DNA of 64,000 nt. Source: Alphaproteobacteria bacterium. Lineage in GTDB: Bacteria; Pseudomonadota; Alphaproteobacteria; Geminicoccales; Geminicoccaceae. The translations under genes and the position numbers were made by a program. The notes under the pieces were generated by a model. The model searched no databases, was not told where the DNA came from, and saw only the letters and a program-made list of their open reading frames with translations. The stretch lies in contig JALUAG010000077.1 in assembly GCA_027045875.1 (NCBI GenBank), forward strand, positions 1 through 64,000, in the 5' to 3' direction. Positions 1-64,000 of the stretch are shown here, one piece after another; within the stretch, counting starts at the first letter, position 1; every line of letters begins with the position of its first letter.

Positions 1-774
1 ATGGGGCTCGTGCCCCTCTGCGGCGTCGAGGAGGGGCTCGCCGCCATCGCCGCGGCCGCCCTGGCACCGCCCGCTCCGCGCTTTCGCTTCCTCGCCGCGC
101 CCACCGCCCCGGGCACCCCCCGCCTCCTTTCCGAGGCGGCCGCCAAGCGGCTGCTCGCGAGCTTCGGGCTGCCGGTGCCCGAGGGCCGGCTCGTGCGTTC
201 GGTGGTGGAGGCACGGGCCGCCGCGGAGGCGCTCGGCTTCCCGCTGGTGGCCAAATGCGGCGGCGCGGTGGCCCACAAGAGCGAGCTGGGCGGCGTGCGG
301 CTGGCCCTCGCGGACGGGGAGGCGCTGGCGGCCGCCGTTTCCGAACTCCTCGCCCTCGCGCCCGAGGTGCTGGTCGAGCGCATGGTGGAGGACGGTCTCG
401 CGGAGCTCATCCTCGGCATCGGCCGCGACCCCGAATTCGGCCTCTATCTGCTGCTCGGCAGCGGCGGCGTGCTGACCGAACTGCTGGCGGACCGCCGGGT
501 CCTGCCCCTCCCCTCCCCGGCCGAGGAGGTGGCACGTGCCCTGCGCGGCCTGCGCGTGGCGCCCCTGTTCGAGGGCCACCGCGGCCGGCCGCCGGCCGAT
601 CTCGAGGCCGCTGTGGCCGCCGTCCTCGCCCTTCAGCGCTTCGCCGAGGCCCGCGCCGCCCGGATCCTGGAGCTCGAGGTCAATCCCCTCATCCTGCGTC
701 CGCGCGGCCGCGGCGCCGTGGCGGCGGACGCCCTGTTGCGCATCCTCGCTTCACCGGAGGGAGAGCCGGCATGA
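1..774 (+). CDS. ADP-forming acyl-CoA synthetase, C-terminal ATP-grasp part (5' end outside window)
   Basis: This is the carboxy-terminal ATP-grasp region of an NDP-forming acyl-CoA synthetase (acetate-CoA ligase family), which makes acyl-CoA from a carboxylate, CoA and ATP. The visible 257 residues begin in the linker after the CoA-binding domains. They show the ATP-grasp lysine near residue 85, an HKSELGGV motif at about 92-99 and a C-terminal LEVNPL motif. Full-length members have about 700 residues, so most of the protein lies before base 1 and the ATG at base 1 is probably internal. The stop overlaps the next start as ATGA, so it is translationally coupled to a carnitinyl-CoA dehydratase. 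From this neighbour I infer an acyl-CoA ligase for carnitine, crotonobetaine or a similar acid; the substrate cannot be read from the sequence. Confidence 0.85.
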   Translation: MGLVPLCGVEEGLAAIAAAALAPPAPRFRFLAAPTAPGTPRLLSEAAAKRLLASFGLPVPEGRLVRSVVEARAAAEALGFPLVAKCGGAVAHKSELGGVRLALADGEALAAAVSELLALAPEVLVERMVEDGLAELILGIGRDPEFGLYLLLGSGGVLTELLADRRVLPLPSPAEEVARALRGLRVAPLFEGHRGRPPADLEAAVAAVLALQRFAEARAARILELEVNPLILRPRGRGAVAADALLRILASPEGEPA

Positions 775-1556
775 CCACCGAACCGCTTCGCCTGCGCCGT
801 GAGGGCGCCGTGCTCGAGGTCACCCTCGACCGTCCCAAGGCCAACGCCATCGACGCCGCCACGAGCCGCCGCATGGGCGAGCTCTTCGCATCCTTCCGCG
901 ACGATCCGGAGCTGCGGGTGGCCATCGTCACCGGCGCCGGGGAGCGCTTCTTCTCCGCCGGCTGGGACCTCAAGGCGGCGGCCGCCGGCGAGGCGCCGGA
1001 CGAGGATTTCGGGGTGGGCGGCTTCGCCGGCCTGCAGCAGCTCCCGGGCCTCGGCAAGCCGGTGATCGCCGCCGTCAACGGCATGGCGGTGGGCGGCGGC
1101 TTCGAGCTCGCCCTTTCCTGCGATCTCATTCTCGCCGCCGGGCACGCCCGCTTCGCCCTGCCCGAGATCAACGCCGGCACCCTGGCCGACGCCGCCACCG
1201 TCAAGCTGCCGCGTCGCATGCCCTACCATGTTGCGATGGAGCTGCTGCTGACCGGCCGCTGGATGGAGGCCGAGGAGGCCCGGCGCTGGGGGCTCGTCAA
1301 CGAGGTGCTGCCGGCGGAGCGGCTGCTGGAGCGGGCATGGGAGATCGCCCGCACCCTGGCCGAGGGGCCGCCCCTCGTCTTCGCCGCCATCAAGGAAGTG
1401 GTGCGGGAGACCTGGAACCTGCCCGAGCAGGAGGCCATCGCCCGCATCGCCGCCAAGGCCTTCCCCACCGTAGAGCGGCTCTACGCCAGCGAGGACCAGA
1501 AGGAGGGTGCCCGGGCTTTCGCCGAGAAGCGCAAGCCCGTATGGAAGGGGCGATGA
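771..1556 (+). CDS. caiD: Carnitinyl-CoA dehydratase / crotonobetainyl-CoA hydratase (crotonase family)
   Basis: This 261-residue crotonase-fold enzyme would interconvert L-carnitinyl-CoA and crotonobetainyl-CoA in the cytoplasm. Compared from memory with E. coli CaiD it is nearly collinear. It has the CoA/oxyanion-hole segment FFSAGWDLKAAA at about 60-72, the GGGFELAL segment at about 108-115, and a conserved end at KRKPVWKGR. The two glutamates matching CaiD Glu111 and Glu131 are present at about 112 and 132. The ATG overlaps the stop of the acyl-CoA synthetase by four bases. The start is supported by this coupling and by the CaiD-like N terminus (PLRLRREGAVLEVTLDRPKANAID). A more general enoyl-CoA hydratase role is possible, but the CaiD-specific stretches make the assignment good. 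Confidence 0.85.
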   Translation: MTTEPLRLRREGAVLEVTLDRPKANAIDAATSRRMGELFASFRDDPELRVAIVTGAGERFFSAGWDLKAAAAGEAPDEDFGVGGFAGLQQLPGLGKPVIAAVNGMAVGGGFELALSCDLILAAGHARFALPEINAGTLADAATVKLPRRMPYHVAMELLLTGRWMEAEEARRWGLVNEVLPAERLLERAWEIARTLAEGPPLVFAAIKEVVRETWNLPEQEAIARIAAKAFPTVERLYASEDQKEGARAFAEKRKPVWKGR

Positions 1557-1572
1557 TCGGGGAGACGGCGGG

Positions 1573-2517
1573 ATGAAGCTCGACGTGCGGCGCCGCCTGG
1601 ATCCCGAGGCGCTCGCCGCCCTCGAGGAGACGGATCGGTTGCAGGCCGAGTTCGGCCCGGTGACGCTCGGCGACGTCGCCCGCATGCGGGCCGCCTACGC
1701 CCACGAACGGCGCTTCTGGAACGCGGTGCCGGTGCCGCTGGCGGCGGTGGAGGAGCGCCTTCTGGAGGCGGCGGGGATCGCCACCCGCATCCGCCTCTAC
1801 CGGCCCGATGAGGGGGCGCCGCGGGCGCTCCTCTTCTACCTCCACGGCGGCGGCTGGGTGGTGGGCTCGCTCGATACCCACGACCGCATCATGCGGCTCC
1901 TTGCGCGCGAGAGCGGCTTTCCCGTGGTGGGCATCGACTACGCGCTCGCGCCGGAGGTGAAGTTCCCGACCCAGATCGACCAGATCGCGGCGGTGGTGCG
2001 CGCCCTCGCGGCGAGCGGCGACTACGCGGGCCTGCCCTTCGCCCTCGGGGGCGATTCGGCGGGTGCCAACCTGTCCCTCGCGGTGGCCGGCGCGCTGCGC
2101 GCGGCGGGCGGCCCCGAACCCGCGGCGCTGCTCCTCTTCTACGGCGCCTACGGGCTCGCCGATTCGGCCTCGCGGCGGCTGTGGGGCAACGCCCGCGACG
2201 GGCTCACCGACGAGCGCATGCGCTTTTACGAGCGCGCCTATCTGCCCGCTCCCGAGGCCGCCCGCGATCCCCGCTACGACCTCCTCGCGTCCGATCTCTC
2301 GGCGGTGCCGCCCGCCCATCTCCTGGCGGTGACCATGGATCCGCTCCACGACGACAGCCTCGCCCTGGCGGCGCTTCTGGAGGAGCACGGGCGCGCGGTG
2401 GAGCTTTCGACCGTGGACGGGGTGCTGCACGGCTTTCTGCATCTGTCGCGGATGGTTCCCAAGGCCGCCCGGGCGCTGGCCGAGGGGGCCGCCTTCCTGC
2501 GCCGGCGGCTCGCGTGA
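1573..2517 (+). CDS. Alpha/beta hydrolase, hormone-sensitive-lipase-like (family IV) esterase
   Basis: This 314-residue protein has the two signatures of family IV esterases: the oxyanion-hole HGGGW at about 91-95 and the nucleophile elbow GDSAG with serine near 162. A DPLHDD aspartate and a late HGFLH histidine complete a catalytic triad. It would hydrolyse a short-chain ester in the cytoplasm; no signal peptide is visible. I chose the ATG at 1573 because a GGAGACGGCGGG purine run precedes it and the family normally begins with such a helical cap. It sits 16 bases after caiD and is probably in the same transcript. Its physiological substrate is unknown; a thioesterase-like role in the same acyl-CoA route is possible. 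Confidence 0.85.
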   Translation: MKLDVRRRLDPEALAALEETDRLQAEFGPVTLGDVARMRAAYAHERRFWNAVPVPLAAVEERLLEAAGIATRIRLYRPDEGAPRALLFYLHGGGWVVGSLDTHDRIMRLLARESGFPVVGIDYALAPEVKFPTQIDQIAAVVRALAASGDYAGLPFALGGDSAGANLSLAVAGALRAAGGPEPAALLLFYGAYGLADSASRRLWGNARDGLTDERMRFYERAYLPAPEAARDPRYDLLASDLSAVPPAHLLAVTMDPLHDDSLALAALLEEHGRAVELSTVDGVLHGFLHLSRMVPKAARALAEGAAFLRRRLA

Positions 2518-2578
2518 GGGCGCGGGACGAACGGGGAACGGAAAGGGAACATCGACCACCGGAGGGGGAGCGAAGGCG

Positions 2579-3361
2579 ATGCGTGGACTGACCGGAAAGC
2601 GGGTGCTGATCACCGCCGGCGCGGCCGGCATCGGGCGGCGGACGGCGGAGGCCTTCGCCGAGGCGGGGGCGCGGGTGTTCCTGTGCGACATCGACGAGGC
2701 GGCGCTTTCCGATCTCGCCGCCGCACGGCCGGAAATCGGCGCCCTGCGGGCGGATGTGGCGGTCGAGGGAGACGTCGAGCGATTGTTCGAGGCGGCCGCG
2801 GCGGCGCTCGGCGGGCTCGATTTCCTGATCAACAACGCCGGAGTCGCCGGCCCCACCGGCCCCGTCGAATCCCTCGCCCTCGAGGACTGGAAGCGCTGCC
2901 TCGCCGTCAATCTCGACGGCATGTTCCTGTGTACCCGCCGCGCCGTACCCCTGATCGAAGCCGCCGGCGGCGGCGCCATCGTCAACCTGTCCTCGACCGC
3001 CGGGCTGCACGGCTTTCCCAACCGCACCCCCTACGCCACCGCCAAATGGGGGGTGATCGGCCTCACCAAGACCCTGGCCATGGAGCTCGGCCCGCGCGGC
3101 ATCCGGGTCAACGCCATCTGCCCGGGGCCGGTGGCGGGCGCCCGCATCGACCGGGTGATCGAGGCCGACGCCCGGGTGCGCGGCCGTCCGGTGGAGGAGG
3201 TACGGGACCGCTATCTGCGGACCAATGCGCTCCGCACCTTCATCGACGCGGCGGACATCGCCGACATGATCCTGTTCCTCTGCTCGGATCTCGGCCGCCG
3301 CGTCAACGGCCAGGCGATCGCCGTCGACGGCTACACCGAGACGCTGCGCACCGGCCCCTGA
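2579..3361 (+). CDS. Short-chain dehydrogenase/reductase (SDR)
   Basis: This is a classical 260-residue SDR that would oxidise or reduce an alcohol or ketone with NAD(P). The cofactor loop reads TAGAAGIG at about 12-19 rather than the usual TGxxxGIG. An aspartate at the end of the second strand (LCDID, 36-39) favours NAD(H). NNAG lies at 85-88, and Ser139, Tyr152 and Lys156 form the catalytic set. It follows the esterase by 61 bases on the same strand and is the last gene of the first cluster. A role in carnitine or hydroxy-acid oxidation is a guess from context only; 3-hydroxyacyl or sugar dehydrogenases of this family look similar. Confidence 0.85.
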   Translation: MRGLTGKRVLITAGAAGIGRRTAEAFAEAGARVFLCDIDEAALSDLAAARPEIGALRADVAVEGDVERLFEAAAAALGGLDFLINNAGVAGPTGPVESLALEDWKRCLAVNLDGMFLCTRRAVPLIEAAGGGAIVNLSSTAGLHGFPNRTPYATAKWGVIGLTKTLAMELGPRGIRVNAICPGPVAGARIDRVIEADARVRGRPVEEVRDRYLRTNALRTFIDAADIADMILFLCSDLGRRVNGQAIAVDGYTETLRTGP

Positions 3362-3400
3362 GGGCGCCCCGCGGCGATGCGGCGTCGAGCCGCGGCCCTG

Positions 3401-3416
3401 TTAACAACTGCTTAAC
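3401..3416 (+). promoter_or_regulatory. Perfect CtrA-type box TTAA-N7-TTAAC
   Basis: The bases TTAA, seven bases CAACTGC, then TTAAC match the full CtrA recognition sequence of Alphaproteobacteria exactly. The box lies 62 bases upstream of the ATG of the PAS-domain gene in a short AT-rich patch of an otherwise GC-rich intergenic region. It also reads as an imperfectly symmetric palindrome (GTTAA-N7-TTAAC). CtrA control of the PAS gene is inference. Confidence 0.6.
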
Positions 3417-3478
3417 CTTCGGGGGCCATCTTGTCTTCCGTTCCCGCTGTCGTGTGTTCGTGAAGATGGGAGGTGCCG

Positions 3479-4051
3479 ATGGTCCTGACCTTGTCGCGGC
3501 CGAAGGAGCGGACGCGACCCGCCCGCCGTGTGGTGACGCCGACCGGCCGCGAGCGTTTCTTCCGGGAAGAGGACACGATCGTCAGCAAGACCGATGTCCG
3601 TGGCCGGATCACCTACGCCAACGAGGTGTTCATCTCGGTGTGCGGCTACAGCGAGGCGGAGCTTATCGGGGCGCCGCACAGCATCGTCCGCCATCCGGCG
3701 ATGCCGCGCTGCATCTTCCAGCTCCTGTGGGAGGAAATCGCCGCGGGCCGCGAGGTCTTCGCCTTCGTGCTCAATCTCGCCAAGAACGGTGACCATTACT
3801 GGGTCTTCGCCCACGTGTGCCCGACCTTCGACGAGAGTGGGCGGATCGTCGGTTATCATTCGAGCCGACGGGTTCCGTCCCGACCCGCCCTGAGCAAGGT
3901 CGAACCCCTCTATCGGGAACTCCTCGCCGTCGAACATGAGGCCTCCGACCGGAAGGCAGGGTTGGTGGCCGGCCGTGCCCGTCTCGATGCCGCACTCGAG
4001 CCCTATGGCGGCTCCGCCAACGCTTTCGCCTTCGCACTCCTCGGTTTCTGA
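3479..4051 (+). CDS. Single PAS-domain protein, Aer-like sensor module
   Basis: This 190-residue protein consists mainly of one PAS domain (about residues 30-130) that resembles the FAD-binding PAS of the aerotaxis receptor Aer. The stretch Y-A-N-E-V-F followed by CGYSEAELIGAPHSIVRHPAMP, and later AKNGDHYWVFAHV, are the tell-tale segments. After the PAS only about 55 residues follow. There is no transmembrane, HAMP, methyl-accepting, kinase or GGDEF output domain, so it must signal through a partner. I chose the ATG at 3479 rather than the GTG at 3473 because GGGAGG ends five bases before it. A CtrA box stands upstream. Likely a soluble redox or oxygen sensor linked to motility or cell-cycle signalling; the output is unknown. 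Confidence 0.8.
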   Translation: MVLTLSRPKERTRPARRVVTPTGRERFFREEDTIVSKTDVRGRITYANEVFISVCGYSEAELIGAPHSIVRHPAMPRCIFQLLWEEIAAGREVFAFVLNLAKNGDHYWVFAHVCPTFDESGRIVGYHSSRRVPSRPALSKVEPLYRELLAVEHEASDRKAGLVAGRARLDAALEPYGGSANAFAFALLGF

Positions 4052-4234
4052 ATCCGTCCCGTCCCGCCGCGATCGGGCGATGTGCCTCCCGTTGCAGCGC
4101 CCCGGCGCCCTTCCTATATGAGCCCGTGAACGCCGGGGCCGTGACGCCGAGGCGGCCCCGCGCGCACGATCTCCCCGAAATGCCGAGGACGTGACGTCCG
4201 TCGCCGACAACAGGTTTCGCGAGGCACGAGCCGC

Positions 4235-5290
4235 ATGCGGATCGCCGTCGTCAGCCCGCTCATCGAAAGCGTGCCGCCGACGCACTACGGCGGTACCGAA
4301 CGGGTCGTCTCCTATCTCACCGAGGAACTCGTTGCCCTCGGCCATGAGGTCACCCTGTTCGCGAGCGGGGATTCGCGCACCCGCGCCCGCCTCGTTCCCT
4401 GCTGCGAGAGGGCGTTGCGCCTCGACCCCGGGGTGTCGGACTACACGCCCCACCACGTGCTCCTGGTGCAGCAGGTGTTCGAGCGGGCCGAGGAGTTCGA
4501 CATCCTCCATTTCCACATCGATTACCTCCACTATCCGCTCTTCTCGCGACGCCCCTGGAAGACGGTCACCACGCTGCACGGTCGCCAGGATCTGTGGGAT
4601 CCACAGCCCCTCTACCGGCGCTTCCCGCAGATGCCGCTGGTCTCCATTTCCGACGCCCAGCGGGAACCGCTGCGGGGACTGCCGCTCTGCTGGGCGGGCA
4701 CCGTGCACCACGGGCTGCCCCTCGATCTCTACCGGCCGAGCGCGGACCACCGCGGCTACGCCCTCTTTCTCGGGCGCATCGCGCCGGAGAAGCGGCCCGA
4801 CCGCGCGATCCGGATCGCCCGCCGGGCCGGCGTCCCGCTCAAGATCGCGGCCAAGGTGGACCGTGCCGACCGCCGCTATTTCGAGGACGCGATCGCGCCG
4901 ATGCTGGCGGCACCGGAGGTCGAGTTCCTGGGCGAGGTGGACGACCGCGGCAAGCAGGAGCTGCTGGCCGGCGCCGTCGCGCTGCTGTTCCCCATCGACT
5001 GGCCGGAGCCCTTCGGCCTCGTGATGGTCGAGGCCATGGCCTGCGGCACGCCGGTGATCGCCTGGCGCTGCGGTTCGGTGCCGGAGATCGTCGAGCCGGG
5101 TGTCACCGGCTGGATCGTGTCCTCGGAGCAGGAGGCGGTGCGGGCGCTCGAAGCGGCCGATATCCTCGATCGTCGGCGGGTCCGCACCGGTTTCGAGCGC
5201 CGCTTCTCGGCCCGTCGGATGGCGCGGGAGTATCTCGCGATATACGAGCGGCTCCTCGAGGCGGCCCGCCCGCAGCTCTCGGTGGCCTGA
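4235..5290 (+). CDS. Glycosyltransferase family 4 (GT-B fold)
   Basis: This 351-residue retaining glycosyltransferase has the two halves of a GT-B enzyme. The N-terminal domain opens with MRIAVVSPL and a glycine-rich THYGGTERVV acceptor loop. The C-terminal nucleotide-sugar half carries FLGRIAPEKRPD and the signature EPFGLVMVEAMACGTPVIA near residues 255-272. It lacks a membrane segment and should act in the cytoplasm. The gene is followed after four bases by a glycogen-debranching-type gene, so the two are almost certainly co-transcribed. The pair suggests synthesis and trimming of an alpha-glucan or a glucosylated compatible solute; donor and acceptor are not predictable. Confidence 0.85.
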   Translation: MRIAVVSPLIESVPPTHYGGTERVVSYLTEELVALGHEVTLFASGDSRTRARLVPCCERALRLDPGVSDYTPHHVLLVQQVFERAEEFDILHFHIDYLHYPLFSRRPWKTVTTLHGRQDLWDPQPLYRRFPQMPLVSISDAQREPLRGLPLCWAGTVHHGLPLDLYRPSADHRGYALFLGRIAPEKRPDRAIRIARRAGVPLKIAAKVDRADRRYFEDAIAPMLAAPEVEFLGEVDDRGKQELLAGAVALLFPIDWPEPFGLVMVEAMACGTPVIAWRCGSVPEIVEPGVTGWIVSSEQEAVRALEAADILDRRRVRTGFERRFSARRMAREYLAIYERLLEAARPQLSVA

Positions 5291-5294
5291 GCCG

Positions 5295-7529
5295 ATGCCG
5301 CGGGGCGGAGGACGCCCTCCCGGGGAAACCGGGGGCCAGCCGACCGAGACGACGCGCCGGACGGGCGGCTCGCCACTCGTCCATTTCTACATTCCGGCCA
5401 CCTCCTCGCTGCTCGAGCGCCGTCCCCGCACCCTCAAGGCCGGCGACATGTTCGGCCTCTTCGACCATTACGGGGACATCATAGCCGGCCCCGGCAGCCC
5501 CGAGGGTCTCTACTACCGGGACAGCCGGATCCTGTCCCAGTTCCGCCTCTCGGTGGCGGGCCGGCGCCCGCTGCTGCTGGGCTCGGTGGTGACCGACGAC
5601 AATCTGCTCCTCAAGGCGGATCTCACCAACCCCGACCTGTTCGACGAGGAGGACCGGCTGCTGCTGCCGCGGGACACGCTGCACATCATGCGCACCCGCA
5701 TCCTCCACGGGGCGAGCTGCCTCGAGCGGCTGCGCCTGCAGAGCTTCGGCCCGGACCCCCTGGAGACGACGCTCGAGCTCGCCTTCGCCAGCGATTTCGC
5801 CGATCTCTTCGAGGTCCGCGGCCATCGCCCCGCGGCGCGCGGCGAACGGCAGGCCGAGCTCGCCGGCGAGAACCGCGTGATCCTCGCCTACCGGGCACGC
5901 GACGGCCGGCTGCAGCGCACGGTGCTGACCTTCGACCCGCCGCCCGACCGCCTCACCCTGGAGAACGCCGTATGGCGCCTGATGCTCGAACCGGGCGCCC
6001 GGCATCTCTTGCACGTCTACGTCGACGTCGAAGAGGGTCGGGAACGCCGTCCCGCCGGCCGCCGCACCTTCGCCGGCTGCATGCGCGACGCCCGCCGCAG
6101 CCTGCGCCGCGCGAGCGGTCGGGCGACCGCCATCGTCACCTCCAACGAGCTCTTCAACGAGATCGTGCGCCGCGCCATCGCCGATCTCTACATGCTGATC
6201 GCCGACACCCCGTGGGGCCCGTATCCCTATGCCGGGATCCCCTGGTTCAGCACCCCCTTCGGTCGCGACGGCATCATCACCGCCATGCAGATGCTGTGGC
6301 TCGATCCCGAGGTGGCCCGCGGCGTGCTGCATTTCCTGGCCGCCACCCAGGCCTCGGAGGAGGATCCCGAGGCGGACGCCGAGCCCGGCAAGATCCTGCA
6401 CGAGACACGGCAGGGCGAACTCGCGCGTCTGCGGGAGGTGCCCTTCGGCCGCTACTACGGGAGCGTCGACGCCACGCCCCTCTTCGTCGTCCTGGCCGGC
6501 ATGTATTTCGAGCGCACGCGCGACGTCGCCACCATCCGCGCCCTCTGGCCCCACATCGTGGCCGCGCTCGACTGGATCGACCGCTACGGCGACCGTGACG
6601 GCGACGGTTTCGTCGAATACGTGCGGGCGAGCCGTACCGGCCTCGCCAACCAGGGCTGGAAGGATTCGGCCGATTCCATCTTCCACGCCGACGGACGGCT
6701 GGCGGAGGGGCCGATCGCCCTCGTCGAGGTCCAGGGCTACGTCTACGCCGCCCGGCGTCATGCCGCCGAACTCGCGCGCGTGCTCGGCCAGTGGGACCGC
6801 GCCCGGCGCGAGGAGGAGGAGGCCGCACGCCTCGCCCGGCGCTTCGAGGAGGCCTTCTGGTCGGAGGAGATCGGCTGCTACGCCCTCGCCCTCGACGGCG
6901 ACAAGCGGCCCTGTCTCGTCCGCAGTTCGAATGCCGGCCAGCTCCTGTTCACCGGCATCGTGTCGCCGGAACGCGCCGCGATCCTCGCCCGCCTGCTGCT
7001 GAGCTCGAGCTTCTTCTCCGGCTGGGGGATCCGCACCATCGCGGTGGGCGAGGCCCGCTACAACCCGATGTCCTACCACAACGGTTCCATCTGGCCCCAC
7101 GACAACGCCCTCATCGCCCAGGGCCTCGCCGCCTACGGTTTCCGGGGCGAGACGCTCAGGGTGCTGACCGGGCTCGTGGACGCCGCGGGCTACATGGACC
7201 TGCGGCGATTGCCCGAGCTCTTCTGCGGCTTCCCGCGCCAGCCCACCACCGGTCCCACCCACTACCCGGTCGCCTGCTCGCCCCAGGCCTGGGCGAGCGG
7301 CGCCATCCTCCTCCTTCTCCAGGCCTGCCTCGGTCTGCGCATCGACGCTGCCGCCGGGATGGTGCAGTTCGTCCATCCCCGCCTGCCCCCCTTTCTCGAC
7401 GAGGTCCGGTTGCGCAATCTCCGCCTCGGCGAGGGGCACGTCGACCTGCTGCTGCGTCGCCACGGCCAGGACGTGGCCGTCAACCTCCTCGAGCGGGAGG
7501 GGGATCTCGGGGTCGAGGTGTGCTTCTAG
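5295..7529 (+). CDS. Amylo-alpha-1,6-glucosidase-type glycogen debranching enzyme
   Basis: This protein of about 744 residues has the bacterial arrangement of a beta-rich GDE N-terminal domain (about 35-240) followed by an (alpha/alpha)6 barrel. Diagnostic segments are GLYYRDSRILS near the N terminus, PYAGIPWFSTPFGRDGIITAM around 313-333, NQGWKDSADSI around 453-463 and YHNGSIWPHDNALIA in the last third. It would hydrolyse alpha-glucosidic links in a glycogen-like polymer or oligosaccharide. I used the ATG at 5295, four bases after the glycosyltransferase stop. The first 25 residues are Pro/Gly/Arg-rich and could be outside the true protein. Family members of this type are often annotated as debranching enzymes without biochemical proof. 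Confidence 0.8.
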   Translation: MPRGGGRPPGETGGQPTETTRRTGGSPLVHFYIPATSSLLERRPRTLKAGDMFGLFDHYGDIIAGPGSPEGLYYRDSRILSQFRLSVAGRRPLLLGSVVTDDNLLLKADLTNPDLFDEEDRLLLPRDTLHIMRTRILHGASCLERLRLQSFGPDPLETTLELAFASDFADLFEVRGHRPAARGERQAELAGENRVILAYRARDGRLQRTVLTFDPPPDRLTLENAVWRLMLEPGARHLLHVYVDVEEGRERRPAGRRTFAGCMRDARRSLRRASGRATAIVTSNELFNEIVRRAIADLYMLIADTPWGPYPYAGIPWFSTPFGRDGIITAMQMLWLDPEVARGVLHFLAATQASEEDPEADAEPGKILHETRQGELARLREVPFGRYYGSVDATPLFVVLAGMYFERTRDVATIRALWPHIVAALDWIDRYGDRDGDGFVEYVRASRTGLANQGWKDSADSIFHADGRLAEGPIALVEVQGYVYAARRHAAELARVLGQWDRARREEEEAARLARRFEEAFWSEEIGCYALALDGDKRPCLVRSSNAGQLLFTGIVSPERAAILARLLLSSSFFSGWGIRTIAVGEARYNPMSYHNGSIWPHDNALIAQGLAAYGFRGETLRVLTGLVDAAGYMDLRRLPELFCGFPRQPTTGPTHYPVACSPQAWASGAILLLLQACLGLRIDAAAGMVQFVHPRLPPFLDEVRLRNLRLGEGHVDLLLRRHGQDVAVNLLEREGDLGVEVCF

Positions 7530-7625
7530 AGCAGGTGCCGCTACGCGCCTTTCGCGGCTGCCGGTTGTGTTTCGCCGCGACCGCCATGTATGGTTGGCGA
7601 CGGTTCACAGCACGAAGGAAAACCG

Positions 7626-8354
7626 TTGCATACTCTTGCCGACCGAGAGGCCGAAGCCGCCGTCTCCGGCGCCCCCCGGAAGGAACCCGAGGGCTGCGCC
7701 TGCCGCCGCGATCCGGAACGTACCCGGGCGGCGATTCTGGAGGCGGCGATCGCCGAATTCGCGAGCCGCGGTCTCGGCGGCGCGCGGGTCTCCCGCATCG
7801 CCGAGCGGGCCTGCACCAACAAGCGCATGCTCTACCACTACTTCGGCAACAAGGAGGCCCTCTATCTGGCCGCGCTCGAGGCGGTCTACGAGACCATCCG
7901 CAGCAAGGAGCTCGCCCTCGATGTCGACCACATGGCACCCGACGAGGGCATGCGGGCGCTCGTGCGGACCCTCTGGGAGCAGTTCCGCGAGCATCCCGAG
8001 TTCATCAGCCTGCTGAACAGCGAGAACCTCCACCGGGCCCGCTATCTGGCGCGCTCGAAACGGGTGCCCGCCCTGCAATCCCCCCTCGTCGCGATGATCG
8101 CGCGGCTCCTGCGCCGCGGTGCCGAAGCCGGGATCTTCCGCGACGGCATCGATCCCGCCCAGCTCTATCTCAGTATCGCCAGCCTCGCCTACTTCTACTT
8201 TTCCAACCGGCACACCCTCGCCATCAGCTTCGGCATCGACCTGCTCGACGAGGAGGCCCTCGACCGCCGCCTCGCTCACATCACCGAGCTGGTGATGCGC
8301 TATCTCGACGCCCGCGGTGAGGCCTCGCCGCGCCGCAGCGCGGAGACCGGCTGA
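7626..8354 (+). CDS. TetR-family transcriptional regulator
   Basis: This 242-residue regulator carries a TetR N-terminal helix-turn-helix (ILEAAIAEFASRGLGGARVSRIAERA ending in MLYHYFGNKEALY), roughly residues 40-85, and an all-helical ligand-binding C-terminal half similar to the RutR group. I chose the TTG at 7626 because GAAGGA lies six bases before it. An in-frame ATG at 7590 would add 12 residues but has no ribosome binding site. The gene follows the debranching gene by about 96 bases and converges on the sulfite dehydrogenase operon. Its target is unknown; no obvious operator palindrome is visible in its own leader. Confidence 0.85.
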   Translation: MHTLADREAEAAVSGAPRKEPEGCACRRDPERTRAAILEAAIAEFASRGLGGARVSRIAERACTNKRMLYHYFGNKEALYLAALEAVYETIRSKELALDVDHMAPDEGMRALVRTLWEQFREHPEFISLLNSENLHRARYLARSKRVPALQSPLVAMIARLLRRGAEAGIFRDGIDPAQLYLSIASLAYFYFSNRHTLAISFGIDLLDEEALDRRLAHITELVMRYLDARGEASPRRSAETG

Positions 8355-8397
8355 CCACCTCGCCCCGGGGCCGGCCTTCGTCGTGACGGCGCCGGTC

Positions 8398-9348
8398 TCA
8401 GACCGACCGGGCACCGTAGTAGAGGGTGACGGTGTGCCGCGCTTCGGCGAAGAACAGCCAGCGCTCGACCACCACCCCGAGAGACATCGAAAGGGCGGCC
8501 AGGAGAGAGGCCGGCAGCGCCGTGAGACGGTTCACGAACGGCAGGATGAGGCCGATCGCGAGGGGCAGTGCGAAGGTGCTCACCACCGTCACCCGCCGCA
8601 GCTTCGCCGCATGGCGGCGCCCGATGCGGAACGCCATCTCGCGGAGCAGATAGTTCGCCTCGCTGTGGGGCGGATCGAGGAGACGCACCGAGCCCGGCGG
8701 CCCGAGCCCGGTGGCGCTCTCGACCGTCGCCACCGGCGCCGCTCTGTCGGCCCGCCGCCAGGCGGCCGTCTGCACGAACCAGGCCGCGATCACCGCCGAG
8801 GGCATGCCGTGCAGGAGCGGCGTGGGCGGCGTCTCGCCGAACAGATAGAGGAGGAAGAGCAGCCAGGCGCCGCCGGTGATCAGCGCCAGCAGCAGATAGC
8901 CGGGCACCGTCCAGGGGCTGTGCCAGCGGGGAACCGCCCGCAGGCTGCGGTAGATCATGGCCGTGCAGAACACGGTGGTGGCGGCGCCGAGGGCGGTGAG
9001 CAGGGCCACGAGACGCCACGGACCGGAGAGGTCGCCGGCCACCGTCCAGCCGAGCGCCAGCAGCAGCGCCGGGAGGTAGGTCGCCACCGCCGCCACCGCC
9101 TCGCGCGACAGCCAGGACGACCGCCACTGGCTGAAGGCCCGCCAGGCCCGTTCCGGATGGCCGAGATGGAAGGCCGAGCTCACGAGGCCGAAGGTGACGA
9201 AGCCGAGGGCCAGGGCGAAGGCGGCGAGACCGAAGCCGCGGCTCGTGGGCAGCAGCCCGGCGGCGCCCCCGAGACCGAGCAGGAACAGGAGCCCGTAGCC
9301 GGCACCCGAACTCGTGGTGAAAAGAATGATCGAGAGGGCGGGGTGCAC
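8398..9348 (-). CDS. soeC: Membrane anchor subunit of molybdoenzyme, SoeC/DmsC-like
   Basis: This 316-residue protein has about eight hydrophobic helices and matches the DmsC/YnfH-type quinone-reactive anchor family. It would pass electrons between the FeS subunit and the quinone pool. The start is a GTG at 9348, four bases after the stop of the FeS subunit gene. Conserved features include an FHLGHPERAWRAF loop after the second helix, typical of these anchors. It is the third gene of a three-gene operon with the catalytic and ferredoxin-type subunits. Because the catalytic subunit lacks a Tat signal I call the complex SoeABC-like rather than DMSO reductase, so it would work on the cytoplasmic face of the membrane. 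Confidence 0.75.
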   Translation of the reverse strand: MHPALSIILFTTSSGAGYGLLFLLGLGGAAGLLPTSRGFGLAAFALALGFVTFGLVSSAFHLGHPERAWRAFSQWRSSWLSREAVAAVATYLPALLLALGWTVAGDLSGPWRLVALLTALGAATTVFCTAMIYRSLRAVPRWHSPWTVPGYLLLALITGGAWLLFLLYLFGETPPTPLLHGMPSAVIAAWFVQTAAWRRADRAAPVATVESATGLGPPGSVRLLDPPHSEANYLLREMAFRIGRRHAAKLRRVTVVSTFALPLAIGLILPFVNRLTALPASLLAALSMSLGVVVERWLFFAEARHTVTLYYGARSV

Positions 9349-9352
9349 GGCT

Positions 9353-10096
9353 TCAGCCCGACAGCAGGCGGTCGACCCAGGCGAGGAAACGCCCGGGGGT
9401 GTCCGTGGGCTCCGGCGCCTCCACCGCCGCGAGCGTCTCCCGCGGCCGGACGCGCGGCGGCAGATAGCGGGCGGTGGGGGCGGTGCCCATCTCCTCCATC
9501 ACCGCATAGCCACCCCGCTCGCGCACCAGCCGCGAGACCTCCGATGCGGGGTCGGCGAAGTCGCCGAAATGACGGGCCCCCGCCGGGCAGGTGAGCACGC
9601 AGGCGGGCACGCGGTCGACCTCCTCCAGCTCCTCGTTGTAGATGCGGTCGATGCACAGCGTGCATTTGCGCATCACCTGTGCGAGGGGATCCATCTCACG
9701 TGCCCCGTAGGGGCAGGCCCAGGCACAGAGACCGCAGCCCATGCACAGCTCCTCCTCGACCAGCACGATGCCGTCCTCGGCCCGCTTGTAGGAGGCCCCG
9801 GTGGGACAGACGGTGACGCAGGGCGCCTGCTCGCAGTGGTAGCAGTTCTTCGGGAAGTAGACGGTACGCCCCGCCTCCTCTTCGCCGGTCTCGAAGGCGT
9901 GCACCCGGTTGAGCCACGCCCCCTCCGGCCGGGCGCCGTAGGCGTCGCGGTCGGACAGCGGGCCGAAGCGCCCGCCCGTGTTCCATTCCTTGCAGTTGAC
10001 CGCGCAGGCGTGGCAGCCGACGCAGGTATCGAGGTCGATGAGCAGGGCGAGGCTCTTCCCGCCCGCCCGCTCGGCGGGAGTGGGCAGGCTCGTCAC
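9353..10096 (-). CDS. soeB: Four-cluster ferredoxin subunit of molybdoenzyme, SoeB/DmsB-like
   Basis: This 247-residue iron-sulfur subunit contains four cysteine quartets: CVGCHACAVNC near residue 20, CYHCEQAPCVTVCP near 76, CMGCGLCAWACP near 110, and the split CTLC with ACVLTCP near 135-160. This is the DmsB/PsrB/SoeB arrangement for four [4Fe-4S] clusters carrying electrons between the molybdenum subunit and the membrane anchor. The start is a GTG that overlaps the catalytic-subunit stop by four bases (GTGA). No signal peptide is present, as expected for this family. The C-terminal 50 residues are Pro- and Glu-rich and poorly conserved. Confidence 0.85.
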   Translation of the reverse strand: MTSLPTPAERAGGKSLALLIDLDTCVGCHACAVNCKEWNTGGRFGPLSDRDAYGARPEGAWLNRVHAFETGEEEAGRTVYFPKNCYHCEQAPCVTVCPTGASYKRAEDGIVLVEEELCMGCGLCAWACPYGAREMDPLAQVMRKCTLCIDRIYNEELEEVDRVPACVLTCPAGARHFGDFADPASEVSRLVRERGGYAVMEEMGTAPTARYLPPRVRPRETLAAVEAPEPTDTPGRFLAWVDRLLSG

Positions 10097-12984
10097 GGAC
10101 GGTCTCCCGGCACGCCGACGGTGTAGGCGAGATCGCGCGGCGGCGGCGGCAACCCGGTCGGTCGCCGCAGCGGCGGCAGCGGATCGGCCGCCCGTTCGCC
10201 GTCCGCCAGTCTCTCGATCCGCACCCGCAGATCGTGCCAGGCCGCCTGACCGGTGACCGGATCGGCATTGGGCCGGGCGAAGCCGTCCTCCCCCTCGGGC
10301 AGGTATTCCTCGATCAGCGGATTGAGGAGAAAGCCCCGGGTCGCCTCCGGCGCCGCGGGATCGAGGTTCCAGGCGCCGGCCCGCTTGCCGATGGCGTTCC
10401 AGGTCCACACCGTGCCGGGCTCCAGACCCTCCATCAGCCGCACGGTGGCGCGGACGCGCCCTCGCCTTCCCACCACCCACACCTCCTCGCCGTCGGCGAT
10501 CCCCAGTTCCTCGGCGGTGCGGCGGTTGACGTAGAGGGGATTGTGCCCGTGGATCTGCCGCAGCCAGGCGTTCTGGGAATGCCAGGCGTGGTAGTGGGCC
10601 ATGGGCCGCTGGGTGAAGGCGCGCAGCGGCAGCTCGGCCGACAGCGCGTCCTCGAAGGGGGGATACCAGAAGGGGAGCGGGTCGAAATGGCGGTCGATCC
10701 GCTGCCGGTGCCGCGGCGGCGGCACCACCGTTCCGTGGCCCCGGGCGGCGAGACGGAAGCGCTGCAGCGGTTCGCCGTAGAGCTGGAGGAAGACGGGCGC
10801 CGCCCTGCCGACGAACCCCATCTCCTTCGCCCAGGCGAGGTAGGCGGCGTTGGCGTAGCGGTAGTACCGCTGTTCGGGCGGCAGCTCGTGCCGCCAGAAG
10901 CAGCCGTTCTCGACGTAGCGCTCGAGCTGGTGCGGATTGACCGGACCGCGGCCGTGCCGGTCGCCTGCGGGGCCGCGCCAGCCGGCCAGCATGCCGATGC
11001 CCGGCGCCCGCTCGTGATGCACCATGTAGTCGCGATAGCCGCGCGGGTAGCGGGGCCGGCCGTCCCCGGTCACGCAGCCCGGAAGGCCGAGCCGCCGCCC
11101 GAGCTCCAGCAGCACGTCCTGGAAGGGCCGCACCTCCCGATCGGGCGCTACCACCGGCTGGCGAATGGCGTCGGCCGGTCCGTGGGCGCTCGAGATCGGC
11201 CGGTCGAGCAGGGAGATGCAGTCCCAGCGCTCGAGATAGGTGGTGTCGGGGAGGACCAGATCGGCATAGGCGGTCATCTCCGACCAGTAGGCGTCGGCGT
11301 AGATGATGCGCGGGATCCGGTAGGCGCCCGTCTCCGCGTCCCGGTCGGTGAGCATGGCCACCGTCTGGTCCGTGTTCATGGCCGAGTTCCAGGCCATGTT
11401 GGCCATGAACAGGAAGAGGGTGTCGATGGGATAGGGATCGCCCTGCCAGGCGTTGCGGATGACCAGATGCATCATGCCGTGGACGGCGAGCGGGGCCTCC
11501 CAGCTGAAGGCCTTGTCGATGCGCAGCGGTTCCCCGCGCTCGTCCACCAGCAGATCCTCGGGTATGACCGGAAAGCCCAGGGGCGGCCCCGGCAGCGGCG
11601 TCTCCGCCCGCACTTCGCCCGCCTTCCCGGCCGGCCGCACGGGCGGCGGGCAGGGCCGCGGAAAGGGCGGCCGGTAGAGGAAACCGCCGGGGCGGTCGAT
11701 CGCCCCCAGCAGCATCTGCAGCAGATGGATCGCCCGGCAGGTCTGGAAGCCGTTGCTGCGGGCCGAGATGCCGCGCATCGCGTGCATCGCCACCGGCCGC
11801 CCCTCCATCCGCTCGTGGCGGATCCCCCGCCAGTCGGTCCAGGGCACCTCGAGAGCGAGATCCGAATCGAAGGCGGCCGCCGCCAGCTCCGCCGCGATGC
11901 GGCGGATCCGCCCCGCGGCGATGCCGGTACGATCGGCCACCGCCTCGGGCGCGTGGGCGGGATCGAGGCAGCGCTCGACCATCAGGACGAAGGCCGGGAC
12001 CGCCCGACGGCCGTCCGCGAGTTCCGTCTCGCCGGTCAGGGCCGGCTCGGCGGCGGGATCCTCGGCGGGCAGGAGACCGCCGCGCCGGTCCCGCACCAGC
12101 GGCCGCCCCTCCTCGTCGCGGGCGAACAGTCCGTCCTCGGCGCCGCCGGGATCGCGGATCACGAGCCAGCCGGCGTTGGTGTAACGGGACAGAAAGTCGA
12201 GATCGACGCGGCGGCTGCGGAGGAGCTCGTGGGCCAGCGCCAGCGCCAGCAGGCCGTCGGTGCCGGGGCGGATGGGCAGCCATTCGTCGGCGATCGCCGA
12301 ATAGCCGGTGCGCACCGGATTGACCGAAAGGATGCGCGCACCGCGCTCTTTGAGCCGCGCGAGCCCGGCCTTGATGGGGTTGCTGTCGTGGTCCTCGGCC
12401 ACCCCCCAGAGCACGAGATAGCGGGCGTGCTCCCAGTCCGGTTCGCCGAATTCCCAGAAGCTGCCGCCGATGGTGTAGAGGCCGGCGGCGGCCATGTTGA
12501 CCGAACAGAAGCCGCCGTGGGCGGCGTAGTTGGGGGTGCCGAACTGGCTCGCCCACCAGCCGGTCAGGGCCTGGCTCTGGTCGCGGCCGGTGAAGAAGGC
12601 GAGCTTCCTCGGATCGCTGCGGCGGATCTCCGCCAGCCAGGAGGTGGCGATCGAAAGCGCCTCCTCCCAGTCGATCTCGCGGAACTCGCCGCTTCCCCGG
12701 GGGCCGGTACGCAGCAGCGGCGCCCGCAGTCGCGCCGGCGAATAGTGGTTCATGATGCCGGCCGAGCCCTTCGCGCACAGCACCCCGCGGTTCACCGGAT
12801 GGTCGCGATTGCCCTGGATGTAGCGGATGCGTCCGTTCTTCAGATGGACGCGGATGCCGCAGCGGCAGGCGCACATGTAGCAGGTGGTGGTCCGGATCTC
12901 GTCGCCGACGGGCTCGCTGTAGGCCGGATCGGGCTCGAGGCCGGCCGGCGGGCCGGATCCGAAGGCATGATCGCCGCGCGTCAT
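10093..12984 (-). CDS. soeA: Cytoplasmic molybdopterin oxidoreductase, probable sulfite dehydrogenase SoeA
   Basis: This 963-residue enzyme belongs to the DMSO reductase family. The N-terminal [4Fe-4S] motif is C35-x2-C38-x3-C42-x27-C70, and a GGFCSVN segment puts a candidate molybdenum-ligating cysteine near 160. A molybdopterin-binding C-terminal domain (QNAWLRQIHGHNPLYVN) closes the protein. There is no twin-arginine signal, so the enzyme should stay in the cytoplasm. This fits SoeA, the quinone-linked sulfite-oxidising enzyme, better than periplasmic DMSO or polysulfide reductases. I prefer the ATG at 12984 because GGGAGG stands four bases before it; a longer form from 13011 lacks a site. 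Thiosulfate or polysulfide reductase remains possible. Confidence 0.75.
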   Translation of the reverse strand: MTRGDHAFGSGPPAGLEPDPAYSEPVGDEIRTTTCYMCACRCGIRVHLKNGRIRYIQGNRDHPVNRGVLCAKGSAGIMNHYSPARLRAPLLRTGPRGSGEFREIDWEEALSIATSWLAEIRRSDPRKLAFFTGRDQSQALTGWWASQFGTPNYAAHGGFCSVNMAAAGLYTIGGSFWEFGEPDWEHARYLVLWGVAEDHDSNPIKAGLARLKERGARILSVNPVRTGYSAIADEWLPIRPGTDGLLALALAHELLRSRRVDLDFLSRYTNAGWLVIRDPGGAEDGLFARDEEGRPLVRDRRGGLLPAEDPAAEPALTGETELADGRRAVPAFVLMVERCLDPAHAPEAVADRTGIAAGRIRRIAAELAAAAFDSDLALEVPWTDWRGIRHERMEGRPVAMHAMRGISARSNGFQTCRAIHLLQMLLGAIDRPGGFLYRPPFPRPCPPPVRPAGKAGEVRAETPLPGPPLGFPVIPEDLLVDERGEPLRIDKAFSWEAPLAVHGMMHLVIRNAWQGDPYPIDTLFLFMANMAWNSAMNTDQTVAMLTDRDAETGAYRIPRIIYADAYWSEMTAYADLVLPDTTYLERWDCISLLDRPISSAHGPADAIRQPVVAPDREVRPFQDVLLELGRRLGLPGCVTGDGRPRYPRGYRDYMVHHERAPGIGMLAGWRGPAGDRHGRGPVNPHQLERYVENGCFWRHELPPEQRYYRYANAAYLAWAKEMGFVGRAAPVFLQLYGEPLQRFRLAARGHGTVVPPPRHRQRIDRHFDPLPFWYPPFEDALSAELPLRAFTQRPMAHYHAWHSQNAWLRQIHGHNPLYVNRRTAEELGIADGEEVWVVGRRGRVRATVRLMEGLEPGTVWTWNAIGKRAGAWNLDPAAPEATRGFLLNPLIEEYLPEGEDGFARPNADPVTGQAAWHDLRVRIERLADGERAADPLPPLRRPTGLPPPPRDLAYTVGVPGDRP

Positions 12985-13214
12985 TCCGCCTCCCGAGAGT
13001 GACCAGCGCATCCCGGACGGCCCGGCCTCATGCCACGTTCCGCACCGCCCGTCGCCGATCTAGCACGGCCGAGGCGGGTTTCGCCAGCATCGGCGCCGCG
13101 GACCGGCCGACAGGGACGGCGCGGGCACCCCACCCCCGCGGCGGGAGGCTCCGGCTGCGCGCAGTGTCGCTTCCACACCGACGGGAGCCGGCGCGGCGAG
13201 CCGGCCCCCGCTGC

Positions 13215-14300
13215 TCATGCGCAGACGACGCGGTTGCGGCCGCCGTTCTTGGCCTCGTAGAGGGCTTCGTCGGCGCGGCGGATCATGTCCTCGATCGCCT
13301 CGCCCGGTCGGCGGGCCACCAGCCCGAAACTCGCCGTGACCCGCAGGGTCTCCTCGTCGGAAAGCTCCACGCCGTCTTCCTCGAGCCTTTCCCGGATCCG
13401 CGACGCCACGGCGTGGGCCGCATCCCGTTCGCAGTTGGGAAAGGCGATCGCGAATTCCTCGCCGCCGTAGCGCGCGGCGATGTCGTAGCGGCGGAGGTTC
13501 GCCTGGATGATGCGGCCGACGTGACGGAGAACCTCGTCGCCGGCCATGTGGCCGTGCCGGTCGTTGACCTGCTTGAAGTGATCGATGTCCATCAGGAGGA
13601 AGGCGAGCGGCCGATCGAAGCGATCCGCCTCCGCCGTCTCCTCCTCGAGACGGGTGAGCAGAAAGCGGCGGTTGGGCAGGCCGGTCAGCACGTCCGTGTT
13701 GGCCATCATCTCCAGCTCGCGATGCGCGTCCTCGAGGCGCCCCTGCGAGGTGATCTGGCGGATGACCAGGGAAACGATGTCGGCCACGCTGCGCAGGAAC
13801 ATCACCTCCGCCTCGCTGCGCGGATGGCCCTGCGGAAGGTAGAGCACCATCACGCCGAGGACCGTCTCGCCCCACAGGATCGGGACGTTGTAGTGGCCGT
13901 GGGGCGGCATGCCCGGAAACCGGTTCTCGTGGCGCCCGTCGATGCAGGAGGCGTACTGGACCGCCCGGCTCGCCGCGGCGCGGCCGCAGAGACACCGTCC
14001 GAACGGCACCCGCGCGCAGATCGTACGCAAGGGCGGATCGAGGCCGCGATCGACGACGAGTTCGAGGGTCCGGCCGTCGGCGCCCGTGAGGAAGATGCCG
14101 CCTCTGGGTTCGATCGACAGCCAGCTCACCTGCAGCACGATGTCGAGACATTCCTCCAGTGCCGGGACGAGATCGCTTCTCCCGGCGAGCCGGCGGAGGA
14201 GCGCGTTGAGAGCCCGTTCGTTCTCCAGGGCCTGGGTGACGTCTTCCTTGTACATGGCGGAATGAACCGTCCCGAACGTCCTTCGCAGCGCTGCGCGCAC
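13215..14300 (-). CDS. GAF-GGDEF diguanylate cyclase
   Basis: This 361-residue protein joins an N-terminal GAF sensor domain (about 30-180) to a C-terminal GGDEF domain (about 200-355). The active-site motif is GGEEF, and an RRYD segment at the correct distance before it is a product-inhibition I-site, so it should make cyclic di-GMP and be feedback controlled. No membrane segment is visible. The start is uncertain: the GTG at 14300 has a weak AGGGG five bases before it, while an ATG at 14255 (MYKEDVTQ) would remove 15 atypical residues. A CCTTAA-N8-TTAAGG palindrome lies just upstream. The GAF contains several cysteines (CARVPFGRCLCGRA), perhaps for redox or metal sensing. Confidence 0.85.
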   Translation of the reverse strand: MRAALRRTFGTVHSAMYKEDVTQALENERALNALLRRLAGRSDLVPALEECLDIVLQVSWLSIEPRGGIFLTGADGRTLELVVDRGLDPPLRTICARVPFGRCLCGRAAASRAVQYASCIDGRHENRFPGMPPHGHYNVPILWGETVLGVMVLYLPQGHPRSEAEVMFLRSVADIVSLVIRQITSQGRLEDAHRELEMMANTDVLTGLPNRRFLLTRLEEETAEADRFDRPLAFLLMDIDHFKQVNDRHGHMAGDEVLRHVGRIIQANLRRYDIAARYGGEEFAIAFPNCERDAAHAVASRIRERLEEDGVELSDEETLRVTASFGLVARRPGEAIEDMIRRADEALYEAKNGGRNRVVCA

Positions 14301-14321
14301 GAGGCCCCTATGGCACCGAAA

Positions 14322-14341
14322 CCTTAAGGAGCCGTTTAAGG
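14322..14341. promoter_or_regulatory. Palindrome CCTTAA-N8-TTAAGG upstream of GAF-GGDEF gene
   Basis: A perfect 6-bp inverted repeat with an 8-base spacer lies 22 bases upstream of the GTG start of the diguanylate cyclase gene, in one of the few AT-containing spots of the region. The half sites contain TTAA as in CtrA boxes, but the spacing is 8 rather than 7. It may be an operator or part of the promoter. Confidence 0.35.
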
Positions 14342-14396
14342 CGAGCGCGCGGTTCGCGGCGGGACCGTCCCCGGCCCGCCGGGACGGCGGCGGGCT

Positions 14397-16136
14397 TCAG
14401 CCGGCGCCGCCGAACGCCGGCGTCGGTTCGTCCACCATGCGGATGAAGGCCGTCGGGCATTCCGCCGCGCACAATCCGCAACCCTTGCAGAAGTCGTAGT
14501 CGAAGACGTAGCAGGAGCCGTCCTCGGTCGGCTCCTCGGTCTTCAGCACGGCGAAATCGGGACAGAGGTTCCAGCAGTTGTCGCAGGCGAGACAGTTGCC
14601 GCAGGAAAAGCAGCGCTGCACCTCCCGCTCGAGAGCGGCCGCATCGAGCCCGGGCTCGATCTCCTTCTCGTCGCGGATCCGTTCCGCGACCGGCCGCAGC
14701 GGCGGCTCCTGTCGCGGAGCGTGGTCGAAATAGTAGAGCTGCAGCGCCTCCACCGACACCGCCTCGGCATCTTCCTCGGGCAGTGCCGCGATCCGGTGCA
14801 GATGCAGCAGCACCGCCATCGCGGCGCGCCGGCCGTCGCCGACGGCGGCGCTGACGCTGCCGCCCCGACCGCTCGCGTCGCCGGCGGTGAACAGCCCCGG
14901 CCGTCCCTCGATGCGTCCGAAACGGTCGCTCGCCAGATAGTCCCGCCACCTGGGCAGCATCTCGATGCCCTCGTGGTCGACGATCTCGCCCGTGGCCGGG
15001 ATCACCACATCGGCCTCGATCACCCGCTCGGTACCCTCGAAGGTGACCCGCTTCGTACGGCCCCGCTCGTCCTTGAAGGCGCGGATCGCCGCGAGCTCCA
15101 CCGCCTTCAGGCGGGCGCCGCGGATGATGAGCCGGGCCGGCGTCGTGTGCGGATGGACGACCACGCCTTCCTCGATCGCCTGCTGCACCTCGCGCGGAAA
15201 GGCCTGCATGTGGTCTTCGGGCCCGATCGCGTCGGCGGCACCCGGCAGCGCCCGCGTGGTCACCAGATGGACCTCCCTGGCGCCGGCCCGGATGGCCATG
15301 CGGGCGACGTCGACGGCGGTGTTGCCGCCCCCGTGGACGACCACGATCTTGCCTTCGAGGGGCGCCGCGCCGACGTCGATCCATTCCTCTAGCAGGGCGA
15401 GGCCGTAGCGGAGATCGCCGGGCGCGGCGCCGTCCACCGACCAGGGACGCGGTTTCTGCAGCCCCACCGCCAGCACCACCGCGGCGTACTCCTGTTCGAG
15501 CTCGTTCAGGAACAGGTCGCGCCCGAGCTTCATCTGGCCGCGGAAGGTGATGCCGGCGTCGAACAGCCGTTCGAGCTCGCCGTCGAGCACCTGGCGGGGC
15601 AGCCGGTAGAGGGGGATCGCGGTGCGCAGGAGACCGCCGGCCAAGGGGTAGCGGTCGAACAGCACCGGCTTGACGCCGGCCCGACGCAGATGCCAGGCGG
15701 CGGCAAGACCGGCCGGCCCGGCGCCCACGATCGCCACCTCGGGGGCCTCTTCGGCGAGCGGCGGCATCTCGAGACGCCAGCCCCTGGCGTTGGCCATGTC
15801 GCCCAGGAAACGCTCGATGGCGTGGATGTTGAGCGGCTCGTCGAAGCGGCCGCGATTGCAGCCTTCCTCGCAGGGATGCGGACAGATCCGGCCGGTGACG
15901 GCGGGCAGCGGGTTGAAGGCGGCGATGGTCGCCCAGGCCCCTTCGAGATCGCCTTCCTGGACCTTCTGGATGTAGGCCTGGGCATCCTCGCCGGCCGGAC
16001 AGTGGATGTGACAGGGCGCCGGTCGGTGGTCGTGGACCGGCCGCAGCTCGCGCCAGCTCCCGACCTCGTAGTCGAGGGAGCTGCCCGGCAGGGCGGCCGC
16101 CGCGCGGGCGAGCGAAGCGGGATCGTAACCGTTCAT
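14397..16136 (-). CDS. GltD-like FAD/NAD(P) oxidoreductase fused to 2[4Fe-4S] ferredoxin
   Basis: This 579-residue protein resembles the small subunit of glutamate synthase. It has an N-terminal Fe-S segment (PCHIHCPAGED, then CPHPCEEGCNRG around 85-95), an FAD site VAIVGAGPAGLAAAW near 130-145 and an NAD(P) site VVVHGGGNTAVDVAR near 275-290. The C-terminal 90 residues form a two-cluster ferredoxin (CFSCGNCLACDNCWNLCPD and CKGCGLCAAECP). It is the last gene of the 2-oxoacid:ferredoxin oxidoreductase operon and starts with an ATG overlapping the beta-subunit stop. It would therefore pass electrons between the oxidoreductase and NAD(P)H. The closest known design I recall is phenylglyoxylate dehydrogenase, where comparable PadH and PadE are separate. 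Confidence 0.8.
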   Translation of the reverse strand: MNGYDPASLARAAAALPGSSLDYEVGSWRELRPVHDHRPAPCHIHCPAGEDAQAYIQKVQEGDLEGAWATIAAFNPLPAVTGRICPHPCEEGCNRGRFDEPLNIHAIERFLGDMANARGWRLEMPPLAEEAPEVAIVGAGPAGLAAAWHLRRAGVKPVLFDRYPLAGGLLRTAIPLYRLPRQVLDGELERLFDAGITFRGQMKLGRDLFLNELEQEYAAVVLAVGLQKPRPWSVDGAAPGDLRYGLALLEEWIDVGAAPLEGKIVVVHGGGNTAVDVARMAIRAGAREVHLVTTRALPGAADAIGPEDHMQAFPREVQQAIEEGVVVHPHTTPARLIIRGARLKAVELAAIRAFKDERGRTKRVTFEGTERVIEADVVIPATGEIVDHEGIEMLPRWRDYLASDRFGRIEGRPGLFTAGDASGRGGSVSAAVGDGRRAAMAVLLHLHRIAALPEEDAEAVSVEALQLYYFDHAPRQEPPLRPVAERIRDEKEIEPGLDAAALEREVQRCFSCGNCLACDNCWNLCPDFAVLKTEEPTEDGSCYVFDYDFCKGCGLCAAECPTAFIRMVDEPTPAFGGAG

Positions 16137-17122
16137 CGGATCGCCCCTCCCCTGCGCACCAGGGCCGCCGTCACGCTGTCGCGCACATCGCCCTCGCGCG
16201 CCAGCAGCCCGTAGGTCTCGATGTTGTGGTCGGCGAGCGCCTGGAGATGCTCCCGTTCCTGGACCGCCACCGGATCGTCGCCCAGGAGATGCCGGAACCG
16301 GCCCTGCAGGCGCAGATAGTCCGTGACCGGCCTCTTCTCCCGGATCGGCAGCACCGACACCAGCTTGCCGCGCTCGAGCTCGACGATCGGCGTGAGGCCG
16401 GTCTCCACACCGGCCCGGGCGACCTTGATGGTGAGCTCGGGTGCATGCACCCAGCCCAGCGGACAGGGGGCGTGGATCATGAGGAAGGTGGGGCCCTCGA
16501 TGGCCATGGCGCGACGCACCTTGGCCTTGATGTCGCCCGGATAGGCCACCGTGGCGGTGGCCGCGTAGGGCAGATGGTGGGCGGCGATGATCGCCAGCAG
16601 GTCCTTCTTGAGATGTCGCTTGCCCGGCCGCATCCGGCCCGCCGGCGAGGTGGTGGTGGCGGCGGCGTGGGGCGTCGAGCTCGAGCGCTGCACGCCGGTG
16701 TTCATGTAGGCCTCGTTGTCGAAGCACACATAGAGCACGTTGTGACCGCGCTCGATCATCCCGGAAAGGGTCTGAAAGCCGATGTCGAAGGTGCCGCCGT
16801 CGCCGGCGAAGGCCAGCATCTTGGTGGGACGGCCCTGCTGCTTGAGCGCCGTCTCGATCCCCGCGGCCAGGGCCGCCGCGTTCTCGAACAGCGAATGGAT
16901 CCAGGGAACCCGCCAGGCGGTCTGCGGCCACGGGGTGGAGAACACCTCGAGGCAGCCGGTGGCGTTGGCCACGATCACATCCGGCCCGGCCGCCTCGGTG
17001 ACGATGTGGGCGGCCAGCGACTGGCCGCATCCCTGACAGGCGCGGTGTCCGGGATCCATGCCGGTGAAGCGCGGTTGACGACGGCGCAGTTCGCGCAGAT
17101 CGAGGACCGTGGTCTTGCTCAT
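16133..17122 (-). CDS. 2-oxoacid:ferredoxin oxidoreductase, beta (TPP) subunit
   Basis: This 329-residue protein is the thiamine-diphosphate-binding subunit of a pyruvate-type ferredoxin oxidoreductase. It shows an HRACQGCG cysteine motif near residues 26-33, the NATGC segment near 53, the TPP motif GDGGTFDIGFQT near 107-118 and NEAYMNTGVQRS near 136. It would decarboxylate a 2-oxoacid and transfer the acyl group to CoA with its alpha and gamma partners. It overlaps both neighbours by four bases (ATGA). The family covers pyruvate, 2-oxoisovalerate and aromatic 2-oxoacids, so the symbol is left open. Confidence 0.85.
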   Translation of the reverse strand: MSKTTVLDLRELRRRQPRFTGMDPGHRACQGCGQSLAAHIVTEAAGPDVIVANATGCLEVFSTPWPQTAWRVPWIHSLFENAAALAAGIETALKQQGRPTKMLAFAGDGGTFDIGFQTLSGMIERGHNVLYVCFDNEAYMNTGVQRSSSTPHAAATTTSPAGRMRPGKRHLKKDLLAIIAAHHLPYAATATVAYPGDIKAKVRRAMAIEGPTFLMIHAPCPLGWVHAPELTIKVARAGVETGLTPIVELERGKLVSVLPIREKRPVTDYLRLQGRFRHLLGDDPVAVQEREHLQALADHNIETYGLLAREGDVRDSVTAALVRRGGAIR

Positions 17123-18297
17123 CGATCGGCTCCCAGGCGGGCCGGCGGCATCTTCTGCAGATCGATCACCGAGCAGCGCACGGGCTCGGCGGCATCGGCG
17201 AGGGCGAGGAGACGCGGCAGGATGTCGAGGGGAATATCGCGACCGCCGAGACCGGCCACCGCCCCGTGCACCCGCGGCGCATCCCTGAGGCCGGCCAGCG
17301 CCGCCCGCACCTCGGTGGCGAGGATGCCCCCCATCCCGGGTCCGATCGCCCGCTCGAGCACGACGAGATCGGTGAGACCGTCCACCGCCGCGCGCAGGGC
17401 CTCGGCCGGAAACGGTCGGAAACAGCGGAGCGCCATCAACCGCAGCGGCGTGTCGGGCACGAGCTCGCGGGCGGCTTCCTGCAGCGTGCCGTAGACCGAT
17501 CCGAGGGTGAGGACGCCGATCCGGGCCGTATGCGGGCCGTCGCTCTTGATCAGCCCGCCGGCGCGCCGCCCGACGAGATCGGCCCAGTCGGCATCCGCCT
17601 TCAGGATCGCCTCGGCGGCGGCCTCGAGATCGCCGTGGAGCTGGGCCCGCACCTCGGTGTAGTGCTCCGGCCCGACCAGCGTGCCGAGCGTCAGCGGCCG
17701 CCTCGGATCGAGGGTGCGGGAAAAGCGGTAGGGCGGCAGGAACATGTCGATCTGCTCCTGGCTCGGCAGATCGACGGGCTCGAACAGATGGGTGAGGATG
17801 AAGCCGTCGACGCAGACCATCACCGGCAGTTCCGTCTCCTGGGTGATGCGGAAGGCCTGGATGGTGGTGTCCACGGCTTCCTGGTTGTCGGTGCAGAAGA
17901 GCTGGATCCAGCCGGCGTCGCGGACCGCCATCGCGTCCTGGTGATCGTTCCAGATGTTGATGGGTGCGCTGACCGCCCGGTTGGCGCAGGTCAGCACCAG
18001 CGGCACCCGCATGCCGGCGATGTTGTAGAGCACCTCGGCCATCAGCAGCACGCCCTGGGAGGCGGTGGCGGTGTAGGCTCGCGAGCCGGCGACGGCGGCT
18101 CCGAGCACCACCGAGGCGGCGGCGAACTCGCTCTCCACGCTCACCACCTCGCAGTCCGCCTCGCCGTCCGCCACCAGCTTCGCGATCCCCTCGACGATAT
18201 GGGTCTGGGGGGTGATCGGATAGGCGGCCACCACCTGGGGGCGGCAGCGTGCCACCGCCCGGGCGATCGCCTGGGAACCCTCAAAGGCCGCGCGCAT
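17119..18297 (-). CDS. 2-oxoacid:ferredoxin oxidoreductase, alpha subunit
   Basis: This 392-residue protein is the pyrimidine-domain (alpha) subunit of a pyruvate-type ferredoxin oxidoreductase. The AAYPITPQTHIVE motif near residues 24-36 replaces the ITPSTPM of classical pyruvate enzymes. Later segments include VESEFAAASVVLGAAVAGSRA, TATASQGVLLMAEVLYN and NIWNDHQDAMAVRD. The C-terminal transketolase-like domain is complete. The ATG at 18297 has a GGCGGAGAG stretch upstream and lies inside the gamma-subunit gene, giving a 17-base overlap. Position and motif suggest a pyruvate, phenylglyoxylate or branched-chain 2-oxoacid substrate. Confidence 0.85.
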   Translation of the reverse strand: MRAAFEGSQAIARAVARCRPQVVAAYPITPQTHIVEGIAKLVADGEADCEVVSVESEFAAASVVLGAAVAGSRAYTATASQGVLLMAEVLYNIAGMRVPLVLTCANRAVSAPINIWNDHQDAMAVRDAGWIQLFCTDNQEAVDTTIQAFRITQETELPVMVCVDGFILTHLFEPVDLPSQEQIDMFLPPYRFSRTLDPRRPLTLGTLVGPEHYTEVRAQLHGDLEAAAEAILKADADWADLVGRRAGGLIKSDGPHTARIGVLTLGSVYGTLQEAARELVPDTPLRLMALRCFRPFPAEALRAAVDGLTDLVVLERAIGPGMGGILATEVRAALAGLRDAPRVHGAVAGLGGRDIPLDILPRLLALADAAEPVRCSVIDLQKMPPARLGADR

Positions 18298-18859
18298 CCA
18301 CCACTCTCCGCCATGCGTGTTCGGGCACCCGTTCCGCCGCCGCCCGCACCGCCCTCTTGTTGCGGGCCGCGGTGTCGGGCGGGAAACGCTCCTCGAGCGC
18401 CTGCTCGAGGGCCGCGAGCGGGCACAGCCCGGTGAGCGCGAGCAGCGCGCCCAGCAGGGCCGAATTGGGCATCGGCCGACCGACGGTCTCCTCGGCGATG
18501 CGGGTGGCCGGCAGGCTGGCCCATCGCGCCCCGTAGCCGGCCGGGGCCGGGATCGCTTCCGCCCGCGCACTGTTGACCAGCACGCAGCCCCCCTCTTCGA
18601 GCCCGGCCAGGGTGGCCGGGGACTTGAGCAGGGTCGGGTCCTGGACGACGACGATATGCGGTCGGTCGATCTGGCAACGGCGGCGGACGGTATCGCGGGC
18701 CACCCGCACGAAGGCGGCCACCGGCGCCCCGCGCCGTTCGGCGCCGAAGGCGGGAAACGCCTGGCCGTAGAGACCCGCGTCCACCACGGCCGCCGCCAGC
18801 AGATAGGCCGCCACCACGTTCCCCTGACCGCCGCGGCCGTGGATGCGGATTTCCAGCAC
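18281..18859 (-). CDS. 2-oxoacid:ferredoxin oxidoreductase, gamma subunit
   Basis: This 192-residue subunit begins with the family signature EIRIHGRGGQGNVVAAYLLA at residues 3-22, which binds CoA, followed by the AFPAFGAERRGAPVAAFVR segment. It is the first gene of the four-gene operon gamma-alpha-beta-reductase. I chose the GTG at 18859 because GGGGAGGGA stands about five bases before it; an upstream reading to 18979 would add residues unlike the family. The operon's oxygen-sensitive chemistry fits the FNR/FixK-type box found 85 bases upstream. Confidence 0.85.
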   Translation of the reverse strand: MLEIRIHGRGGQGNVVAAYLLAAAVVDAGLYGQAFPAFGAERRGAPVAAFVRVARDTVRRRCQIDRPHIVVVQDPTLLKSPATLAGLEEGGCVLVNSARAEAIPAPAGYGARWASLPATRIAEETVGRPMPNSALLGALLALTGLCPLAALEQALEERFPPDTAARNKRAVRAAAERVPEHAWRRVVDARGL

Positions 18860-18944
18860 GGCGTCCCTCCCCGGACTTCGATCCGCTGCGATCCACCACG
18901 ATCGTCGAGGCCATCGCACATTAGACGGCCGCCTGCCGGCCGCC

Positions 18945-18958
18945 TTGATCCCCGTCAA
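18945..18958. promoter_or_regulatory. FNR/FixK-type box TTGATCCCCGTCAA
   Basis: The site matches TTGA-N6-TCAA, the shared core of FNR, FnrL and FixK boxes, without mismatch. It is the only such site I found in the non-coding parts of the window. It stands between pdxY (ending 18985) and the ferredoxin oxidoreductase operon (starting 18859). On the minus strand a TAATGT or TCTAAT hexamer lies about 30 bases downstream of the box centre, as expected for a class II activation site near -41.5. Function is inference. Confidence 0.5.
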
Positions 18959-18984
18959 TCGACGGGAGCGGCAGACCACTTCCG

Positions 18985-19827
18985 CTACAACTCGACGGCG
19001 CGGAAGCGGGGGCTCGTTCGGTCACGCGGCGCGGCGGTGGACAGCCGGAGCTCCCTTCCGTCCACCCGCACCGTGCGCTCCACGACGGCGAACAGCGTCG
19101 AGATCGCCCGCTCGAGGGCCGCCCGTTCGCCGGCGCCGCGCACCAGCCAGCCCAGATAGAGCGCCGCCAGCAGATCGCCCGTGCCGTGCGCACGGCAGGG
19201 AAGACGGGGCGTTTCGATCCAGAGACTGCCCGCCCGGCGGTCGAGCAGCACGCCGATGCCGCCGCCGGCGGCCGGCACGCCGGTCGCCAGCACGGTCCCG
19301 GGACCGCGGGCGCGCAGCCTCGCCGCCGCGGCCCGCGCGTCCGCTGGACCCTCCACCTCGATGCCGGTGAGCCAGGCGAGTTCGAAACGGTTGGGGGTGA
19401 CGATGTCGGCGGCGGGCACGAGCTCGTCGCGCAGGCATTCGGCGACCGCCCGGGGCACGAACAGCCCGCCCTCCTCCTCGCCGAGAACGGGATCGCACAG
19501 CCAGGGAATGCCGGGCCGGCGCCCCCTGACCCGCTCCACCGCGGCGCGCAACACCGGCCCCTGCCCGGCACTGCCGAGATAGCCCGAAAGAATGCCCCCG
19601 CAGCGCTCCAGCGGCGCTCTCGCGAGGAGCCCCTCGAGCACCGCCGCCAGCCAGTCGGCGGCGAAGCGGCTCCCGGCCGGCGGCCCGTAACCGGGATGGT
19701 GGGCGAACCACACCGTGGGCACCGGCCAGACCTCGAGCCCGAGGCGCTGCAGCGCCCAGGCGGCCGCCCGGTTGCCGACATGCCCGAGGCTCACGAAAGA
19801 CTGGATGGAAAGGATCGCCTGTTCCAT
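18985..19827 (-). CDS. pdxY: Pyridoxal kinase PdxY
   Basis: This 280-residue ribokinase-fold enzyme would phosphorylate pyridoxal (and related vitamers) with ATP in B6 salvage. It opens with the PdxY/PdxK-typical [20 protein letters not shown], has [12 protein letters not shown] near 83-94, a CDPVLGEE segment, [12 protein letters not shown] and the anion-hole motif [13 protein letters not shown] with catalytic aspartate. The length is normal. It is divergent from pdxH across 66 bases, so both B6 salvage enzymes share one intergenic region. No PdxR-type regulator is nearby. Confidence 0.88.
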
Positions 19828-19893
19828 TCTCCGCCCCGCACGAGGTGTGGCGCCCGTGTAGCGCCGACCGGTTCCGGATGCGAGGATGGAGCG

Positions 19894-20532
19894 ATGCCGC
19901 CGAACCCAGCCGACCTGCGACACGAATACGAGGGTCCCGCCCTTTTGGAACGGGACGCCGCCCCGGATCCCTTCGACCAGTTCGCGGCCTGGTTCGGCGA
20001 GGCGGTGGACGCCGGCCTCTACGAGCCCACGGCGATGACCCTCGCCACCGCCGACGCCGCGGGGCGACCCTCGGCCCGCATCGTGCTGCTCAAGGACTAC
20101 GACCGCAGCGGCTTCGTCTTCTATACCAACTACGAGAGCCGCAAGGGCCGCGAGATGGCGGAGAACCCGCGGGCCGCCCTGCTCTTCTTCTGGGACCGGC
20201 TGCATCGCCAGGTGCGCATCGAGGGCACGGTGGAACGGATCGGCGAGGCGGAGGCCGACGCCTATTTCGCCTCCCGCCCCTACGGCGCCCGCATCGGAGC
20301 CTGGGCTTCGGCCCAGAGCCGCGAGATCGCGGATCGCGAGGAGCTCGAGGCGCGGGTCCGTGCGCTGCGCGAGGAATATCCGGAAAGCGTGCCCCGGCCG
20401 CCGTACTGGGGCGGCTACCGGGTGGTGCCGGTCTGGTTCGAGTTCTGGCAGGGACGCAGCGACCGGCTCCACGACCGTCTCGCCTACGAGAAACGCGGCG
20501 AGGGCTGGCGCCGCTACCGGCTGGCGCCCTGA
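19894..20532 (+). CDS. pdxH: Pyridoxamine/pyridoxine 5'-phosphate oxidase PdxH
   Basis: This 212-residue FMN enzyme oxidises pyridoxamine or pyridoxine phosphate to pyridoxal phosphate. Family segments are [25 protein letters not shown] near 58-82, [23 protein letters not shown] and the C-terminal [14 protein letters not shown] followed by W-R-R-Y-R-L-A-P, all essentially canonical. The ATG at 19894 is preceded by GAGGATGGAG. It is divergent from pdxY. Length and motifs leave little doubt. Confidence 0.93.
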
Positions 20533-20599
20533 ACCGGCCCCTTGCAGCGCCTCCGCGGCCGGCTAGTTTGCTGGTGCAGACACAACGGGAACGTGGTCC

Positions 20600-21334
20600 A
20601 TGAACGAGCGCAAGACGGTGTTCATCACCGGAGCGAGCCGTGGCATCGGGCACGCTACCGCGACCTATTTCGTGCGCCGGGGCTGGCGGGCGATCACCTG
20701 CTCGCGCGAGGTGGTGCCGCCCCAGTGCCCGCGCAACGAACGCCATGCCCACATCACCATCGATCTCTCGGAGACCCACAGGCTGCCCGAGGCGGTGGAA
20801 CGACTCGGGGAGCTCCTCGACGGCGAACCGCTGCACGCCCTCGTCAACAATGCGGGCTACTCGCCGAAAGGGGACGGCGGCACCCGGCTCGGCTGTCTCG
20901 ACGGCGACATGGACATCTGGCAGCGGGTGTTCGCCATCAACTTCTTCGCCCCCGTCTTCTTCAGCCGCGCCTGCGCGCCGATGCTGGCCGAGAGCAAGGG
21001 CTCCATCGTCAATCTGACCTCCATTGCCGGTCACCGCGTCCATCCCTTCGCCGGCAGCGCCTACAGCACCTCGAAGGCGGCGCTCTGGGCGCTGACGCGC
21101 GAGCTCGCGGCCGATCTCGCGCATCTGGGCATCCGCGCCAATGCCGTCTGTCCGGGCGAGATCAACACCGCCATTCTCTCGCCGGGAACCGAGGAGCTCG
21201 TGGAGCGCATCCCGCTGCGGCGCCTCGGATCGCCCGAGGAGGTGGCGGCGGCGATCTACTATCTGTGCAGCGACGAAGCCTCCTACATCACCGGCGCCGA
21301 GATCCCGGTCAACGGCGGCCAGGACGTGTACTGA
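20600..21334 (+). CDS. Short-chain dehydrogenase/reductase (SDR)
   Basis: This 244-residue classical SDR has TGASRGIG at 10-17, NNAG at 83-86 and the catalytic Ser141, Tyr155 and Lys159. It ends with a typical SYITGAEIPVNGGQ segment. An unusual feature is the long stretch after the second strand (SREVVPPQCPRNERHAHI) with two nearby cysteines. It follows pdxH by 67 bases and converges on the polyamine-type transporter, leaving only six bases between stop codons. The substrate is not predictable. Confidence 0.85.
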   Translation: MNERKTVFITGASRGIGHATATYFVRRGWRAITCSREVVPPQCPRNERHAHITIDLSETHRLPEAVERLGELLDGEPLHALVNNAGYSPKGDGGTRLGCLDGDMDIWQRVFAINFFAPVFFSRACAPMLAESKGSIVNLTSIAGHRVHPFAGSAYSTSKAALWALTRELAADLAHLGIRANAVCPGEINTAILSPGTEELVERIPLRRLGSPEEVAAAIYYLCSDEASYITGAEIPVNGGQDVY

Positions 21335-21340
21335 GCCCCC

Positions 21341-22189
21341 TCACTCGCGCACGCCGCGCAGCCTGAGGCTGCGCCGGCGCAAGAGCTCGACCGTCGCCAG
21401 AAGGGCGATGGAGATCAGGATCAGGATGGTGGCCACGGCCAGGATGGTGGGGCTGATCTGCTCGCGGATGCCGGCCCACATCTGCCGCGGGATGGTGCGC
21501 TGCTCGTAGCCGGCGAGGAACAGCACCACCACCACCTCGTCGAAGGAGGTGATGAAGGCGAACAGCGCCCCCGAAATCACCCCCGGCAGGATGAGCGGCA
21601 GCACCACCTTGAAGAAGGTGAAGGCGGGACCGGCACCGAGCGACTGCGCCGCCCGCACGAGGCTGCGGTCGAAGCCGGTGAGGGTGGCGGTCACCGTGAT
21701 CACCACGAAGGGGGTGCCGAGGGCGGTGTGGGCGAGGATGATGCCGGTGTAGCTCTGCGCGAGATCGAGCTGGGAATAGAAGAAGTACATCGCCGCGGCG
21801 GCGATGATGATGGGCACGATCATCGGCGCGATGAGGATGCTCATCACCGTCTTGCGCAGCGGCATCTCGGCGCGGCTGAGGCCGAGGGCGGCGATGGTGC
21901 CGAGGGTGGTGGCGAGCAGCGTCGCCGAACTCGCGATGATGATGCTGTTCTTGACCGCGTGCAGCCATTGCGGATTCTGCACGAAATCCCGGTACCAGCG
22001 CAGCGAATAGGCCTCGGGATCGAGGCGCAGCATGCCCTCGGTGAAGGTGAAATAGGGCTCGGCGTTGAAGGACAGCGGGATGATCACCAGGATGGGCGCG
22101 ATCAGGAACACGAACACGCCGGCACAGAAGACGTTGAAGACGTAGTGCCAGACGCGTTCGGCGGTGGTTGCGTAGACGGGGAGCGCCAT
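21341..22189 (-). CDS. ABC transporter permease, PotC type
   Basis: This 282-residue protein has six hydrophobic helices and the permease coupling motif EEA-like AAQSLGAGPAFTFFKVVLPLILPG around 177-200, as in PotC of spermidine/putrescine importers. It is the third gene of a leftward operon ATPase-PotB-PotC. There is no binding-protein gene in this cluster, so the substrate is unknown; polyamine, Fe3+ and thiamine importers share this fold. Confidence 0.82.
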   Translation of the reverse strand: MALPVYATTAERVWHYVFNVFCAGVFVFLIAPILVIIPLSFNAEPYFTFTEGMLRLDPEAYSLRWYRDFVQNPQWLHAVKNSIIIASSATLLATTLGTIAALGLSRAEMPLRKTVMSILIAPMIVPIIIAAAAMYFFYSQLDLAQSYTGIILAHTALGTPFVVITVTATLTGFDRSLVRAAQSLGAGPAFTFFKVVLPLILPGVISGALFAFITSFDEVVVVLFLAGYEQRTIPRQMWAGIREQISPTILAVATILILISIALLATVELLRRRSLRLRGVRE

Positions 22190-22193
22190 CGTT

Positions 22194-23453
22194 TCACCCG
22201 AGCTTCATGTTCTCGACGCCGACCAGCCGGTTGTAGACCCAGTAGAGGATCAGCACCGCCACCAGCAGCAGGGTGCCGAGGGCCGCCGCCAGACCCCAGT
22301 TGAGGGACTTCTGCATGTGGTAGGCGATCATGTTGGAAATGAGCTGGCCCGAGGTGCCGCCCACCAGCGCCGGCGTGATGTAGTAGCCGATCGCCAGGAT
22401 GAAGACGAGCAGGCAGCCGGCGCCCACGCCGGGGAGGGTTAGCGGCGCGTAGACCCGCCAGAAGGCCTCCCAGGGATGGGCGCCCAGGGACTGCGCGGCG
22501 CGCATGTAGGAGGGAGAGATGGTGCGCATGACGCTGTAGAGCGGCAGCACCATGAAGGGCAGCAGGATGTGCGTCATGGCGATCACCGTGCCGGTCTGGT
22601 TGTAGATCATCGAGATCCGGTTGCGGTCGTCGATGATCCCGATCCACACCAGCAGATCGTTGAGCACGCCCTGCTGCTGGAGGATGACGATCCAGGAGGT
22701 GGTGCGCACCAGGAGCGAGGTCCAGAACGGCAGCAGCACCATGATCATCAGCAGGTTGGAGATCCGGAGCGGCAGGGTGGCGAGCAGGTAGGAGACGGGA
22801 AAGCCGAGCAGCAGGCAGAGGGCGGTGATCAGCAGGCTGATACGGAAGGTGCGCAGGAACAGCGGCACGTAGATGCGCTTGTTCTCCGGCTGGGCGACGA
22901 TGTTGCCGTCGGGATCGAACCGGAGATCGACCGCGGCCAGGTAGTAGGAGAGCGTGTAGGGGCTGCTCATCCGCTTGACGAGCTTCCACACGTCGACATC
23001 GGCCCAGCGCTCGTCGGTGGCGATGAAGGCCTCGCGGTAGGGCGGCTCGATCCGCCGCACCTTGCGCTGCGTCTTCATGATCAGCGAGCGCATGCCGCTC
23101 ATTTCGTAGTTGAGCCGCGTCGCCACCTTGCCCACGGTGCGTGCCTGCTTGCTGGCGACGAGATCGCGGTAGAGGGCGGCGAACACGGCCTCGTCCGGAA
23201 GTTCCTGGCCGTCCCAGTCGGCGAGCGCCGCCGTCACCTCCGGCCAGTAGCTCCGCACCTCCGGGTTGGCGACGCTGCGGGTCAGCATGTCGAAGATGGG
23301 CATCAGGAAGGTGACGAGCACGAACAGCAGCAGCGGCGTTGCCAGCAGAAAGGCGGTGAGGCGCCGGCGTCGCATGGCCCGTGCCAGGGAAAGCTTGAGG
23401 GGCGTGCCGTCGGCGGCGGTGAGCTGTTCGGGCGTGGCGGTGGCCTGGGCCAT
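22194..23453 (-). CDS. ABC transporter permease, PotB type with large periplasmic insertion
   Basis: This 419-residue permease carries the usual PotB core in its last 220 residues, with the coupling loop AAQSLGAHPWEAFWRVYAPLTLPG near 325-348. A segment of about 140 hydrophilic residues (about 58-197) separates the first and second membrane helices and would face the periplasm. PotB proteins of E. coli type have about 280 residues, so the insertion accounts for the extra length. The ATG at 23453 has GGAGGAAGCGGAG before it. The domain might help recruit a solute-binding protein encoded elsewhere. Confidence 0.82.
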   Translation of the reverse strand: MAQATATPEQLTAADGTPLKLSLARAMRRRRLTAFLLATPLLLFVLVTFLMPIFDMLTRSVANPEVRSYWPEVTAALADWDGQELPDEAVFAALYRDLVASKQARTVGKVATRLNYEMSGMRSLIMKTQRKVRRIEPPYREAFIATDERWADVDVWKLVKRMSSPYTLSYYLAAVDLRFDPDGNIVAQPENKRIYVPLFLRTFRISLLITALCLLLGFPVSYLLATLPLRISNLLMIMVLLPFWTSLLVRTTSWIVILQQQGVLNDLLVWIGIIDDRNRISMIYNQTGTVIAMTHILLPFMVLPLYSVMRTISPSYMRAAQSLGAHPWEAFWRVYAPLTLPGVGAGCLLVFILAIGYYITPALVGGTSGQLISNMIAYHMQKSLNWGLAAALGTLLLVAVLILYWVYNRLVGVENMKLG

Positions 23454-23468
23454 GCTCCGCTTCCTCCT

Positions 23469-24557
<1,089 letters not shown>

Positions 24558-24855
24558 TCTCGACGCTTCCGCCCCCTCGCCTGCCGTCTCCCCCCGAGCT
24601 CTTGCTACTGAGCGCCGCCCCGACTGTAAAGCCACGGCTCGCGGGCGCTGCCCCGCCTCCGGCACGCTCCTTCGCGCCCGCGCCGCCACCGGATCCTTCC
24701 GCAGATACCTACAGCGACAAGACGGAAAAAAGTTTCCGACAATTTTAACTTTCCTTTTTCCTTCAACGACTTGATTTTTTCACTGTGTCTGTTAACTATG
24801 CCGTGACTTGAACGTGCGCTCGAAAAGTTGTCATAACCGGGTACGAGTTCCGGCG
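24558..24855. other. Intergenic region with AT-rich island, hairpin and sigma70-like promoter
   Basis: This 298-base gap separates the divergent PotA-type gene and the GGDEF gene. Its right half, from about 24718 to 24800, is the most AT-rich stretch of the window. It contains a hairpin CGGAAA-AAAG-TTTCCG at 24723-24738. A possible promoter consists of TTGATT at 24771-24776, a 17-base spacer and AACTAT at 24794-24799, pointing right. TTAAC half-sites occur at 24745 and 24792. I see no gene. Confidence 0.45.
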
Positions 24856-25692
24856 ATGCAGATGCACATCCTCCTGGTTCAGCCTGCGGGCTGGAGCCTG
24901 CCGTGGCTGACCGCGATCCTGCGGGAAGCCGGGCTCGACGGCTATCGCCTCGAACACGCCGCCGGGCTGCCCCAGGCGATCGAGCGGCTGGTGGATCAGG
25001 GCGCCGACCTCGTGCTGCTGGACCGGGCGGCGGTGGAGGAGCTGGACAGCGCCCTCATGCGCCTGCAGTGCATCGCTCCCGGCACGCCGGTGGTGCCCTT
25101 CACCACCCTGGGTTCCGAGACCCTCCTCGACCGCGAACTGCTGATCCGCTGCATCGTCCGCATCTGGCGGGCCAGCCAGAACCAGCGGCGGCTCGTCCAT
25201 CGGGCCACCCACGACAGGCTGACCGGCCTCGCCAACCGCTGGCTGCTCGAGGAGAAGGTGGTGGACGCGGTGGCCCGCGCCCGGCGCCGCGGCGAGCCCG
25301 GCGCCCTCGTGTTCCTCGATCTCGACGGTTTCAAGGGGATCAACGACCGCTACGGGCACGACGCCGGCGATTTCGTGCTCAAGACGGTGGGCGAGCGGCT
25401 GCGCCGGATGGTGCGGGAGAGCGACACCGTGGCCCGCTTCGGCGGCGACGAGTTCGTCGTGCTGCTCGAGGAAGTGCGCGGCGAGAAGAGCGCCGCCAGG
25501 GTCGCCCGCAAGCTCGAAGACGCGATCGCGGAGCCGGTTTCCCTGCCCCACGGCCCGGTGACCATCCGGGCGAGCACCGGGCTGTCGCTGTTCCCCTCCC
25601 AGGGCACCGATCTCCACGATCTGGTGCGGCGCGCCGACCGGCTCATGTACCACAACAAGCTCAGCCGCCGCCTCGAGAACGCCGTCGCCTGA
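24856..25692 (+). CDS. Receiver-like domain plus GGDEF diguanylate cyclase
   Basis: This 278-residue protein begins with a response-regulator-like domain (MQMHILLVQPAG to about residue 115) that keeps an aspartate in VLLDRAAVE but lacks several acidic receiver residues, so phosphorylation is doubtful. The second half is a GGDEF domain with the intact motif FGGDEF and an RESD inhibition site before it, so cyclic di-GMP synthesis is likely. The ATG at 24856 has only a weak ribosome site; ATG 24862 is an alternative. It is preceded by the AT-rich promoter region. Together with the PAS and GAF-GGDEF proteins it makes three signalling genes in 21 kb. Confidence 0.83.
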   Translation: MQMHILLVQPAGWSLPWLTAILREAGLDGYRLEHAAGLPQAIERLVDQGADLVLLDRAAVEELDSALMRLQCIAPGTPVVPFTTLGSETLLDRELLIRCIVRIWRASQNQRRLVHRATHDRLTGLANRWLLEEKVVDAVARARRRGEPGALVFLDLDGFKGINDRYGHDAGDFVLKTVGERLRRMVRESDTVARFGGDEFVVLLEEVRGEKSAARVARKLEDAIAEPVSLPHGPVTIRASTGLSLFPSQGTDLHDLVRRADRLMYHNKLSRRLENAVA

Positions 25693-25795
25693 AACGGGCC
25701 GTCCGCCGCGACATTCCTTCGCGACACCCCCCGCATTCCCCCGTCCTCTGCGAGACGGCGGTCGTCCGGTACGGTCACCGCCGGGGAGCCGTACC

Positions 25796-26608
25796 ATGAC
25801 ACGCCCTCCGGGCGCCCCATATTGCGGGTACGGGCAGGCATGTGGAATGGTGGCGAACATGACCGGAGAGCAGGCGGATCACGGATCGACCGTCCGGGCG
25901 CTGATCAGGGCCGGCCGCAGGGCGAGCCTCGCTACCCTCCTGCCCGAGGAGGGGGCCGCACCGGGTCCCTATGTTTCGCTCGTGATGGTCGCCGCCGATC
26001 TCGACGCGAGCCCGCTGCTGCTGCTCTCGGATCTCGCCCTTCATGCCCGCAACCTCGCGACCGACCCGCGGGCGGCGCTGCTGTTCGACGGTACCGAAGG
26101 GCTGGCCGAGCCGCTCGCGGGCGAGCGGGCGACGGTGATCGGCAGGGTCGAACGGGTCGCCAGCGAGGGGCTGCGCGCCCGCTATCTGCGCTATCATCCG
26201 GATGCCGCCCGATACGCCGCCTTCGCCGATTTCGCGCTCTACCGCATGCGCGTCACCGGGGCGCATCTGGTGGCCGGCTTCGGACGCATTGCCAGCGTTC
26301 CGGCCGCGGCGGTGCTGCTGCCCGCGGAGGCGGCGCAGCGTCTGGCGGCGGTCGAAGGTGCGCTTCTCGACGAGCTGGCGCGGGAACAGTCGGACGGTCT
26401 CCAGCTCCTGGCCCATGCCCGCGGCGCCGCGCCCGGCGGCTGGCGGCCGATCGGCCTCGACCCCGAGGGGCTCGATCTCGCCCGCGAGCGGGAACGTCTG
26501 CGCGTGCCCTTCCCCGCCCCGGTGACGGATGCGGAACAACTGCGGGCGGCCCTCGTCGGTCTGCTGCAGCGGGCGCGCCGGCGGGGCCCGTCCGAGGATG
26601 CGATCTGA
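25796..26608 (+). CDS. HugZ-like / pyridoxamine-phosphate-oxidase-fold protein
   Basis: This 270-residue protein has a split-barrel flavin-fold domain (about 30-180) typical of HugZ-type heme-utilisation and related general-stress proteins, with [16 protein letters not shown] at the start and [20 protein letters not shown] in the middle. The C-terminal 90 residues resemble the DUF2470-like tail of HugZ. It could bind flavin or degrade heme, but no heme uptake genes are near. I used the ATG at 25796 because GGGGAG lies seven bases before it, although ATGs at 25847 and 25859 would remove a poorly conserved 17-21 residue leader. The pckA gene follows after 31 bases. Confidence 0.72.
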
Positions 26609-26639
26609 GCGACATGCTTCAGCGAGGAGGACGGCAGAG

Positions 26640-28250
<1,611 letters not shown>

Positions 28251-28254
28251 GCGG

Positions 28255-28896
28255 CTAGAACCCCCAGCCGGAAGCGGCGGCGGCTTCGAAGACCTCGAGG
28301 CCGCCCTCCCAGATCATGTCGAGAGCGACGTAGAGGACCAGGAGCAGCCCGACGTAGGCGATCCAGTGGTGGCGCTCTATGAGCCGCGCGATGTAGCCCG
28401 CCGCCACCGCCATCAGCGCGATCGACAGCACCAGCCCGAAGATCATGATATAGGGGTGCTCCCGGGCGGCGCCGGCGACCGCCAGCACGTTGTCGAGCGA
28501 CATCGAGATGTCGGCCACCGCCACCTGCAGGACCGCCGAGCCGAAGGTCTTGCCGGCCACCTCCCGGCCTTCCGCGCTGTCGGCCTCGGCGAGCTGCATC
28601 TCGATGCTGCGGGCGCGGATCTCGCGCCACATCTTCCAGGCCACCCACAGGAGCAGGATGCCGCCGGCCAGCATGAGCCCGATGATCGCCAGCAGGTCGA
28701 TGGCGATGAGCGCGAAGGCGACGCGGGCCACGAGGGCGAGGCTGGCGCCGAAGGCAATGACCTGGCGCTGCTGCCGGGGTGGCAGGCCGGAGGCGGCGGA
28801 GCCCACCACGACGGCGTTGTCGCCGGCGAGCACGATGTCGATCATGATCACCGAGACGAAGGCGGTGAGCTGGCTCACGAAATAGGGATCGAGCAT
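28255..28896 (-). CDS. TerC/YjbE-family integral membrane protein
   Basis: This 213-residue protein has six to seven hydrophobic helices. The conserved acidic motifs IDIVLAGDNAVVV near residues 19-31 and VADISMSLDNVLAVAG near 127-142 define the TerC/YjbE family, whose members export manganese or other metals. Its length fits the short YjbE branch. It converges with pckA with almost no gap and is divergent from the cobalamin genes. Metal specificity cannot be read. Confidence 0.85.
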   Translation of the reverse strand: MLDPYFVSQLTAFVSVIMIDIVLAGDNAVVVGSAASGLPPRQQRQVIAFGASLALVARVAFALIAIDLLAIIGLMLAGGILLLWVAWKMWREIRARSIEMQLAEADSAEGREVAGKTFGSAVLQVAVADISMSLDNVLAVAGAAREHPYIMIFGLVLSIALMAVAAGYIARLIERHHWIAYVGLLLVLYVALDMIWEGGLEVFEAAAASGWGF

Positions 28897-29036
28897 GGTC
28901 CGGGTCGTCCGTGTCCGCCGCGCGGCACCCTATCCGCAGCTCCGCACCGATGCCAGCCCCCGGGAAAACGCGACGCACCTCCGGATCCCTCGATCGGCGA
29001 TTGACCTCGCGGCCGGCTGGCGCCAAACGCCCTGAC

Positions 29037-29582
29037 ATGAATGCCGACCCGCCATCCTCCCCGCCGCTGATCCTGGTCCTGGGCGGCATGCGCTCGGGCA
29101 AGAGCCGTCACGCCGAGGATCTGGTCGCGGCGAGCGGCCTTGCCCGCGTCTATCTCGCCACCGCGCTGGCCGGTGACGCGGAGATGGCGGCGCGCATCAC
29201 GGCCCACCGCCGCCGCCGCGGCAATGGCTGGCGCACGGTCGAGGCGCCCCTCGAGCTGCCGGAGGCGATCCGGGCCGAGAGCCGTCCCGACCGGATCCTG
29301 CTGGTCGAATGTCTCACCCTCTGGCTCACCAACCTGCTGATGGCGGAGGCCGAGCCCGCGGCCGCCTGCGAGCGGCTGGAGGCGGCGCTGGCGGCGAGGC
29401 GCGGGCCGGTGGTCCTCGTGAGCAACGAGGTGGGGCTCGGGGTGGTACCGGCCGATCCCCTCTCGCGCCGGTTCGTTGACCTCGCCGGCGAGCTGCACCG
29501 GCGCCTTGCCGCTCTCGCCGACCGGGTGGAGCTGGTGGTGGCCGGTCTGCCGCTGGTGCTGAAGCCCCGGGCCCTGGAGTAG
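29037..29582 (+). CDS. cobU: Adenosylcobinamide kinase / cobinamide-phosphate guanylyltransferase
   Basis: This 181-residue bifunctional enzyme (CobU, called CobP in aerobic bacteria) phosphorylates adenosylcobinamide and then attaches GMP, in nucleotide-loop assembly of vitamin B12. It has the P-loop GGMRSGKS at 16-23, AHRRRRGNGWRTVEAP near 60-75, the VECLTLWLTNLL segment and VVLVSNEVGLGVVP. I placed the start at the ATG 29037. It precedes cobN by six bases, so they form an operon. The 140-base leader shows no cobalamin riboswitch that I can recognise. Confidence 0.9.
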   Translation: MNADPPSSPPLILVLGGMRSGKSRHAEDLVAASGLARVYLATALAGDAEMAARITAHRRRRGNGWRTVEAPLELPEAIRAESRPDRILLVECLTLWLTNLLMAEAEPAAACERLEAALAARRGPVVLVSNEVGLGVVPADPLSRRFVDLAGELHRRLAALADRVELVVAGLPLVLKPRALE

Positions 29583-29588
29583 GCGCCC

Positions 29589-32500
29589 ATGCATCTGTTG
29601 AGCGCGGCCGCCGCCGGCGGTGCCGATGTCGAGGAAGCCGTCGACCTCGACCAGAGCCCGGGCGAGATCCTCGTCCTGTCGGCGGCCGACACCGAGCTCG
29701 CCTGTCTCGCGCGCGCACGGGCGGCCTGCGAGGTGCCGCTGCCGAGCCTGCGCCTCGCCAACATCCTCAAGCTCTCCCATCCCTATTCGGTGGATCTCTA
29801 TGTCGAAAAGACGGTGCGGCGGGCGCGCTTCGTCCTGCTGCGCCTGCTCGGCGGCAGGAGCTACTGGGCCTACGGCCTCGAGCAGATCGCATCCGCCTGC
29901 GGCGAAGAAGGAATCCCTCTCCTCGTGCTGCCCGGAGACGACAAGCCCGATCCCGAACTCGCCCGCCTGACCACCGTCGACCGGGAGGTCGCCGATCGCG
30001 TCTGGGCCTATCTGATCCACGGCGGCCTTACCAACGCCGAGCAGTGCCTGCGCTACCTCGCCTCGCGTCTCGGCAGGGAGGTGTCCTGGCGCGAGCCGGC
30101 TCCCCTGCCTCCCGCCGCCGCCTGGCTGCCCGACCGCGGTCCCGTGGAGATCGAGGCGCTCGCCGCCTCGTGGCCGAGCGACCGGCCGGTGGCGCCCGTT
30201 CTCTTCTATCGCGCCCTCTATGCGAGCGGCGATCTGGCCCCCGTGGAGGCTCTGGCCCGGGCGCTCGCGGCCCGCGGGCTCGCCCCCCTGCCGGTGTTCA
30301 TCACCAGCCTCAAGGATCCCGCCGCCCTGAGCCGCATCGAAGCGCTGGTCGCCCGTTTCCCGCCGGCGGTGATCCTGAACGCCACCGCCTTCGCGAGCGG
30401 AAGCCCGGGCGACAGCGCGGGCGGCCCCCTGGCCCGCTTCGAGGCGCCGGTCCTCCAGGTGGTCTTCGCGAGCCGCGATCGCGAGGGCTGGCGGGCCGAT
30501 CCGCAGGGCCTCGGCCCCCGCGATCTCGCCATGCAGGTGGCGCTGCCCGAGGTGGACGGGCGCATCCTGTCGCGGGCGGTGGCCTTCAAGGAACTTTCCG
30601 GGATCGATCCCGCCACCGAATGTCCGCTGATGCACTACCGCCCCCTGGGCGACCGGATCGCCTTCGTTGCCGATCTGGCGGCGGCGTGGGTACGGCTCGC
30701 CCGCACCCCCCGCGCGGAACGGCGGATCGCGCTCCTGCTCGCCAACTACCCGAGCCGCGACGGCCGCATCGCCAATGGGGTGGGGCTGGACACGCCCGAG
30801 AGCTGCGTCCGGCTGCTGCGGGCGCTGGCCGCCGCCGGTTACCGGGTGACGGACATGCCACCCGACGGTACGGCGCTGATGGCCGCCCTCCGCCAGGGCC
30901 CCACCAACCGGCCGGACACCCTCGCCGATCGCGAGATCCGGATCCGTCTGCCCCTCGCCGACTACCGGTCGTGGTTCGACACCCTGCCGGAGGCCGTGCG
31001 GCGGTGCGTTCTCGACCGCTGGGGACCGCCCGAGAAGGACCCCCACCTCCGGGACGGCGCCTTCGCCCTCGCCCTGCTGCCGCTGGGCGGCGTGGTGGTG
31101 GGCATCCAGCCGGCGCGCGGCTACCACATCGATCCGGTGCGCAGCTACCACAGTCCCGATCTGCCGCCGCCACACGCCTATCTCGCCTTCTATCTGTGGC
31201 TGCGGGAGGTCTGGGACTGCCATGCGGTCGTGCATCTGGGCAAGCACGGCAATCTCGAATGGCTGCCCGGCAAGGCCCTGGCCCTGTCCGGGGACTGCCT
31301 GCCGGAAGTGGCGCTCGGGCCGCTGCCCCACCTCTACCCCTTCATCGTCAACGATCCCGGCGAGGGCAGCCAAGCCAAGCGCCGGGCGGCGGCGGTCATC
31401 ATCGACCATCTGACGCCGCCCATGACCCGGGCCGAGAGCTACGGCGCGCTGCGCGAGCTGGAGCGGCTCGTGGACGAATACTGGGAGGCCTCGCAGCTCG
31501 ATCCCCGCCGCATGGAGCCGCTGGCCGAGGAGATCGCGCTCACCAGCCGGCGGCTGGGCCTCGACCGCGACCTCGGGCTGGAGATCGGCGAGGACGCGAC
31601 CGCCTGGCTGCAGAGCCTCGACAATCACCTCTGCGAGCTCAAGGAGCTGCAGATCCGCGACGGGCTCCATGTCTTCGGACGTTCGCCGGAGGGGGCCCCG
31701 CGGACCGATCTGCTGACCGCCATCGCCCGCATTCCCCGCCCCGGCGGCGGCGACGCCGACGTCTCGCTCCTGCGGGCGCTGGCCGCCGATCTCGGCCTCG
31801 AAGGCTTCGACCCCCTCGACTGCCTACCCGCCACCCCCTGGCAGGGCCCCCGCCCCGCGGTGCTCGCCGATCTGCTCACCGACCCCTGGCGCAGCGCCGG
31901 TGACACCGTCGAACGCCTCGAACTCCTCGCCCGCGCGCTCGTGGCGGGCGAGCGGCGACCGGAGGACGGCTGGCGGTGCACCTGTGCGGTGCTGGCATGG
32001 ATCGGCGACGTCCTGGCGCCCGCCCTCGACCGTTCGGGCGAGGCGGAGATGGCGGCCCTGCTGCGGGGCCTCGACGGCCGCTTCGTCCCGCCGGGGCCGA
32101 GTGGCGCCCCCACCCGCGGGCGTCCCGAGGTATTGCCCACCGGGCGCAACTTCTACGCTGTCGACACCCGGTCGGTGCCGACCCCCACCGCCTTCGCCCT
32201 CGGCTGGAAGGCGGCCGAGGAGGTGGTGACCTGGTACGCCCAGACCCACGGCCGCTATCCTGAGCGCCTCGTGATGTCCGCCTGGGGGACGGCCAACATG
32301 CGCACTGGCGGCGACGACATCGCCCAGGCCCTGGCGCTCCTGGGCTGCCGGCCGGTCTGGGAGCCCACCAGTCATCGCGTGACCGGGCTCGAGGTCGTGC
32401 CGGCCTCGGTGCTCGGGCGCCCGCGGGTGGACGTGACCCTGCGCGTCTCCGGCTTCTTCCGCGACGCCTTTCCGGCCCAGATGGAGCTGTTCGACGATGC

Positions 32501-33365
32501 GGTGCGGGCGGTGGCCGCCCTCGACGAACCGCCCGAGGTCAATCCGCTGGCGGCCGCCGTGCGCGCCGCCGAGGCACGCCTCGCGGCCGCGGACGTGCCC
32601 GCCGACCGGGCGCGGCGTCTCGCCACCCTCCGTCTGTTCGGCTCCATGCCGGGAGCCTACGGCGCCGGCCTGCAGGCGCTGATCGACGAAGGCGGCTGGC
32701 AGGAACGGGGCGATCTGGCCGAGGCCTTCCTCGCCTGGAGCGGCTTCGCCTACGGCCGCGGTCTGGCCGGCGAGGAGGCGGGCCCGGCGTTGCGCGACCG
32801 GCTGGAAGCGGTGGATCTCGTGCTCCACAACCAGGACAACCGGGAGCACGACATTCTGGATTCGGACGACTACTACCAGTTCATCGGCGGCCTCGTGGCG
32901 GCCGCGGCCGAGCTCTCCGGGCGCGAGCCCGAGGTGCTGTTCGGCGACCATTCACGGCCCGAGACGCCCCGTGTGCGACGCCTCAGGGAGGAGATCGGGC
33001 GCGTGGTGCGCGGCCGGGCGGCCAACCCCAAATGGATCCGCGGCGTGATGCGTCACGGCTACAAGGGCGCCTTCGAGATGGCCGCCACGGTGGACTATCT
33101 GTTCGCCTTCGCCGCCACCACCCGCCTCGTCGAGCACCATCACTTCGACGCCCTGTTCGCGGCCTATCTGCTCGATCCCGAGGTACGCGGCTTCATCGCC
33201 GACAACAACCCGGACGCACTTCGCGAGATGGCCGACCGTTTCGCCGAGGCGTTGGACCGCGGCCTCTGGCATCCCCGCGACAACCGGGTCGCCGCCGTCC
33301 TGGACGAGATCCGCACGGGCCGGGACGCGCCCGGCCCCACGGGCTCCCTCAGTCGAGGGCGGTGA
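29589..33365 (+). CDS. cobN: Aerobic cobaltochelatase subunit CobN
   Basis: This 1258-residue protein is the large subunit of the ATP-dependent CobNST chelatase that inserts Co2+ into hydrogenobyrinic acid a,c-diamide. Family segments include ILKLSHPYSVDLYVEKTVRRA near 58-78, GDDKPDPEL near 116, and the chelatase core HLGKHGNLEWLPGKALALSGDC near 548-570. A late SWGTANMRTGGDDIAQAL-type motif and a HGYKGAFEMAATVDYLFAFAATT end are also typical. Its length is usual. It is paired with cobU; cobS and cobT are not in the window. The last 17 bases overlap the convergent aminotransferase gene. Confidence 0.95.
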   Translation: MHLLSAAAAGGADVEEAVDLDQSPGEILVLSAADTELACLARARAACEVPLPSLRLANILKLSHPYSVDLYVEKTVRRARFVLLRLLGGRSYWAYGLEQIASACGEEGIPLLVLPGDDKPDPELARLTTVDREVADRVWAYLIHGGLTNAEQCLRYLASRLGREVSWREPAPLPPAAAWLPDRGPVEIEALAASWPSDRPVAPVLFYRALYASGDLAPVEALARALAARGLAPLPVFITSLKDPAALSRIEALVARFPPAVILNATAFASGSPGDSAGGPLARFEAPVLQVVFASRDREGWRADPQGLGPRDLAMQVALPEVDGRILSRAVAFKELSGIDPATECPLMHYRPLGDRIAFVADLAAAWVRLARTPRAERRIALLLANYPSRDGRIANGVGLDTPESCVRLLRALAAAGYRVTDMPPDGTALMAALRQGPTNRPDTLADREIRIRLPLADYRSWFDTLPEAVRRCVLDRWGPPEKDPHLRDGAFALALLPLGGVVVGIQPARGYHIDPVRSYHSPDLPPPHAYLAFYLWLREVWDCHAVVHLGKHGNLEWLPGKALALSGDCLPEVALGPLPHLYPFIVNDPGEGSQAKRRAAAVIIDHLTPPMTRAESYGALRELERLVDEYWEASQLDPRRMEPLAEEIALTSRRLGLDRDLGLEIGEDATAWLQSLDNHLCELKELQIRDGLHVFGRSPEGAPRTDLLTAIARIPRPGGGDADVSLLRALAADLGLEGFDPLDCLPATPWQGPRPAVLADLLTDPWRSAGDTVERLELLARALVAGERRPEDGWRCTCAVLAWIGDVLAPALDRSGEAEMAALLRGLDGRFVPPGPSGAPTRGRPEVLPTGRNFYAVDTRSVPTPTAFALGWKAAEEVVTWYAQTHGRYPERLVMSAWGTANMRTGGDDIAQALALLGCRPVWEPTSHRVTGLEVVPASVLGRPRVDVTLRVSGFFRDAFPAQMELFDDAVRAVAALDEPPEVNPLAAAVRAAEARLAAADVPADRARRLATLRLFGSMPGAYGAGLQALIDEGGWQERGDLAEAFLAWSGFAYGRGLAGEEAGPALRDRLEAVDLVLHNQDNREHDILDSDDYYQFIGGLVAAAAELSGREPEVLFGDHSRPETPRVRRLREEIGRVVRGRAANPKWIRGVMRHGYKGAFEMAATVDYLFAFAATTRLVEHHHFDALFAAYLLDPEVRGFIADNNPDALREMADRFAEALDRGLWHPRDNRVAAVLDEIRTGRDAPGPTGSLSRGR

Positions 33366-34692
33366 GGATCGCGCGCAGCCGCGACACGATGTCGTCGATG
33401 TCCTCGCGTCGGGCGATGAGGGGCGGCGACAGGGCGATCGTGTCGCCGGTGATGCGGATCATCAGATCGTGGTCGAAGAAGGCGCGGACCATGGCCTCGT
33501 AACCCCGCGCCCCGGGCGCGCCCTCGCGCGGCGCCAGCTCCACCGCCCCCATCAGCCCGAGATTGCGGATGTCGATCACGTTGGGGCAGTCGCGCAGCCC
33601 TTGCACGGCATCCTCGAAATGGGGCGCGAGCTCGGCCGCGTGCTCGAACAGCCCTTCCTCGCGGTAGGTGTCGAGCGCCGCCAGCGCCGCCGCGGTGGCC
33701 ACGGGATGGGCCGAGTAGGTGAAGCCGTGGAAGAACTCGATGGCGTGATCGGGGCCGCGGTTCTCGGTGACGATGGCGTCGTAAATGGGCTTGCGCACCA
33801 TCACGCCCCCCATCGGGATGGTGCCGCCGGTGAGCCCCTTGGCCATGGTCACGAGATCGGGCTCGATGCCGAAATACTCGCTCGCCGAACCCCTGCCGAG
33901 CCGTCCGAAAGCGGTGATCACCTCGTCGAAGATCAGGAGGATGCCGTGTTTCTCGGTGATCTCGCGCAGCCGCTCGAGATAGCCCACCGGCGGCGGGTAG
34001 ACGCCGATGGAGCCCGCCACCGGCTCGACGATCACCGCCGCGATGGTGGAGGCGTCGTGCAGCTCGACGAGCCGCTCGAGCTCGTCGGCGAGGTGCGCGC
34101 CCCACTGCGGCTGGCCGCGGGAGAAGGCGGTGTGCTCCAGCACCCGGGTGTGGGGCAGATGATCGACACCGGGCAGGAGCGGCCCGTACCATTTGCGATT
34201 GGGGCCGATACCGCCCACCGAGATGCCGCCGAAGCCGACGCCATGATAGCCGCGGGCGCGGCCGATGATGCGGGTCCGCGACCCCTCGCCGATCACCCGC
34301 TGGTAGCAGAGGGCGATCTTGAGCGCCGTATCCACCGATTCGGAGCCCGAGTTGGTGAAGAAGGCGTAGTCGAGATCGCCCGGGAAGAGATCCCGCAGTC
34401 GCGCGGCGAGCTCGAACGCCCGCGGATGGCCGAACTGGAAGGAGGGGGCGAAGTCGAGTTCGCCGATCTGGCGGCGCACCGCTTCCACCACCCGCCGCGG
34501 CGCGTGGCCGGCGTTGCAGCACCAGAGGCCGGCCGAGCTGTCGAGAATGCGGCGCCCGTCGGGCGTCAGATAGTGGAGCCCCTCGGCGGCGCTGATCAGC
34601 CGCGGCTCCTTCTTGAAATGCCGGTTCGGCGTGAACGGCAACCAGAAGGCCTCGAGATCGTTCGGTGCCTGGACGAGATTCTCGGTTAGCAT
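33349..34692 (-). CDS. Class III aminotransferase, omega-amino acid:pyruvate type
   Basis: This 447-residue PLP enzyme has the class III signatures FFTNSGSESVDTALK near 111-125, GRARGYHGVGFGG near 144-156, VEPVAGSIGVYPPP, LLIFDEVITAFGRLG with Asp256 and the PLP lysine in TMAKGLTGG (Lys285). It is most like beta-alanine (omega-amino acid):pyruvate transaminases, with the SAGLWCCNAGHAPRRVVEAV segment seen in that group. It lies 64 bases after guanine deaminase on the same strand. A role in using beta-alanine or other omega-amines from purine/pyrimidine breakdown is inference. It overlaps cobN's end by 17 bases. Confidence 0.85.
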   Translation of the reverse strand: MLTENLVQAPNDLEAFWLPFTPNRHFKKEPRLISAAEGLHYLTPDGRRILDSSAGLWCCNAGHAPRRVVEAVRRQIGELDFAPSFQFGHPRAFELAARLRDLFPGDLDYAFFTNSGSESVDTALKIALCYQRVIGEGSRTRIIGRARGYHGVGFGGISVGGIGPNRKWYGPLLPGVDHLPHTRVLEHTAFSRGQPQWGAHLADELERLVELHDASTIAAVIVEPVAGSIGVYPPPVGYLERLREITEKHGILLIFDEVITAFGRLGRGSASEYFGIEPDLVTMAKGLTGGTIPMGGVMVRKPIYDAIVTENRGPDHAIEFFHGFTYSAHPVATAAALAALDTYREEGLFEHAAELAPHFEDAVQGLRDCPNVIDIRNLGLMGAVELAPREGAPGARGYEAMVRAFFDHDLMIRITGDTIALSPPLIARREDIDDIVSRLRAILTALD

Positions 34693-34756
34693 CGCTGCAC
34701 TCCCCCGGAGTTCTCTTGCGCCCGCACCCTCCGCGGCGACCGTCGCGTCGGTGGCG

Positions 34757-36118
34757 TCATCTTCCTGGTGGCTGCCCGACGCTTACGCCACTCCCCGGGC
34801 AGGCGTAAAGGGGGCGACCGGCGACGAAGGTGGCCTCCACGACCTGTTCGTCGCCCAGCACCGCGAGCGCCAGCAGCAGGTCCGAGACGCCCTCCTCCGC
34901 GCCCGCGGCCAGTCGGCGCGCCAGCGCCGGCCTTCGCGCGGGATCGACGACCACCAGATCGGCGGCGCAGCCGGGACGCAGGCTGCCGATCTCCCGCTCG
35001 AGCCCGAGCGCCCGCGCATTGCCCAGGGTGGCGAGATGGAAGAGCCCGCAGGGGTCGATACCCTGGCCCGCGAGCCGCACGACCTTGTGCAGCTCGGCCA
35101 TGGTCTGGAACATGGAGTAGCTGGTACCGCCCCCGATGTCGGTCGCGAGCCCGAGGCGCACCGGCCGCGGGGGCCGCCGCAGCGCATCGAGATCGACGAG
35201 ACCGCTGCCGAGGAAGGTGTTCGAGGTGGGACAGAGCACGGCCACCGAACGGCTCGCGGAAAGGCGCGCGAGCTCCGCCTCCGCGAGATGGATGCAGTGG
35301 CCCAGAAGGGAGCGCGGACCGAGCAGTCCGAAGCGATCGTAGACCTCGGTGTAGCTCGCCGCCCAGGGAAAGAGACGCAACACGGTGGCGATCTCGTTCC
35401 GCTGCTCGGCGAGATGGGTCTGGAGATAGACCCCCGGATGCTCGCGCAGCAGCGCCCCCGCCGCCTCGAGCTGGGCCTCGCTCGAGGTGACGGCGAAACG
35501 CGGGGTGACGGCATAGGCGATGCGACCGCGCCCGTGCCAGCGGGCGATCAGGGCGGCGCTCTCCCGGTAACCGGTTTCGGCGGTATCGCGCAGCGCCGCC
35601 GGCGCGCCCCGATCCATCATCACCTTGCCGGCGACGATCCGCATGCCGCGGGCCGAGGCCTCCTCGCAGAGGGCATCCACCGAAACGGGATGGACGGTGC
35701 AGTAGACGACGGCGGCGGTGGTGCCGTTCCTCAGGAGCTCGTCGAGGAAGAAGCGTGCGGCTTCGCGGGCGTGTTCGGGATCGGCGAAGGCGCTCTCGGC
35801 CGGGAAGGTATGCCGTTCGAGCCAGTCCAGCAGGTCCCGGCCGTGGGCCGCCACCACGCCCGTCTGCGGATAGTGCACATGGGCGTCGATCAGCCCCGGC
35901 AGGAGGATCCGCCCGGTGAGATCGATGAGCGGCTCCCCCGGCTCGAGCGCGTGGCGCAGGTCTCCGTAATCGCCGAGGGCCGCGATCCGCCCCTCCGCGA
36001 TCCGGAGAAGGCCGTCGGGGATGTCCTCGATGGCCGCCTCACCCCGTTCCGCCGGATCGCCCACGGCGTGCAGGATGCGTCCCCGCAGAGCGAAACGTCG
36101 GGGCGCCTCGCCGCTCAC
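34757..36118 (-). CDS. guaD: Guanine deaminase
   Basis: This 453-residue amidohydrolase deaminates guanine to xanthine. The metal motif PGLIDAHVHYPQT (His80 and His82) with a following tyrosine-proline is the guanine-deaminase form. A later QTHLAEQ histidine, GHCIHL and LATDIGGGTSYSM complete the metal and substrate site. It starts with a GTG that overlaps the puuD stop by four bases. The arrangement puuD-guaD indicates purine catabolism, although xanthine dehydrogenase and the later urate steps are not in the window. Confidence 0.9.
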   Translation of the reverse strand: MSGEAPRRFALRGRILHAVGDPAERGEAAIEDIPDGLLRIAEGRIAALGDYGDLRHALEPGEPLIDLTGRILLPGLIDAHVHYPQTGVVAAHGRDLLDWLERHTFPAESAFADPEHAREAARFFLDELLRNGTTAAVVYCTVHPVSVDALCEEASARGMRIVAGKVMMDRGAPAALRDTAETGYRESAALIARWHGRGRIAYAVTPRFAVTSSEAQLEAAGALLREHPGVYLQTHLAEQRNEIATVLRLFPWAASYTEVYDRFGLLGPRSLLGHCIHLAEAELARLSASRSVAVLCPTSNTFLGSGLVDLDALRRPPRPVRLGLATDIGGGTSYSMFQTMAELHKVVRLAGQGIDPCGLFHLATLGNARALGLEREIGSLRPGCAADLVVVDPARRPALARRLAAGAEEGVSDLLLALAVLGDEQVVEATFVAGRPLYACPGSGVSVGQPPGR

Positions 36119-37308
36119 CGGTCCGATCCGCTCGCCGCCCAGCGCGCGAGGAGCGCCCGCTCCTCCGCCGTCATGCCGGTGACGTTGGCGGGCGGCATGG
36201 CGTCGGTCCAGGCGCTCTGAAGGGCGATCCGCCAGGCCTCGAGGCGCAGCAGCCGGGGATCGTCGAAACGGACCCCCTTGGGGGGCAGGGGAATGCCCTC
36301 CCACACCGGCTCGGCGGCATGGCACATGACGCAGCGGCTCTCGACGATCTCCCGTGCCTGCGCGGCGAGCGTCGCCCCCCTCCCCTCGCCGTCGGCGCCG
36401 GCCATCGCCCGCGGCAGGGTCATCCAGGCGAGGGCCGCCACCGCGAGGCTCGCCACTACCCAGCTCCACCAGGGGCTCGCCTCGCCCCGGTGCCGGGCGT
36501 TGAAGAAATGCCGCACCGAAAAGCCGATCACCAGCACCAGCGCCGCCACCAGCCACACCCTCCCGGTGGCGAAGACCAGCGGGTAGTGACCGGCGATCAT
36601 GAAGAACACCACCGGCAGGGTCAGATAGTTGTTGTGCAGCGAGCGCTGCTTGGCCTCGCGGCCGAGCGCCGGGTCGGGCTCCCGGCCGTCGATCAGCGCC
36701 GCCACCGCCTTGCGCTGGTTGGGGATGATGACGTGGCCGACGTTGGCGGCCATGATGGTCCCGAGCAGGGCACCCAGATGGAAGATCGCGGCGCGACCGC
36801 TGAAGATCTGGGAGAACAGCCAGGCGGCGAGGACGGTGAGCAGACTCCCGGCCACCGCCAGTGCCGCGTCGCTGCGGGCGAGCGGCGAGCGGCAGAGCGC
36901 CTCGTAGAGGAGGTAGCCCGCGACCAGCAGGGCGAGACTCGCGATCACCGCCGCCACCGGCGACAGCTCGCGCACCGCGGGGTCGACGAGCAGCAGCTCC
37001 GCGTTCCAGTAGTAGTAGGCGATCATCAGGAAGAAGCCGCTGAGCCAGGTGGTGTAGGCTTCCCATTTGAACCAGGTCAGCCGTTCGGGCAGCTCCGCCG
37101 GCGCCACCGTGTATTTCATCATCCGGTAGAAGCCGCCGCCGTGCACCTGCCAGGCCTCGCCGGCCACGCCCGGGGGGAGACCGGGCCGTGCCCGCAGGCT
37201 GGCATCGAGGGCGATGAAGTAGAAGGAGGTGCCGATCCAGGCCATGGCGGCGATCACGTGCAGCCAGCGCAGGATCAGCCCGGCCCATTCGAGCAGGAGA
37301 GGGTCCAC
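36115..37308 (-). CDS. puuD: Urate hydroxylase PuuD with C-terminal cytochrome c domain
   Basis: This 397-residue membrane protein has about seven to eight hydrophobic helices in the first 300 residues with WLHVIAAMAWIGTSFYFIALD at 15-35 and YRMMKYTVAPAELPERLTWFKWEAY near 61-85, the PuuD (urate oxidase N-terminal) signature. A C-terminal cytochrome c domain carries C326-x2-C329-His330 and a methionine in DAMPP near 372. PuuD oxidises urate to 5-hydroxyisourate with electrons passing to the respiratory chain rather than to O2 directly. It starts with GTG and is coupled to guaD. Confidence 0.9.
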   Translation of the reverse strand: MDPLLLEWAGLILRWLHVIAAMAWIGTSFYFIALDASLRARPGLPPGVAGEAWQVHGGGFYRMMKYTVAPAELPERLTWFKWEAYTTWLSGFFLMIAYYYWNAELLLVDPAVRELSPVAAVIASLALLVAGYLLYEALCRSPLARSDAALAVAGSLLTVLAAWLFSQIFSGRAAIFHLGALLGTIMAANVGHVIIPNQRKAVAALIDGREPDPALGREAKQRSLHNNYLTLPVVFFMIAGHYPLVFATGRVWLVAALVLVIGFSVRHFFNARHRGEASPWWSWVVASLAVAALAWMTLPRAMAGADGEGRGATLAAQAREIVESRCVMCHAAEPVWEGIPLPPKGVRFDDPRLLRLEAWRIALQSAWTDAMPPANVTGMTAEERALLARWAASGSDR

Positions 37309-37639
37309 GTCCCGAGGCTCCGTCTTCGGTCACGGAAAGGCGGGCGCATCCTGACCAGCCTCTCCGCCGCTGGCAAGCCGACAGGCCGTCGCCGCCGGCC
37401 GGCGAAGCGCTACCCTTGGGTACGCACCGTCAGACGGGCGACTACCTTCACGCGAATAGCCAATGGTTGTATAAGGAGGGCCGTATTCTAATTTAACGAA
37501 GTCGCAAGAGAACGAAATTAACGTGTTGGGTGGAACGTCAGAGCCGGGTGGTGCCGACTATCGCGCGAGCGCAACCGTCGACCGGCCTGACCAGACCGGA
37601 GCGGGTCCCGTACCCGGCCCGGCAGGAAAGGAGTGAGTC
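37309..37639. other. Intergenic region between puuD and XRE gene, with inverted repeat
   Basis: This 331-base gap separates divergent transcripts. Its middle (about 37440-37530) is AT-rich and contains TAATTT at 37489-37494 and AAATTA at 37515-37520, an exact 6-bp inverted repeat with a 20-base spacer, plus two TTAACG direct copies inside it. This may be an operator of the XRE regulator that follows, or a divergent promoter. AAAGGAG ends eight bases before the XRE start. I see no gene or RNA. Confidence 0.35.
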
Positions 37640-38071
37640 ATGACGGCAACCATGGCAAGACCGAAGACCGAAGCTCGGCCGGGCCGGTCGCGCGCCCAGG
37701 AGGTGGATCGTCACGTCGGCGCGCGCATGCGCGAGCGCCGCATCATGCTGGGGCTGACCCAGCAGCAGATGGCGGAGCTGATCGGCGTCACCTACCAGCA
37801 GGCCCACAAGTACGAGAAGGGCATCAACCGCATCGCCGCCGGACGGCTGTTCACCATCGCCCAGGCGCTGGGGGTGGACGTCGGCTACTTCTTCGAGGGG
37901 ATGGAGACCGAGCGGGACTTCAAGCCCACGCCGCAGCAGCGCATGCTGCTCGAGCTCGCCCGCAATTTCATCGCCCTGCCCAACCGCAAGTACCAGGAAG
38001 CCATCTGCAACCTGGCCCGGGCGCTCGCCAGCGTCGAGGAGACGCCCGAGGATCGGCTGAAGGGCCTCTGA
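37640..38071 (+). CDS. XRE-family helix-turn-helix regulator
   Basis: This 143-residue protein has a lambda-repressor-like HTH (about 26-80) with GLTQQQMAELIGVTYQQAHKYEKGINRIAAGRL, followed by a short helical tail. It is the common alphaproteobacterial small XRE type that has no ligand domain. It is preceded by AAAGGAG and lies 176 bases upstream of a TRAP operon on the same strand. It may control that operon or the divergent purine genes. The 42-residue region after the HTH (QQRMLLELARNFIALPN) could mediate dimerisation. Confidence 0.85.
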   Translation: MTATMARPKTEARPGRSRAQEVDRHVGARMRERRIMLGLTQQQMAELIGVTYQQAHKYEKGINRIAAGRLFTIAQALGVDVGYFFEGMETERDFKPTPQQRMLLELARNFIALPNRKYQEAICNLARALASVEETPEDRLKGL

Positions 38072-38247
38072 CACCCGCCACCGGGGCCCTCGGTCCCCCG
38101 GCAGCCGCCGCCGAAATCCCCGTCCACCGCCGCGGTCGCCGTCGCCTGCGCCGCGGCGGTCCCGCCTTCGCCGGCGCGGCCTTGCCTCGCCCCTCCCCCC
38201 CGGCTAGGCTCGGCTCCACCAGAGCCAGCCATACGGGGAGGAAAATC

Positions 38248-39234
38248 ATGAAAATCCGGACCTTTCTGCTGACGGGTGCGATGCTCCTGGCCGGTCAGCA
38301 GGCCGATGCGCTGGTGCTCAAGGCCTCGCATCAGTGGCCCGGTGGCAAGGGCGACGTGCGCGACGAGATGGTGCAGATCATCAAGCGCGAGGTGGAGGCC
38401 GCGAACGTCGGCATCGAGATCAAGGTCTATCCGGGCAAGTCCCTCTACAAGCCCAAGGAGCAGTGGGCGGCGATGGTCAAGGGGCAGCTCGACATCTCCG
38501 CCTTCCCGCTGGACTACGCCTCGGGACGCCATCCCCAGTTCAGCGCCACCCTGATGCCGGGTCTCGTGCGCAACCACGAGCGCGCCCGCCGCCTCAACGA
38601 TTCGCCCTTCATGGACAGGATCAAGCAGATCATCGACGAGGCGGGCGTGGTGGTCATCTCCGACGCCTGGCTGGCCGGCGCCTTCGGCTCCAAGAAGGGC
38701 TGCATCCGCGGGCCGGAATCGGTCGAGGGCCTCGTGATGCGTGCCGCCGGACCGATGTTCGAGGAGATGCTGGCGGCGGCCGGCGCCTCCATCGCCTCCA
38801 TGCCCAGCTCCGAGATCTACACCGCCATGCAGACCGGCGTGCTGGACGCCGCCAACACGAGTTCGGGCAGCTTCGTCTCCTACCGGCTCTACGAGGTGGT
38901 GAAGTGTCTCACCGCCCCGGGCGCCAACGCCCTGTGGTTCATGTACGAGCCGATCCTGATGTCCAAGAAGACCTGGAACAAGCTCAACGAGGAGCAGCGC
39001 CAGGCGTTCATCGCCGCCGGCCAGAAGGCCGAGGACTTCTTCTTCGAGGAAGCCAAGAAGCTCGACCAGAAGATGATCGACGTGTTCACCAAGGCGGGGG
39101 TCGAGGTGGTCGAGATGAGCGGTGAGGAGTTCGACGCCTGGCTCGATGTCGCCAAGAAGAGCGCCTACAAGAAGTTCAGCGAGAACGTCGAGGGCGGGGC
39201 CGAGCTGATCGAGCTCGCGCTTTCCGTCGAGTAA
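38248..39234 (+). CDS. dctP: TRAP transporter substrate-binding protein DctP
   Basis: This 328-residue periplasmic protein has a signal peptide (MKIRTFLLTGAMLLAGQQADA) cleaved near residue 22. It shows the DctP fold: LKASHQWPGG at the mature start, a VMRAAGPMFEEML segment with the conserved carboxylate-binding arginine, and EIYTAMQTGVLDAA. It captures an organic acid for the QM permeases that follow. GGGGAGG lies six bases before the ATG. A strong hairpin follows its stop. The ligand is unknown; the two cysteines (KKGCIRG and VKCLTAPG) could form a disulfide. Confidence 0.88.
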   Translation: MKIRTFLLTGAMLLAGQQADALVLKASHQWPGGKGDVRDEMVQIIKREVEAANVGIEIKVYPGKSLYKPKEQWAAMVKGQLDISAFPLDYASGRHPQFSATLMPGLVRNHERARRLNDSPFMDRIKQIIDEAGVVVISDAWLAGAFGSKKGCIRGPESVEGLVMRAAGPMFEEMLAAAGASIASMPSSEIYTAMQTGVLDAANTSSGSFVSYRLYEVVKCLTAPGANALWFMYEPILMSKKTWNKLNEEQRQAFIAAGQKAEDFFFEEAKKLDQKMIDVFTKAGVEVVEMSGEEFDAWLDVAKKSAYKKFSENVEGGAELIELALSVE

Positions 39235-39248
39235 CCCCGCCATCCGTC

Positions 39249-39276
39249 GGCCGGCGCGTCCGCGGGCGCGCCGGCC
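39249..39276 (+). terminator. GC hairpin after the dctP stop
   Basis: GGCCGGCGCG and CGCGCCGGCC form a perfect 10-bp stem with an 8-base loop, beginning 14 bases after the dctP stop. There is no T-tract, so it is more likely an mRNA 3'-end stabiliser or partial attenuator inside the operon than a full terminator. Confidence 0.55.
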
Positions 39277-39327
39277 CCTCCTCCGCCACCGCCACCGACA
39301 GCGAACCACGGGCCCGGAACCATCGGC

Positions 39328-39846
39328 ATGGAGGCTTTCGCGCGTCTCGTACGGGGCATCTCGCTGGCCGCCGGCCTGCTGGCCGCGGGCCTCTTGGCGG
39401 CGGCGGTGGTGGTGGTCTGCCAGATGGTCTTCATCCGCTACGTGCTCGGCTCCTCGACCGTCTGGCAGACCGAGTTCGTGACCTACGCGCTGGTCGCCAC
39501 CACCTTCCTCGGCAGCCCCTACGTGCTCGCCCTCAAGGGCCATGTGATGGTGGATCTGCTGCCCCTCTACCTGCGCCGCCGGGGCCGCTTCCTGCTCGCC
39601 GTGCTCGCCAATCTGCTGACCCTGCTTTTCTGCCTCGCCCTGTTCTGGCAGGCGGCCCTCTACTGGACCGAGACCTGGGTCGAGGGCTGGACCACCGATA
39701 CCGTGTGGGCCCTGCCGCTCTGGATCCCGGTGCTGCCGCTGCCGGTGGGCGCGTTCCTGCTCGTGCTCCAGCTCCTCGCCGACCTCGGCCTCCTGCTGAG
39801 CGGTCGCGCCGAGCCCTTCGGCAAGGCCGGGAGCAGCGCCCTGTGA
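39328..39846 (+). CDS. dctQ: TRAP transporter small permease DctQ
   Basis: This 172-residue protein has four hydrophobic helices with the DctQ motif FIRYVLGSSTVWQTEFVTYALVATTFLGSP near 35-64 and a conserved ALKGHVMVDLL turn. It is the small membrane subunit that partners the large permease. It starts 93 bases after dctP, a gap filled mainly by the hairpin, and overlaps dctM by four bases. Confidence 0.86.
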   Translation: MEAFARLVRGISLAAGLLAAGLLAAAVVVVCQMVFIRYVLGSSTVWQTEFVTYALVATTFLGSPYVLALKGHVMVDLLPLYLRRRGRFLLAVLANLLTLLFCLALFWQAALYWTETWVEGWTTDTVWALPLWIPVLPLPVGAFLLVLQLLADLGLLLSGRAEPFGKAGSSAL

Positions 39847-41165
39847 GCCCGCTCGAGATCGGCATCCTCGTGGGCATCGCCACCATCGCCGTGCTGGCGA
39901 CGGGCATTCCCATCGCCTTCGGCCTCGGGCTCGTGTCCATCGGCTTCCTGGTGGCCTTCGAGGGCGCCGACGCCCTGTCCCTGCTGGCCGAGACCTTCTT
40001 CGCCGGGATCGCGGAGTTCTCCCTGGTCTCGATCCCGATGTTCATCCTGATGGGCGCGGCGGTGGCGGGTTCGCCGGCGGGACGCGACCTCTATGCCGCC
40101 CTCGACCGCTGGCTGTGGCGGGTGCCGGGAGGGCTCATCATCGCCAACATCGGCGCCTGCGGCATCTTCGCCGCCCTTTCCGGCTCCTCGCCGGCGACCT
40201 GTGCCGCCATCGGCAAGATGGGGATCCCGGAGATGCGCAGCCGCGGCGTGCCGGACGAGCTCGCCACCGGCGCCATCGCCGCCGGCGGCACCCTCGGGAT
40301 CCTGATCCCGCCCAGCATCACCATGATCGTGTACGGCATCGCCACCGAGACCTCGATCGGCCGGCTGTTCCTGGCCGGCATCCTGCCGGGGCTGCTGCTC
40401 ACCTCGCTGTTCATGGCCTGGTCGCTCTATCTGAGCTGGCGGCGCGGCTGGCGGTTCCGGACCCGCGAGGCCGGCTACGGCTGGCGCGAGAAGTTCGAGG
40501 TGCTGCCCCGGGTGCTGCCGTTCCTCGCCATCGTCGTGGGCGTCCTCTACGTGCTCTACGGCGGCATCGCCACCCCCTCGGAGGCGGCCGGTGTCGGCGC
40601 CGCCCTCTGCCTGCTGCTGGTGGTGGTGATCTACCGCATCGTGGACCCGCGCCGGCTGTGGGCCATTCTCCGCGACAGCACCCGCGAATCGGTGATGATC
40701 ATGCTCATCATCGCCGCCTCGGCGCTGTTCTCCTACATGCTCTCGAGCCTGTTCATCACCCAGTCGGTGGCGGAGACCATCGCCGCCCTCGACGTCAACC
40801 GCTGGGTGCTGATGGGGATCATCAACCTCTTCCTGCTGGTCGCCGGCTTCTTCCTGCCGCCGGTGGCGGTGATCGTCATGACCGCCCCCATCCTCCTGCC
40901 CATCATCACGCAGGCCGGCTTCGATCCCTACTGGTTCGCGGTGATCTTCACCATCAACATGGAGATCGGCCTGATCACCCCGCCGGTGGGCCTCAATCTC
41001 TACGTGATCAACAGCATCACCCCCGATGTGCCGCTGCCGGTGGTGCTGCGCGGTGCGCTGCCCTTCATGCTGATGATGGTGCTGGGGATCGTGCTCCTGA
41101 GCCTGTTCCCGGGCATCGTCACCTGGCTTCCCGACCAGCTCATGGGCCCCGCCCGCTTCGGCTGA
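39843..41165 (+). CDS. dctM: TRAP transporter large permease DctM
   Basis: This 440-residue permease has about 12 hydrophobic helices. It shows the typical FSLVSIPMFILMGAAVAGSP near 60-79, ALSGSSPATCAAIGKMGIPEM with its TTT/C-rich core, GTLGILIPPSITMIVYG and a late EIGLITPPVGLNLYVI. It uses a sodium gradient to import a carboxylate. Start is GTG overlapping the dctQ stop (GTGA). The Q-M pair is distinct from the second TRAP set at 60.8-62.7 kb. Confidence 0.88.
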   Translation: MSPLEIGILVGIATIAVLATGIPIAFGLGLVSIGFLVAFEGADALSLLAETFFAGIAEFSLVSIPMFILMGAAVAGSPAGRDLYAALDRWLWRVPGGLIIANIGACGIFAALSGSSPATCAAIGKMGIPEMRSRGVPDELATGAIAAGGTLGILIPPSITMIVYGIATETSIGRLFLAGILPGLLLTSLFMAWSLYLSWRRGWRFRTREAGYGWREKFEVLPRVLPFLAIVVGVLYVLYGGIATPSEAAGVGAALCLLLVVVIYRIVDPRRLWAILRDSTRESVMIMLIIAASALFSYMLSSLFITQSVAETIAALDVNRWVLMGIINLFLLVAGFFLPPVAVIVMTAPILLPIITQAGFDPYWFAVIFTINMEIGLITPPVGLNLYVINSITPDVPLPVVLRGALPFMLMMVLGIVLLSLFPGIVTWLPDQLMGPARFG

Positions 41166-41233
41166 AGCGTCGCGGCCGGCTGGCGCGGCGGCCGATCCGC
41201 CCCTATCGAAGACGGGAAAGGAGGGGGAGCACC

Positions 41234-41869
41234 ATGATCGACCTCTACACCTGGAGCACGCCCAACGGCCGCAAGATCTCGATCATGCTCGAGGAATGCG
41301 GCCTCGCCTACGAGGTGCATCCGATCGACATCACGAAGGGCGAACAGTTCGACCCGGAATTCCTGAACATCAGCCCCAACAACAAGATCCCGGCGATCGT
41401 CGATCGCGACAACGGCTGGAGCGTGTTCGAATCGGGAGCGATCCTCGTCTATCTGGCGGAAAAGACCGGCATGTTCCTGCCCGCCGAGCCGAAGCTGCGC
41501 CTCCAGACCCTCGAATGGCTGATGTTCCAGATGGGCGGGGTGGGTCCGATGTTCGGCCAGGCCCACCACTTCCTGAAGTTCAATCGCGGCAAATGCCCCT
41601 ACGCCGAGGAACGCTACCACAAGGAAACGCTGCGTCTCTACGGGGTGATGGACCGGAGGCTCGGCGAGAGCCGCTATCTCGCCTGCGATCTCTACACCAT
41701 CGCCGACATCGCGACCTGGCCCTGGGTGTCCCGCTACGAATGGCAGCAGGTGGATCTCGAACGGTTCCCCAACGTCCTCAGATGGTATCCCGAGATCGCC
41801 GAACGTCCCGCCGTCCGCCGCGGCTACGACGTGCCGAAGCGCAACCTCGCCATTCCGATGCCCCGATGA
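41234..41869 (+). CDS. Glutathione S-transferase, Nu-class (YfcG/YghU-like)
   Basis: This 211-residue protein starts with MIDLYTWSTPNGRKISIMLEECG, very like YfcG, in which the Thr-Pro-Asn turn replaces the catalytic tyrosine or cysteine. It continues with NISPNNKIPAIVD and the FESGAILVYLAEKTG glutathione site. The C-terminal half carries LEWLMFQMGGVGPMFGQAHHF. Such proteins reduce disulfides with two glutathiones. GGAGGGGGAGC precedes the ATG. It is 68 bases downstream of dctM and may be co-transcribed, and it overlaps the YbaK-like fragment by ATGA. Confidence 0.88.
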   Translation: MIDLYTWSTPNGRKISIMLEECGLAYEVHPIDITKGEQFDPEFLNISPNNKIPAIVDRDNGWSVFESGAILVYLAEKTGMFLPAEPKLRLQTLEWLMFQMGGVGPMFGQAHHFLKFNRGKCPYAEERYHKETLRLYGVMDRRLGESRYLACDLYTIADIATWPWVSRYEWQQVDLERFPNVLRWYPEIAERPAVRRGYDVPKRNLAIPMPR

Positions 41870-42183
41870 GCGCCATCCATATCCTTCCCGTCGGACGCGC
41901 CCGGAACGCCCGCGCCGGGAAAGGTGTTCGCGAACGGATCGGGAGGATCGCCGGCTTTCCGGTGGGTGGCGTGGCCCCCGTGGGTGCGCTGACGTCGCTG
42001 CCGGTGGCCGTCGGTCGCGGCCTCGGAGGTTTCGCGCGGATCCACGCCGCCGGGCATCCGACATGCGTTTTCGAAACCGGTTTCGACGATCTCCTGTTCC
42101 CCACCGGCCGCGGGCCCGGCAGGGAGATCTCCGAACGAAGGGGAGCCGCCGGCGCCGTTGACGACGACCGGAGCCGCCTATAG
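41866..42183 (+). pseudogene. YbaK/ProX-like aminoacyl-tRNA deacylase, C-terminal fragment
   Basis: This 105-residue open frame overlaps the glutathione transferase stop as ATGA. From residue 28 it reads as the second half of the YbaK/EbsC/ProX deacylase fold: IAGFPVGGVAPVGA, then LPVAVGRGLGGFARIHAAGHP and CVFETGFDDLLFPTG. The N-terminal half that binds the tRNA end (with the conserved lysine before VSGD-like residues) is missing, and no trace of it is seen upstream. Full-length members have about 155-160 residues. I call it a truncated remnant; a functional mini-protein cannot be excluded. It ends 15 bases before tRNA-Ser. Confidence 0.55.
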
Positions 42184-42197
42184 ATAGGCGCGCGTGC

Positions 42198-42290
42198 GGA
42201 GACGTGGCCGAGTGGCTGAAGGCGGCGGTTTGCTAAACCGTTGTACGGTGACAAGCCGTACCGAGGGTTCGAATCCCTCCGTCTCCGCCA
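42198..42290 (+). tRNA. tRNA-Ser (anticodon GCU)
   Basis: The 93-base sequence folds into a class II tRNA. The acceptor stem pairs GGAGACG with CGTCTCC, followed by discriminator G and an encoded CCA. The anticodon loop TTGCTAA (42230-42236) gives anticodon GCT, reading AGC/AGU serine codons. A long variable arm (TTGTACGGTGACAAGCCGTACCGA region) and T-arm GGTTCGAATCC are present, as required for serine tRNA. Confidence 0.95.
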
Positions 42291-42446
42291 GCCCGATCGA
42301 CGGACGCCGGACCGTGACCGTTGCCGAACGATCGAGCAGCCGTGGCATGTCCTTCGCCGACGCGGGCATTTCCCTTGCCTGATACACCGCCTCCGGATGG
42401 GAAAGAGGGTGCGCGATCGGCGCCGCCACGACGGGCGGGCCGGACG

Positions 42447-43628
42447 GTGGCCGATCCCTCGAAGGCTCCCGAGCGCGGATTTCCACCGAGCGAGTTCGCT
42501 GCCCGTACCGATCGTGCGCAGGCCCGCATGGCGGCGCTCGACATGGCCGGCATGCTGCTCACCACGGAGCCCGAGATCCGCTACTTCACGGGGTTTCACA
42601 CCGCATTCTGGCAGAGCCCGACACGCCCCTGGTTCCTGTTCCTGCCCGCCGAGGGCAAGCCGGTCGCCGTCATTCCGGAGATCGGCGTACCCCTGATGCG
42701 GCGAACCTGGCTCGAGGATATCCGGAGCTGGCCGGCGCCGCGGCCGGAGGATGACGGGCTCGGTCTGCTGATCGAGCTCTTGGCACCCCTGGCCAGGCGC
42801 CGCCAGCGTCTCGGTGTCATGAAGGGCCCCGAGACGCATCTCCGCATGCCCCTCGGCGACTACGAACGGCTGATCGCCGCCCTGCCCGGCCTCCACATCC
42901 TCGATGCCACGCCGGTCGTGCGGGCATTGCGCATGATCAAGACACCCGCCGAGATCGAGAAGATCGCCCATGTCTGCGCGATCGGCGCCCGCACGTTCGC
43001 GCGATTGCCGGAGCTCGCGCGGCCGGGCCTGCCGCTCGACGATCTCTTTGGCACCTTCCGCCGGGAGGCCCTGGCCCAGGGCGCGGACGAAGTGCCCTAT
43101 CTCGCCGGCGGCGCCGGTCCGGGAGGATACGAGGACGTGATTTCGCCTCCCTCCCGCCGCCCTCTGGCGGCAGGGGACATCCTGATGCTCGATGTCGGCA
43201 TGAGCTGGGACGGCTATTTCTGCGACTTCGACCGCAACGTCGCCATCCGGCGGGCGGACGACGCGGCGCGGCGCGCCTACGACGTGCTGTGGCGCGCAAC
43301 CGAGGCGGGCATCGCCGCCATCCGTCCGGGCGCCACCTGCAGCGAGGTGTTCCTGGCCATGCGGGCGGTGATCGCCGAAGCGGACGACAGGGGCGGCAAC
43401 ATCGGCCGCCTCGGTCACGGGCTCGGGATGCAGCTCACGGAATGGCCATCGCTCGTGGCAACCGACCACACGGTCCTCGAGGAGAACATGGTCCTCACCC
43501 TGGAGCCGTCGCTTTCCTGCGGCGACAGCCGCATGATGGTGCATGAGGAGAATGTCGTCGTCGGGCCCCGGGGCGCCCGGCTGCTCACCACCCGCGCCGC
43601 CCCGCAGCTCCCCGTGATCCGCGGGTGA
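42447..43628 (+). CDS. M24-family (Xaa-Pro / creatinase-fold) metallopeptidase
   Basis: This protein of about 393 residues has the creatinase N-terminal domain (EIRYFTGFHTAFWQ region) and an M24 pita-bread domain. All five metal ligands are present: Asp in LMLDVGMSWDG, Asp eleven residues later in CDFDRN, His in RLGHGLGMQ, Glu in LTLEPSLS and Glu in MVHEENVVV. It is therefore a competent two-metal aminopeptidase-type hydrolase. I chose the GTG at 42447 because it gives the family length; the frame is open to a TTG at 42321 but that leader is low-complexity. It lies four bases before a racemase-superfamily gene, so the two likely act in one pathway. Confidence 0.8.
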   Translation: MADPSKAPERGFPPSEFAARTDRAQARMAALDMAGMLLTTEPEIRYFTGFHTAFWQSPTRPWFLFLPAEGKPVAVIPEIGVPLMRRTWLEDIRSWPAPRPEDDGLGLLIELLAPLARRRQRLGVMKGPETHLRMPLGDYERLIAALPGLHILDATPVVRALRMIKTPAEIEKIAHVCAIGARTFARLPELARPGLPLDDLFGTFRREALAQGADEVPYLAGGAGPGGYEDVISPPSRRPLAAGDILMLDVGMSWDGYFCDFDRNVAIRRADDAARRAYDVLWRATEAGIAAIRPGATCSEVFLAMRAVIAEADDRGGNIGRLGHGLGMQLTEWPSLVATDHTVLEENMVLTLEPSLSCGDSRMMVHEENVVVGPRGARLLTTRAAPQLPVIRG

Positions 43629-43632
43629 GCCG

Positions 43633-44379
43633 GTGAAGCTGGATTTCGACACGGCCGAAGAAGGGCGCGGGCGTGCCACCTTTGGCATCGTGGTGCTGGC
43701 CAGCGACGAGACGCTGGAGCCGGAAGTCGCCCGGCTCACCCTGCCCCTCGGGATCCGGCTCCATCACACCCGTATCGCGATGGCCGCGCAGGTACGGTCC
43801 GACACGCTCGCGGCGATGGAGCGGACATTGCCCGAGGCCCTGCGTCTGCTGCCGGCGGCCGCGGATTTCGACGTGATCGCCTTCGGCTGCACCTCGGGAG
43901 CGACGGTGCTCGGATCCGAAGCGGTCGCCCGAGCCGTCCGGACGGTCTTTCCGCGCACTCGTGTGACCGACCCCCTGGCGGCCATTGTCGCCGCCGCCCG
44001 CGCGTTGGAGGCGCGGCGGCTGGGGCTCGTGACACCCTATCTGCCGGCGGTCTCCGAGCGCCTGCGGGGAGCGCTGGAGCAGGCCGGATTCGACATCGTC
44101 GCGTCCGGATCGTTCGCGCAGGGGGACGACCGCGTGGTCGCCCGCATCACTCCCGCCAGCATCCGCCGGGCGGCGGAGCAGCTGGCCGGGGCCGCCGCCT
44201 GCGATGTTCTGGTTGTTTCTTGCACGAACCTTCGCTGTCTCGACATCCTCGCGGAGCTTGAAGAGCGCATCGGCGTCGCCGTGATTTCGAGCAACCAGGC
44301 GCTCGGCTGGCACATGCTGCGCCTCGTCGGAATCCGCGATCCCGTCCCCGGCTTCGGGCGACTCCTTTCGCACCACTAG
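43633..44379 (+). CDS. Asp/Glu racemase superfamily protein (maleate isomerase / arylmalonate decarboxylase-like)
   Basis: This 248-residue protein has the two-domain racemase fold. Both catalytic cysteine positions are occupied: Cys86 in AFGCTSGATVLG and Cys197 in VVSCTNLRCLDI. This points to a racemase or cis-trans isomerase rather than a decarboxylase, which has only one. The sequence also resembles ectoine-utilisation EutA. The start is a GTG four bases after the M24 stop. Co-transcription with the peptidase suggests use of a dicarboxylic or N-acyl amino acid; the real substrate is unknown. Confidence 0.75.
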   Translation: MKLDFDTAEEGRGRATFGIVVLASDETLEPEVARLTLPLGIRLHHTRIAMAAQVRSDTLAAMERTLPEALRLLPAAADFDVIAFGCTSGATVLGSEAVARAVRTVFPRTRVTDPLAAIVAAARALEARRLGLVTPYLPAVSERLRGALEQAGFDIVASGSFAQGDDRVVARITPASIRRAAEQLAGAAACDVLVVSCTNLRCLDILAELEERIGVAVISSNQALGWHMLRLVGIRDPVPGFGRLLSHH

Positions 44380-44389
44380 CCGACGTTCC

Positions 44390-44412
44390 CGACCCGGCCT
44401 CGTGGCCGGTCG
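44390..44412. terminator. Bidirectional hairpin between convergent genes
   Basis: CCGGCC and GGCCGG enclose a TCGT loop, extended beyond a one-base bulge by CGA/TCG, between the stop codons of the racemase-like gene and dhaK. It could end both transcripts, although no T-tract is present. Confidence 0.4.
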
Positions 44413-44419
44413 TCGGCTC

Positions 44420-45406
44420 CTACCACCTGAGTGCCGCGGTGTGGACCGGGGCGTCCCACAGGGTGAGGAGCTCGTCGTCCATGCGGGTGACGGTCAGCGA
44501 GCAGCCGGCCATCTCCAATGACGTGCAGTAGTTGCCGACCAGCGAGCGGGCGATGGCGAGCCCCCGGTCGTCGAGGATCCGGGCCGCGGCGTCGTAGACG
44601 AGATAGAGCTCCATGAGCGGCGTGCCTCCGAGACCGTTCACGAACAGCAGCACCGGATCGCCGCGCCCGAGGCCGAGATCCCCGAGGATGGCGGCGGTCA
44701 TCTCACCGACGATCTCGTCCGCGGGGGCGAGTTTCGCGCGCTTGCGCCCGGGCTCGCCGTGGATGCCGACCCCCATCTCCATCTCGTCCTCGCCGATCGC
44801 GAAGGTGGGCTCGCCGGCCGCGGGCACGGTGCAGCTCGTGAGCGCCACGCCCATGGAGCGCGTGCTGGCGACCACCCTTTCGGCCAGGGCCTCGACCGTG
44901 GCGAGATCGGCGCCTCGCTCCGCGGCGGCGCCCGCGATCTTCTCCACCACCACGGTGCCGGCGACCCCGCGCCTGCCGGTGGTCCAGGTGGAATCCTCCA
45001 CCGCCACATCGTCATTGACCAGCACCGAGGCATTGGCGCCCTCGTACATCTCGGCCGCCATCTCGAAGTTCATGACGTCGCCCTCGTAGTTCTTGACCAC
45101 GAACAGGACGCCGGCGCCGGAATCGACCGCCCGGGCGGCGGCCAGCTTCTGGTCCGGTGTGGGCGAGGTGAAGACGGCTCCCGGACAGGCGGCATCCAGC
45201 ATGCCACGGCCGACGAAGCCGGCGTGCAGCGGCTCGTGCCCCGAGCCACCGCCCGAGATCAGCGCCACCTTGCCCGCGGGCGTCGGCGTGGCGCGGGTGA
45301 CATGGACCGGATCGTCGTGCACGCGGACGATGTCGGCATGGGCGCGGCCGAACCCGCGCAGTGATTCGGCGAGCAGATCCTCGACCCGGTTGACGAACTT
45401 CTTCAT
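44420..45406 (-). CDS. dhaK: PTS-dependent dihydroxyacetone kinase, substrate-binding subunit DhaK
   Basis: This 328-residue subunit binds dihydroxyacetone covalently through a histidine, here His216 in GVGIHGEPG. It also shows the GGGSGHEP loop at 52-59, NYEGD at 106-110 and FVNGLGGTP in the second domain, as in E. coli DhaK (356 aa) and its smaller homologues. With DhaL it phosphorylates dihydroxyacetone to dihydroxyacetone phosphate. It is the last gene of a twelve-gene operon, overlapping a small HTH gene by ATGA. Separation of dhaK from dhaL by four genes is unusual. Confidence 0.92.
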
Positions 45407-45858
45407 CGGCTTCCTCCCTGATCGTCGCCGCGCCCGGCGGCTTCCGCGAGCCGGGCGATCCTGATCACGCGTGCGGCGAATTCGCGGATCGTGGCCTCCA
45501 CCTCGAGCGCCGTCTCGGCACGGGCGAAGGCCGGCAGCGGAATGCGGATCTCCTGCGGCGCGGCGCTCCGCCCGGCGGTGCGGCGGGCGCCGCGGGGGTG
45601 CGCCTTCTCGTAGAGTTCGAGAAAGCGGTGGCGTTCGTCGGGGGTGAGATGACAGACCTCGAACAGCACCGGCAGGTCCCCCGCCGGGATGGGCACGTCA
45701 TAGGCGGGGTTGGTGATCTGGGAGATGAAGCTCTTGTGCTTGCCGAGCGCCCGGGCGAGCCGCCCCCGGAGGCCCGAGGGCCGGCGGTCGATGAACTCCC
45801 GCAGAAGCTCCTTGTAGGCGGCGATCGCCGCTCTCCGCTGTTCACGACCGGCCGCCAT
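45403..45858 (-). CDS. Small helix-turn-helix protein inside the DHA-kinase operon
   Basis: This 151-residue protein has an XRE-like HTH near residues 28-85 ([23 protein letters not shown], then [27 protein letters not shown]). The remainder (about 90-151) is Ala/Arg-rich and may dimerise. It lies between the Enzyme I-like gene and dhaK, overlapping both. GGAGGACC precedes its ATG. It may sense the phosphorylation state or dihydroxyacetone and regulate the operon in place of DhaR, which is absent. I do not recognise a named family; function is inferred only from position. Confidence 0.7.
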
Positions 45859-47455
45859 GGTCCTCCGCTCCGAAACGGCCGATCACCGCCGCCGCCCGGG
45901 CGAGGGCCGAAGGTGCCACCGAGATGGACCGCAGACCGAGGGCGAGCAGCCGTTCGAGCGCCGCCGGATCGCCCGCCATCTCGCCGCACAGGCTCACCGG
46001 AACGTTCCGCCGCGCCCCCACCTGCACTACCTCGGCGACGAGACGCAGCACCGCCGGATGCAGCGGATCGAGCAGTTCGGCCACCGGCCCCGCGGCGTCG
46101 CGCGCCGCCGCCATCACGTACTGGACGAGATCGTTGCTGCCGATGGAGAAGAAATCGGCGGAAAAGCGCTCGAGATCGAGGGCCGCCGCCGGTACCTCCA
46201 CCATCATCCCGAGCGGCGGCAGGGGCACCGGTTCGCCGCCCGAGGCGAGCTCCTCGCGCAGCCGCCCGAGCATCGCCCGCACCGCCTCGAGCTCCGCCGG
46301 CAGGGTGACCATCGGCAGCATGATCTCGAGCGGTCCGTGGCGGGCGGCCCGCAGCATCGCCCGCAGCTGGGTTTCGAGCAGCCGCGGCCTCGCGAGGCCG
46401 AGACGGATGCCGCGCAGCCCGAGGAAGGGATTGGCCTCCTCCTCGGTGATGCCGGGCAGCGGCTTGTCGCCGCCGATGTCGAGGGTGCGCAGCCGCACGG
46501 GCTTGCCGGCGAAACGGGCCAGGAGATCGCGATAGGTGCGGTACTGGCGTTCCTCGTCGGGCAGCTCCGGCCGGCCGAGGAACAGGAACTCGGTGCGCAC
46601 GAGCCCGGCCCCATCGGCGAAACGCACCGCCTCCTCGTCGAGTGCCGCCGGATCCTCGACGTTGATCCGGATCTCCACCCGCTCGCCGTCGGCCGTACGG
46701 TATCCCCCGGCGGACCGGGCCGGCAGGCTTCGCCGCTCCTCCTCGAGGCTGCGCCGGCGCGCCGCCATGCGGGCGCGGGTCCGCGGCGAGGGATCGAGAA
46801 CCAGCAGCCCCTCGTCGCCATCGAGGGCGGCCTCGCCGGCCGCCGCCGCCACCCGGCCGAGTCCGACCACCATCGGCAGTCCCCGCGCCCGCGCGAGCAT
46901 CGCCACATGGCCGGAGACGCTGCCCCCTTCGAGAGCCACCCCGCCCAGCCGCCGGCGGTCGAGGGCCAGAAAGCGCGAGGGCGTGAGTTCGCTGGCCACC
47001 ACCACCGCGCCCTCGGGCAGCGCGGGCGGCGGATCGCGGCGACCGTCGAGGGTGGCCAGAAGGTGATCGCGCAGATCCGCCAGATCCTCGCCGCGGGCCC
47101 GGAAATACTCGTCCTCCTCGGCGCGGAACTGGGCGATGTGGCCGTCCAGCACCTCGCGCACGGCGACAGCCGCGGAGACGCCCCGGCCCATTGCCTCCTC
47201 CACCGCGCCGAGGAACTCGGGATCGGCCAGGAATTCGCGCTGGAACTCCAGCACCTCGGCGGCGAGCCGATCGCCCTGATCACCCAGCACCAGGAGATCG
47301 CGCCGGACGGCGGCGCAGGCGGCCGCGAGCCGACGTACTTCGCCGCCGCCCTCCGCCCGCGCCGCCTTTCCGGCATTGGCCGGCCGCCAGACCACGAGCG
47401 GCCCCACCACCACGCCCGGTGCGGCCGGCCGGCCGGCATGGCGGCGCTCAGCCAT
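45842..47455 (-). CDS. PTS Enzyme I (PEP-protein phosphotransferase) of the DHA system
   Basis: This 537-residue protein is an Enzyme I that autophosphorylates from phosphoenolpyruvate and passes phosphate to HPr. The phosphoryl histidine is His183 in GGSVSGHVAMLARARGLPMVVG. This has one more residue between GG and His than the canonical GGxTSH. The PEP domain has EFLFLGRPELPDEE, the TLDIGGDKPL loop and the active-site cysteine in SLCGEMAGD near 484-492. Length is near the normal 550-575. In E. coli an Enzyme I-like piece is fused to DhaM, whereas here it is a separate gene. It overlaps the HPr gene by eight bases. Confidence 0.88.
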   Translation of the reverse strand: MAERRHAGRPAAPGVVVGPLVVWRPANAGKAARAEGGGEVRRLAAACAAVRRDLLVLGDQGDRLAAEVLEFQREFLADPEFLGAVEEAMGRGVSAAVAVREVLDGHIAQFRAEEDEYFRARGEDLADLRDHLLATLDGRRDPPPALPEGAVVVASELTPSRFLALDRRRLGGVALEGGSVSGHVAMLARARGLPMVVGLGRVAAAAGEAALDGDEGLLVLDPSPRTRARMAARRRSLEEERRSLPARSAGGYRTADGERVEIRINVEDPAALDEEAVRFADGAGLVRTEFLFLGRPELPDEERQYRTYRDLLARFAGKPVRLRTLDIGGDKPLPGITEEEANPFLGLRGIRLGLARPRLLETQLRAMLRAARHGPLEIMLPMVTLPAELEAVRAMLGRLREELASGGEPVPLPPLGMMVEVPAAALDLERFSADFFSIGSNDLVQYVMAAARDAAGPVAELLDPLHPAVLRLVAEVVQVGARRNVPVSLCGEMAGDPAALERLLALGLRSISVAPSALARAAAVIGRFGAEDHGGRS

Positions 47456-47735
47456 GCTCGCCGTCCTCGAAATTGGCCGCCACCAGCGCGCAGAGGGCCT
47501 CCACCGCCTCCGCCGCCCGCTCTCCCTCGGCCTCGAATTCGAGCGTGGTGCCGGTCCGCAGTTTGAGCCCCATCACCCGGACGATGCTCTTGGCGTCCAC
47601 CGGATCGCCGTCGGGAAGCGGCCGCAGGCGTACGCGGGCCGGAAAGCGCTTGGCGAGACGCGTGAGCTTGACGGCCGGACGCGCATGCAGCCCCACCGGC
47701 GCCGTGAGCGAGACGGTGGCGCGGACGACGGTCAC
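47448..47735 (-). CDS. HPr-like phosphocarrier
   Basis: This 95-residue protein has the HPr phosphorylation motif GLHARPA with His17 and a regulatory-type serine Ser50 in DAKSIVRVMGL. It is a stand-alone carrier between the operon's Enzyme I and DhaM. The start is GTG overlapping the DhaM stop by four bases (GTGA). Confidence 0.88.
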   Translation of the reverse strand: MTVVRATVSLTAPVGLHARPAVKLTRLAKRFPARVRLRPLPDGDPVDAKSIVRVMGLKLRTGTTLEFEAEGERAAEAVEALCALVAANFEDGEHG

Positions 47736-48121
47736 GGGCTGAAGTCCTCCGCCACCGCGCAGACGGCCTCGAGGTCGGATCCCGAGGAGGCCTCGGCGGC
47801 CGCCACCACGGCTCCTTCCACGAGGGGCGCGTTGCAGATGCGCACCCGCTGCCGCCGCGCCTCGTCGAGCATGTCGATGGCCATCTCGGCGTTCATCTCG
47901 GCGCCGCCGAGATCGACGAACACGGCCACCCCGGCATCGTTCCAGACCCGTTCGATGGCGTCGCGGATGCGCTGCGCGTCGGTGCCAAGTCCGCCCCCCG
48001 GATCGCCGCCGCAATGGGCGAGAGGCACCGCGTCACCGACCATCTGCCGCGCCATCTCGGCGGCGCCTTCGGCGACCTTGGGCGAGTGGGAGACGATGAC
48101 GATGCCGACGATGCCGCTCAC
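47732..48121 (-). CDS. dhaM: DHA-kinase phosphocarrier DhaM, EIIA domain only
   Basis: This 129-residue protein is the EIIA-mannose-like domain of DhaM. The phospho-accepting histidine lies in VIVSHSPKVAEGAAEMARQM at His12, matching E. coli DhaM. It receives phosphate from HPr and passes it to ADP bound on DhaL. In E. coli DhaM carries HPr and Enzyme I domains in one 472-residue chain; here the chain is only the first domain. GTG start overlaps the dhaL stop by four bases. Confidence 0.88.
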   Translation of the reverse strand: MSGIVGIVIVSHSPKVAEGAAEMARQMVGDAVPLAHCGGDPGGGLGTDAQRIRDAIERVWNDAGVAVFVDLGGAEMNAEMAIDMLDEARRQRVRICNAPLVEGAVVAAAEASSGSDLEAVCAVAEDFSP

Positions 48122-48729
48122 GCTTCCGCCTCCAGCACCTCGCAGACGGCGTGCACGAGAAGGCGGCTCGACGCCGCGCCGGGGTCGAGATGCCCCCGCG
48201 AGCGCTCGCCCAGGAAGGAAGCACGACCGCGGGTGGCCACCATGTCGCGGGTCGCCTCGAGGGCCGCATCGGCGGTCTCCCGCAGCCCGCGCATCAGCGC
48301 GCGCCGCTCCTCCCCGGCGCTCCCTTCGAGCCGTTCCTGCACCGGCACCAGCACGTCCAGCATGGTCTTGCAACCCCGCTCCGCCTTGCCGCGGCGCTTC
48401 ACCATCGCGATCCCGGCGGCCAGCATGCCGGCAGGCCCCTCACCCTCCGCGGCGGCACGTCCCATGCCCACGAGCAGGCTGCCGTAGAGGGGACCGGAGG
48501 CACCACCGACCTTGCCCACGAGCGTCATGCCCGCCTGTTGGAGCGCGGCCGCGAGATCGAGGGCCGCCAGCCGGTCGGCCTCGCTGCGGAGCGCCTCGAA
48601 CCCCCGCTTCATGTTGATGCCGTGATCGCCGTCGCCGATCGCCCGGTCGAGGGCGGTCAGCTCCTCGGCGTGCTCGGCGATCCGCGTGGCCGCCCGCTCG
48701 ATCATCTGCCGCAGAAGCTCCGTCTCCAT
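48118..48729 (-). CDS. dhaL: DHA-kinase ADP-binding subunit DhaL
   Basis: This 203-residue subunit keeps ADP permanently bound as a coenzyme. It has the metal/phosphate loop AIGDGDHGINM near 30-40, KVGGASGPLYGS near 72-83 and KTMLDVLVP, plus RGRASFLGERSRGHLDPGA near the end. It follows the importer ATPase gene by three bases, so transport and kinase genes share one transcript. Confidence 0.92.
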   Translation of the reverse strand: METELLRQMIERAATRIAEHAEELTALDRAIGDGDHGINMKRGFEALRSEADRLAALDLAAALQQAGMTLVGKVGGASGPLYGSLLVGMGRAAAEGEGPAGMLAAGIAMVKRRGKAERGCKTMLDVLVPVQERLEGSAGEERRALMRGLRETADAALEATRDMVATRGRASFLGERSRGHLDPGAASSRLLVHAVCEVLEAEA

Positions 48730-48732
48730 CCT

Positions 48733-49758
48733 TCACCCCGTGCCCGTCGATGCCAGAAGACGCCCCCGCTCGTCGAACAACAGAAGCCGATCGCGCGCGA
48801 GATCCAACGCCAGTTGCTGCCCCGTCTGCAGCCCGTCGCGACCGGTGGTGAGGGCGTGCAGCCCGGTGTCGCGGAACTCCAGCAGCACCACCGTGTCCGC
48901 CCCCAGCGGCTCGATCTGCCGCACGCGGGCCCGGAACGCTCCCGTGCCGAGGGTGATGTCCTCCGGGCGGATGCCGATCCGCGCGACACCGGAGGCGGAC
49001 ACGAGCTCCGGCACCAGGGCCGCCGGCAGCAGGTTGATCGCCGGCGAACCCAGCCGCCGCGCCACCCTCACCTCGGCCGGGCGATCGTAGACCTCGCGCG
49101 GGGGCGCGAGCTGCAAGAGCTCCCCGCCCTCCAGCACGCCGATGCGGTCGGCCATGGTGGTCGCCTCGATCTGGTCATGCGTGACGTAGAGGATGGTGGC
49201 CCCGAGATCCCGCTGGATGCGCTTGAGTTCGATGCGCAGGGTCTCGCGGAGCTTGGCGTCGAGGGAAGAGAGCGGCTCGTCCATGAGGAACAGCCGCGGC
49301 TCGCGCACGAGCGCCCGTCCGATGGCCACCCGCTGCATCTCGCCGCCCGAGAGCTGGGTCGCCCGATTGGCGAGCTTGTCCGCGATGCCGAGCAGTTCGG
49401 CGACCGCTTCCACGCGACGGCGGATCTCCGCCTCGCCGAGACGGCGCGCCGGTGCCCGCAGCGGAAAGGCGAGATTGTCGCGCACATCCAGATGCGGGTA
49501 GAGGGAGAAGGTCTGGAAGATGAAGGCCACGTCGCGCGCCGCGGGCGGCCAGTCGGTGACGTCGCGGCCGCCGATGAAGACGCGGCCGCTGTCGGGGCGT
49601 TCGAGCCCGGCGGCGAGCCTGAGGGTGGTGGTCTTGCCGGCCCCCGTCGGTCCCAGCAGGACCAGGAACTCGCCGTCGGCGAGCGTCAGGGTGAGCTCCC
49701 GCACCGCGGTCAGCTCGCCGAAGCGCTTGGCGACGGCTTCGAAGCGGAGTTCAGCCAC
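48733..49758 (-). CDS. ABC importer ATP-binding protein (second of pair)
   Basis: This 341-residue ATPase has Walker A GPTGAGKTT, Q-loop FIFQTFSLYPHL, signature LSGGEMQR, Walker B LFLMDEPLSSLDAKL and a TOBE domain, as in UgpC/MalK-type importers. The start is GTG at 49758, eight bases inside the previous gene. With its neighbour it gives two non-identical ATPases, a pattern seen in glycerol importers such as GlpST. Its C-terminal domain (GTGAFRARVRQIEPLGADT) may carry regulation. Confidence 0.88.
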   Translation of the reverse strand: MAELRFEAVAKRFGELTAVRELTLTLADGEFLVLLGPTGAGKTTTLRLAAGLERPDSGRVFIGGRDVTDWPPAARDVAFIFQTFSLYPHLDVRDNLAFPLRAPARRLGEAEIRRRVEAVAELLGIADKLANRATQLSGGEMQRVAIGRALVREPRLFLMDEPLSSLDAKLRETLRIELKRIQRDLGATILYVTHDQIEATTMADRIGVLEGGELLQLAPPREVYDRPAEVRVARRLGSPAINLLPAALVPELVSASGVARIGIRPEDITLGTGAFRARVRQIEPLGADTVVLLEFRDTGLHALTTGRDGLQTGQQLALDLARDRLLLFDERGRLLASTGTG

Positions 49759-50839
49759 CGGCGGCCTCCCGTCGCCGGGCGGTCGCGAGGCTGCGGCCGT
49801 CGGCATCGAACCAGACCACCCGCCCGGGATCGAAGGCGAGACCCGGCCGATCGCCGAAGGCGAGGGCGAGTCGGTTGGGCGCCCGCAGCTTGAGCAGCCC
49901 GAACGGGCCCTCGACGGTCACCACCTGCCGCGCGCCCAGATACTCGACCGCCAGCACCTCGCCGCGCAACGCCGAGGTGTCGTCGATGCGGACATGCTCG
50001 GGCCGGATGCCGAGGGTGGCCTCCGCCGTCCCCGCCGGGGCCGGGATCCCCGGAAGGCGTACGCCCGCCAGCACCGCTACGGGATCCCCGGCATCCTGCT
50101 CGATCCGGCAGGCGAGAAGGTTCATCGCCGGGCTGCCGATGAAGCGGGCGACGAAGGTGGATCGCGGACGGTGATAGAGCTCCTCGGGCGTGCCCAGCTG
50201 CTCGACGCGCCCGCGGTTCATGACCGCGATCAGATCGGCCATGCGCATGGCCTCGATCTGGTCGTGGGTGACGTAGACGGTGGTGGCGCCGATGCGGTCG
50301 TGCAGCCCTCTGAGCTCCTCGCACATGAGCTCGCGGAAGGCGGCATCGAGGGTGCCGAGCGGCTCGTCCATGAGGAACGCCCGCGGCCGCCGGACCACGG
50401 CGCGGGCGAGGGCCACCCGCTGGCGATCGCCGCCCGAGAGGCGGCCGATACGCGCATCCAGCAGATGCTCGATGCGCAGCATGCGCGCCACTTCCTCCAC
50501 CCGGCGCGCCGTCTCGGCCCGCGCTACGCCGCGCGACCGCAGCGGGTAGGCGATGTTGCGGCGCACGTTCATGTGCGGATAGAGGGCGAAGAGCTGGAAC
50601 ACGAAGGCGATGTCCCGCCGGCCGGCGCGCAGCTCCGTGACGTCCTCCCCGTCGAGCAGGATGCGGCCCTCGCTCGGCATCTCGAGCCCGGCGATCATGC
50701 GCAGGGTGGTCGTCTTGCCGCAGCCCGAGGGACCGAGAAGGACGAAGAAGGAACCGTCGGGCACGGTGAGATCGAGGGCATCCACCGCGGTGAACCCGGC
50801 GAAGCGCTTGCTCACCCCCTCGAGGCGGATGGCGGTCAT
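49751..50839 (-). CDS. ABC importer ATP-binding protein (first of pair)
   Basis: This 362-residue MalK/UgpC-type ATPase has GPSGCGKTT, FVFQLFALYPHM, LSGGDRQR and FLMDEPLGTLDAAFR, with a TOBE domain at about 285-355. GGGGAGGAGC precedes the ATG at 50839. It overlaps the small membrane-protein gene by ATGA. The pairing with a second ATPase suggests a heterodimer. Confidence 0.88.
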   Translation of the reverse strand: MTAIRLEGVSKRFAGFTAVDALDLTVPDGSFFVLLGPSGCGKTTTLRMIAGLEMPSEGRILLDGEDVTELRAGRRDIAFVFQLFALYPHMNVRRNIAYPLRSRGVARAETARRVEEVARMLRIEHLLDARIGRLSGGDRQRVALARAVVRRPRAFLMDEPLGTLDAAFRELMCEELRGLHDRIGATTVYVTHDQIEAMRMADLIAVMNRGRVEQLGTPEELYHRPRSTFVARFIGSPAMNLLACRIEQDAGDPVAVLAGVRLPGIPAPAGTAEATLGIRPEHVRIDDTSALRGEVLAVEYLGARQVVTVEGPFGLLKLRAPNRLALAFGDRPGLAFDPGRVVWFDADGRSLATARRREAAGG

Positions 50840-51045
50840 CGCTCCTCCCCGCCGCGCGGCAGATGGCTCGCGACGACGAAGCCCAGGGTTCCGACGAGGA
50901 TGACGGGAAAGCTCCAGCCGTAGATCTCGATGGCGTAGGGCTGCACGAGCATGAAGACGCCGATCCCGATCACCACCGAGGCGAGGTTCTCCATCGGATC
51001 GCGCCGCAGCCAGCGCGGCCACCGCCTGCCCCTGCGCTCCGTCAC
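50836..51045 (-). CDS. Small membrane protein of the importer operon (69 aa)
   Basis: This 69-residue protein has a basic N terminus (TERRGRRWPRWLRRDP) and two hydrophobic segments (LASVVIGIGVFMLVQPYAI and FPVILVGTLGFVVASHL). It is coupled by 4-base overlaps to the permease before and the ATPase after. This position recalls the small protein GlpU of rhizobial glycerol importers. I cannot name the family. It may assist permease assembly. The start is GTG. Confidence 0.7.
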   Translation of the reverse strand: MTERRGRRWPRWLRRDPMENLASVVIGIGVFMLVQPYAIEIYGWSFPVILVGTLGFVVASHLPRGGEER

Positions 51046-51995
51046 CGCCTGAGCGCTCCGAAGGTGATGCCGCGCAGGAGATGCTTCCTGAGGAGGATGG
51101 TGAAGATCATCACCGGCAGCAGGAAGAGGGTCGTGCCGGCGGCCACCGCCGGCCAGTCGAGGCCGCCCTCGCCGATGATGTTGGGGATGAAGGGGGGCGC
51201 CGTCTGGGCGAGCCCGCTCGTCAGCAGGAGGGCGAAGGCGTATTCGTTCCAGGCGAAGATCAGGCAGAAGATGGCGGTCGCGGCGATGCCGGTCGCGGCC
51301 TGCGGTAGCACCACCTTGCGGAAGGCCTGCAGACGGCTGTAGCCGTCGACCATGGCGGCCTCCTCGTATTCCTTCGGGATCTCGTCGATGAACCCCTTGA
51401 GGAGCCAAACCGAGAGGCTGAGGTTGACCGCCGTGTAGAGGATGATCATGCCGAGCTGGGTGTCGGTGAGCCCGAGCTGGCGGTACATGAGATAGATCGG
51501 AATGGCGACCGCGATCGGCGGGAACATCCGCGTCGAAAGGATGAAGAACAGCAGATCCTCCTTGAGCGGTATCCCGAAGCGCGAGAAGGCGTAGGCGGCG
51601 AAGGTCCCGAGCAGGACCGCGAAGAAGGTGGAGCCGAAGCCGATGATCAGCGAATTGGCGTAGCGGCCGGCGAAGCGCGAGGGGCCGGTGATGACCATGT
51701 TGCGCTTGCGCACGAGCTCCTCGTACCAGGTCTCGGGCGGTGGCAGGCTCGCGAGATATTCCGGGGTCTGCCGGGTGCGAGCGGTGAAGAGATTGACGTA
51801 ACCCTCGAGCGAGGGCGTGAAGACGAGCTTCGGCGGATAGGCGATGGCGTCGTTCGGGGTCTTGAAGCTGGTGGCGACGATCCAGGCCAGAGGGATCGAG
51901 GAGACCAGGGCGTAGACCACGATCACCAGCGCCGCCAGCCGCCGGCTGAAGGGCGCCGGCTCGACGATGGAGCGGGCCTGGTCGCGGGCGCTCAT
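51042..51995 (-). CDS. ABC importer permease (MalG type)
   Basis: This 317-residue permease has six helices and the coupling motif EYEEAAMVDGYSRLQAFRKVVLPQA near 220-243. A periplasmic loop after the first helix (residues 50-110) is longer than in typical MalG proteins. It is the inner gene of a pair with the MalF-type permease, overlapping by ATGA. Confidence 0.88.
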   Translation of the reverse strand: MSARDQARSIVEPAPFSRRLAALVIVVYALVSSIPLAWIVATSFKTPNDAIAYPPKLVFTPSLEGYVNLFTARTRQTPEYLASLPPPETWYEELVRKRNMVITGPSRFAGRYANSLIIGFGSTFFAVLLGTFAAYAFSRFGIPLKEDLLFFILSTRMFPPIAVAIPIYLMYRQLGLTDTQLGMIILYTAVNLSLSVWLLKGFIDEIPKEYEEAAMVDGYSRLQAFRKVVLPQAATGIAATAIFCLIFAWNEYAFALLLTSGLAQTAPPFIPNIIGEGGLDWPAVAAGTTLFLLPVMIFTILLRKHLLRGITFGALRR

Positions 51996-52942
51996 CGTTC
52001 CTTCACCCGGTTGAGGACCTTGACGTAGATGTTGGCGACCCCGAACACGGTGACGAACAGCACCACCGCGAGGGCGGCGCTGAAGCCGGTGCGCCATTTC
52101 TCGAAGGCCTCGCGCTTGAGGTATATGGAGGCCAGCTCGGTGGCGGAACCGGGACCGCCCGAGGTGAGTTCGACCACCATGTCGAACATCTTGAAGTTCT
52201 CGATGCCGCGGAACAGCACCGCCAGCATCAGGAACGGCAGCACGAGCGGCACGGTGATGGTCCAGAACTGCCGCCAGGAGGACGCGCCGTCCACCTCCGC
52301 CGCCTCGTAGAGATGGTCGGGAACCGCCCGCAGCCCGGCGAGACAGATGAGCATCACGAAGGGCGTCCACATCCAGGTGTCGACCAGCACGATCGCCCAC
52401 ATGGCGAGGTCGGGGTCGCCGATCATCGTGAAGTCGCCGAAGTCGTAGAAGAAGTTGACGATGTAGTTGAAGATCCCGGCCTGCGGCTGGAAGAGATAGG
52501 TCCAGAACACGCCCACCACCGCCGGCGAAAGCATCATCGGCACGACGATGACGGTGGTCCAGAAGGCGTGCCCCTTGAAGCGGCGGTTGATCAGCCAGGC
52601 GAGGGCGAAGCCCAGCAGCACCTGAAACAGGATCGACCAGAAGACGAAGCGGGCGGTGACCTGCATCGAGGCCCAGATGTCCTCGTTGGCCAGCAGCCGC
52701 TCGTAGTTCCGGAGACCCAGCCACCGCAGCGGGCGGCCGGGCGCGTTGGCCTTGAAGTTCGTGAAGCTGAGGTAGACGTTCCACAGTAGCGGAAAGATGT
52801 TGATGGCGAGCAGGAGGAACAGCGTCGGGGCGACGAACAGCCAGGCCACGGTGCGGTCCGACAGCCCGGGCCGGAGGGCGGCGCCGCCGGCCGGTGGCGC
52901 GCGGCGGGAGCGACTGTCGGAAGAAGCCGGGGTCTCGTTCAT
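51992..52942 (-). CDS. ABC importer permease (MalF/UgpA type)
   Basis: This 316-residue permease has a 28-residue polar leader, then six helices, with the coupling motif HLYEAAEVDGASSWRQFWTITVPLV near 215-239. Its start lies 81 bases after the binding-protein stop; the gap contains a 12-bp perfect hairpin. The carbohydrate type 1 importer family fits. Confidence 0.88.
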   Translation of the reverse strand: MNETPASSDSRSRRAPPAGGAALRPGLSDRTVAWLFVAPTLFLLLAINIFPLLWNVYLSFTNFKANAPGRPLRWLGLRNYERLLANEDIWASMQVTARFVFWSILFQVLLGFALAWLINRRFKGHAFWTTVIVVPMMLSPAVVGVFWTYLFQPQAGIFNYIVNFFYDFGDFTMIGDPDLAMWAIVLVDTWMWTPFVMLICLAGLRAVPDHLYEAAEVDGASSWRQFWTITVPLVLPFLMLAVLFRGIENFKMFDMVVELTSGGPGSATELASIYLKREAFEKWRTGFSAALAVVLFVTVFGVANIYVKVLNRVKER

Positions 52943-52984
52943 GGCGGCGTGGTCGGCGATCGCTCGCTGGAAGGCGGGAAGGGC

Positions 52985-53011
52985 GCCGGCGGGACGGGTC
53001 GTCCCGCCGGC
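52985..53011 (-). terminator. GC hairpin after the binding-protein stop
   Basis: GCCGGCGGGACG and CGTCCCGCCGGC form a perfect 12-bp stem with a 3-base loop, starting 12 bases after the binding-protein stop. No T-tract follows. A REP-like mRNA stabiliser that keeps binding protein in excess over permease is likely. Confidence 0.6.
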
Positions 53012-53023
53012 AGGGAGGGAGGC

Positions 53024-54337
53024 TCAGAGCTTGCCCGCGTCCTCGAAGATCTCGGTCCAGTCCTGGATGAGCTTGTCGAGGGCCTCCTTGGCCGTGCCCT
53101 TGTCGGCCACCACGTAGTCGTGGATGCGGCGCTGCATGGCCTGCAGCAATTCGGCGTATTCCGGCTCCTGCCAGAAATCACGCACGTTCGACATGGCCTT
53201 CAGGAAGTCGCCCGCAAACGGCGCGCTCTTCGGGAAGTCGGGTGCCTCGAGCACCGCCCGATGGGCGCTGTAGCCGCCGAGCGCCCACCATTTCTGCTGG
53301 ACCTCGGGCTGGGCGAACCACTTGATGTACTGCAGCGCCAGATCCTTCTTGTCGGAGTAGGAGACGACCGAGATGCCCTGGCCGCCCAGGACGCTCGCCT
53401 CCTCGTTCTGGCGCGGGTTGACGAAGAAACCGGACACCGCGCCCACCTCCTCGTCCTTGAGGATGCCGGGGAAGAAGGCGAACCAGTTCATCTGCATCGC
53501 CACCTGCCCGGATTTGTAGGCATCGAGGTTGGCGACCATGTAGGCGTCCGAATGGCCGGGCGGGGTGCAGCATTCGTAGAGCGCCTTGTAGGCCTCGAGG
53601 GCCTCCACCGCCTGCGGCGAATTGACGAAGCCCTCCATCTGGTAGGGCCGCTCCGGGTCCTGATAGCGGAAGCCCCAGGGATAGAGGGCCGAGGTCACGC
53701 CCATGGTGATGCCCTCGGAGCCGCGTTCGGTGTAAATGGCGACGCCGTAGCGCACCTTGCCGTCGATCTCGCGGCCGTTGAAGAATTTCGCCACCTCCAT
53801 GAGCTCGGTCCAGGTGGTGGGCGGCGCCAGCTCGCGGCCGTACTCCTTCTGGAACGCCTCGCGGATCTCGGGACGCGCGAACCAGTCCTTGCGATAGACC
53901 CAGGCGAGCGCATCACCCATGGCCGGCAGGGCCCAGTAGTTGGGCGAGCCCTTGGGCCAGGTCGAATAGTTGTAGACGGTGGCCGGAAGGAAATCCTCGA
54001 TGTCGATCCCTTCCTTGTCGAAGAAATCGTTGAGCTTGACGTAGTGTCCGTTCTCGGCGGCGAGCCCGAGCCACTGGCTGTCGCCGATCATCAGATCGCA
54101 CAGCTTGCCCCGCGAGTTGAGTTCGTTGAGGAAACGGTCGGCGAAACTCGTCCAGGGGACGAACTCGAAATTCATCGCGATCCCGGTCTGGGCGGTGAAA
54201 TCCCGCGAGAGCTCGGTCAGGGCGTTGGCCGGGTCCCAGGCGGCCCAGCACAGCGTCAGGGATTTCTCCTGCGCCTGCGCCACACCGGCGGCCAAGCCCA
54301 GGGAAAGGGCGATGGTGGTCAGGAACGTTCGTCGCAT
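53024..54337 (-). CDS. ABC importer solute-binding protein (family 1)
   Basis: This 437-residue periplasmic protein has a signal peptide (MRRTFLTTIALSLGLAAGVAQA, cleaved near 22) and the two-domain fold of sugar/polyol binding proteins. Segments include ELNSRGKLCDLMIGDSQWLG near 92-111, NYWALPAMGDALAWVYRKDWF near 151-171, and a Trp/Tyr-rich pocket. It heads the importer/DHA-kinase operon. AAGGAGG stands seven bases before the ATG. The kinase genes suggest dihydroxyacetone, glycerol or a precursor as ligand. It is shorter than rhizobial glycerol-binding GlpV (about 570 aa) as I remember it. Confidence 0.85.
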   Translation of the reverse strand: MRRTFLTTIALSLGLAAGVAQAQEKSLTLCWAAWDPANALTELSRDFTAQTGIAMNFEFVPWTSFADRFLNELNSRGKLCDLMIGDSQWLGLAAENGHYVKLNDFFDKEGIDIEDFLPATVYNYSTWPKGSPNYWALPAMGDALAWVYRKDWFARPEIREAFQKEYGRELAPPTTWTELMEVAKFFNGREIDGKVRYGVAIYTERGSEGITMGVTSALYPWGFRYQDPERPYQMEGFVNSPQAVEALEAYKALYECCTPPGHSDAYMVANLDAYKSGQVAMQMNWFAFFPGILKDEEVGAVSGFFVNPRQNEEASVLGGQGISVVSYSDKKDLALQYIKWFAQPEVQQKWWALGGYSAHRAVLEAPDFPKSAPFAGDFLKAMSNVRDFWQEPEYAELLQAMQRRIHDYVVADKGTAKEALDKLIQDWTEIFEDAGKL

Positions 54338-54397
54338 CGTTTAGCCTCCTTCGGTTGGACCCTGCGCCCCGCTCCGTGCGCGGCCGGCCGCGCCGGA

Positions 54398-54415
54398 AGT
54401 TTAGTTGAGTTTAGT
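54398..54415. promoter_or_regulatory. Tandem direct repeat AGTTTAGT-TG-AGTTTAGT
   Basis: Two identical 8-base units with a 10-base period lie 61-78 bases upstream of the importer operon start, in an AT-rich patch. A third partial copy GTTTAG stands at 54339-54344, beside the ribosome site. The one-turn spacing suggests a regulator that binds direct repeats on one helix face. The regulator is unknown. Confidence 0.4.
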
Positions 54416-54638
54416 CCAATATCCTTCGGCGGCGGCCGCTGTCAAGGCACCCCTCGGCCGCCGACCGCGGCGGCGACGCGGGCTCGCGCGGCCCGATGCG
54501 TCGTTCGATGAAGCGATTTTCATCCGCGGTTCATGGCCGCTTCAGGGGCAAGGCGTAACCAGAGCCGGCCGGGCCCGTTCCGGGACCCCGGCAGGCTTTC
54601 TCCCGACCAGCCAAGAAACGAAAAGGGGCATTGCAGCC

Positions 54639-55645
54639 ATGAGAGCCAAGGTCTTCGATTTCCGCGGCGGGTGGCGGCCGCTCGCCTGCGCCCTCTCCAC
54701 CACCCTCCTCCTCGGTGTCGCCGCGCCCCAGGCGCGCGCCGCCGCCCACGGCGATCTGCTTTATGTGAGCACCCGCGACGCCGGCGAGATGTCGATCGTC
54801 GGTACCGGCGAGGCGGAGGTGCTGGCGCGTCTCGCGGTGGGCAAGAAGCCCACCTATTCGGCCGTCACGCCGGACGGCAAATACGCCTTCGCCGTGGCCA
54901 CCGGCGACCGCAGGCTGGTGGTCGTCGACACCGCCAGCCGGAAGGTCCTCACCAAGCTGCCACTCGGGGAAAGCCCGAAGGGCGTGGAGGTGACCCCCGA
55001 CGGCAAGTTCGTGCTGGTCGCCAACGAGGGTGAAGGCTCCAACAGCGTCTCCATCTTCTCGGTCGGCGACTGGAAGGCGGTGGCCGAGGTGCCGGTGGGC
55101 AAGGCGCCCCACAACATCGCCTTCGCCGCTGCGCGCGGGCTCGCCTACATCGCCGATGGCGGTTCCGCGGACATCACCAAGATCGACCTCACCGCCGCCA
55201 GGGCCGTGGGCCGCATCGCGCTCGACGACCGCGGTGCCCCGCACAATCTCGCGACGACCCCGGACGGCAGGTACCTCTTCGTCGCCCGGAAGGGCTCCGA
55301 CGACGTGGCGGTGATCGACCTCGAGGCGGAGAAGGTCGTCAAGTACATTCCGGTCTCGAAGGGGCATCATGCGGTGGCCGCCTCACCCGACGGCCGTACC
55401 GTCTACGTCTCCGGGATCGGCGCCGACGTCATCAACGTCATCGACGTCGCCTCGCTCGAGAAGGTGGGCGAGATCCCGGTCGGCGAGGGGCCGCACGGCG
55501 TCCGCTTCTCGCCCGACGGCAGGAAGGCTATGTGGCGGTGGCGAAGGCCGATCGCGTGGCGGTGATCGACACCGAGGCCCGCAAGGTGGTGGCCAACGTC
55601 GAGGATCCGGGCTTTCCCTTCTGGCTGGCGGTGGCCGCCAACTGA
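54639..55645 (+). pseudogene. YncE-like beta-propeller protein, frameshifted near the 3' end
   Basis: The gene encodes a secreted seven-blade YncE/PQQ-like repeat protein with a signal peptide ending near ARAAA (residue 37). Repeated blades have the form KPTYSAVTPDGKYAFAVATG, KGVEVTPDGKFVLVANEG and HNLATTPDGRYLFVARKG. After GRKA at 55528 the frame shifts. The uninterrupted reading ends wrongly at 55565, whereas in the +2 relative frame the expected continuation YVAVAKADRVAVIDTEARK runs to a TGA at 55643. One base appears deleted after GC at 55528. The repaired protein would have about 335 residues. A real mutation or a sequence error are both possible. Confidence 0.8.
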
Positions 55646-55670
55646 GCCGTCCCGTTTCCCGGTCGCATCG

Positions 55671-55694
55671 AAGGGCCGCCTGCGGGCGGCCCTT
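55671..55694 (+). terminator. Rho-independent-like terminator of the propeller gene
   Basis: AAGGGCCGCC and GGCGGCCCTT form a perfect 10-bp stem around a TGCG loop, 25 bases after the propeller stop. The stem ends in TTT, giving a short T-run, so it is the most terminator-like hairpin in the window. Confidence 0.65.
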
Positions 55695-55781
55695 TGCCGT
55701 CGTGTCTCCGTGCCCTGCCGGTGCCGCCGGTTTCCGGCTAGAATGGGCACCCACGACCATGTGACAGGGAGGCAGGACGCC

Positions 55782-55958
55782 ATGGGTTCGTCGATGACCA
55801 GACGCGACCTCGCGAAACGCGCGCTCGCGACCGCCGCCACAGGGGCATCCACGCGGCCGGTGATCCGCTCACCGCGTAGATGGGAAACCCGCGAACGCGG
55901 GGTTCCGCGCGTAAGTAAAGCGCAGCTCGCATCTACCGGCCGAGGGCGAACAGCGTGA
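55782..55958 (+). pseudogene. Short frame with twin-arginine-like N terminus, probable gene remnant
   Basis: The 58-codon frame begins MGSSMTRRDLAKRALATAATGAST, which resembles the start of a Tat-exported protein. A GGGAGG stands ten bases before the ATG. After residue 24 the hydrophobic region stops and the frame becomes Arg-rich and unlike any family, exactly where a cluster of stems begins. I infer a truncated gene, but the parent is not recognised. The Tat-like start could be chance. Confidence 0.35.
55858..55936. other. Cluster of stems resembling a three-way junction
   Basis: CGGTGA/TCACCG (55858-55874) is followed at once by a closing stem GTAGATG (55876-55882) with CATCTAC (55930-55936). 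Inside are GGAA-A-CCCGC/GCGGG-G-TTCC (55883-55906) and GCGC with a 9-base loop (55907-55923). The stems abut with no spare bases except a 6-base linker. It may be a structured RNA, a palindromic insertion or chance in GC-rich DNA. Confidence 0.3.
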
Positions 55959-56317
55959 TCGTCGATCCGGAATGTCGATGAACTCTCGCTCATCGAGGGT
56001 GATTTTCATTCGCTTTTCACGCGGCGTTTCCGACGGTCGCCGATGGCTCGCCGGGACGATGCCTGCGTGATCCGCTCGCCGGCACGAAAAAGATCCTCGC
56101 GCCCCACGAACGCGTCATCCGGTCATCGCATCCGTGCGGCCGCAGCGTTTTTCCTTTCCGCACGCCCCGCCTTTCGCCGTAATCTGTCCTTCTGCCACCG
56201 TTTCCCACGTCCGTTCCGGTCACACCCCAATCGGACGACACGATGCAAGGCCGCACTCGGACGTACACGATCGCACCGTCCTGGTGCGACCCGCTGCCGG
56301 CCGCTGGGAACTTCCCG

Positions 56318-57253
56318 TCAGCCGCGCCCGTCCTTCTCGCCCATCGCCGTGATCGGGCCGTAGGTGTCGGGGCGGCGGTGGAGGGCGAAATCGAAGATGT
56401 GTTCCCGGATCTCGCGGGTGCGCTCGAGATCGCAGTCGTGGACGACGAGCTCGTCCTCGAGGGTGCCGGCCATGGCCACGATCTCGCCGGTGGGGGCGAC
56501 GATGGAGCTCTGGCCCAGGAGATCGCAGCCCTCTTCCTTTCCCGCCTTGGCCACCGCCACCACCCACATGCCGTTCTGATAGGCGCCGGCCTGCAGGCAG
56601 AGATGGTTGTGGAAGGCCTGGAGATGATCGTGCTGAGGGACCGGCGGATAATGGAGCGGCGTGTTGTAGCCCAGAAGCAGCATCTCCGCCCCCTGGAGCG
56701 CCAGCACCCGGTAGGTCTCCGGCCAGCGGCGGTCGTTGCAGATGGCCATGCCGAGAACCCCGCCCATCGCCCGCCAGACGGGAAAGCCGAGATCGCCGGG
56801 CTCGAAGTAGCGCTTCTCGAGATGCTGGAAGGGGCGCCAGGGCTCGTGTTCGGCATGCCCCGGCAGATGCACCTTGCGGTACTTGCCGAGGATGCGGCCG
56901 TCGGGTCCGACCAGCACGGAGGTGTTGAACCGGCGCTTGCGCCCGTTCTCGAAGGCGAGCTCGGCGTAGCCGAGATAGAAGCCGATGCCGAGCGCCGCCG
57001 CGGTCTCGAACAGCGGCCGGGTGTCCGGCCCCGGCATCTCGGTCTCGAAGAACCGGTCGAGCTCCGCCTCCTCCTCGAAGTACCAGCGGGGGAAGAAGGT
57101 GGTGAGGGCGAGCTCGGGGAACACCACCAGACGGCAGCCGCGCGCTGCCGCCTCCTTCATGAGAGCGAGGAGCCGGGCCACCACCGCCGCACGCGGCTCC
57201 TCCCGCGCCACCGGCCCGAGCTGGGCGGCTCCCACCCTGAGCACGCGCTTCAT
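56318..57253 (-). CDS. N-carbamoyl-D-amino-acid hydrolase (nitrilase superfamily)
   Basis: This 311-residue enzyme hydrolyses N-carbamoyl-D-amino acids to D-amino acid, CO2 and ammonia. The sequence follows the Agrobacterium D-carbamoylase closely from end to end as I remember it, for example FPELALTTFFPRWY, YFEPGDLGFPV and QHDHLQAFHNHL. The catalytic triad falls at Glu47, Lys127 and Cys172, the same numbers as in that enzyme. It is the last gene of a leftward cluster and overlaps the Zn-hydrolase by ATGA. No hydantoinase gene accompanies it, so the carbamoyl substrate may be taken up rather than made. Confidence 0.88.
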   Translation of the reverse strand: MKRVLRVGAAQLGPVAREEPRAAVVARLLALMKEAAARGCRLVVFPELALTTFFPRWYFEEEAELDRFFETEMPGPDTRPLFETAAALGIGFYLGYAELAFENGRKRRFNTSVLVGPDGRILGKYRKVHLPGHAEHEPWRPFQHLEKRYFEPGDLGFPVWRAMGGVLGMAICNDRRWPETYRVLALQGAEMLLLGYNTPLHYPPVPQHDHLQAFHNHLCLQAGAYQNGMWVVAVAKAGKEEGCDLLGQSSIVAPTGEIVAMAGTLEDELVVHDCDLERTREIREHIFDFALHRRPDTYGPITAMGEKDGRG

Positions 57254-58494
57254 GGCCCCTCCCCCTCCAGCAGTTCGAGGAGCACCTCCAGCAGCACCGC
57301 GGCACCGGCGGTCACGTCTTCCGGACGCGTGAACTCCTCGACATTGTGACTGACGCCGCCCACCGAGGGCACGAAGATCATCGCCGTCGGACAGACCCGG
57401 GCCATGATCTGGGCGTCGTGGCCGGCACCGCTGGGCAGCCGTCGCACCGCATGGCCGAGACGGCGCGCCGCCGCCTCCACCCGGGCCACCATCGCCGGAT
57501 CGAAGGTGACGGGCGGGAAGCGGGCGAGGCGCCGGCTCGCCACCGCCACCCCCTCGTCAGCGGCGGCCTCCTCGACGAAGGCCGCGAGGCGGCGTTCCGC
57601 TTCGCGCAGACGTCCCTCCTCGGTGTTGCGCAGATCGACCGTGAGCTCGGCCCGTTCGGGCACGACGTTGACGAGATCCGGCGAAAACCGCAGCGAGCCC
57701 GCGGTGGCCACCTGGTCGCCGCCGATCTCGGCCGCGAGGCGCCGCAGGAAGGCCACGGTCCGGGCGGCCACCAGCCCCGCGTCCCGGCGCATCGCCATGG
57801 GCGTGGTGCCGGCGTGGCTGCTGCGACCGCGGAAGGTGAAGGCCTGCCAGGAAATGCCCTGGACGCCCTCGACGGCGCCGATGGTGATTCCTTCCCGCTC
57901 CAGCACCGGCCCCTGCTCGATGTGCAGCTCGAGGAAGGCGCGGGCCTCGGGGCAGCCGACCGGCGCCTTTCCCGCGTAGCCGATGCGCGCGAGGCAGGAG
58001 CCCACCGTCTCACCGTCGATCCCCTCGGTGGCGAGGGCCTGCTCCAGCGCGAGATCGCCGACATGGACCAGACTGCCCATCATGTCGGGCGGAAAGCGCG
58101 CCCCCTCCTCGTTCGTGAAGGCGGCCACCATCAGCGGATGGCGGGTCTCGATGCCGGCCCGGTTCAGCACTTCCGCGACTTCGAGCCCGGCCAGCACCCC
58201 GAGCGCGCCGTCGTAGAGCCCGCCCGTCCGCACCGTGTCGATGTGCGAGCCCGTCATTATCGGCGGTCCCGTCTCGCGCCCCCGGCGCAGCCCGAAGATG
58301 TTGCCGATGGCGTCGATCCGCACCTCAAGGCCGAGCTCCTCCATCCAGCGAACGAGGAGGTCGCGCGCCTGCCGGTCCTCCTCGCTCAGGGCGAGGCGGC
58401 AGACGCCGCCCCCGGGAAGGGCACCGATGCGGCCGAGGGCCTCGATGCGCGCCGCGAGCCTTCGGCCGTCGACCGTCAGGTTGGTCCGTCTCAC
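57250..58494 (-). CDS. Zn-dependent amidohydrolase (N-carbamoyl-L-amino acid hydrolase / allantoate amidohydrolase family, M20)
   Basis: This 414-residue enzyme belongs to the HyuC/AllC/beta-ureidopropionase group. The two-metal site is visible: His84 and Asp95 in GSHIDTVRTGGLYDGALG, Glu129-130 in NEEGARF, His191 in LHIEQGP and a late VSHNVEEF histidine. It would remove a carbamoyl group from an L-ureido acid. It lies between diaminopropionate ammonia-lyase and D-carbamoylase with 4-base overlaps, so both enantiomers or two related ureido compounds could be processed. Confidence 0.85.
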   Translation of the reverse strand: MRRTNLTVDGRRLAARIEALGRIGALPGGGVCRLALSEEDRQARDLLVRWMEELGLEVRIDAIGNIFGLRRGRETGPPIMTGSHIDTVRTGGLYDGALGVLAGLEVAEVLNRAGIETRHPLMVAAFTNEEGARFPPDMMGSLVHVGDLALEQALATEGIDGETVGSCLARIGYAGKAPVGCPEARAFLELHIEQGPVLEREGITIGAVEGVQGISWQAFTFRGRSSHAGTTPMAMRRDAGLVAARTVAFLRRLAAEIGGDQVATAGSLRFSPDLVNVVPERAELTVDLRNTEEGRLREAERRLAAFVEEAAADEGVAVASRRLARFPPVTFDPAMVARVEAAARRLGHAVRRLPSGAGHDAQIMARVCPTAMIFVPSVGGVSHNVEEFTRPEDVTAGAAVLLEVLLELLEGEGP

Positions 58495-59720
58495 ACCCCC
58501 TCCTCCACCGCCTCGGGCGCCACCCCGAGCAGCCGCCGCCAGGTCTCGGGATCGGTCGCCCCCTCGCTGCCGATCAGCAGCACCCGGCTCCCGCCGTCGA
58601 GGTCGAGGGCGGCGGCGAGATCCGGGTCACGCCGTGCGAGAAGGGCCGCGGCGAGGCCGGCGACGGCGCTCTCGCCGGCCACCAGCGGCGGGTCGCCGAC
58701 CGGCGGGAAGGCCAGAAGACGCATGGTCTCGACCGCCGCCTCGTCGGGCAGGGTCGTGAAATCCTCGGCCGCGAGCTCGAGGATCCGCCACGCCAGGAGC
58801 GAGGGCTCGCCGCAGGCGAGGCCGGCCATCACCGTGTCGAGATCGCCGGCCACCGCCGTCGGCCTTCCCCGGGCGGCGCTTTCGTAGAGGCAGGCGGCGC
58901 GGTCGGGTTCCACCACCACGACCCGCGGGCGTGCGGCCCCGAGGCGCTGCCAGAAACGCCCGGCGACCGCCGCCGCGAGACCGCCGACACCGCCCTGGAG
59001 GAAGAGATGGGTGGGCCGTTCGCCGGCCGGGAGCTGCTCGAAGATCTCCTCCACCATGACGGTGTAGCCGAGCATGACGTTGCGCGGGATGTCGAGATAG
59101 CCCGGGTAGGAAGTGTCGGAGACGACGATCCAGCCCTCCGCCGCCGCGTCCTCGGCCGCCTGCCGCACGGCATCGTCGTAGGTTCCCGGCACGCGGCGGA
59201 TCTCGGCACCGTAGCGCGCGATCGCCTCTTCGCGACCGGCGCTCACCGTCTCGTGCAGATATATCACACAACGGCAGCCGAACATGCGCGCGCCCCAGGC
59301 TACCGAGCGCCCGTGATTGCCGTCGGTGGCGCAGGTGACGGTGATGCCTGCGGTCTCCTCGCGCCAGCGCCCGGAGCGCAGATCGGCGGAGCTCGCCTCC
59401 TCGGCAATCCCGCCCGCCCGCAGGGCTTCCTGAAGAACCCGCAATACCGCATAGGCGCCGCCCAGCGCCTTGAAGCTGCCGAGCCCGAAGCGCGAGGCCT
59501 CGTGCTTGTAGAGGATGCGCCCGAGACCGGCGGCCGCCGCGAGTCCGCGCAGGTCGACGAGCGGCGTCGGGGCGTAGCCCGGCCAGCTCGCGATCTCCCG
59601 CCGCGCCTCCTCGACTTCGGCCGGGGGCAGCAGCTCCCGGACGACCGCTGGCGGCGGCCCGCGCCGGGCGGCAAGATTGGCGCGATGGGCGATCCGATGA
59701 GTGGAAAGGGGAAGATCCAT
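58491..59720 (-). CDS. dpaL: 2,3-diaminopropionate ammonia-lyase
   Basis: This 409-residue fold-type II PLP enzyme cleaves 2,3-diaminopropionate to pyruvate and two ammonia. The PLP lysine is Lys84 in RFGLGSFKALGGAYA, a motif specific to DpaL, and ATDGNHGRSVAWGA follows. Later come VSDTSYPGYLDIPRNVMLGYTVM and GGVGGLAAAV. The length matches E. coli YgeX (398). It acts on both D and L forms in characterised enzymes. The ATG at 59720 lacks a clear ribosome site. It is preceded by the TRAP binding-protein gene and coupled to two carbamoylase-type genes. Confidence 0.88.
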   Translation of the reverse strand: MDLPLSTHRIAHRANLAARRGPPPAVVRELLPPAEVEEARREIASWPGYAPTPLVDLRGLAAAAGLGRILYKHEASRFGLGSFKALGGAYAVLRVLQEALRAGGIAEEASSADLRSGRWREETAGITVTCATDGNHGRSVAWGARMFGCRCVIYLHETVSAGREEAIARYGAEIRRVPGTYDDAVRQAAEDAAAEGWIVVSDTSYPGYLDIPRNVMLGYTVMVEEIFEQLPAGERPTHLFLQGGVGGLAAAVAGRFWQRLGAARPRVVVVEPDRAACLYESAARGRPTAVAGDLDTVMAGLACGEPSLLAWRILELAAEDFTTLPDEAAVETMRLLAFPPVGDPPLVAGESAVAGLAAALLARRDPDLAAALDLDGGSRVLLIGSEGATDPETWRRLLGVAPEAVEEGV

Positions 59721-59744
59721 GGGGTCGTTCGCTCGCCGAAGGGC

Positions 59745-59776
59745 GGCGGGGCCGGTGCAGAGGACCCGGCCCCGCC
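59745..59776 (-). terminator. GC hairpin after the second dctP stop
   Basis: GGCGGGGCCGG and CCGGCCCCGCC form a perfect 11-bp stem with a 10-base loop, starting eight bases after the dctP stop and before dpaL. It resembles the hairpins after the two other binding-protein genes and lacks a T-tract. Confidence 0.55.
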
Positions 59777-59784
59777 ATACGGGC

Positions 59785-60822
59785 TCAGTTCGCCGTCGCC
59801 TCCTCGATGGCGGCGAGGAAGGCGTCCAGCATCTCCTCGCCCTCGGCGCCGAAGCGCTCGACGATGACCTTGCGCACCGCCGGCTGGGCGGCCTTCCGGA
59901 AGGCCTCGCGCTCGGCCATGCTGGGGGCGTAGATCTCCATCTTCTGGGCGAGCTTCGGCAGGCCGCGGTCGGAGGCCTCGATGATGCGGTTGAGACCGCG
60001 TCCGGCGACGATCGCCGCATCCGCCGCCCACTGCACCTGCTGCTGCTCCTCCGGCGTGAGGCTGTCCCAGAAGTCCCGGTTCATGGCCCAGACGTAGGGC
60101 GTGAACAGATGGTTGCTGAGGGTCAGGTACTTCTGCACCTCGTCGAAGTTGGCGAAGGAGACGATCGGCACCGGGTTCATCTGGCCGTCGGCGACCCCGG
60201 TCTGCAACGCCGTGTAGACCTCGGACCAGGCGATGGCCACCGGCTGGGCGCCGAGCGCCGCCACCAGCGCCTTGTGGGTGTCGAGACCCATGGTGCGGAT
60301 CTTGAGGCCCTTCATGTCCTCGACGGTCTTCACCGGCCGCTTGGAGTTGGTGAAGACGAAGAAGCCGCCCGAATCGCCGAAGCCCAGCACCTTGAGGCCG
60401 GTCTTGGCCTCGATGTCGGCGGCCAGCTTGTCGCCGAAGGGACCGTCGAAGACCTCGTAGACCACCGAGATGTGGGGAAAGGCGAAGGGCATGTCGAGGA
60501 TGCCGATCAGCGGATAGGCGGAGGCGAAGCCGCCCACCGAGTGGATCCCGGACTGCACGACGCCGGCCCGCACCTGGCTCACCACCTCGGCGTCCTTGCC
60601 GAGCTGGCCGTTGGGGAAGGTCTGCACGGTGACCGCCCCGTTGGTGCCCGATTCGACCAGGGTCTTGAACACCTGCGCCATGGCGCCGGTAGCGTTGTCG
60701 TAGGGATCGTCGTTGTTGAGGTGATGGAGCTTGATCACCTTCTGCGCCTCGGCACCGGCCGTGCCGAGGCCGAGCACCGCCGCGAGGGCCAGTGCGGCGA
60801 TCCGTGCGGTTCGATGTGACAT
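59785..60822 (-). CDS. dctP: TRAP transporter substrate-binding protein DctP (second system)
   Basis: This 345-residue periplasmic protein has a signal peptide (MSHRTARIAALALAAVLGLGTAGAEA, cleaved near 26). The mature part begins KVIKLHHLNNDDPYD and carries GLKIRTMGLDTHK, with the arginine that binds a carboxylate, and EVYTALQTGVADGQMNP. GGGAGGG stands nine bases before the ATG. It lies downstream of its own dctQ and dctM, the reverse of the first TRAP operon, and directly before dpaL. Its ligand is probably a ureido or diamino acid, by context. Confidence 0.88.
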   Translation of the reverse strand: MSHRTARIAALALAAVLGLGTAGAEAQKVIKLHHLNNDDPYDNATGAMAQVFKTLVESGTNGAVTVQTFPNGQLGKDAEVVSQVRAGVVQSGIHSVGGFASAYPLIGILDMPFAFPHISVVYEVFDGPFGDKLAADIEAKTGLKVLGFGDSGGFFVFTNSKRPVKTVEDMKGLKIRTMGLDTHKALVAALGAQPVAIAWSEVYTALQTGVADGQMNPVPIVSFANFDEVQKYLTLSNHLFTPYVWAMNRDFWDSLTPEEQQQVQWAADAAIVAGRGLNRIIEASDRGLPKLAQKMEIYAPSMAEREAFRKAAQPAVRKVIVERFGAEGEEMLDAFLAAIEEATAN

Positions 60823-60848
60823 GGTCGTTTCCCTCCCTGAGGTTGCGG

Positions 60849-62129
60849 TCAGAAGCCCAAGAGACGCGGCAGGAACAGTGTGAGACCGTCCCAGTAGGCG
60901 ATCACCAGCAGCACCCCCACCTCGACCAGGATGAAGGGCCCGAGCGCCGCGCTGATGCGCTCGATCTTCTCGCCGGTGACGGAGGCCAGCACGAAGAGAC
61001 AAGCGCCCACCGGCGGGGTCATCAGCGAGATGTTGAGGGCGAGCACGATGACGATGCCGGCGTGGATGGGATCCATGCCGATGCTCTTGGTGAGCGGCAC
61101 GAGGACCGGCGCCAGGATCAGGAGCGCGGCGTTGATGTCCATGAACATGCCGACGATCAGCAGCAGCGCCAGGATCATGGCGATGATCACGCCGGGACTG
61201 TCGGAAAGGGCGAGAAAGCCGGCCGCCACCTTCTGGGGGATCTGTTCGAAGGTCATCCACCAGCCGAGGATCGAGGCCGAGGCGATGATCAGGAACACGA
61301 CCCCGGTAATGAGCGCCGTGCGCTCCAGCATGGCCAGGAGATCGGCGAGCCGCAGGGTACGGTAGACGAGGCCGCCGACCACGAGCGCGTAGGCAACGGC
61401 GATCGCCGCCGCCTCGGTGGGGGTCACGATGCCGCCCAGGATGCCGCCCAGGATGATCACCGGCATGAAGATGGCGAGCAGGCTCGAGCGGAAGCTGCGC
61501 AGGATGCGCCGCAGGCTGGGCCCGCCCTCGCCCTTGGGCAGGCCGAGGCGCCGGCCGAGGGCGGCGATCACGGCCATGCAGAGAAGGGCGATCAGGAGAC
61601 CCGGAATGATGCCGGCAGCGAACAGGCCGGCGATGGAGACCCCCATGATGGAACCGTAGATGACCATCAGGTTGGAGGGCGGGATGGTGGGGCCGATGAT
61701 GGAACCCGCGGCGGTGACCGCACAGGCGAAGGGGCGCGAGTAGCCCTTCCTGACCATCGCCGGCACGAGGGTGTTGCCGAAGGCGGCGGCATCCGACACC
61801 GCGGCCCCGGTCATGCCGGCGAACAGCACCGAGGCGACCATGTTGGTGTGGGCGAGACCGCCCCGCAGATAGCCCACGAGCGCCTCGGCGAAGGCGACGA
61901 GACGGGTGGTGATGCCCGAGCGGTTCATGATCTCGCCGGCCAGGATGAAGAAGGGCATGGCCATGAAGGTGAAGAGGTCGAGCCCTTCGAAGAAGCGCTT
62001 GGGGGCCATCATCAGAAAGGGCGTGCCGCCGAGCTGGAGGAGGCCGACGACGCCGGCGATCCCGAGCACGTAGCCGATCGGCAGGCCGAGGACGAGGAGG
62101 AGGAAGAAGACGACCCCGACGGCGGTCAC
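60849..62129 (-). CDS. dctM: TRAP transporter large permease DctM (second system)
   Basis: This 426-residue permease has about 12 hydrophobic helices with FTFMAMPFFILAGEIMNRSG near 53-72, GMTGAAVSDAAAFGNTLVPAM near 105-125, AGSIIGPTIPPSNLMVIYGSI and a late NISLMTPPVGACLFV. It starts with GTG overlapping dctQ by four bases. Confidence 0.9.
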   Translation of the reverse strand: MTAVGVVFFLLLVLGLPIGYVLGIAGVVGLLQLGGTPFLMMAPKRFFEGLDLFTFMAMPFFILAGEIMNRSGITTRLVAFAEALVGYLRGGLAHTNMVASVLFAGMTGAAVSDAAAFGNTLVPAMVRKGYSRPFACAVTAAGSIIGPTIPPSNLMVIYGSIMGVSIAGLFAAGIIPGLLIALLCMAVIAALGRRLGLPKGEGGPSLRRILRSFRSSLLAIFMPVIILGGILGGIVTPTEAAAIAVAYALVVGGLVYRTLRLADLLAMLERTALITGVVFLIIASASILGWWMTFEQIPQKVAAGFLALSDSPGVIIAMILALLLIVGMFMDINAALLILAPVLVPLTKSIGMDPIHAGIVIVLALNISLMTPPVGACLFVLASVTGEKIERISAALGPFILVEVGVLLVIAYWDGLTLFLPRLLGF

Positions 62130-62653
62130 GGCAGCTGTCCCATGCCGCCCGTGGCGGCGCGGCTCTCGAGATCGCGATCGCGCAGGATCACCACCACCGT
62201 CTGCAGCGCGGCGAGCAGCGCCGAAACCGGCACCGAGGCGAAGGGCACCAGCATGGTCATGCCGAAGATGGTCGCGTACTGCTGGGCGCCGGAGCGCGCC
62301 ATGCCGATGCCGTAGACGAACAGGAACAGGAAGAAGGCGAGACCGAGGAGGTCGAGCAGCAGGGCGAGGCCCCGCCGGAGATCCTCGGGCAGCGCCCGGA
62401 ACAGCAGTTCGACCCCGATATGGGCGCGCCGGTAGACACCCACGGGCACCGCCAGCAGCGCCGCCCAGATCATCACGTAGCGGGCGAGTTCCTCGGTCCA
62501 GGTGATGCCGAGCTCGAGAATGTAGCGGGAGACGACGCCGAACCAGACGATCGCCACCATCACCGCGATCAGCAGCGCGCAGAGGCGGCCGAGCAGGAGA
62601 TCGAGCCGGCTGCCCGCCGTCAGAATGGCATCCCGCAGCTGGCGCGCCCGCAC
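62126..62653 (-). CDS. dctQ: TRAP transporter small permease DctQ (second system)
   Basis: This 175-residue protein has four hydrophobic helices and the DctQ signature VVSRYILELGITWTEELARYVMIWAALLAVPVG near 40-72. It is the first gene of the second TRAP operon and starts with GTG after GGGGAGG. It is divergent from the rpiR-type gene, and two matching palindromes lie between them. Confidence 0.88.
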   Translation of the reverse strand: MRARQLRDAILTAGSRLDLLLGRLCALLIAVMVAIVWFGVVSRYILELGITWTEELARYVMIWAALLAVPVGVYRRAHIGVELLFRALPEDLRRGLALLLDLLGLAFFLFLFVYGIGMARSGAQQYATIFGMTMLVPFASVPVSALLAALQTVVVILRDRDLESRAATGGMGQLP

Positions 62654-62695
62654 CGGTCGGCCTCCCCGATCCTCCCGTGACCTCGGAGCGGATGC

Positions 62696-62711
62696 TGAAA
62701 CCAGCTTTTCA
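62696..62711. promoter_or_regulatory. Operator-like palindrome TGAAA-N6-TTTCA
   Basis: This exact 5+6+5 inverted repeat lies in the divergent region between dctQ and the RpiR-type regulator. It shares its plan with a second site 30 bases away. Confidence 0.5.
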
Positions 62712-62725
62712 GTTTGTCAAGCATG

Positions 62726-62741
62726 CGAAAAACTATTTTCA
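62726..62741. promoter_or_regulatory. Operator-like palindrome CGAAA-N6-TTTCA
   Basis: This second copy of the YGAAA-N6-TTTCA pattern is centred exactly 30 bases from the first, close to three helical turns. It lies 58 bases before the RpiR-type start. It is probably bound by that regulator. Confidence 0.5.
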
Positions 62742-62798
62742 TTCCCGCCGGCGCCGCGCTAGGCTCGCCCTCGCGAAACGATCCACGGGACCGCCGCG

Positions 62799-63695
62799 AT
62801 GCCCGAGAGGACGCGTCTCGAAGCGCGGATCCAGCGCCACTACGACGAGCTGCCGCCGGCGGAGCGGCGGCTCGCGGATCTGCTGCTGGGTTTTCCCGGC
62901 AATCCCGCCTCCTATTCGGCCAGCGAGCTGGCGGCCATGGCGGGCACCTCGAACGCCGCCGCGACCCGCTTCTTCCGGCGCCTCGGCTACGAGGGCTACG
63001 CCGAGGTGCGGCGCCAGGTACGGGACGCCCAGGCCTGGGGATCGCCCGTCTATCTCAGCGACGCGAGCGCCCCGCCCGGCGGCGAGAACGGGGTGGTCGC
63101 GGCCCATCTCGCGAGCGAGACGGACAATCTGCGCCGCACCCTCGAGGGGCTGCGACCCGGGCAGCTCGAGGAGATCGCGGCCGCCCTCGCCCGTGCCCGC
63201 CGGGTGCCGGTGGTGGGGTTCCGCAACAGTCGCATGATCGCCCACTATTTCCAGCGCCAGCTCGTGCTGCTGCGGCCGGGCACGGCGCTGCTGCCGGCGC
63301 CCGGCCAGACCCTGGCCGAGGACCTCGCCGATCTCGGCGGCGAGGACGTGCTCGTACTGGTGGCCTTCCGCCGGCGGGTGGCGGCGGTCGGCGAGGTCGC
63401 ACGCATCACCCGGGAACGCGGCGCCTCGCTGCTGCTGGTCACCGATCCCTCGGCCATGCGCATCACCCGCTTCGCCCGCTGGACGCTCCTGTGCCGGCTG
63501 GGCTCGGGCTCGCTGTTCGACAGCTACGCGAGCGCGATGAGCCTGCTCAACCTCCTGTGCGCCGCCGTCTTCCGCCGGATGCCGGACCGCGCCGCGCGGC
63601 GCATGCGCCGGATCGAGGCGCTGCACGAGGAGCTGGGCGAGCTCACCCTGCCGGACCGCGAGCCGGCCGGGCCCGATCAGAACCGTCCGTCGTAG
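62799..63695 (+). CDS. MurR/RpiR-family transcriptional regulator
   Basis: This 298-residue regulator has the RpiR-type HTH (about 1-77, ASYSASELAAMAGTSNAAATRFFRRLGYEGYAEVRRQVRDA) and a C-terminal SIS domain (about 125-260) that binds a sugar phosphate or similar effector. It is divergent from the TRAP-dpaL-carbamoylase operon and likely controls it through the two palindromes between them. Its last 19 bases overlap the convergent TPP-enzyme gene. Confidence 0.88.
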   Translation: MPERTRLEARIQRHYDELPPAERRLADLLLGFPGNPASYSASELAAMAGTSNAAATRFFRRLGYEGYAEVRRQVRDAQAWGSPVYLSDASAPPGGENGVVAAHLASETDNLRRTLEGLRPGQLEEIAAALARARRVPVVGFRNSRMIAHYFQRQLVLLRPGTALLPAPGQTLAEDLADLGGEDVLVLVAFRRRVAAVGEVARITRERGASLLLVTDPSAMRITRFARWTLLCRLGSGSLFDSYASAMSLLNLLCAAVFRRMPDRAARRMRRIEALHEELGELTLPDREPAGPDQNRPS

Positions 63696-64000
63696 GCGCG
63701 GGCACCGATCGGACAGGCGATCAGCGTGAAGCCGTGACGCCGGCGACCCTCCGTGATCGCGGCGGCGAGCCCGTCCCGGTCGCAGACGGTGACCCCGTGC
63801 CCGCCCATGGCCTCCGCCACCGCGGCCAGATCGGTGCCGCCGAAGGTGGTGCCCCGCACCGCGTACCGGCCGCCGCGCTGCTTGAGCTCGATCAGGGCCA
63901 GCGCCTCGTCGACGAACACGACCACCACCACCGGCAGTGCGAGATCGCGGGCGGTGGCGAGTTCGCCCAGCACCATCTCGAGGCCGGCATCGCCGGTGAA
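63677..64000 (-). CDS. Thiamine-pyrophosphate-dependent enzyme, C-terminal part (5' end outside window)
   Basis: The frame is open from the window edge to the stop at 63677. The visible 107 residues start FTGDAGLEMVLGELATA, which is the GDG/N motif that binds TPP and magnesium in acetolactate-synthase-like enzymes. VVVVVFVDEALALIELKQ follows, as in the C-terminal domain of that family. The specific reaction cannot be told from this fragment. It converges with the rpiR-type gene. Confidence 0.8.
   Translation of the reverse strand, partial: FTGDAGLEMVLGELATARDLALPVVVVVFVDEALALIELKQRGGRYAVRGTTFGGTDLAAVAEAMGGHGVTVCDRDGLAAAITEGRRRHGFTLIACPIGARAYDGRF

Follow-up and report, generated by a model that had tools for sequence, protein, structure and literature searches.

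Does a pair of TTAA motifs in front of a small PAS-domain gene place that gene under the master regulator CtrA, and if it does, what kind of sensor would be regulated? The question arises from a 64,000-nucleotide stretch of DNA, here called the window, from a Geminicoccaceae bacterium related to Azospirillum and Caulobacter. An initial annotation had reported an exact TTAA-CAACTGC-TTAAC site at 3401-3416, 62 bases before the PAS gene, and the sequence agrees. With one leading G added, the site reads GTTAACAACTGCTTAAC at 3400-3416, and the 62 bases are counted to the ATG at 3479. It has half-sites GTTAA and TTAAC around a spacer of exactly 7 bases and lies upstream of a gene start; as a near palindrome (GTTAA-CAACTGC-TTAAC) it matches the pattern on both strands, and it is given no strand here. 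TTAA-N7-TTAAC occurs in the window at this position alone and was found 0 times in 100 dinucleotide shuffles. We regard 3400-3416 as a predicted CtrA-binding site.

One objection is that the TTAA pair arose by chance, or belongs to an AT-rich promoter core, and that CtrA has no role in it. The window holds only eight TTAAs, at the coordinates given in the initial annotation, and all eight are intergenic in DNA that is 91% predicted coding, so that promoters here would display TTAA by composition. The counts in the whole genome (G000; 3.53 Mb in 110 contigs) argue otherwise. The search for TTAA-N7-TTAAC proposed by the initial annotation gave a strongly positive result, with 18 forward and 18 reverse matches, i.e., 36 strand-wise matches at 23 distinct sites, compared to none for the reversed pattern of the same composition and none for the 8-base spacer form, TTAA-N8-TTAAC. 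When one mismatch to GTTAA-N7-TTAAC was allowed, there were 45 sites in G000 (3 for the reversed pattern) and 41 in the sister species G002 (4 reversed). All but 2 of the 45 G000 sites are intergenic according to a crude codon-composition gene caller, and for 34 the orthologous gene in G002 has a counterpart site at an equivalent offset, with the caveat that in 3 of these 34 positional matches (L173, L176, and L179) the gene used does not start downstream of the site. Identity across the 34 site pairs was 0.976 in the half-sites and 0.735 in the spacers, a comparison biased by the preselection of both pair members at no more than one mismatch. The exact spacing, the empty reversed control, and the positional conservation together make the chance or composition explanation very improbable. 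Each of the 31 family genomes searched has at least one match to TTAA-N7-TTAAC. In the genus of the window, the matches greatly exceed the control (36, 23, and 28 strand-wise matches, compared to 0, 2, and 2); outside that genus the excess varies and disappears, for example, in G005 (42 compared to 43) and G015 (8 compared to 8).

The genome does not lack ctrA, the absence of which the initial annotation had named as a refutation of its proposal. A CtrA orthologue is encoded at G000:C12:6049-6735; it is 66% identical to the typed Caulobacter CtrA and passes the NCBIfam CtrA equivalog cut-off (389 compared to 350 bits), and its gene carries a box of its own about 55 bases upstream. A homologue of the CtrA inhibitor SciP also passes its own cut-off (134 compared to 100 bits). 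ChpT is the usual phosphate donor for CtrA, and a search for it in G000 gave one match, of 21.3 bits, below the 22.9 cut-off. Several OmpR-type regulators are encoded as well, and one of them, rather than CtrA, might be supposed to bind the GTTAA-N7-TTAAC sites. There is, however, a single CtrA orthologue, and the next-best match to Caulobacter CtrA, an OmpR-type regulator, is only 33% identical. Furthermore, the extracts available of two regulon studies give motility, pilus, c-di-GMP, and signal-transduction genes as known CtrA targets, and the predicted targets here (ctrA, sciP-fliF, flgB, Flp pilin, Tad, and cheY) match those reported (PMC2877005, PMC7232146). We therefore consider it extremely improbable that a regulator other than CtrA recognizes the boxes.

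The genes beside the 23 exact sites, assigned with the same crude gene caller and with Pfam/NCBIfam, are often of the kinds just named, and all are predicted rather than demonstrated targets. They include ctrA; csrA, divergent from flgB-flgC-fliE (the last presumably fliE, as recognized from its sequence); an operon with fliO-fliP, whose first gene is about 300 bases off, with a gene that we take to be ThiF/MoeB-like nearer to the site on its other side; cheY-cheZ; a Flp pilin gene that falls below the model cut-off; a TadG-like gene; PilZ; genes for an oxygen-sensor-type protoglobin-GGDEF-EAL protein, a GGDEF protein, and an EAL-like protein that scores 24.8 bits, below the cut-off of 31.3; an RpfF-like crotonase gene; and the PAS gene of the window. 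Two further genes each have two sites: a BapA/DUF4114 adhesin-like gene, where the sites overlap, and a MotA/TolQ/ExbB-type gene, where both lie in its intergenic region. Other exact sites have neighbors without an evident motility link, i.e., a cytidylyltransferase-like gene, UDG, a QueF-adjacent gene, and unknown genes. The neighbors of the one-mismatch sites include sciP-fliF and genes for a REC-PAS-kinase, a PAS protein, and two proteins that stay below their model cut-offs, namely a second EAL-like protein (19.3 bits) and a LapG-like protease (103 bits, compared to 320). Several conserved sites also adjoin genes without an obvious role in motility, which counts against the reading; examples encode a GNAT enzyme, a GDP-mannose dehydratase, an AMP-binding enzyme, a uracil-DNA glycosylase, and a sulfotransferase. 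In categories picked after the list was seen, 12 of the 22 exact sites outside the window scored, compared to 3 of the 62 window genes (p 1.7e-6; p = 0.0014 when the 44 flanking genes are counted). As a prediction, a genome-wide regulon that links sensory, motility, and c-di-GMP genes to CtrA is well supported by motif counts, conservation, and targets; the c-di-GMP genes that carry boxes sit on contigs other than that of the window.

Several of the loci found in this search have features of their own. Between the divergent csrA and flgB genes (L013, 1039-1806; G000:C30) lies a CtrA box that is kept in G002, and if it is bound by CtrA, a post-transcriptional regulator would come under CtrA; the literature searched contains one paper that mentions CtrA and CsrA together with Alphaproteobacteria and flagellar terms. 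The RpfF-like crotonase gene (L011, 36-1368; G000:C18) lies tail-to-tail with an Hpt-domain gene and has its exact box 132 bases before its start, with a box sequence identical in G002; its product passed the PRK08788 model and failed the RpfF model, and a fatty-acid signal system is possibly under CtrA. Near-consensus boxes are present at both the LapG-like protease (L170, 780-1460; G000:C52) and the BapA-like adhesin (L014, 1651-3015; G000:C30), and the display of the adhesin and the protease that releases it may be under joint control.

Within the window, the initial annotation had read three further TTAA clusters, upstream of signaling genes, as being of the same type, and here the sequence does not bear it out: the gaps are 8, 43, and 21 bases. 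The pair at 14324 and 14336, a TTAA-N8-TTAA (14324..14339, without assigned strand) before the GAF-GGDEF gene, has a spacing that is absent genome-wide in the TTAAC form; the G002 orthologue lacks these upstream TTAAs and has a different 8/10 match 2 bases away. At 24745 and 24792, before the GGDEF gene at 24856, the gap is 43, and G002 keeps both TTAAs at unfit spacings. The same gene is preceded by GTTAACTATGCCGTGAC (24791..24807, + strand), a doubtful weak site with 8/10 matches and with 7/10 at the same offset in G002. This is the only site besides 3400-3416 within two mismatches in the window, and at least two such matches arise in 11 of 100 shuffles. An AT-rich block at 24690-24810, between an ABC transporter operon and the GGDEF gene, contains GGAAAAAAGTT and AACTTTCC and is largely identical in G002. 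The third pair, at 37493 and 37518 before an HTH gene, has a gap of 21; of these two TTAAs, G002 retains the one at 37493 (-234 relative to 37727) and lacks the one at 37518. As for the domain labels, GAF-GGDEF and HTH (XRE-type) hold, while for the gene labeled REC-GGDEF, Pfam finds GGDEF only. That three of the four TTAA clusters precede the three signaling genes is only mildly unusual by a post hoc calculation (P 0.027). In the window, the TTAA pairs upstream of the HTH gene and of both diguanylate cyclase genes are not CtrA boxes and provide no evidence for the regulon, for which the initial annotation had enlisted them.

The gene behind the box (3479..4051, + strand) encodes a protein of 190 amino acids with one PAS domain by Pfam. 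A profile of 13 relatives, built from an alignment (A1) that left out L047 and L048 because of a stop inside the match, has as its best solved match the PAS domain of Escherichia coli Aer (8dik; E 1.6e-37). For what was earlier described as an Aer-like single-PAS protein, a CetB without its partner is the more precise description. The gene order cetB-cetA is reportedly the arrangement of the bipartite energy-taxis receptor, and the CetBA systems of Magnetospirillum gryphiswaldense have it as well (PMC12442639). Among 80 named relatives drawn from the genome collection, 69 have a chemoreceptor signaling motif downstream on the same strand, 484 to 1648 bases past the PAS stop; within 1.5 kb downstream of the window gene and of its orthologues in G002 and the other sister species, G001, no MCP motif was found. 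The neighbors of the window gene are presumably a short-chain dehydrogenase and a glycosyltransferase gene, as recognized from sequence. A paralogue in the same genome (G000:C109:4013-4570) does have such a neighbor: the two genes overlap, and the partner encodes an MCP signaling domain. Since no cetA receptor gene adjoins it, the window gene encodes a CetB homologue that is not a member of a CetBA pair, and it is best described as an orphan cetB, the predicted FAD-PAS half of the bipartite aerotaxis receptor CetBA. An offset comparison with the residue list in PMC12442639 indicates that seven of the eight FAD-contact positions published for CetB2 are kept at a constant offset of 13 (H67, R71, F80, W84, N99, V113, and R130), the exception being Asn55 of CetB2, which is Ser68 here. 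The dN/dS of about 0.19-0.31 between sister species indicates that the orphan cetB is under purifying selection.

How well is the box itself conserved before this gene and its relatives? The G002 counterpart, CTTAAGGATCTGTCAAC, has 8/10 matches (2 mismatches) at the same offset of -79, and the G001 counterpart, ATTAACGGCTGCGCAAC, has 7/10 (3 mismatches) at almost the same offset; the window box is among the 11 of 45 sites without a G002 counterpart at no more than one mismatch. For 13 PAS/cetB genes of the family, the best upstream matches to GTTAA-N7-TTAAC sum to 102, whereas shuffles give 73.8 +/- 2.35 with a maximum of 81; a score of at least 8/10 is reached by 8 of the 13 loci, compared to a shuffle mean of 0.13. 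The enrichment over these loci is strong. In this test the upstream stretch was measured from the start of the match rather than from an annotated start, and seven loci outside the family or distant (L047, L049, L053, L054, L055, L059, and L061) were left out; one of these, L053, carries two boxes at 9/10. Exact boxes precede only two of the 13 genes, that of the window and L058, and both are orphans (2/4 orphan compared to 0/9 paired cetB genes; about 0.08 by chance). L058 (G022:C151), from another genus of the family, is a second orphan cetB with an exact box, GTTAACTTCGGCTTAAC. A broader test covered 79 of the 80 named loci, labeled from record titles, with L083 dropped because only 26 bases were present upstream. 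Outside the family, 9 of 53 alpha-labeled loci reached p<0.05; the summed match was 373 for the alpha-labeled loci, compared to 341 +/- 4.3 in shuffles, and 177 for the non-alpha loci, compared to 168.5 +/- 3.0. Controls with spacers of 6 and 8 were intermediate (359 and 355), and the signal is too weak to claim cetB genes as CtrA targets across the Alphaproteobacteria.

The surroundings of the box bear on whether CtrA would activate the PAS gene. The upstream neighbor (2579-3361) points towards the box and ends before it, so that the PAS gene is the sole gene starting at this intergenic region. A GGGAGG at 3468..3473 (+ strand) is a likely ribosome-binding site, with GAGG kept in G001 and G002. 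In CtrA-activated promoters the site usually lies at -35, as given in the consulted portion of PMC11264516, and by analogy TTAACC (3412..3417, + strand), which contains the right half-site, is suggested as a -35 element overlapped by the box; its AACC is kept in both sister species. No convincing -10 element was recognized upstream of the PAS gene. That, the near-palindromic form of the box, and the capacity of known CtrA sites to repress, as noted in the extracts from PMC6180460 and PMC11264516, would fit a site that binds CtrA and yet mainly represses, or serves no promoter of the PAS gene. We consider such a role quite improbable, given that the PAS gene alone starts here and that activating sites usually lie at -35.

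We think it likely, from sequence comparison, that 3400-3416 binds the CtrA of this genome and switches on the CetB-type gene at 3479 together with motility genes. Phosphorylated CtrA on the box, probably overlapping the -35 element, would recruit RNA polymerase, and if the box sits at -35, transcription would start near 3440. The gene would be turned on concurrently with the box-carrying flagellar, chemotaxis, Flp-pilus, and c-di-GMP genes. By homology, its product would be a small soluble CetB-type PAS protein that binds FAD, responds to redox state or oxygen, and signals to a CetA-type chemoreceptor; as cetA is not adjacent, the orphan would act via the CetA encoded beside the paralogue at G000:C109 or via another receptor. 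What we infer is that CtrA binds here, that it activates instead of repressing, that the box overlaps a -35 element, that the protein holds FAD, and that a CetA is its partner. An extension of this scheme, which we rate as unlikely, is that CtrA determines which oxygen level the swimming cell prefers, in that the extra CetB, made along with the flagellum, replaces the resident CetB on the CetA of the paired CetBA receptor while the protoglobin GGDEF-EAL protein is also made. If true, one regulator would retune both the oxygen sense and the swim-or-stick decision via the same CtrA pulse.

The result is a candidate CtrA regulon (45 sites, 34 of them conserved in a second species) for an uncharacterized alphaproteobacterial family. 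One regulator is predicted to govern aerotaxis sensing and oxygen-sensor c-di-GMP turnover, as well as flagella, Flp pili, and the control of adhesins. What is new is the conserved predicted regulon in this lineage and, within it, an orphan aerotaxis sensor. Our literature search returned no paper combining CtrA with CetB, nor one combining CtrA, aerotaxis, and "CtrA binding", and a direct link between CtrA and aerotaxis appears not to have been described previously in the literature searched.

Both halves of the proposal have counterparts in known systems. Like the CetB of Campylobacter jejuni CetBA and of Magnetospirillum gryphiswaldense CetBA2, the 190-residue window protein is a small soluble Aer-type PAS protein, and the G000:C109 paralogue overlaps its receptor gene as in M. 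gryphiswaldense cetBA2 (PMC12442639, in the part consulted). The window gene differs from these in its lack of an adjacent cetA, in having Ser68 for Asn55, and in the CtrA box upstream. The same source describes M. gryphiswaldense CetB5, likewise a CetB without a CetA partner gene, which adjoins a CheY paralogue and went undetected in the proteome data that this source cites, whereas the window gene has other neighbors (PMC12442639). The CtrA regulons of Caulobacter crescentus, Rhodobacter sphaeroides, and Dinoroseobacter shibae, as far as the cited excerpts go, use the same TTAA-N7-TTAA site and share flagellar, chemotaxis, tad/Flp pilus, c-di-GMP, and ctrA targets with G000 (PMC6180460, PMC2877005, PMC7232146). 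Unlike these three, the G000 regulon is a prediction from sequence, with ChpT not clearly found, and it would add an orphan cetB, a protoglobin GGDEF-EAL gene, csrA, a LapG-like protease gene, and a BapA-like adhesin gene to the shared targets.
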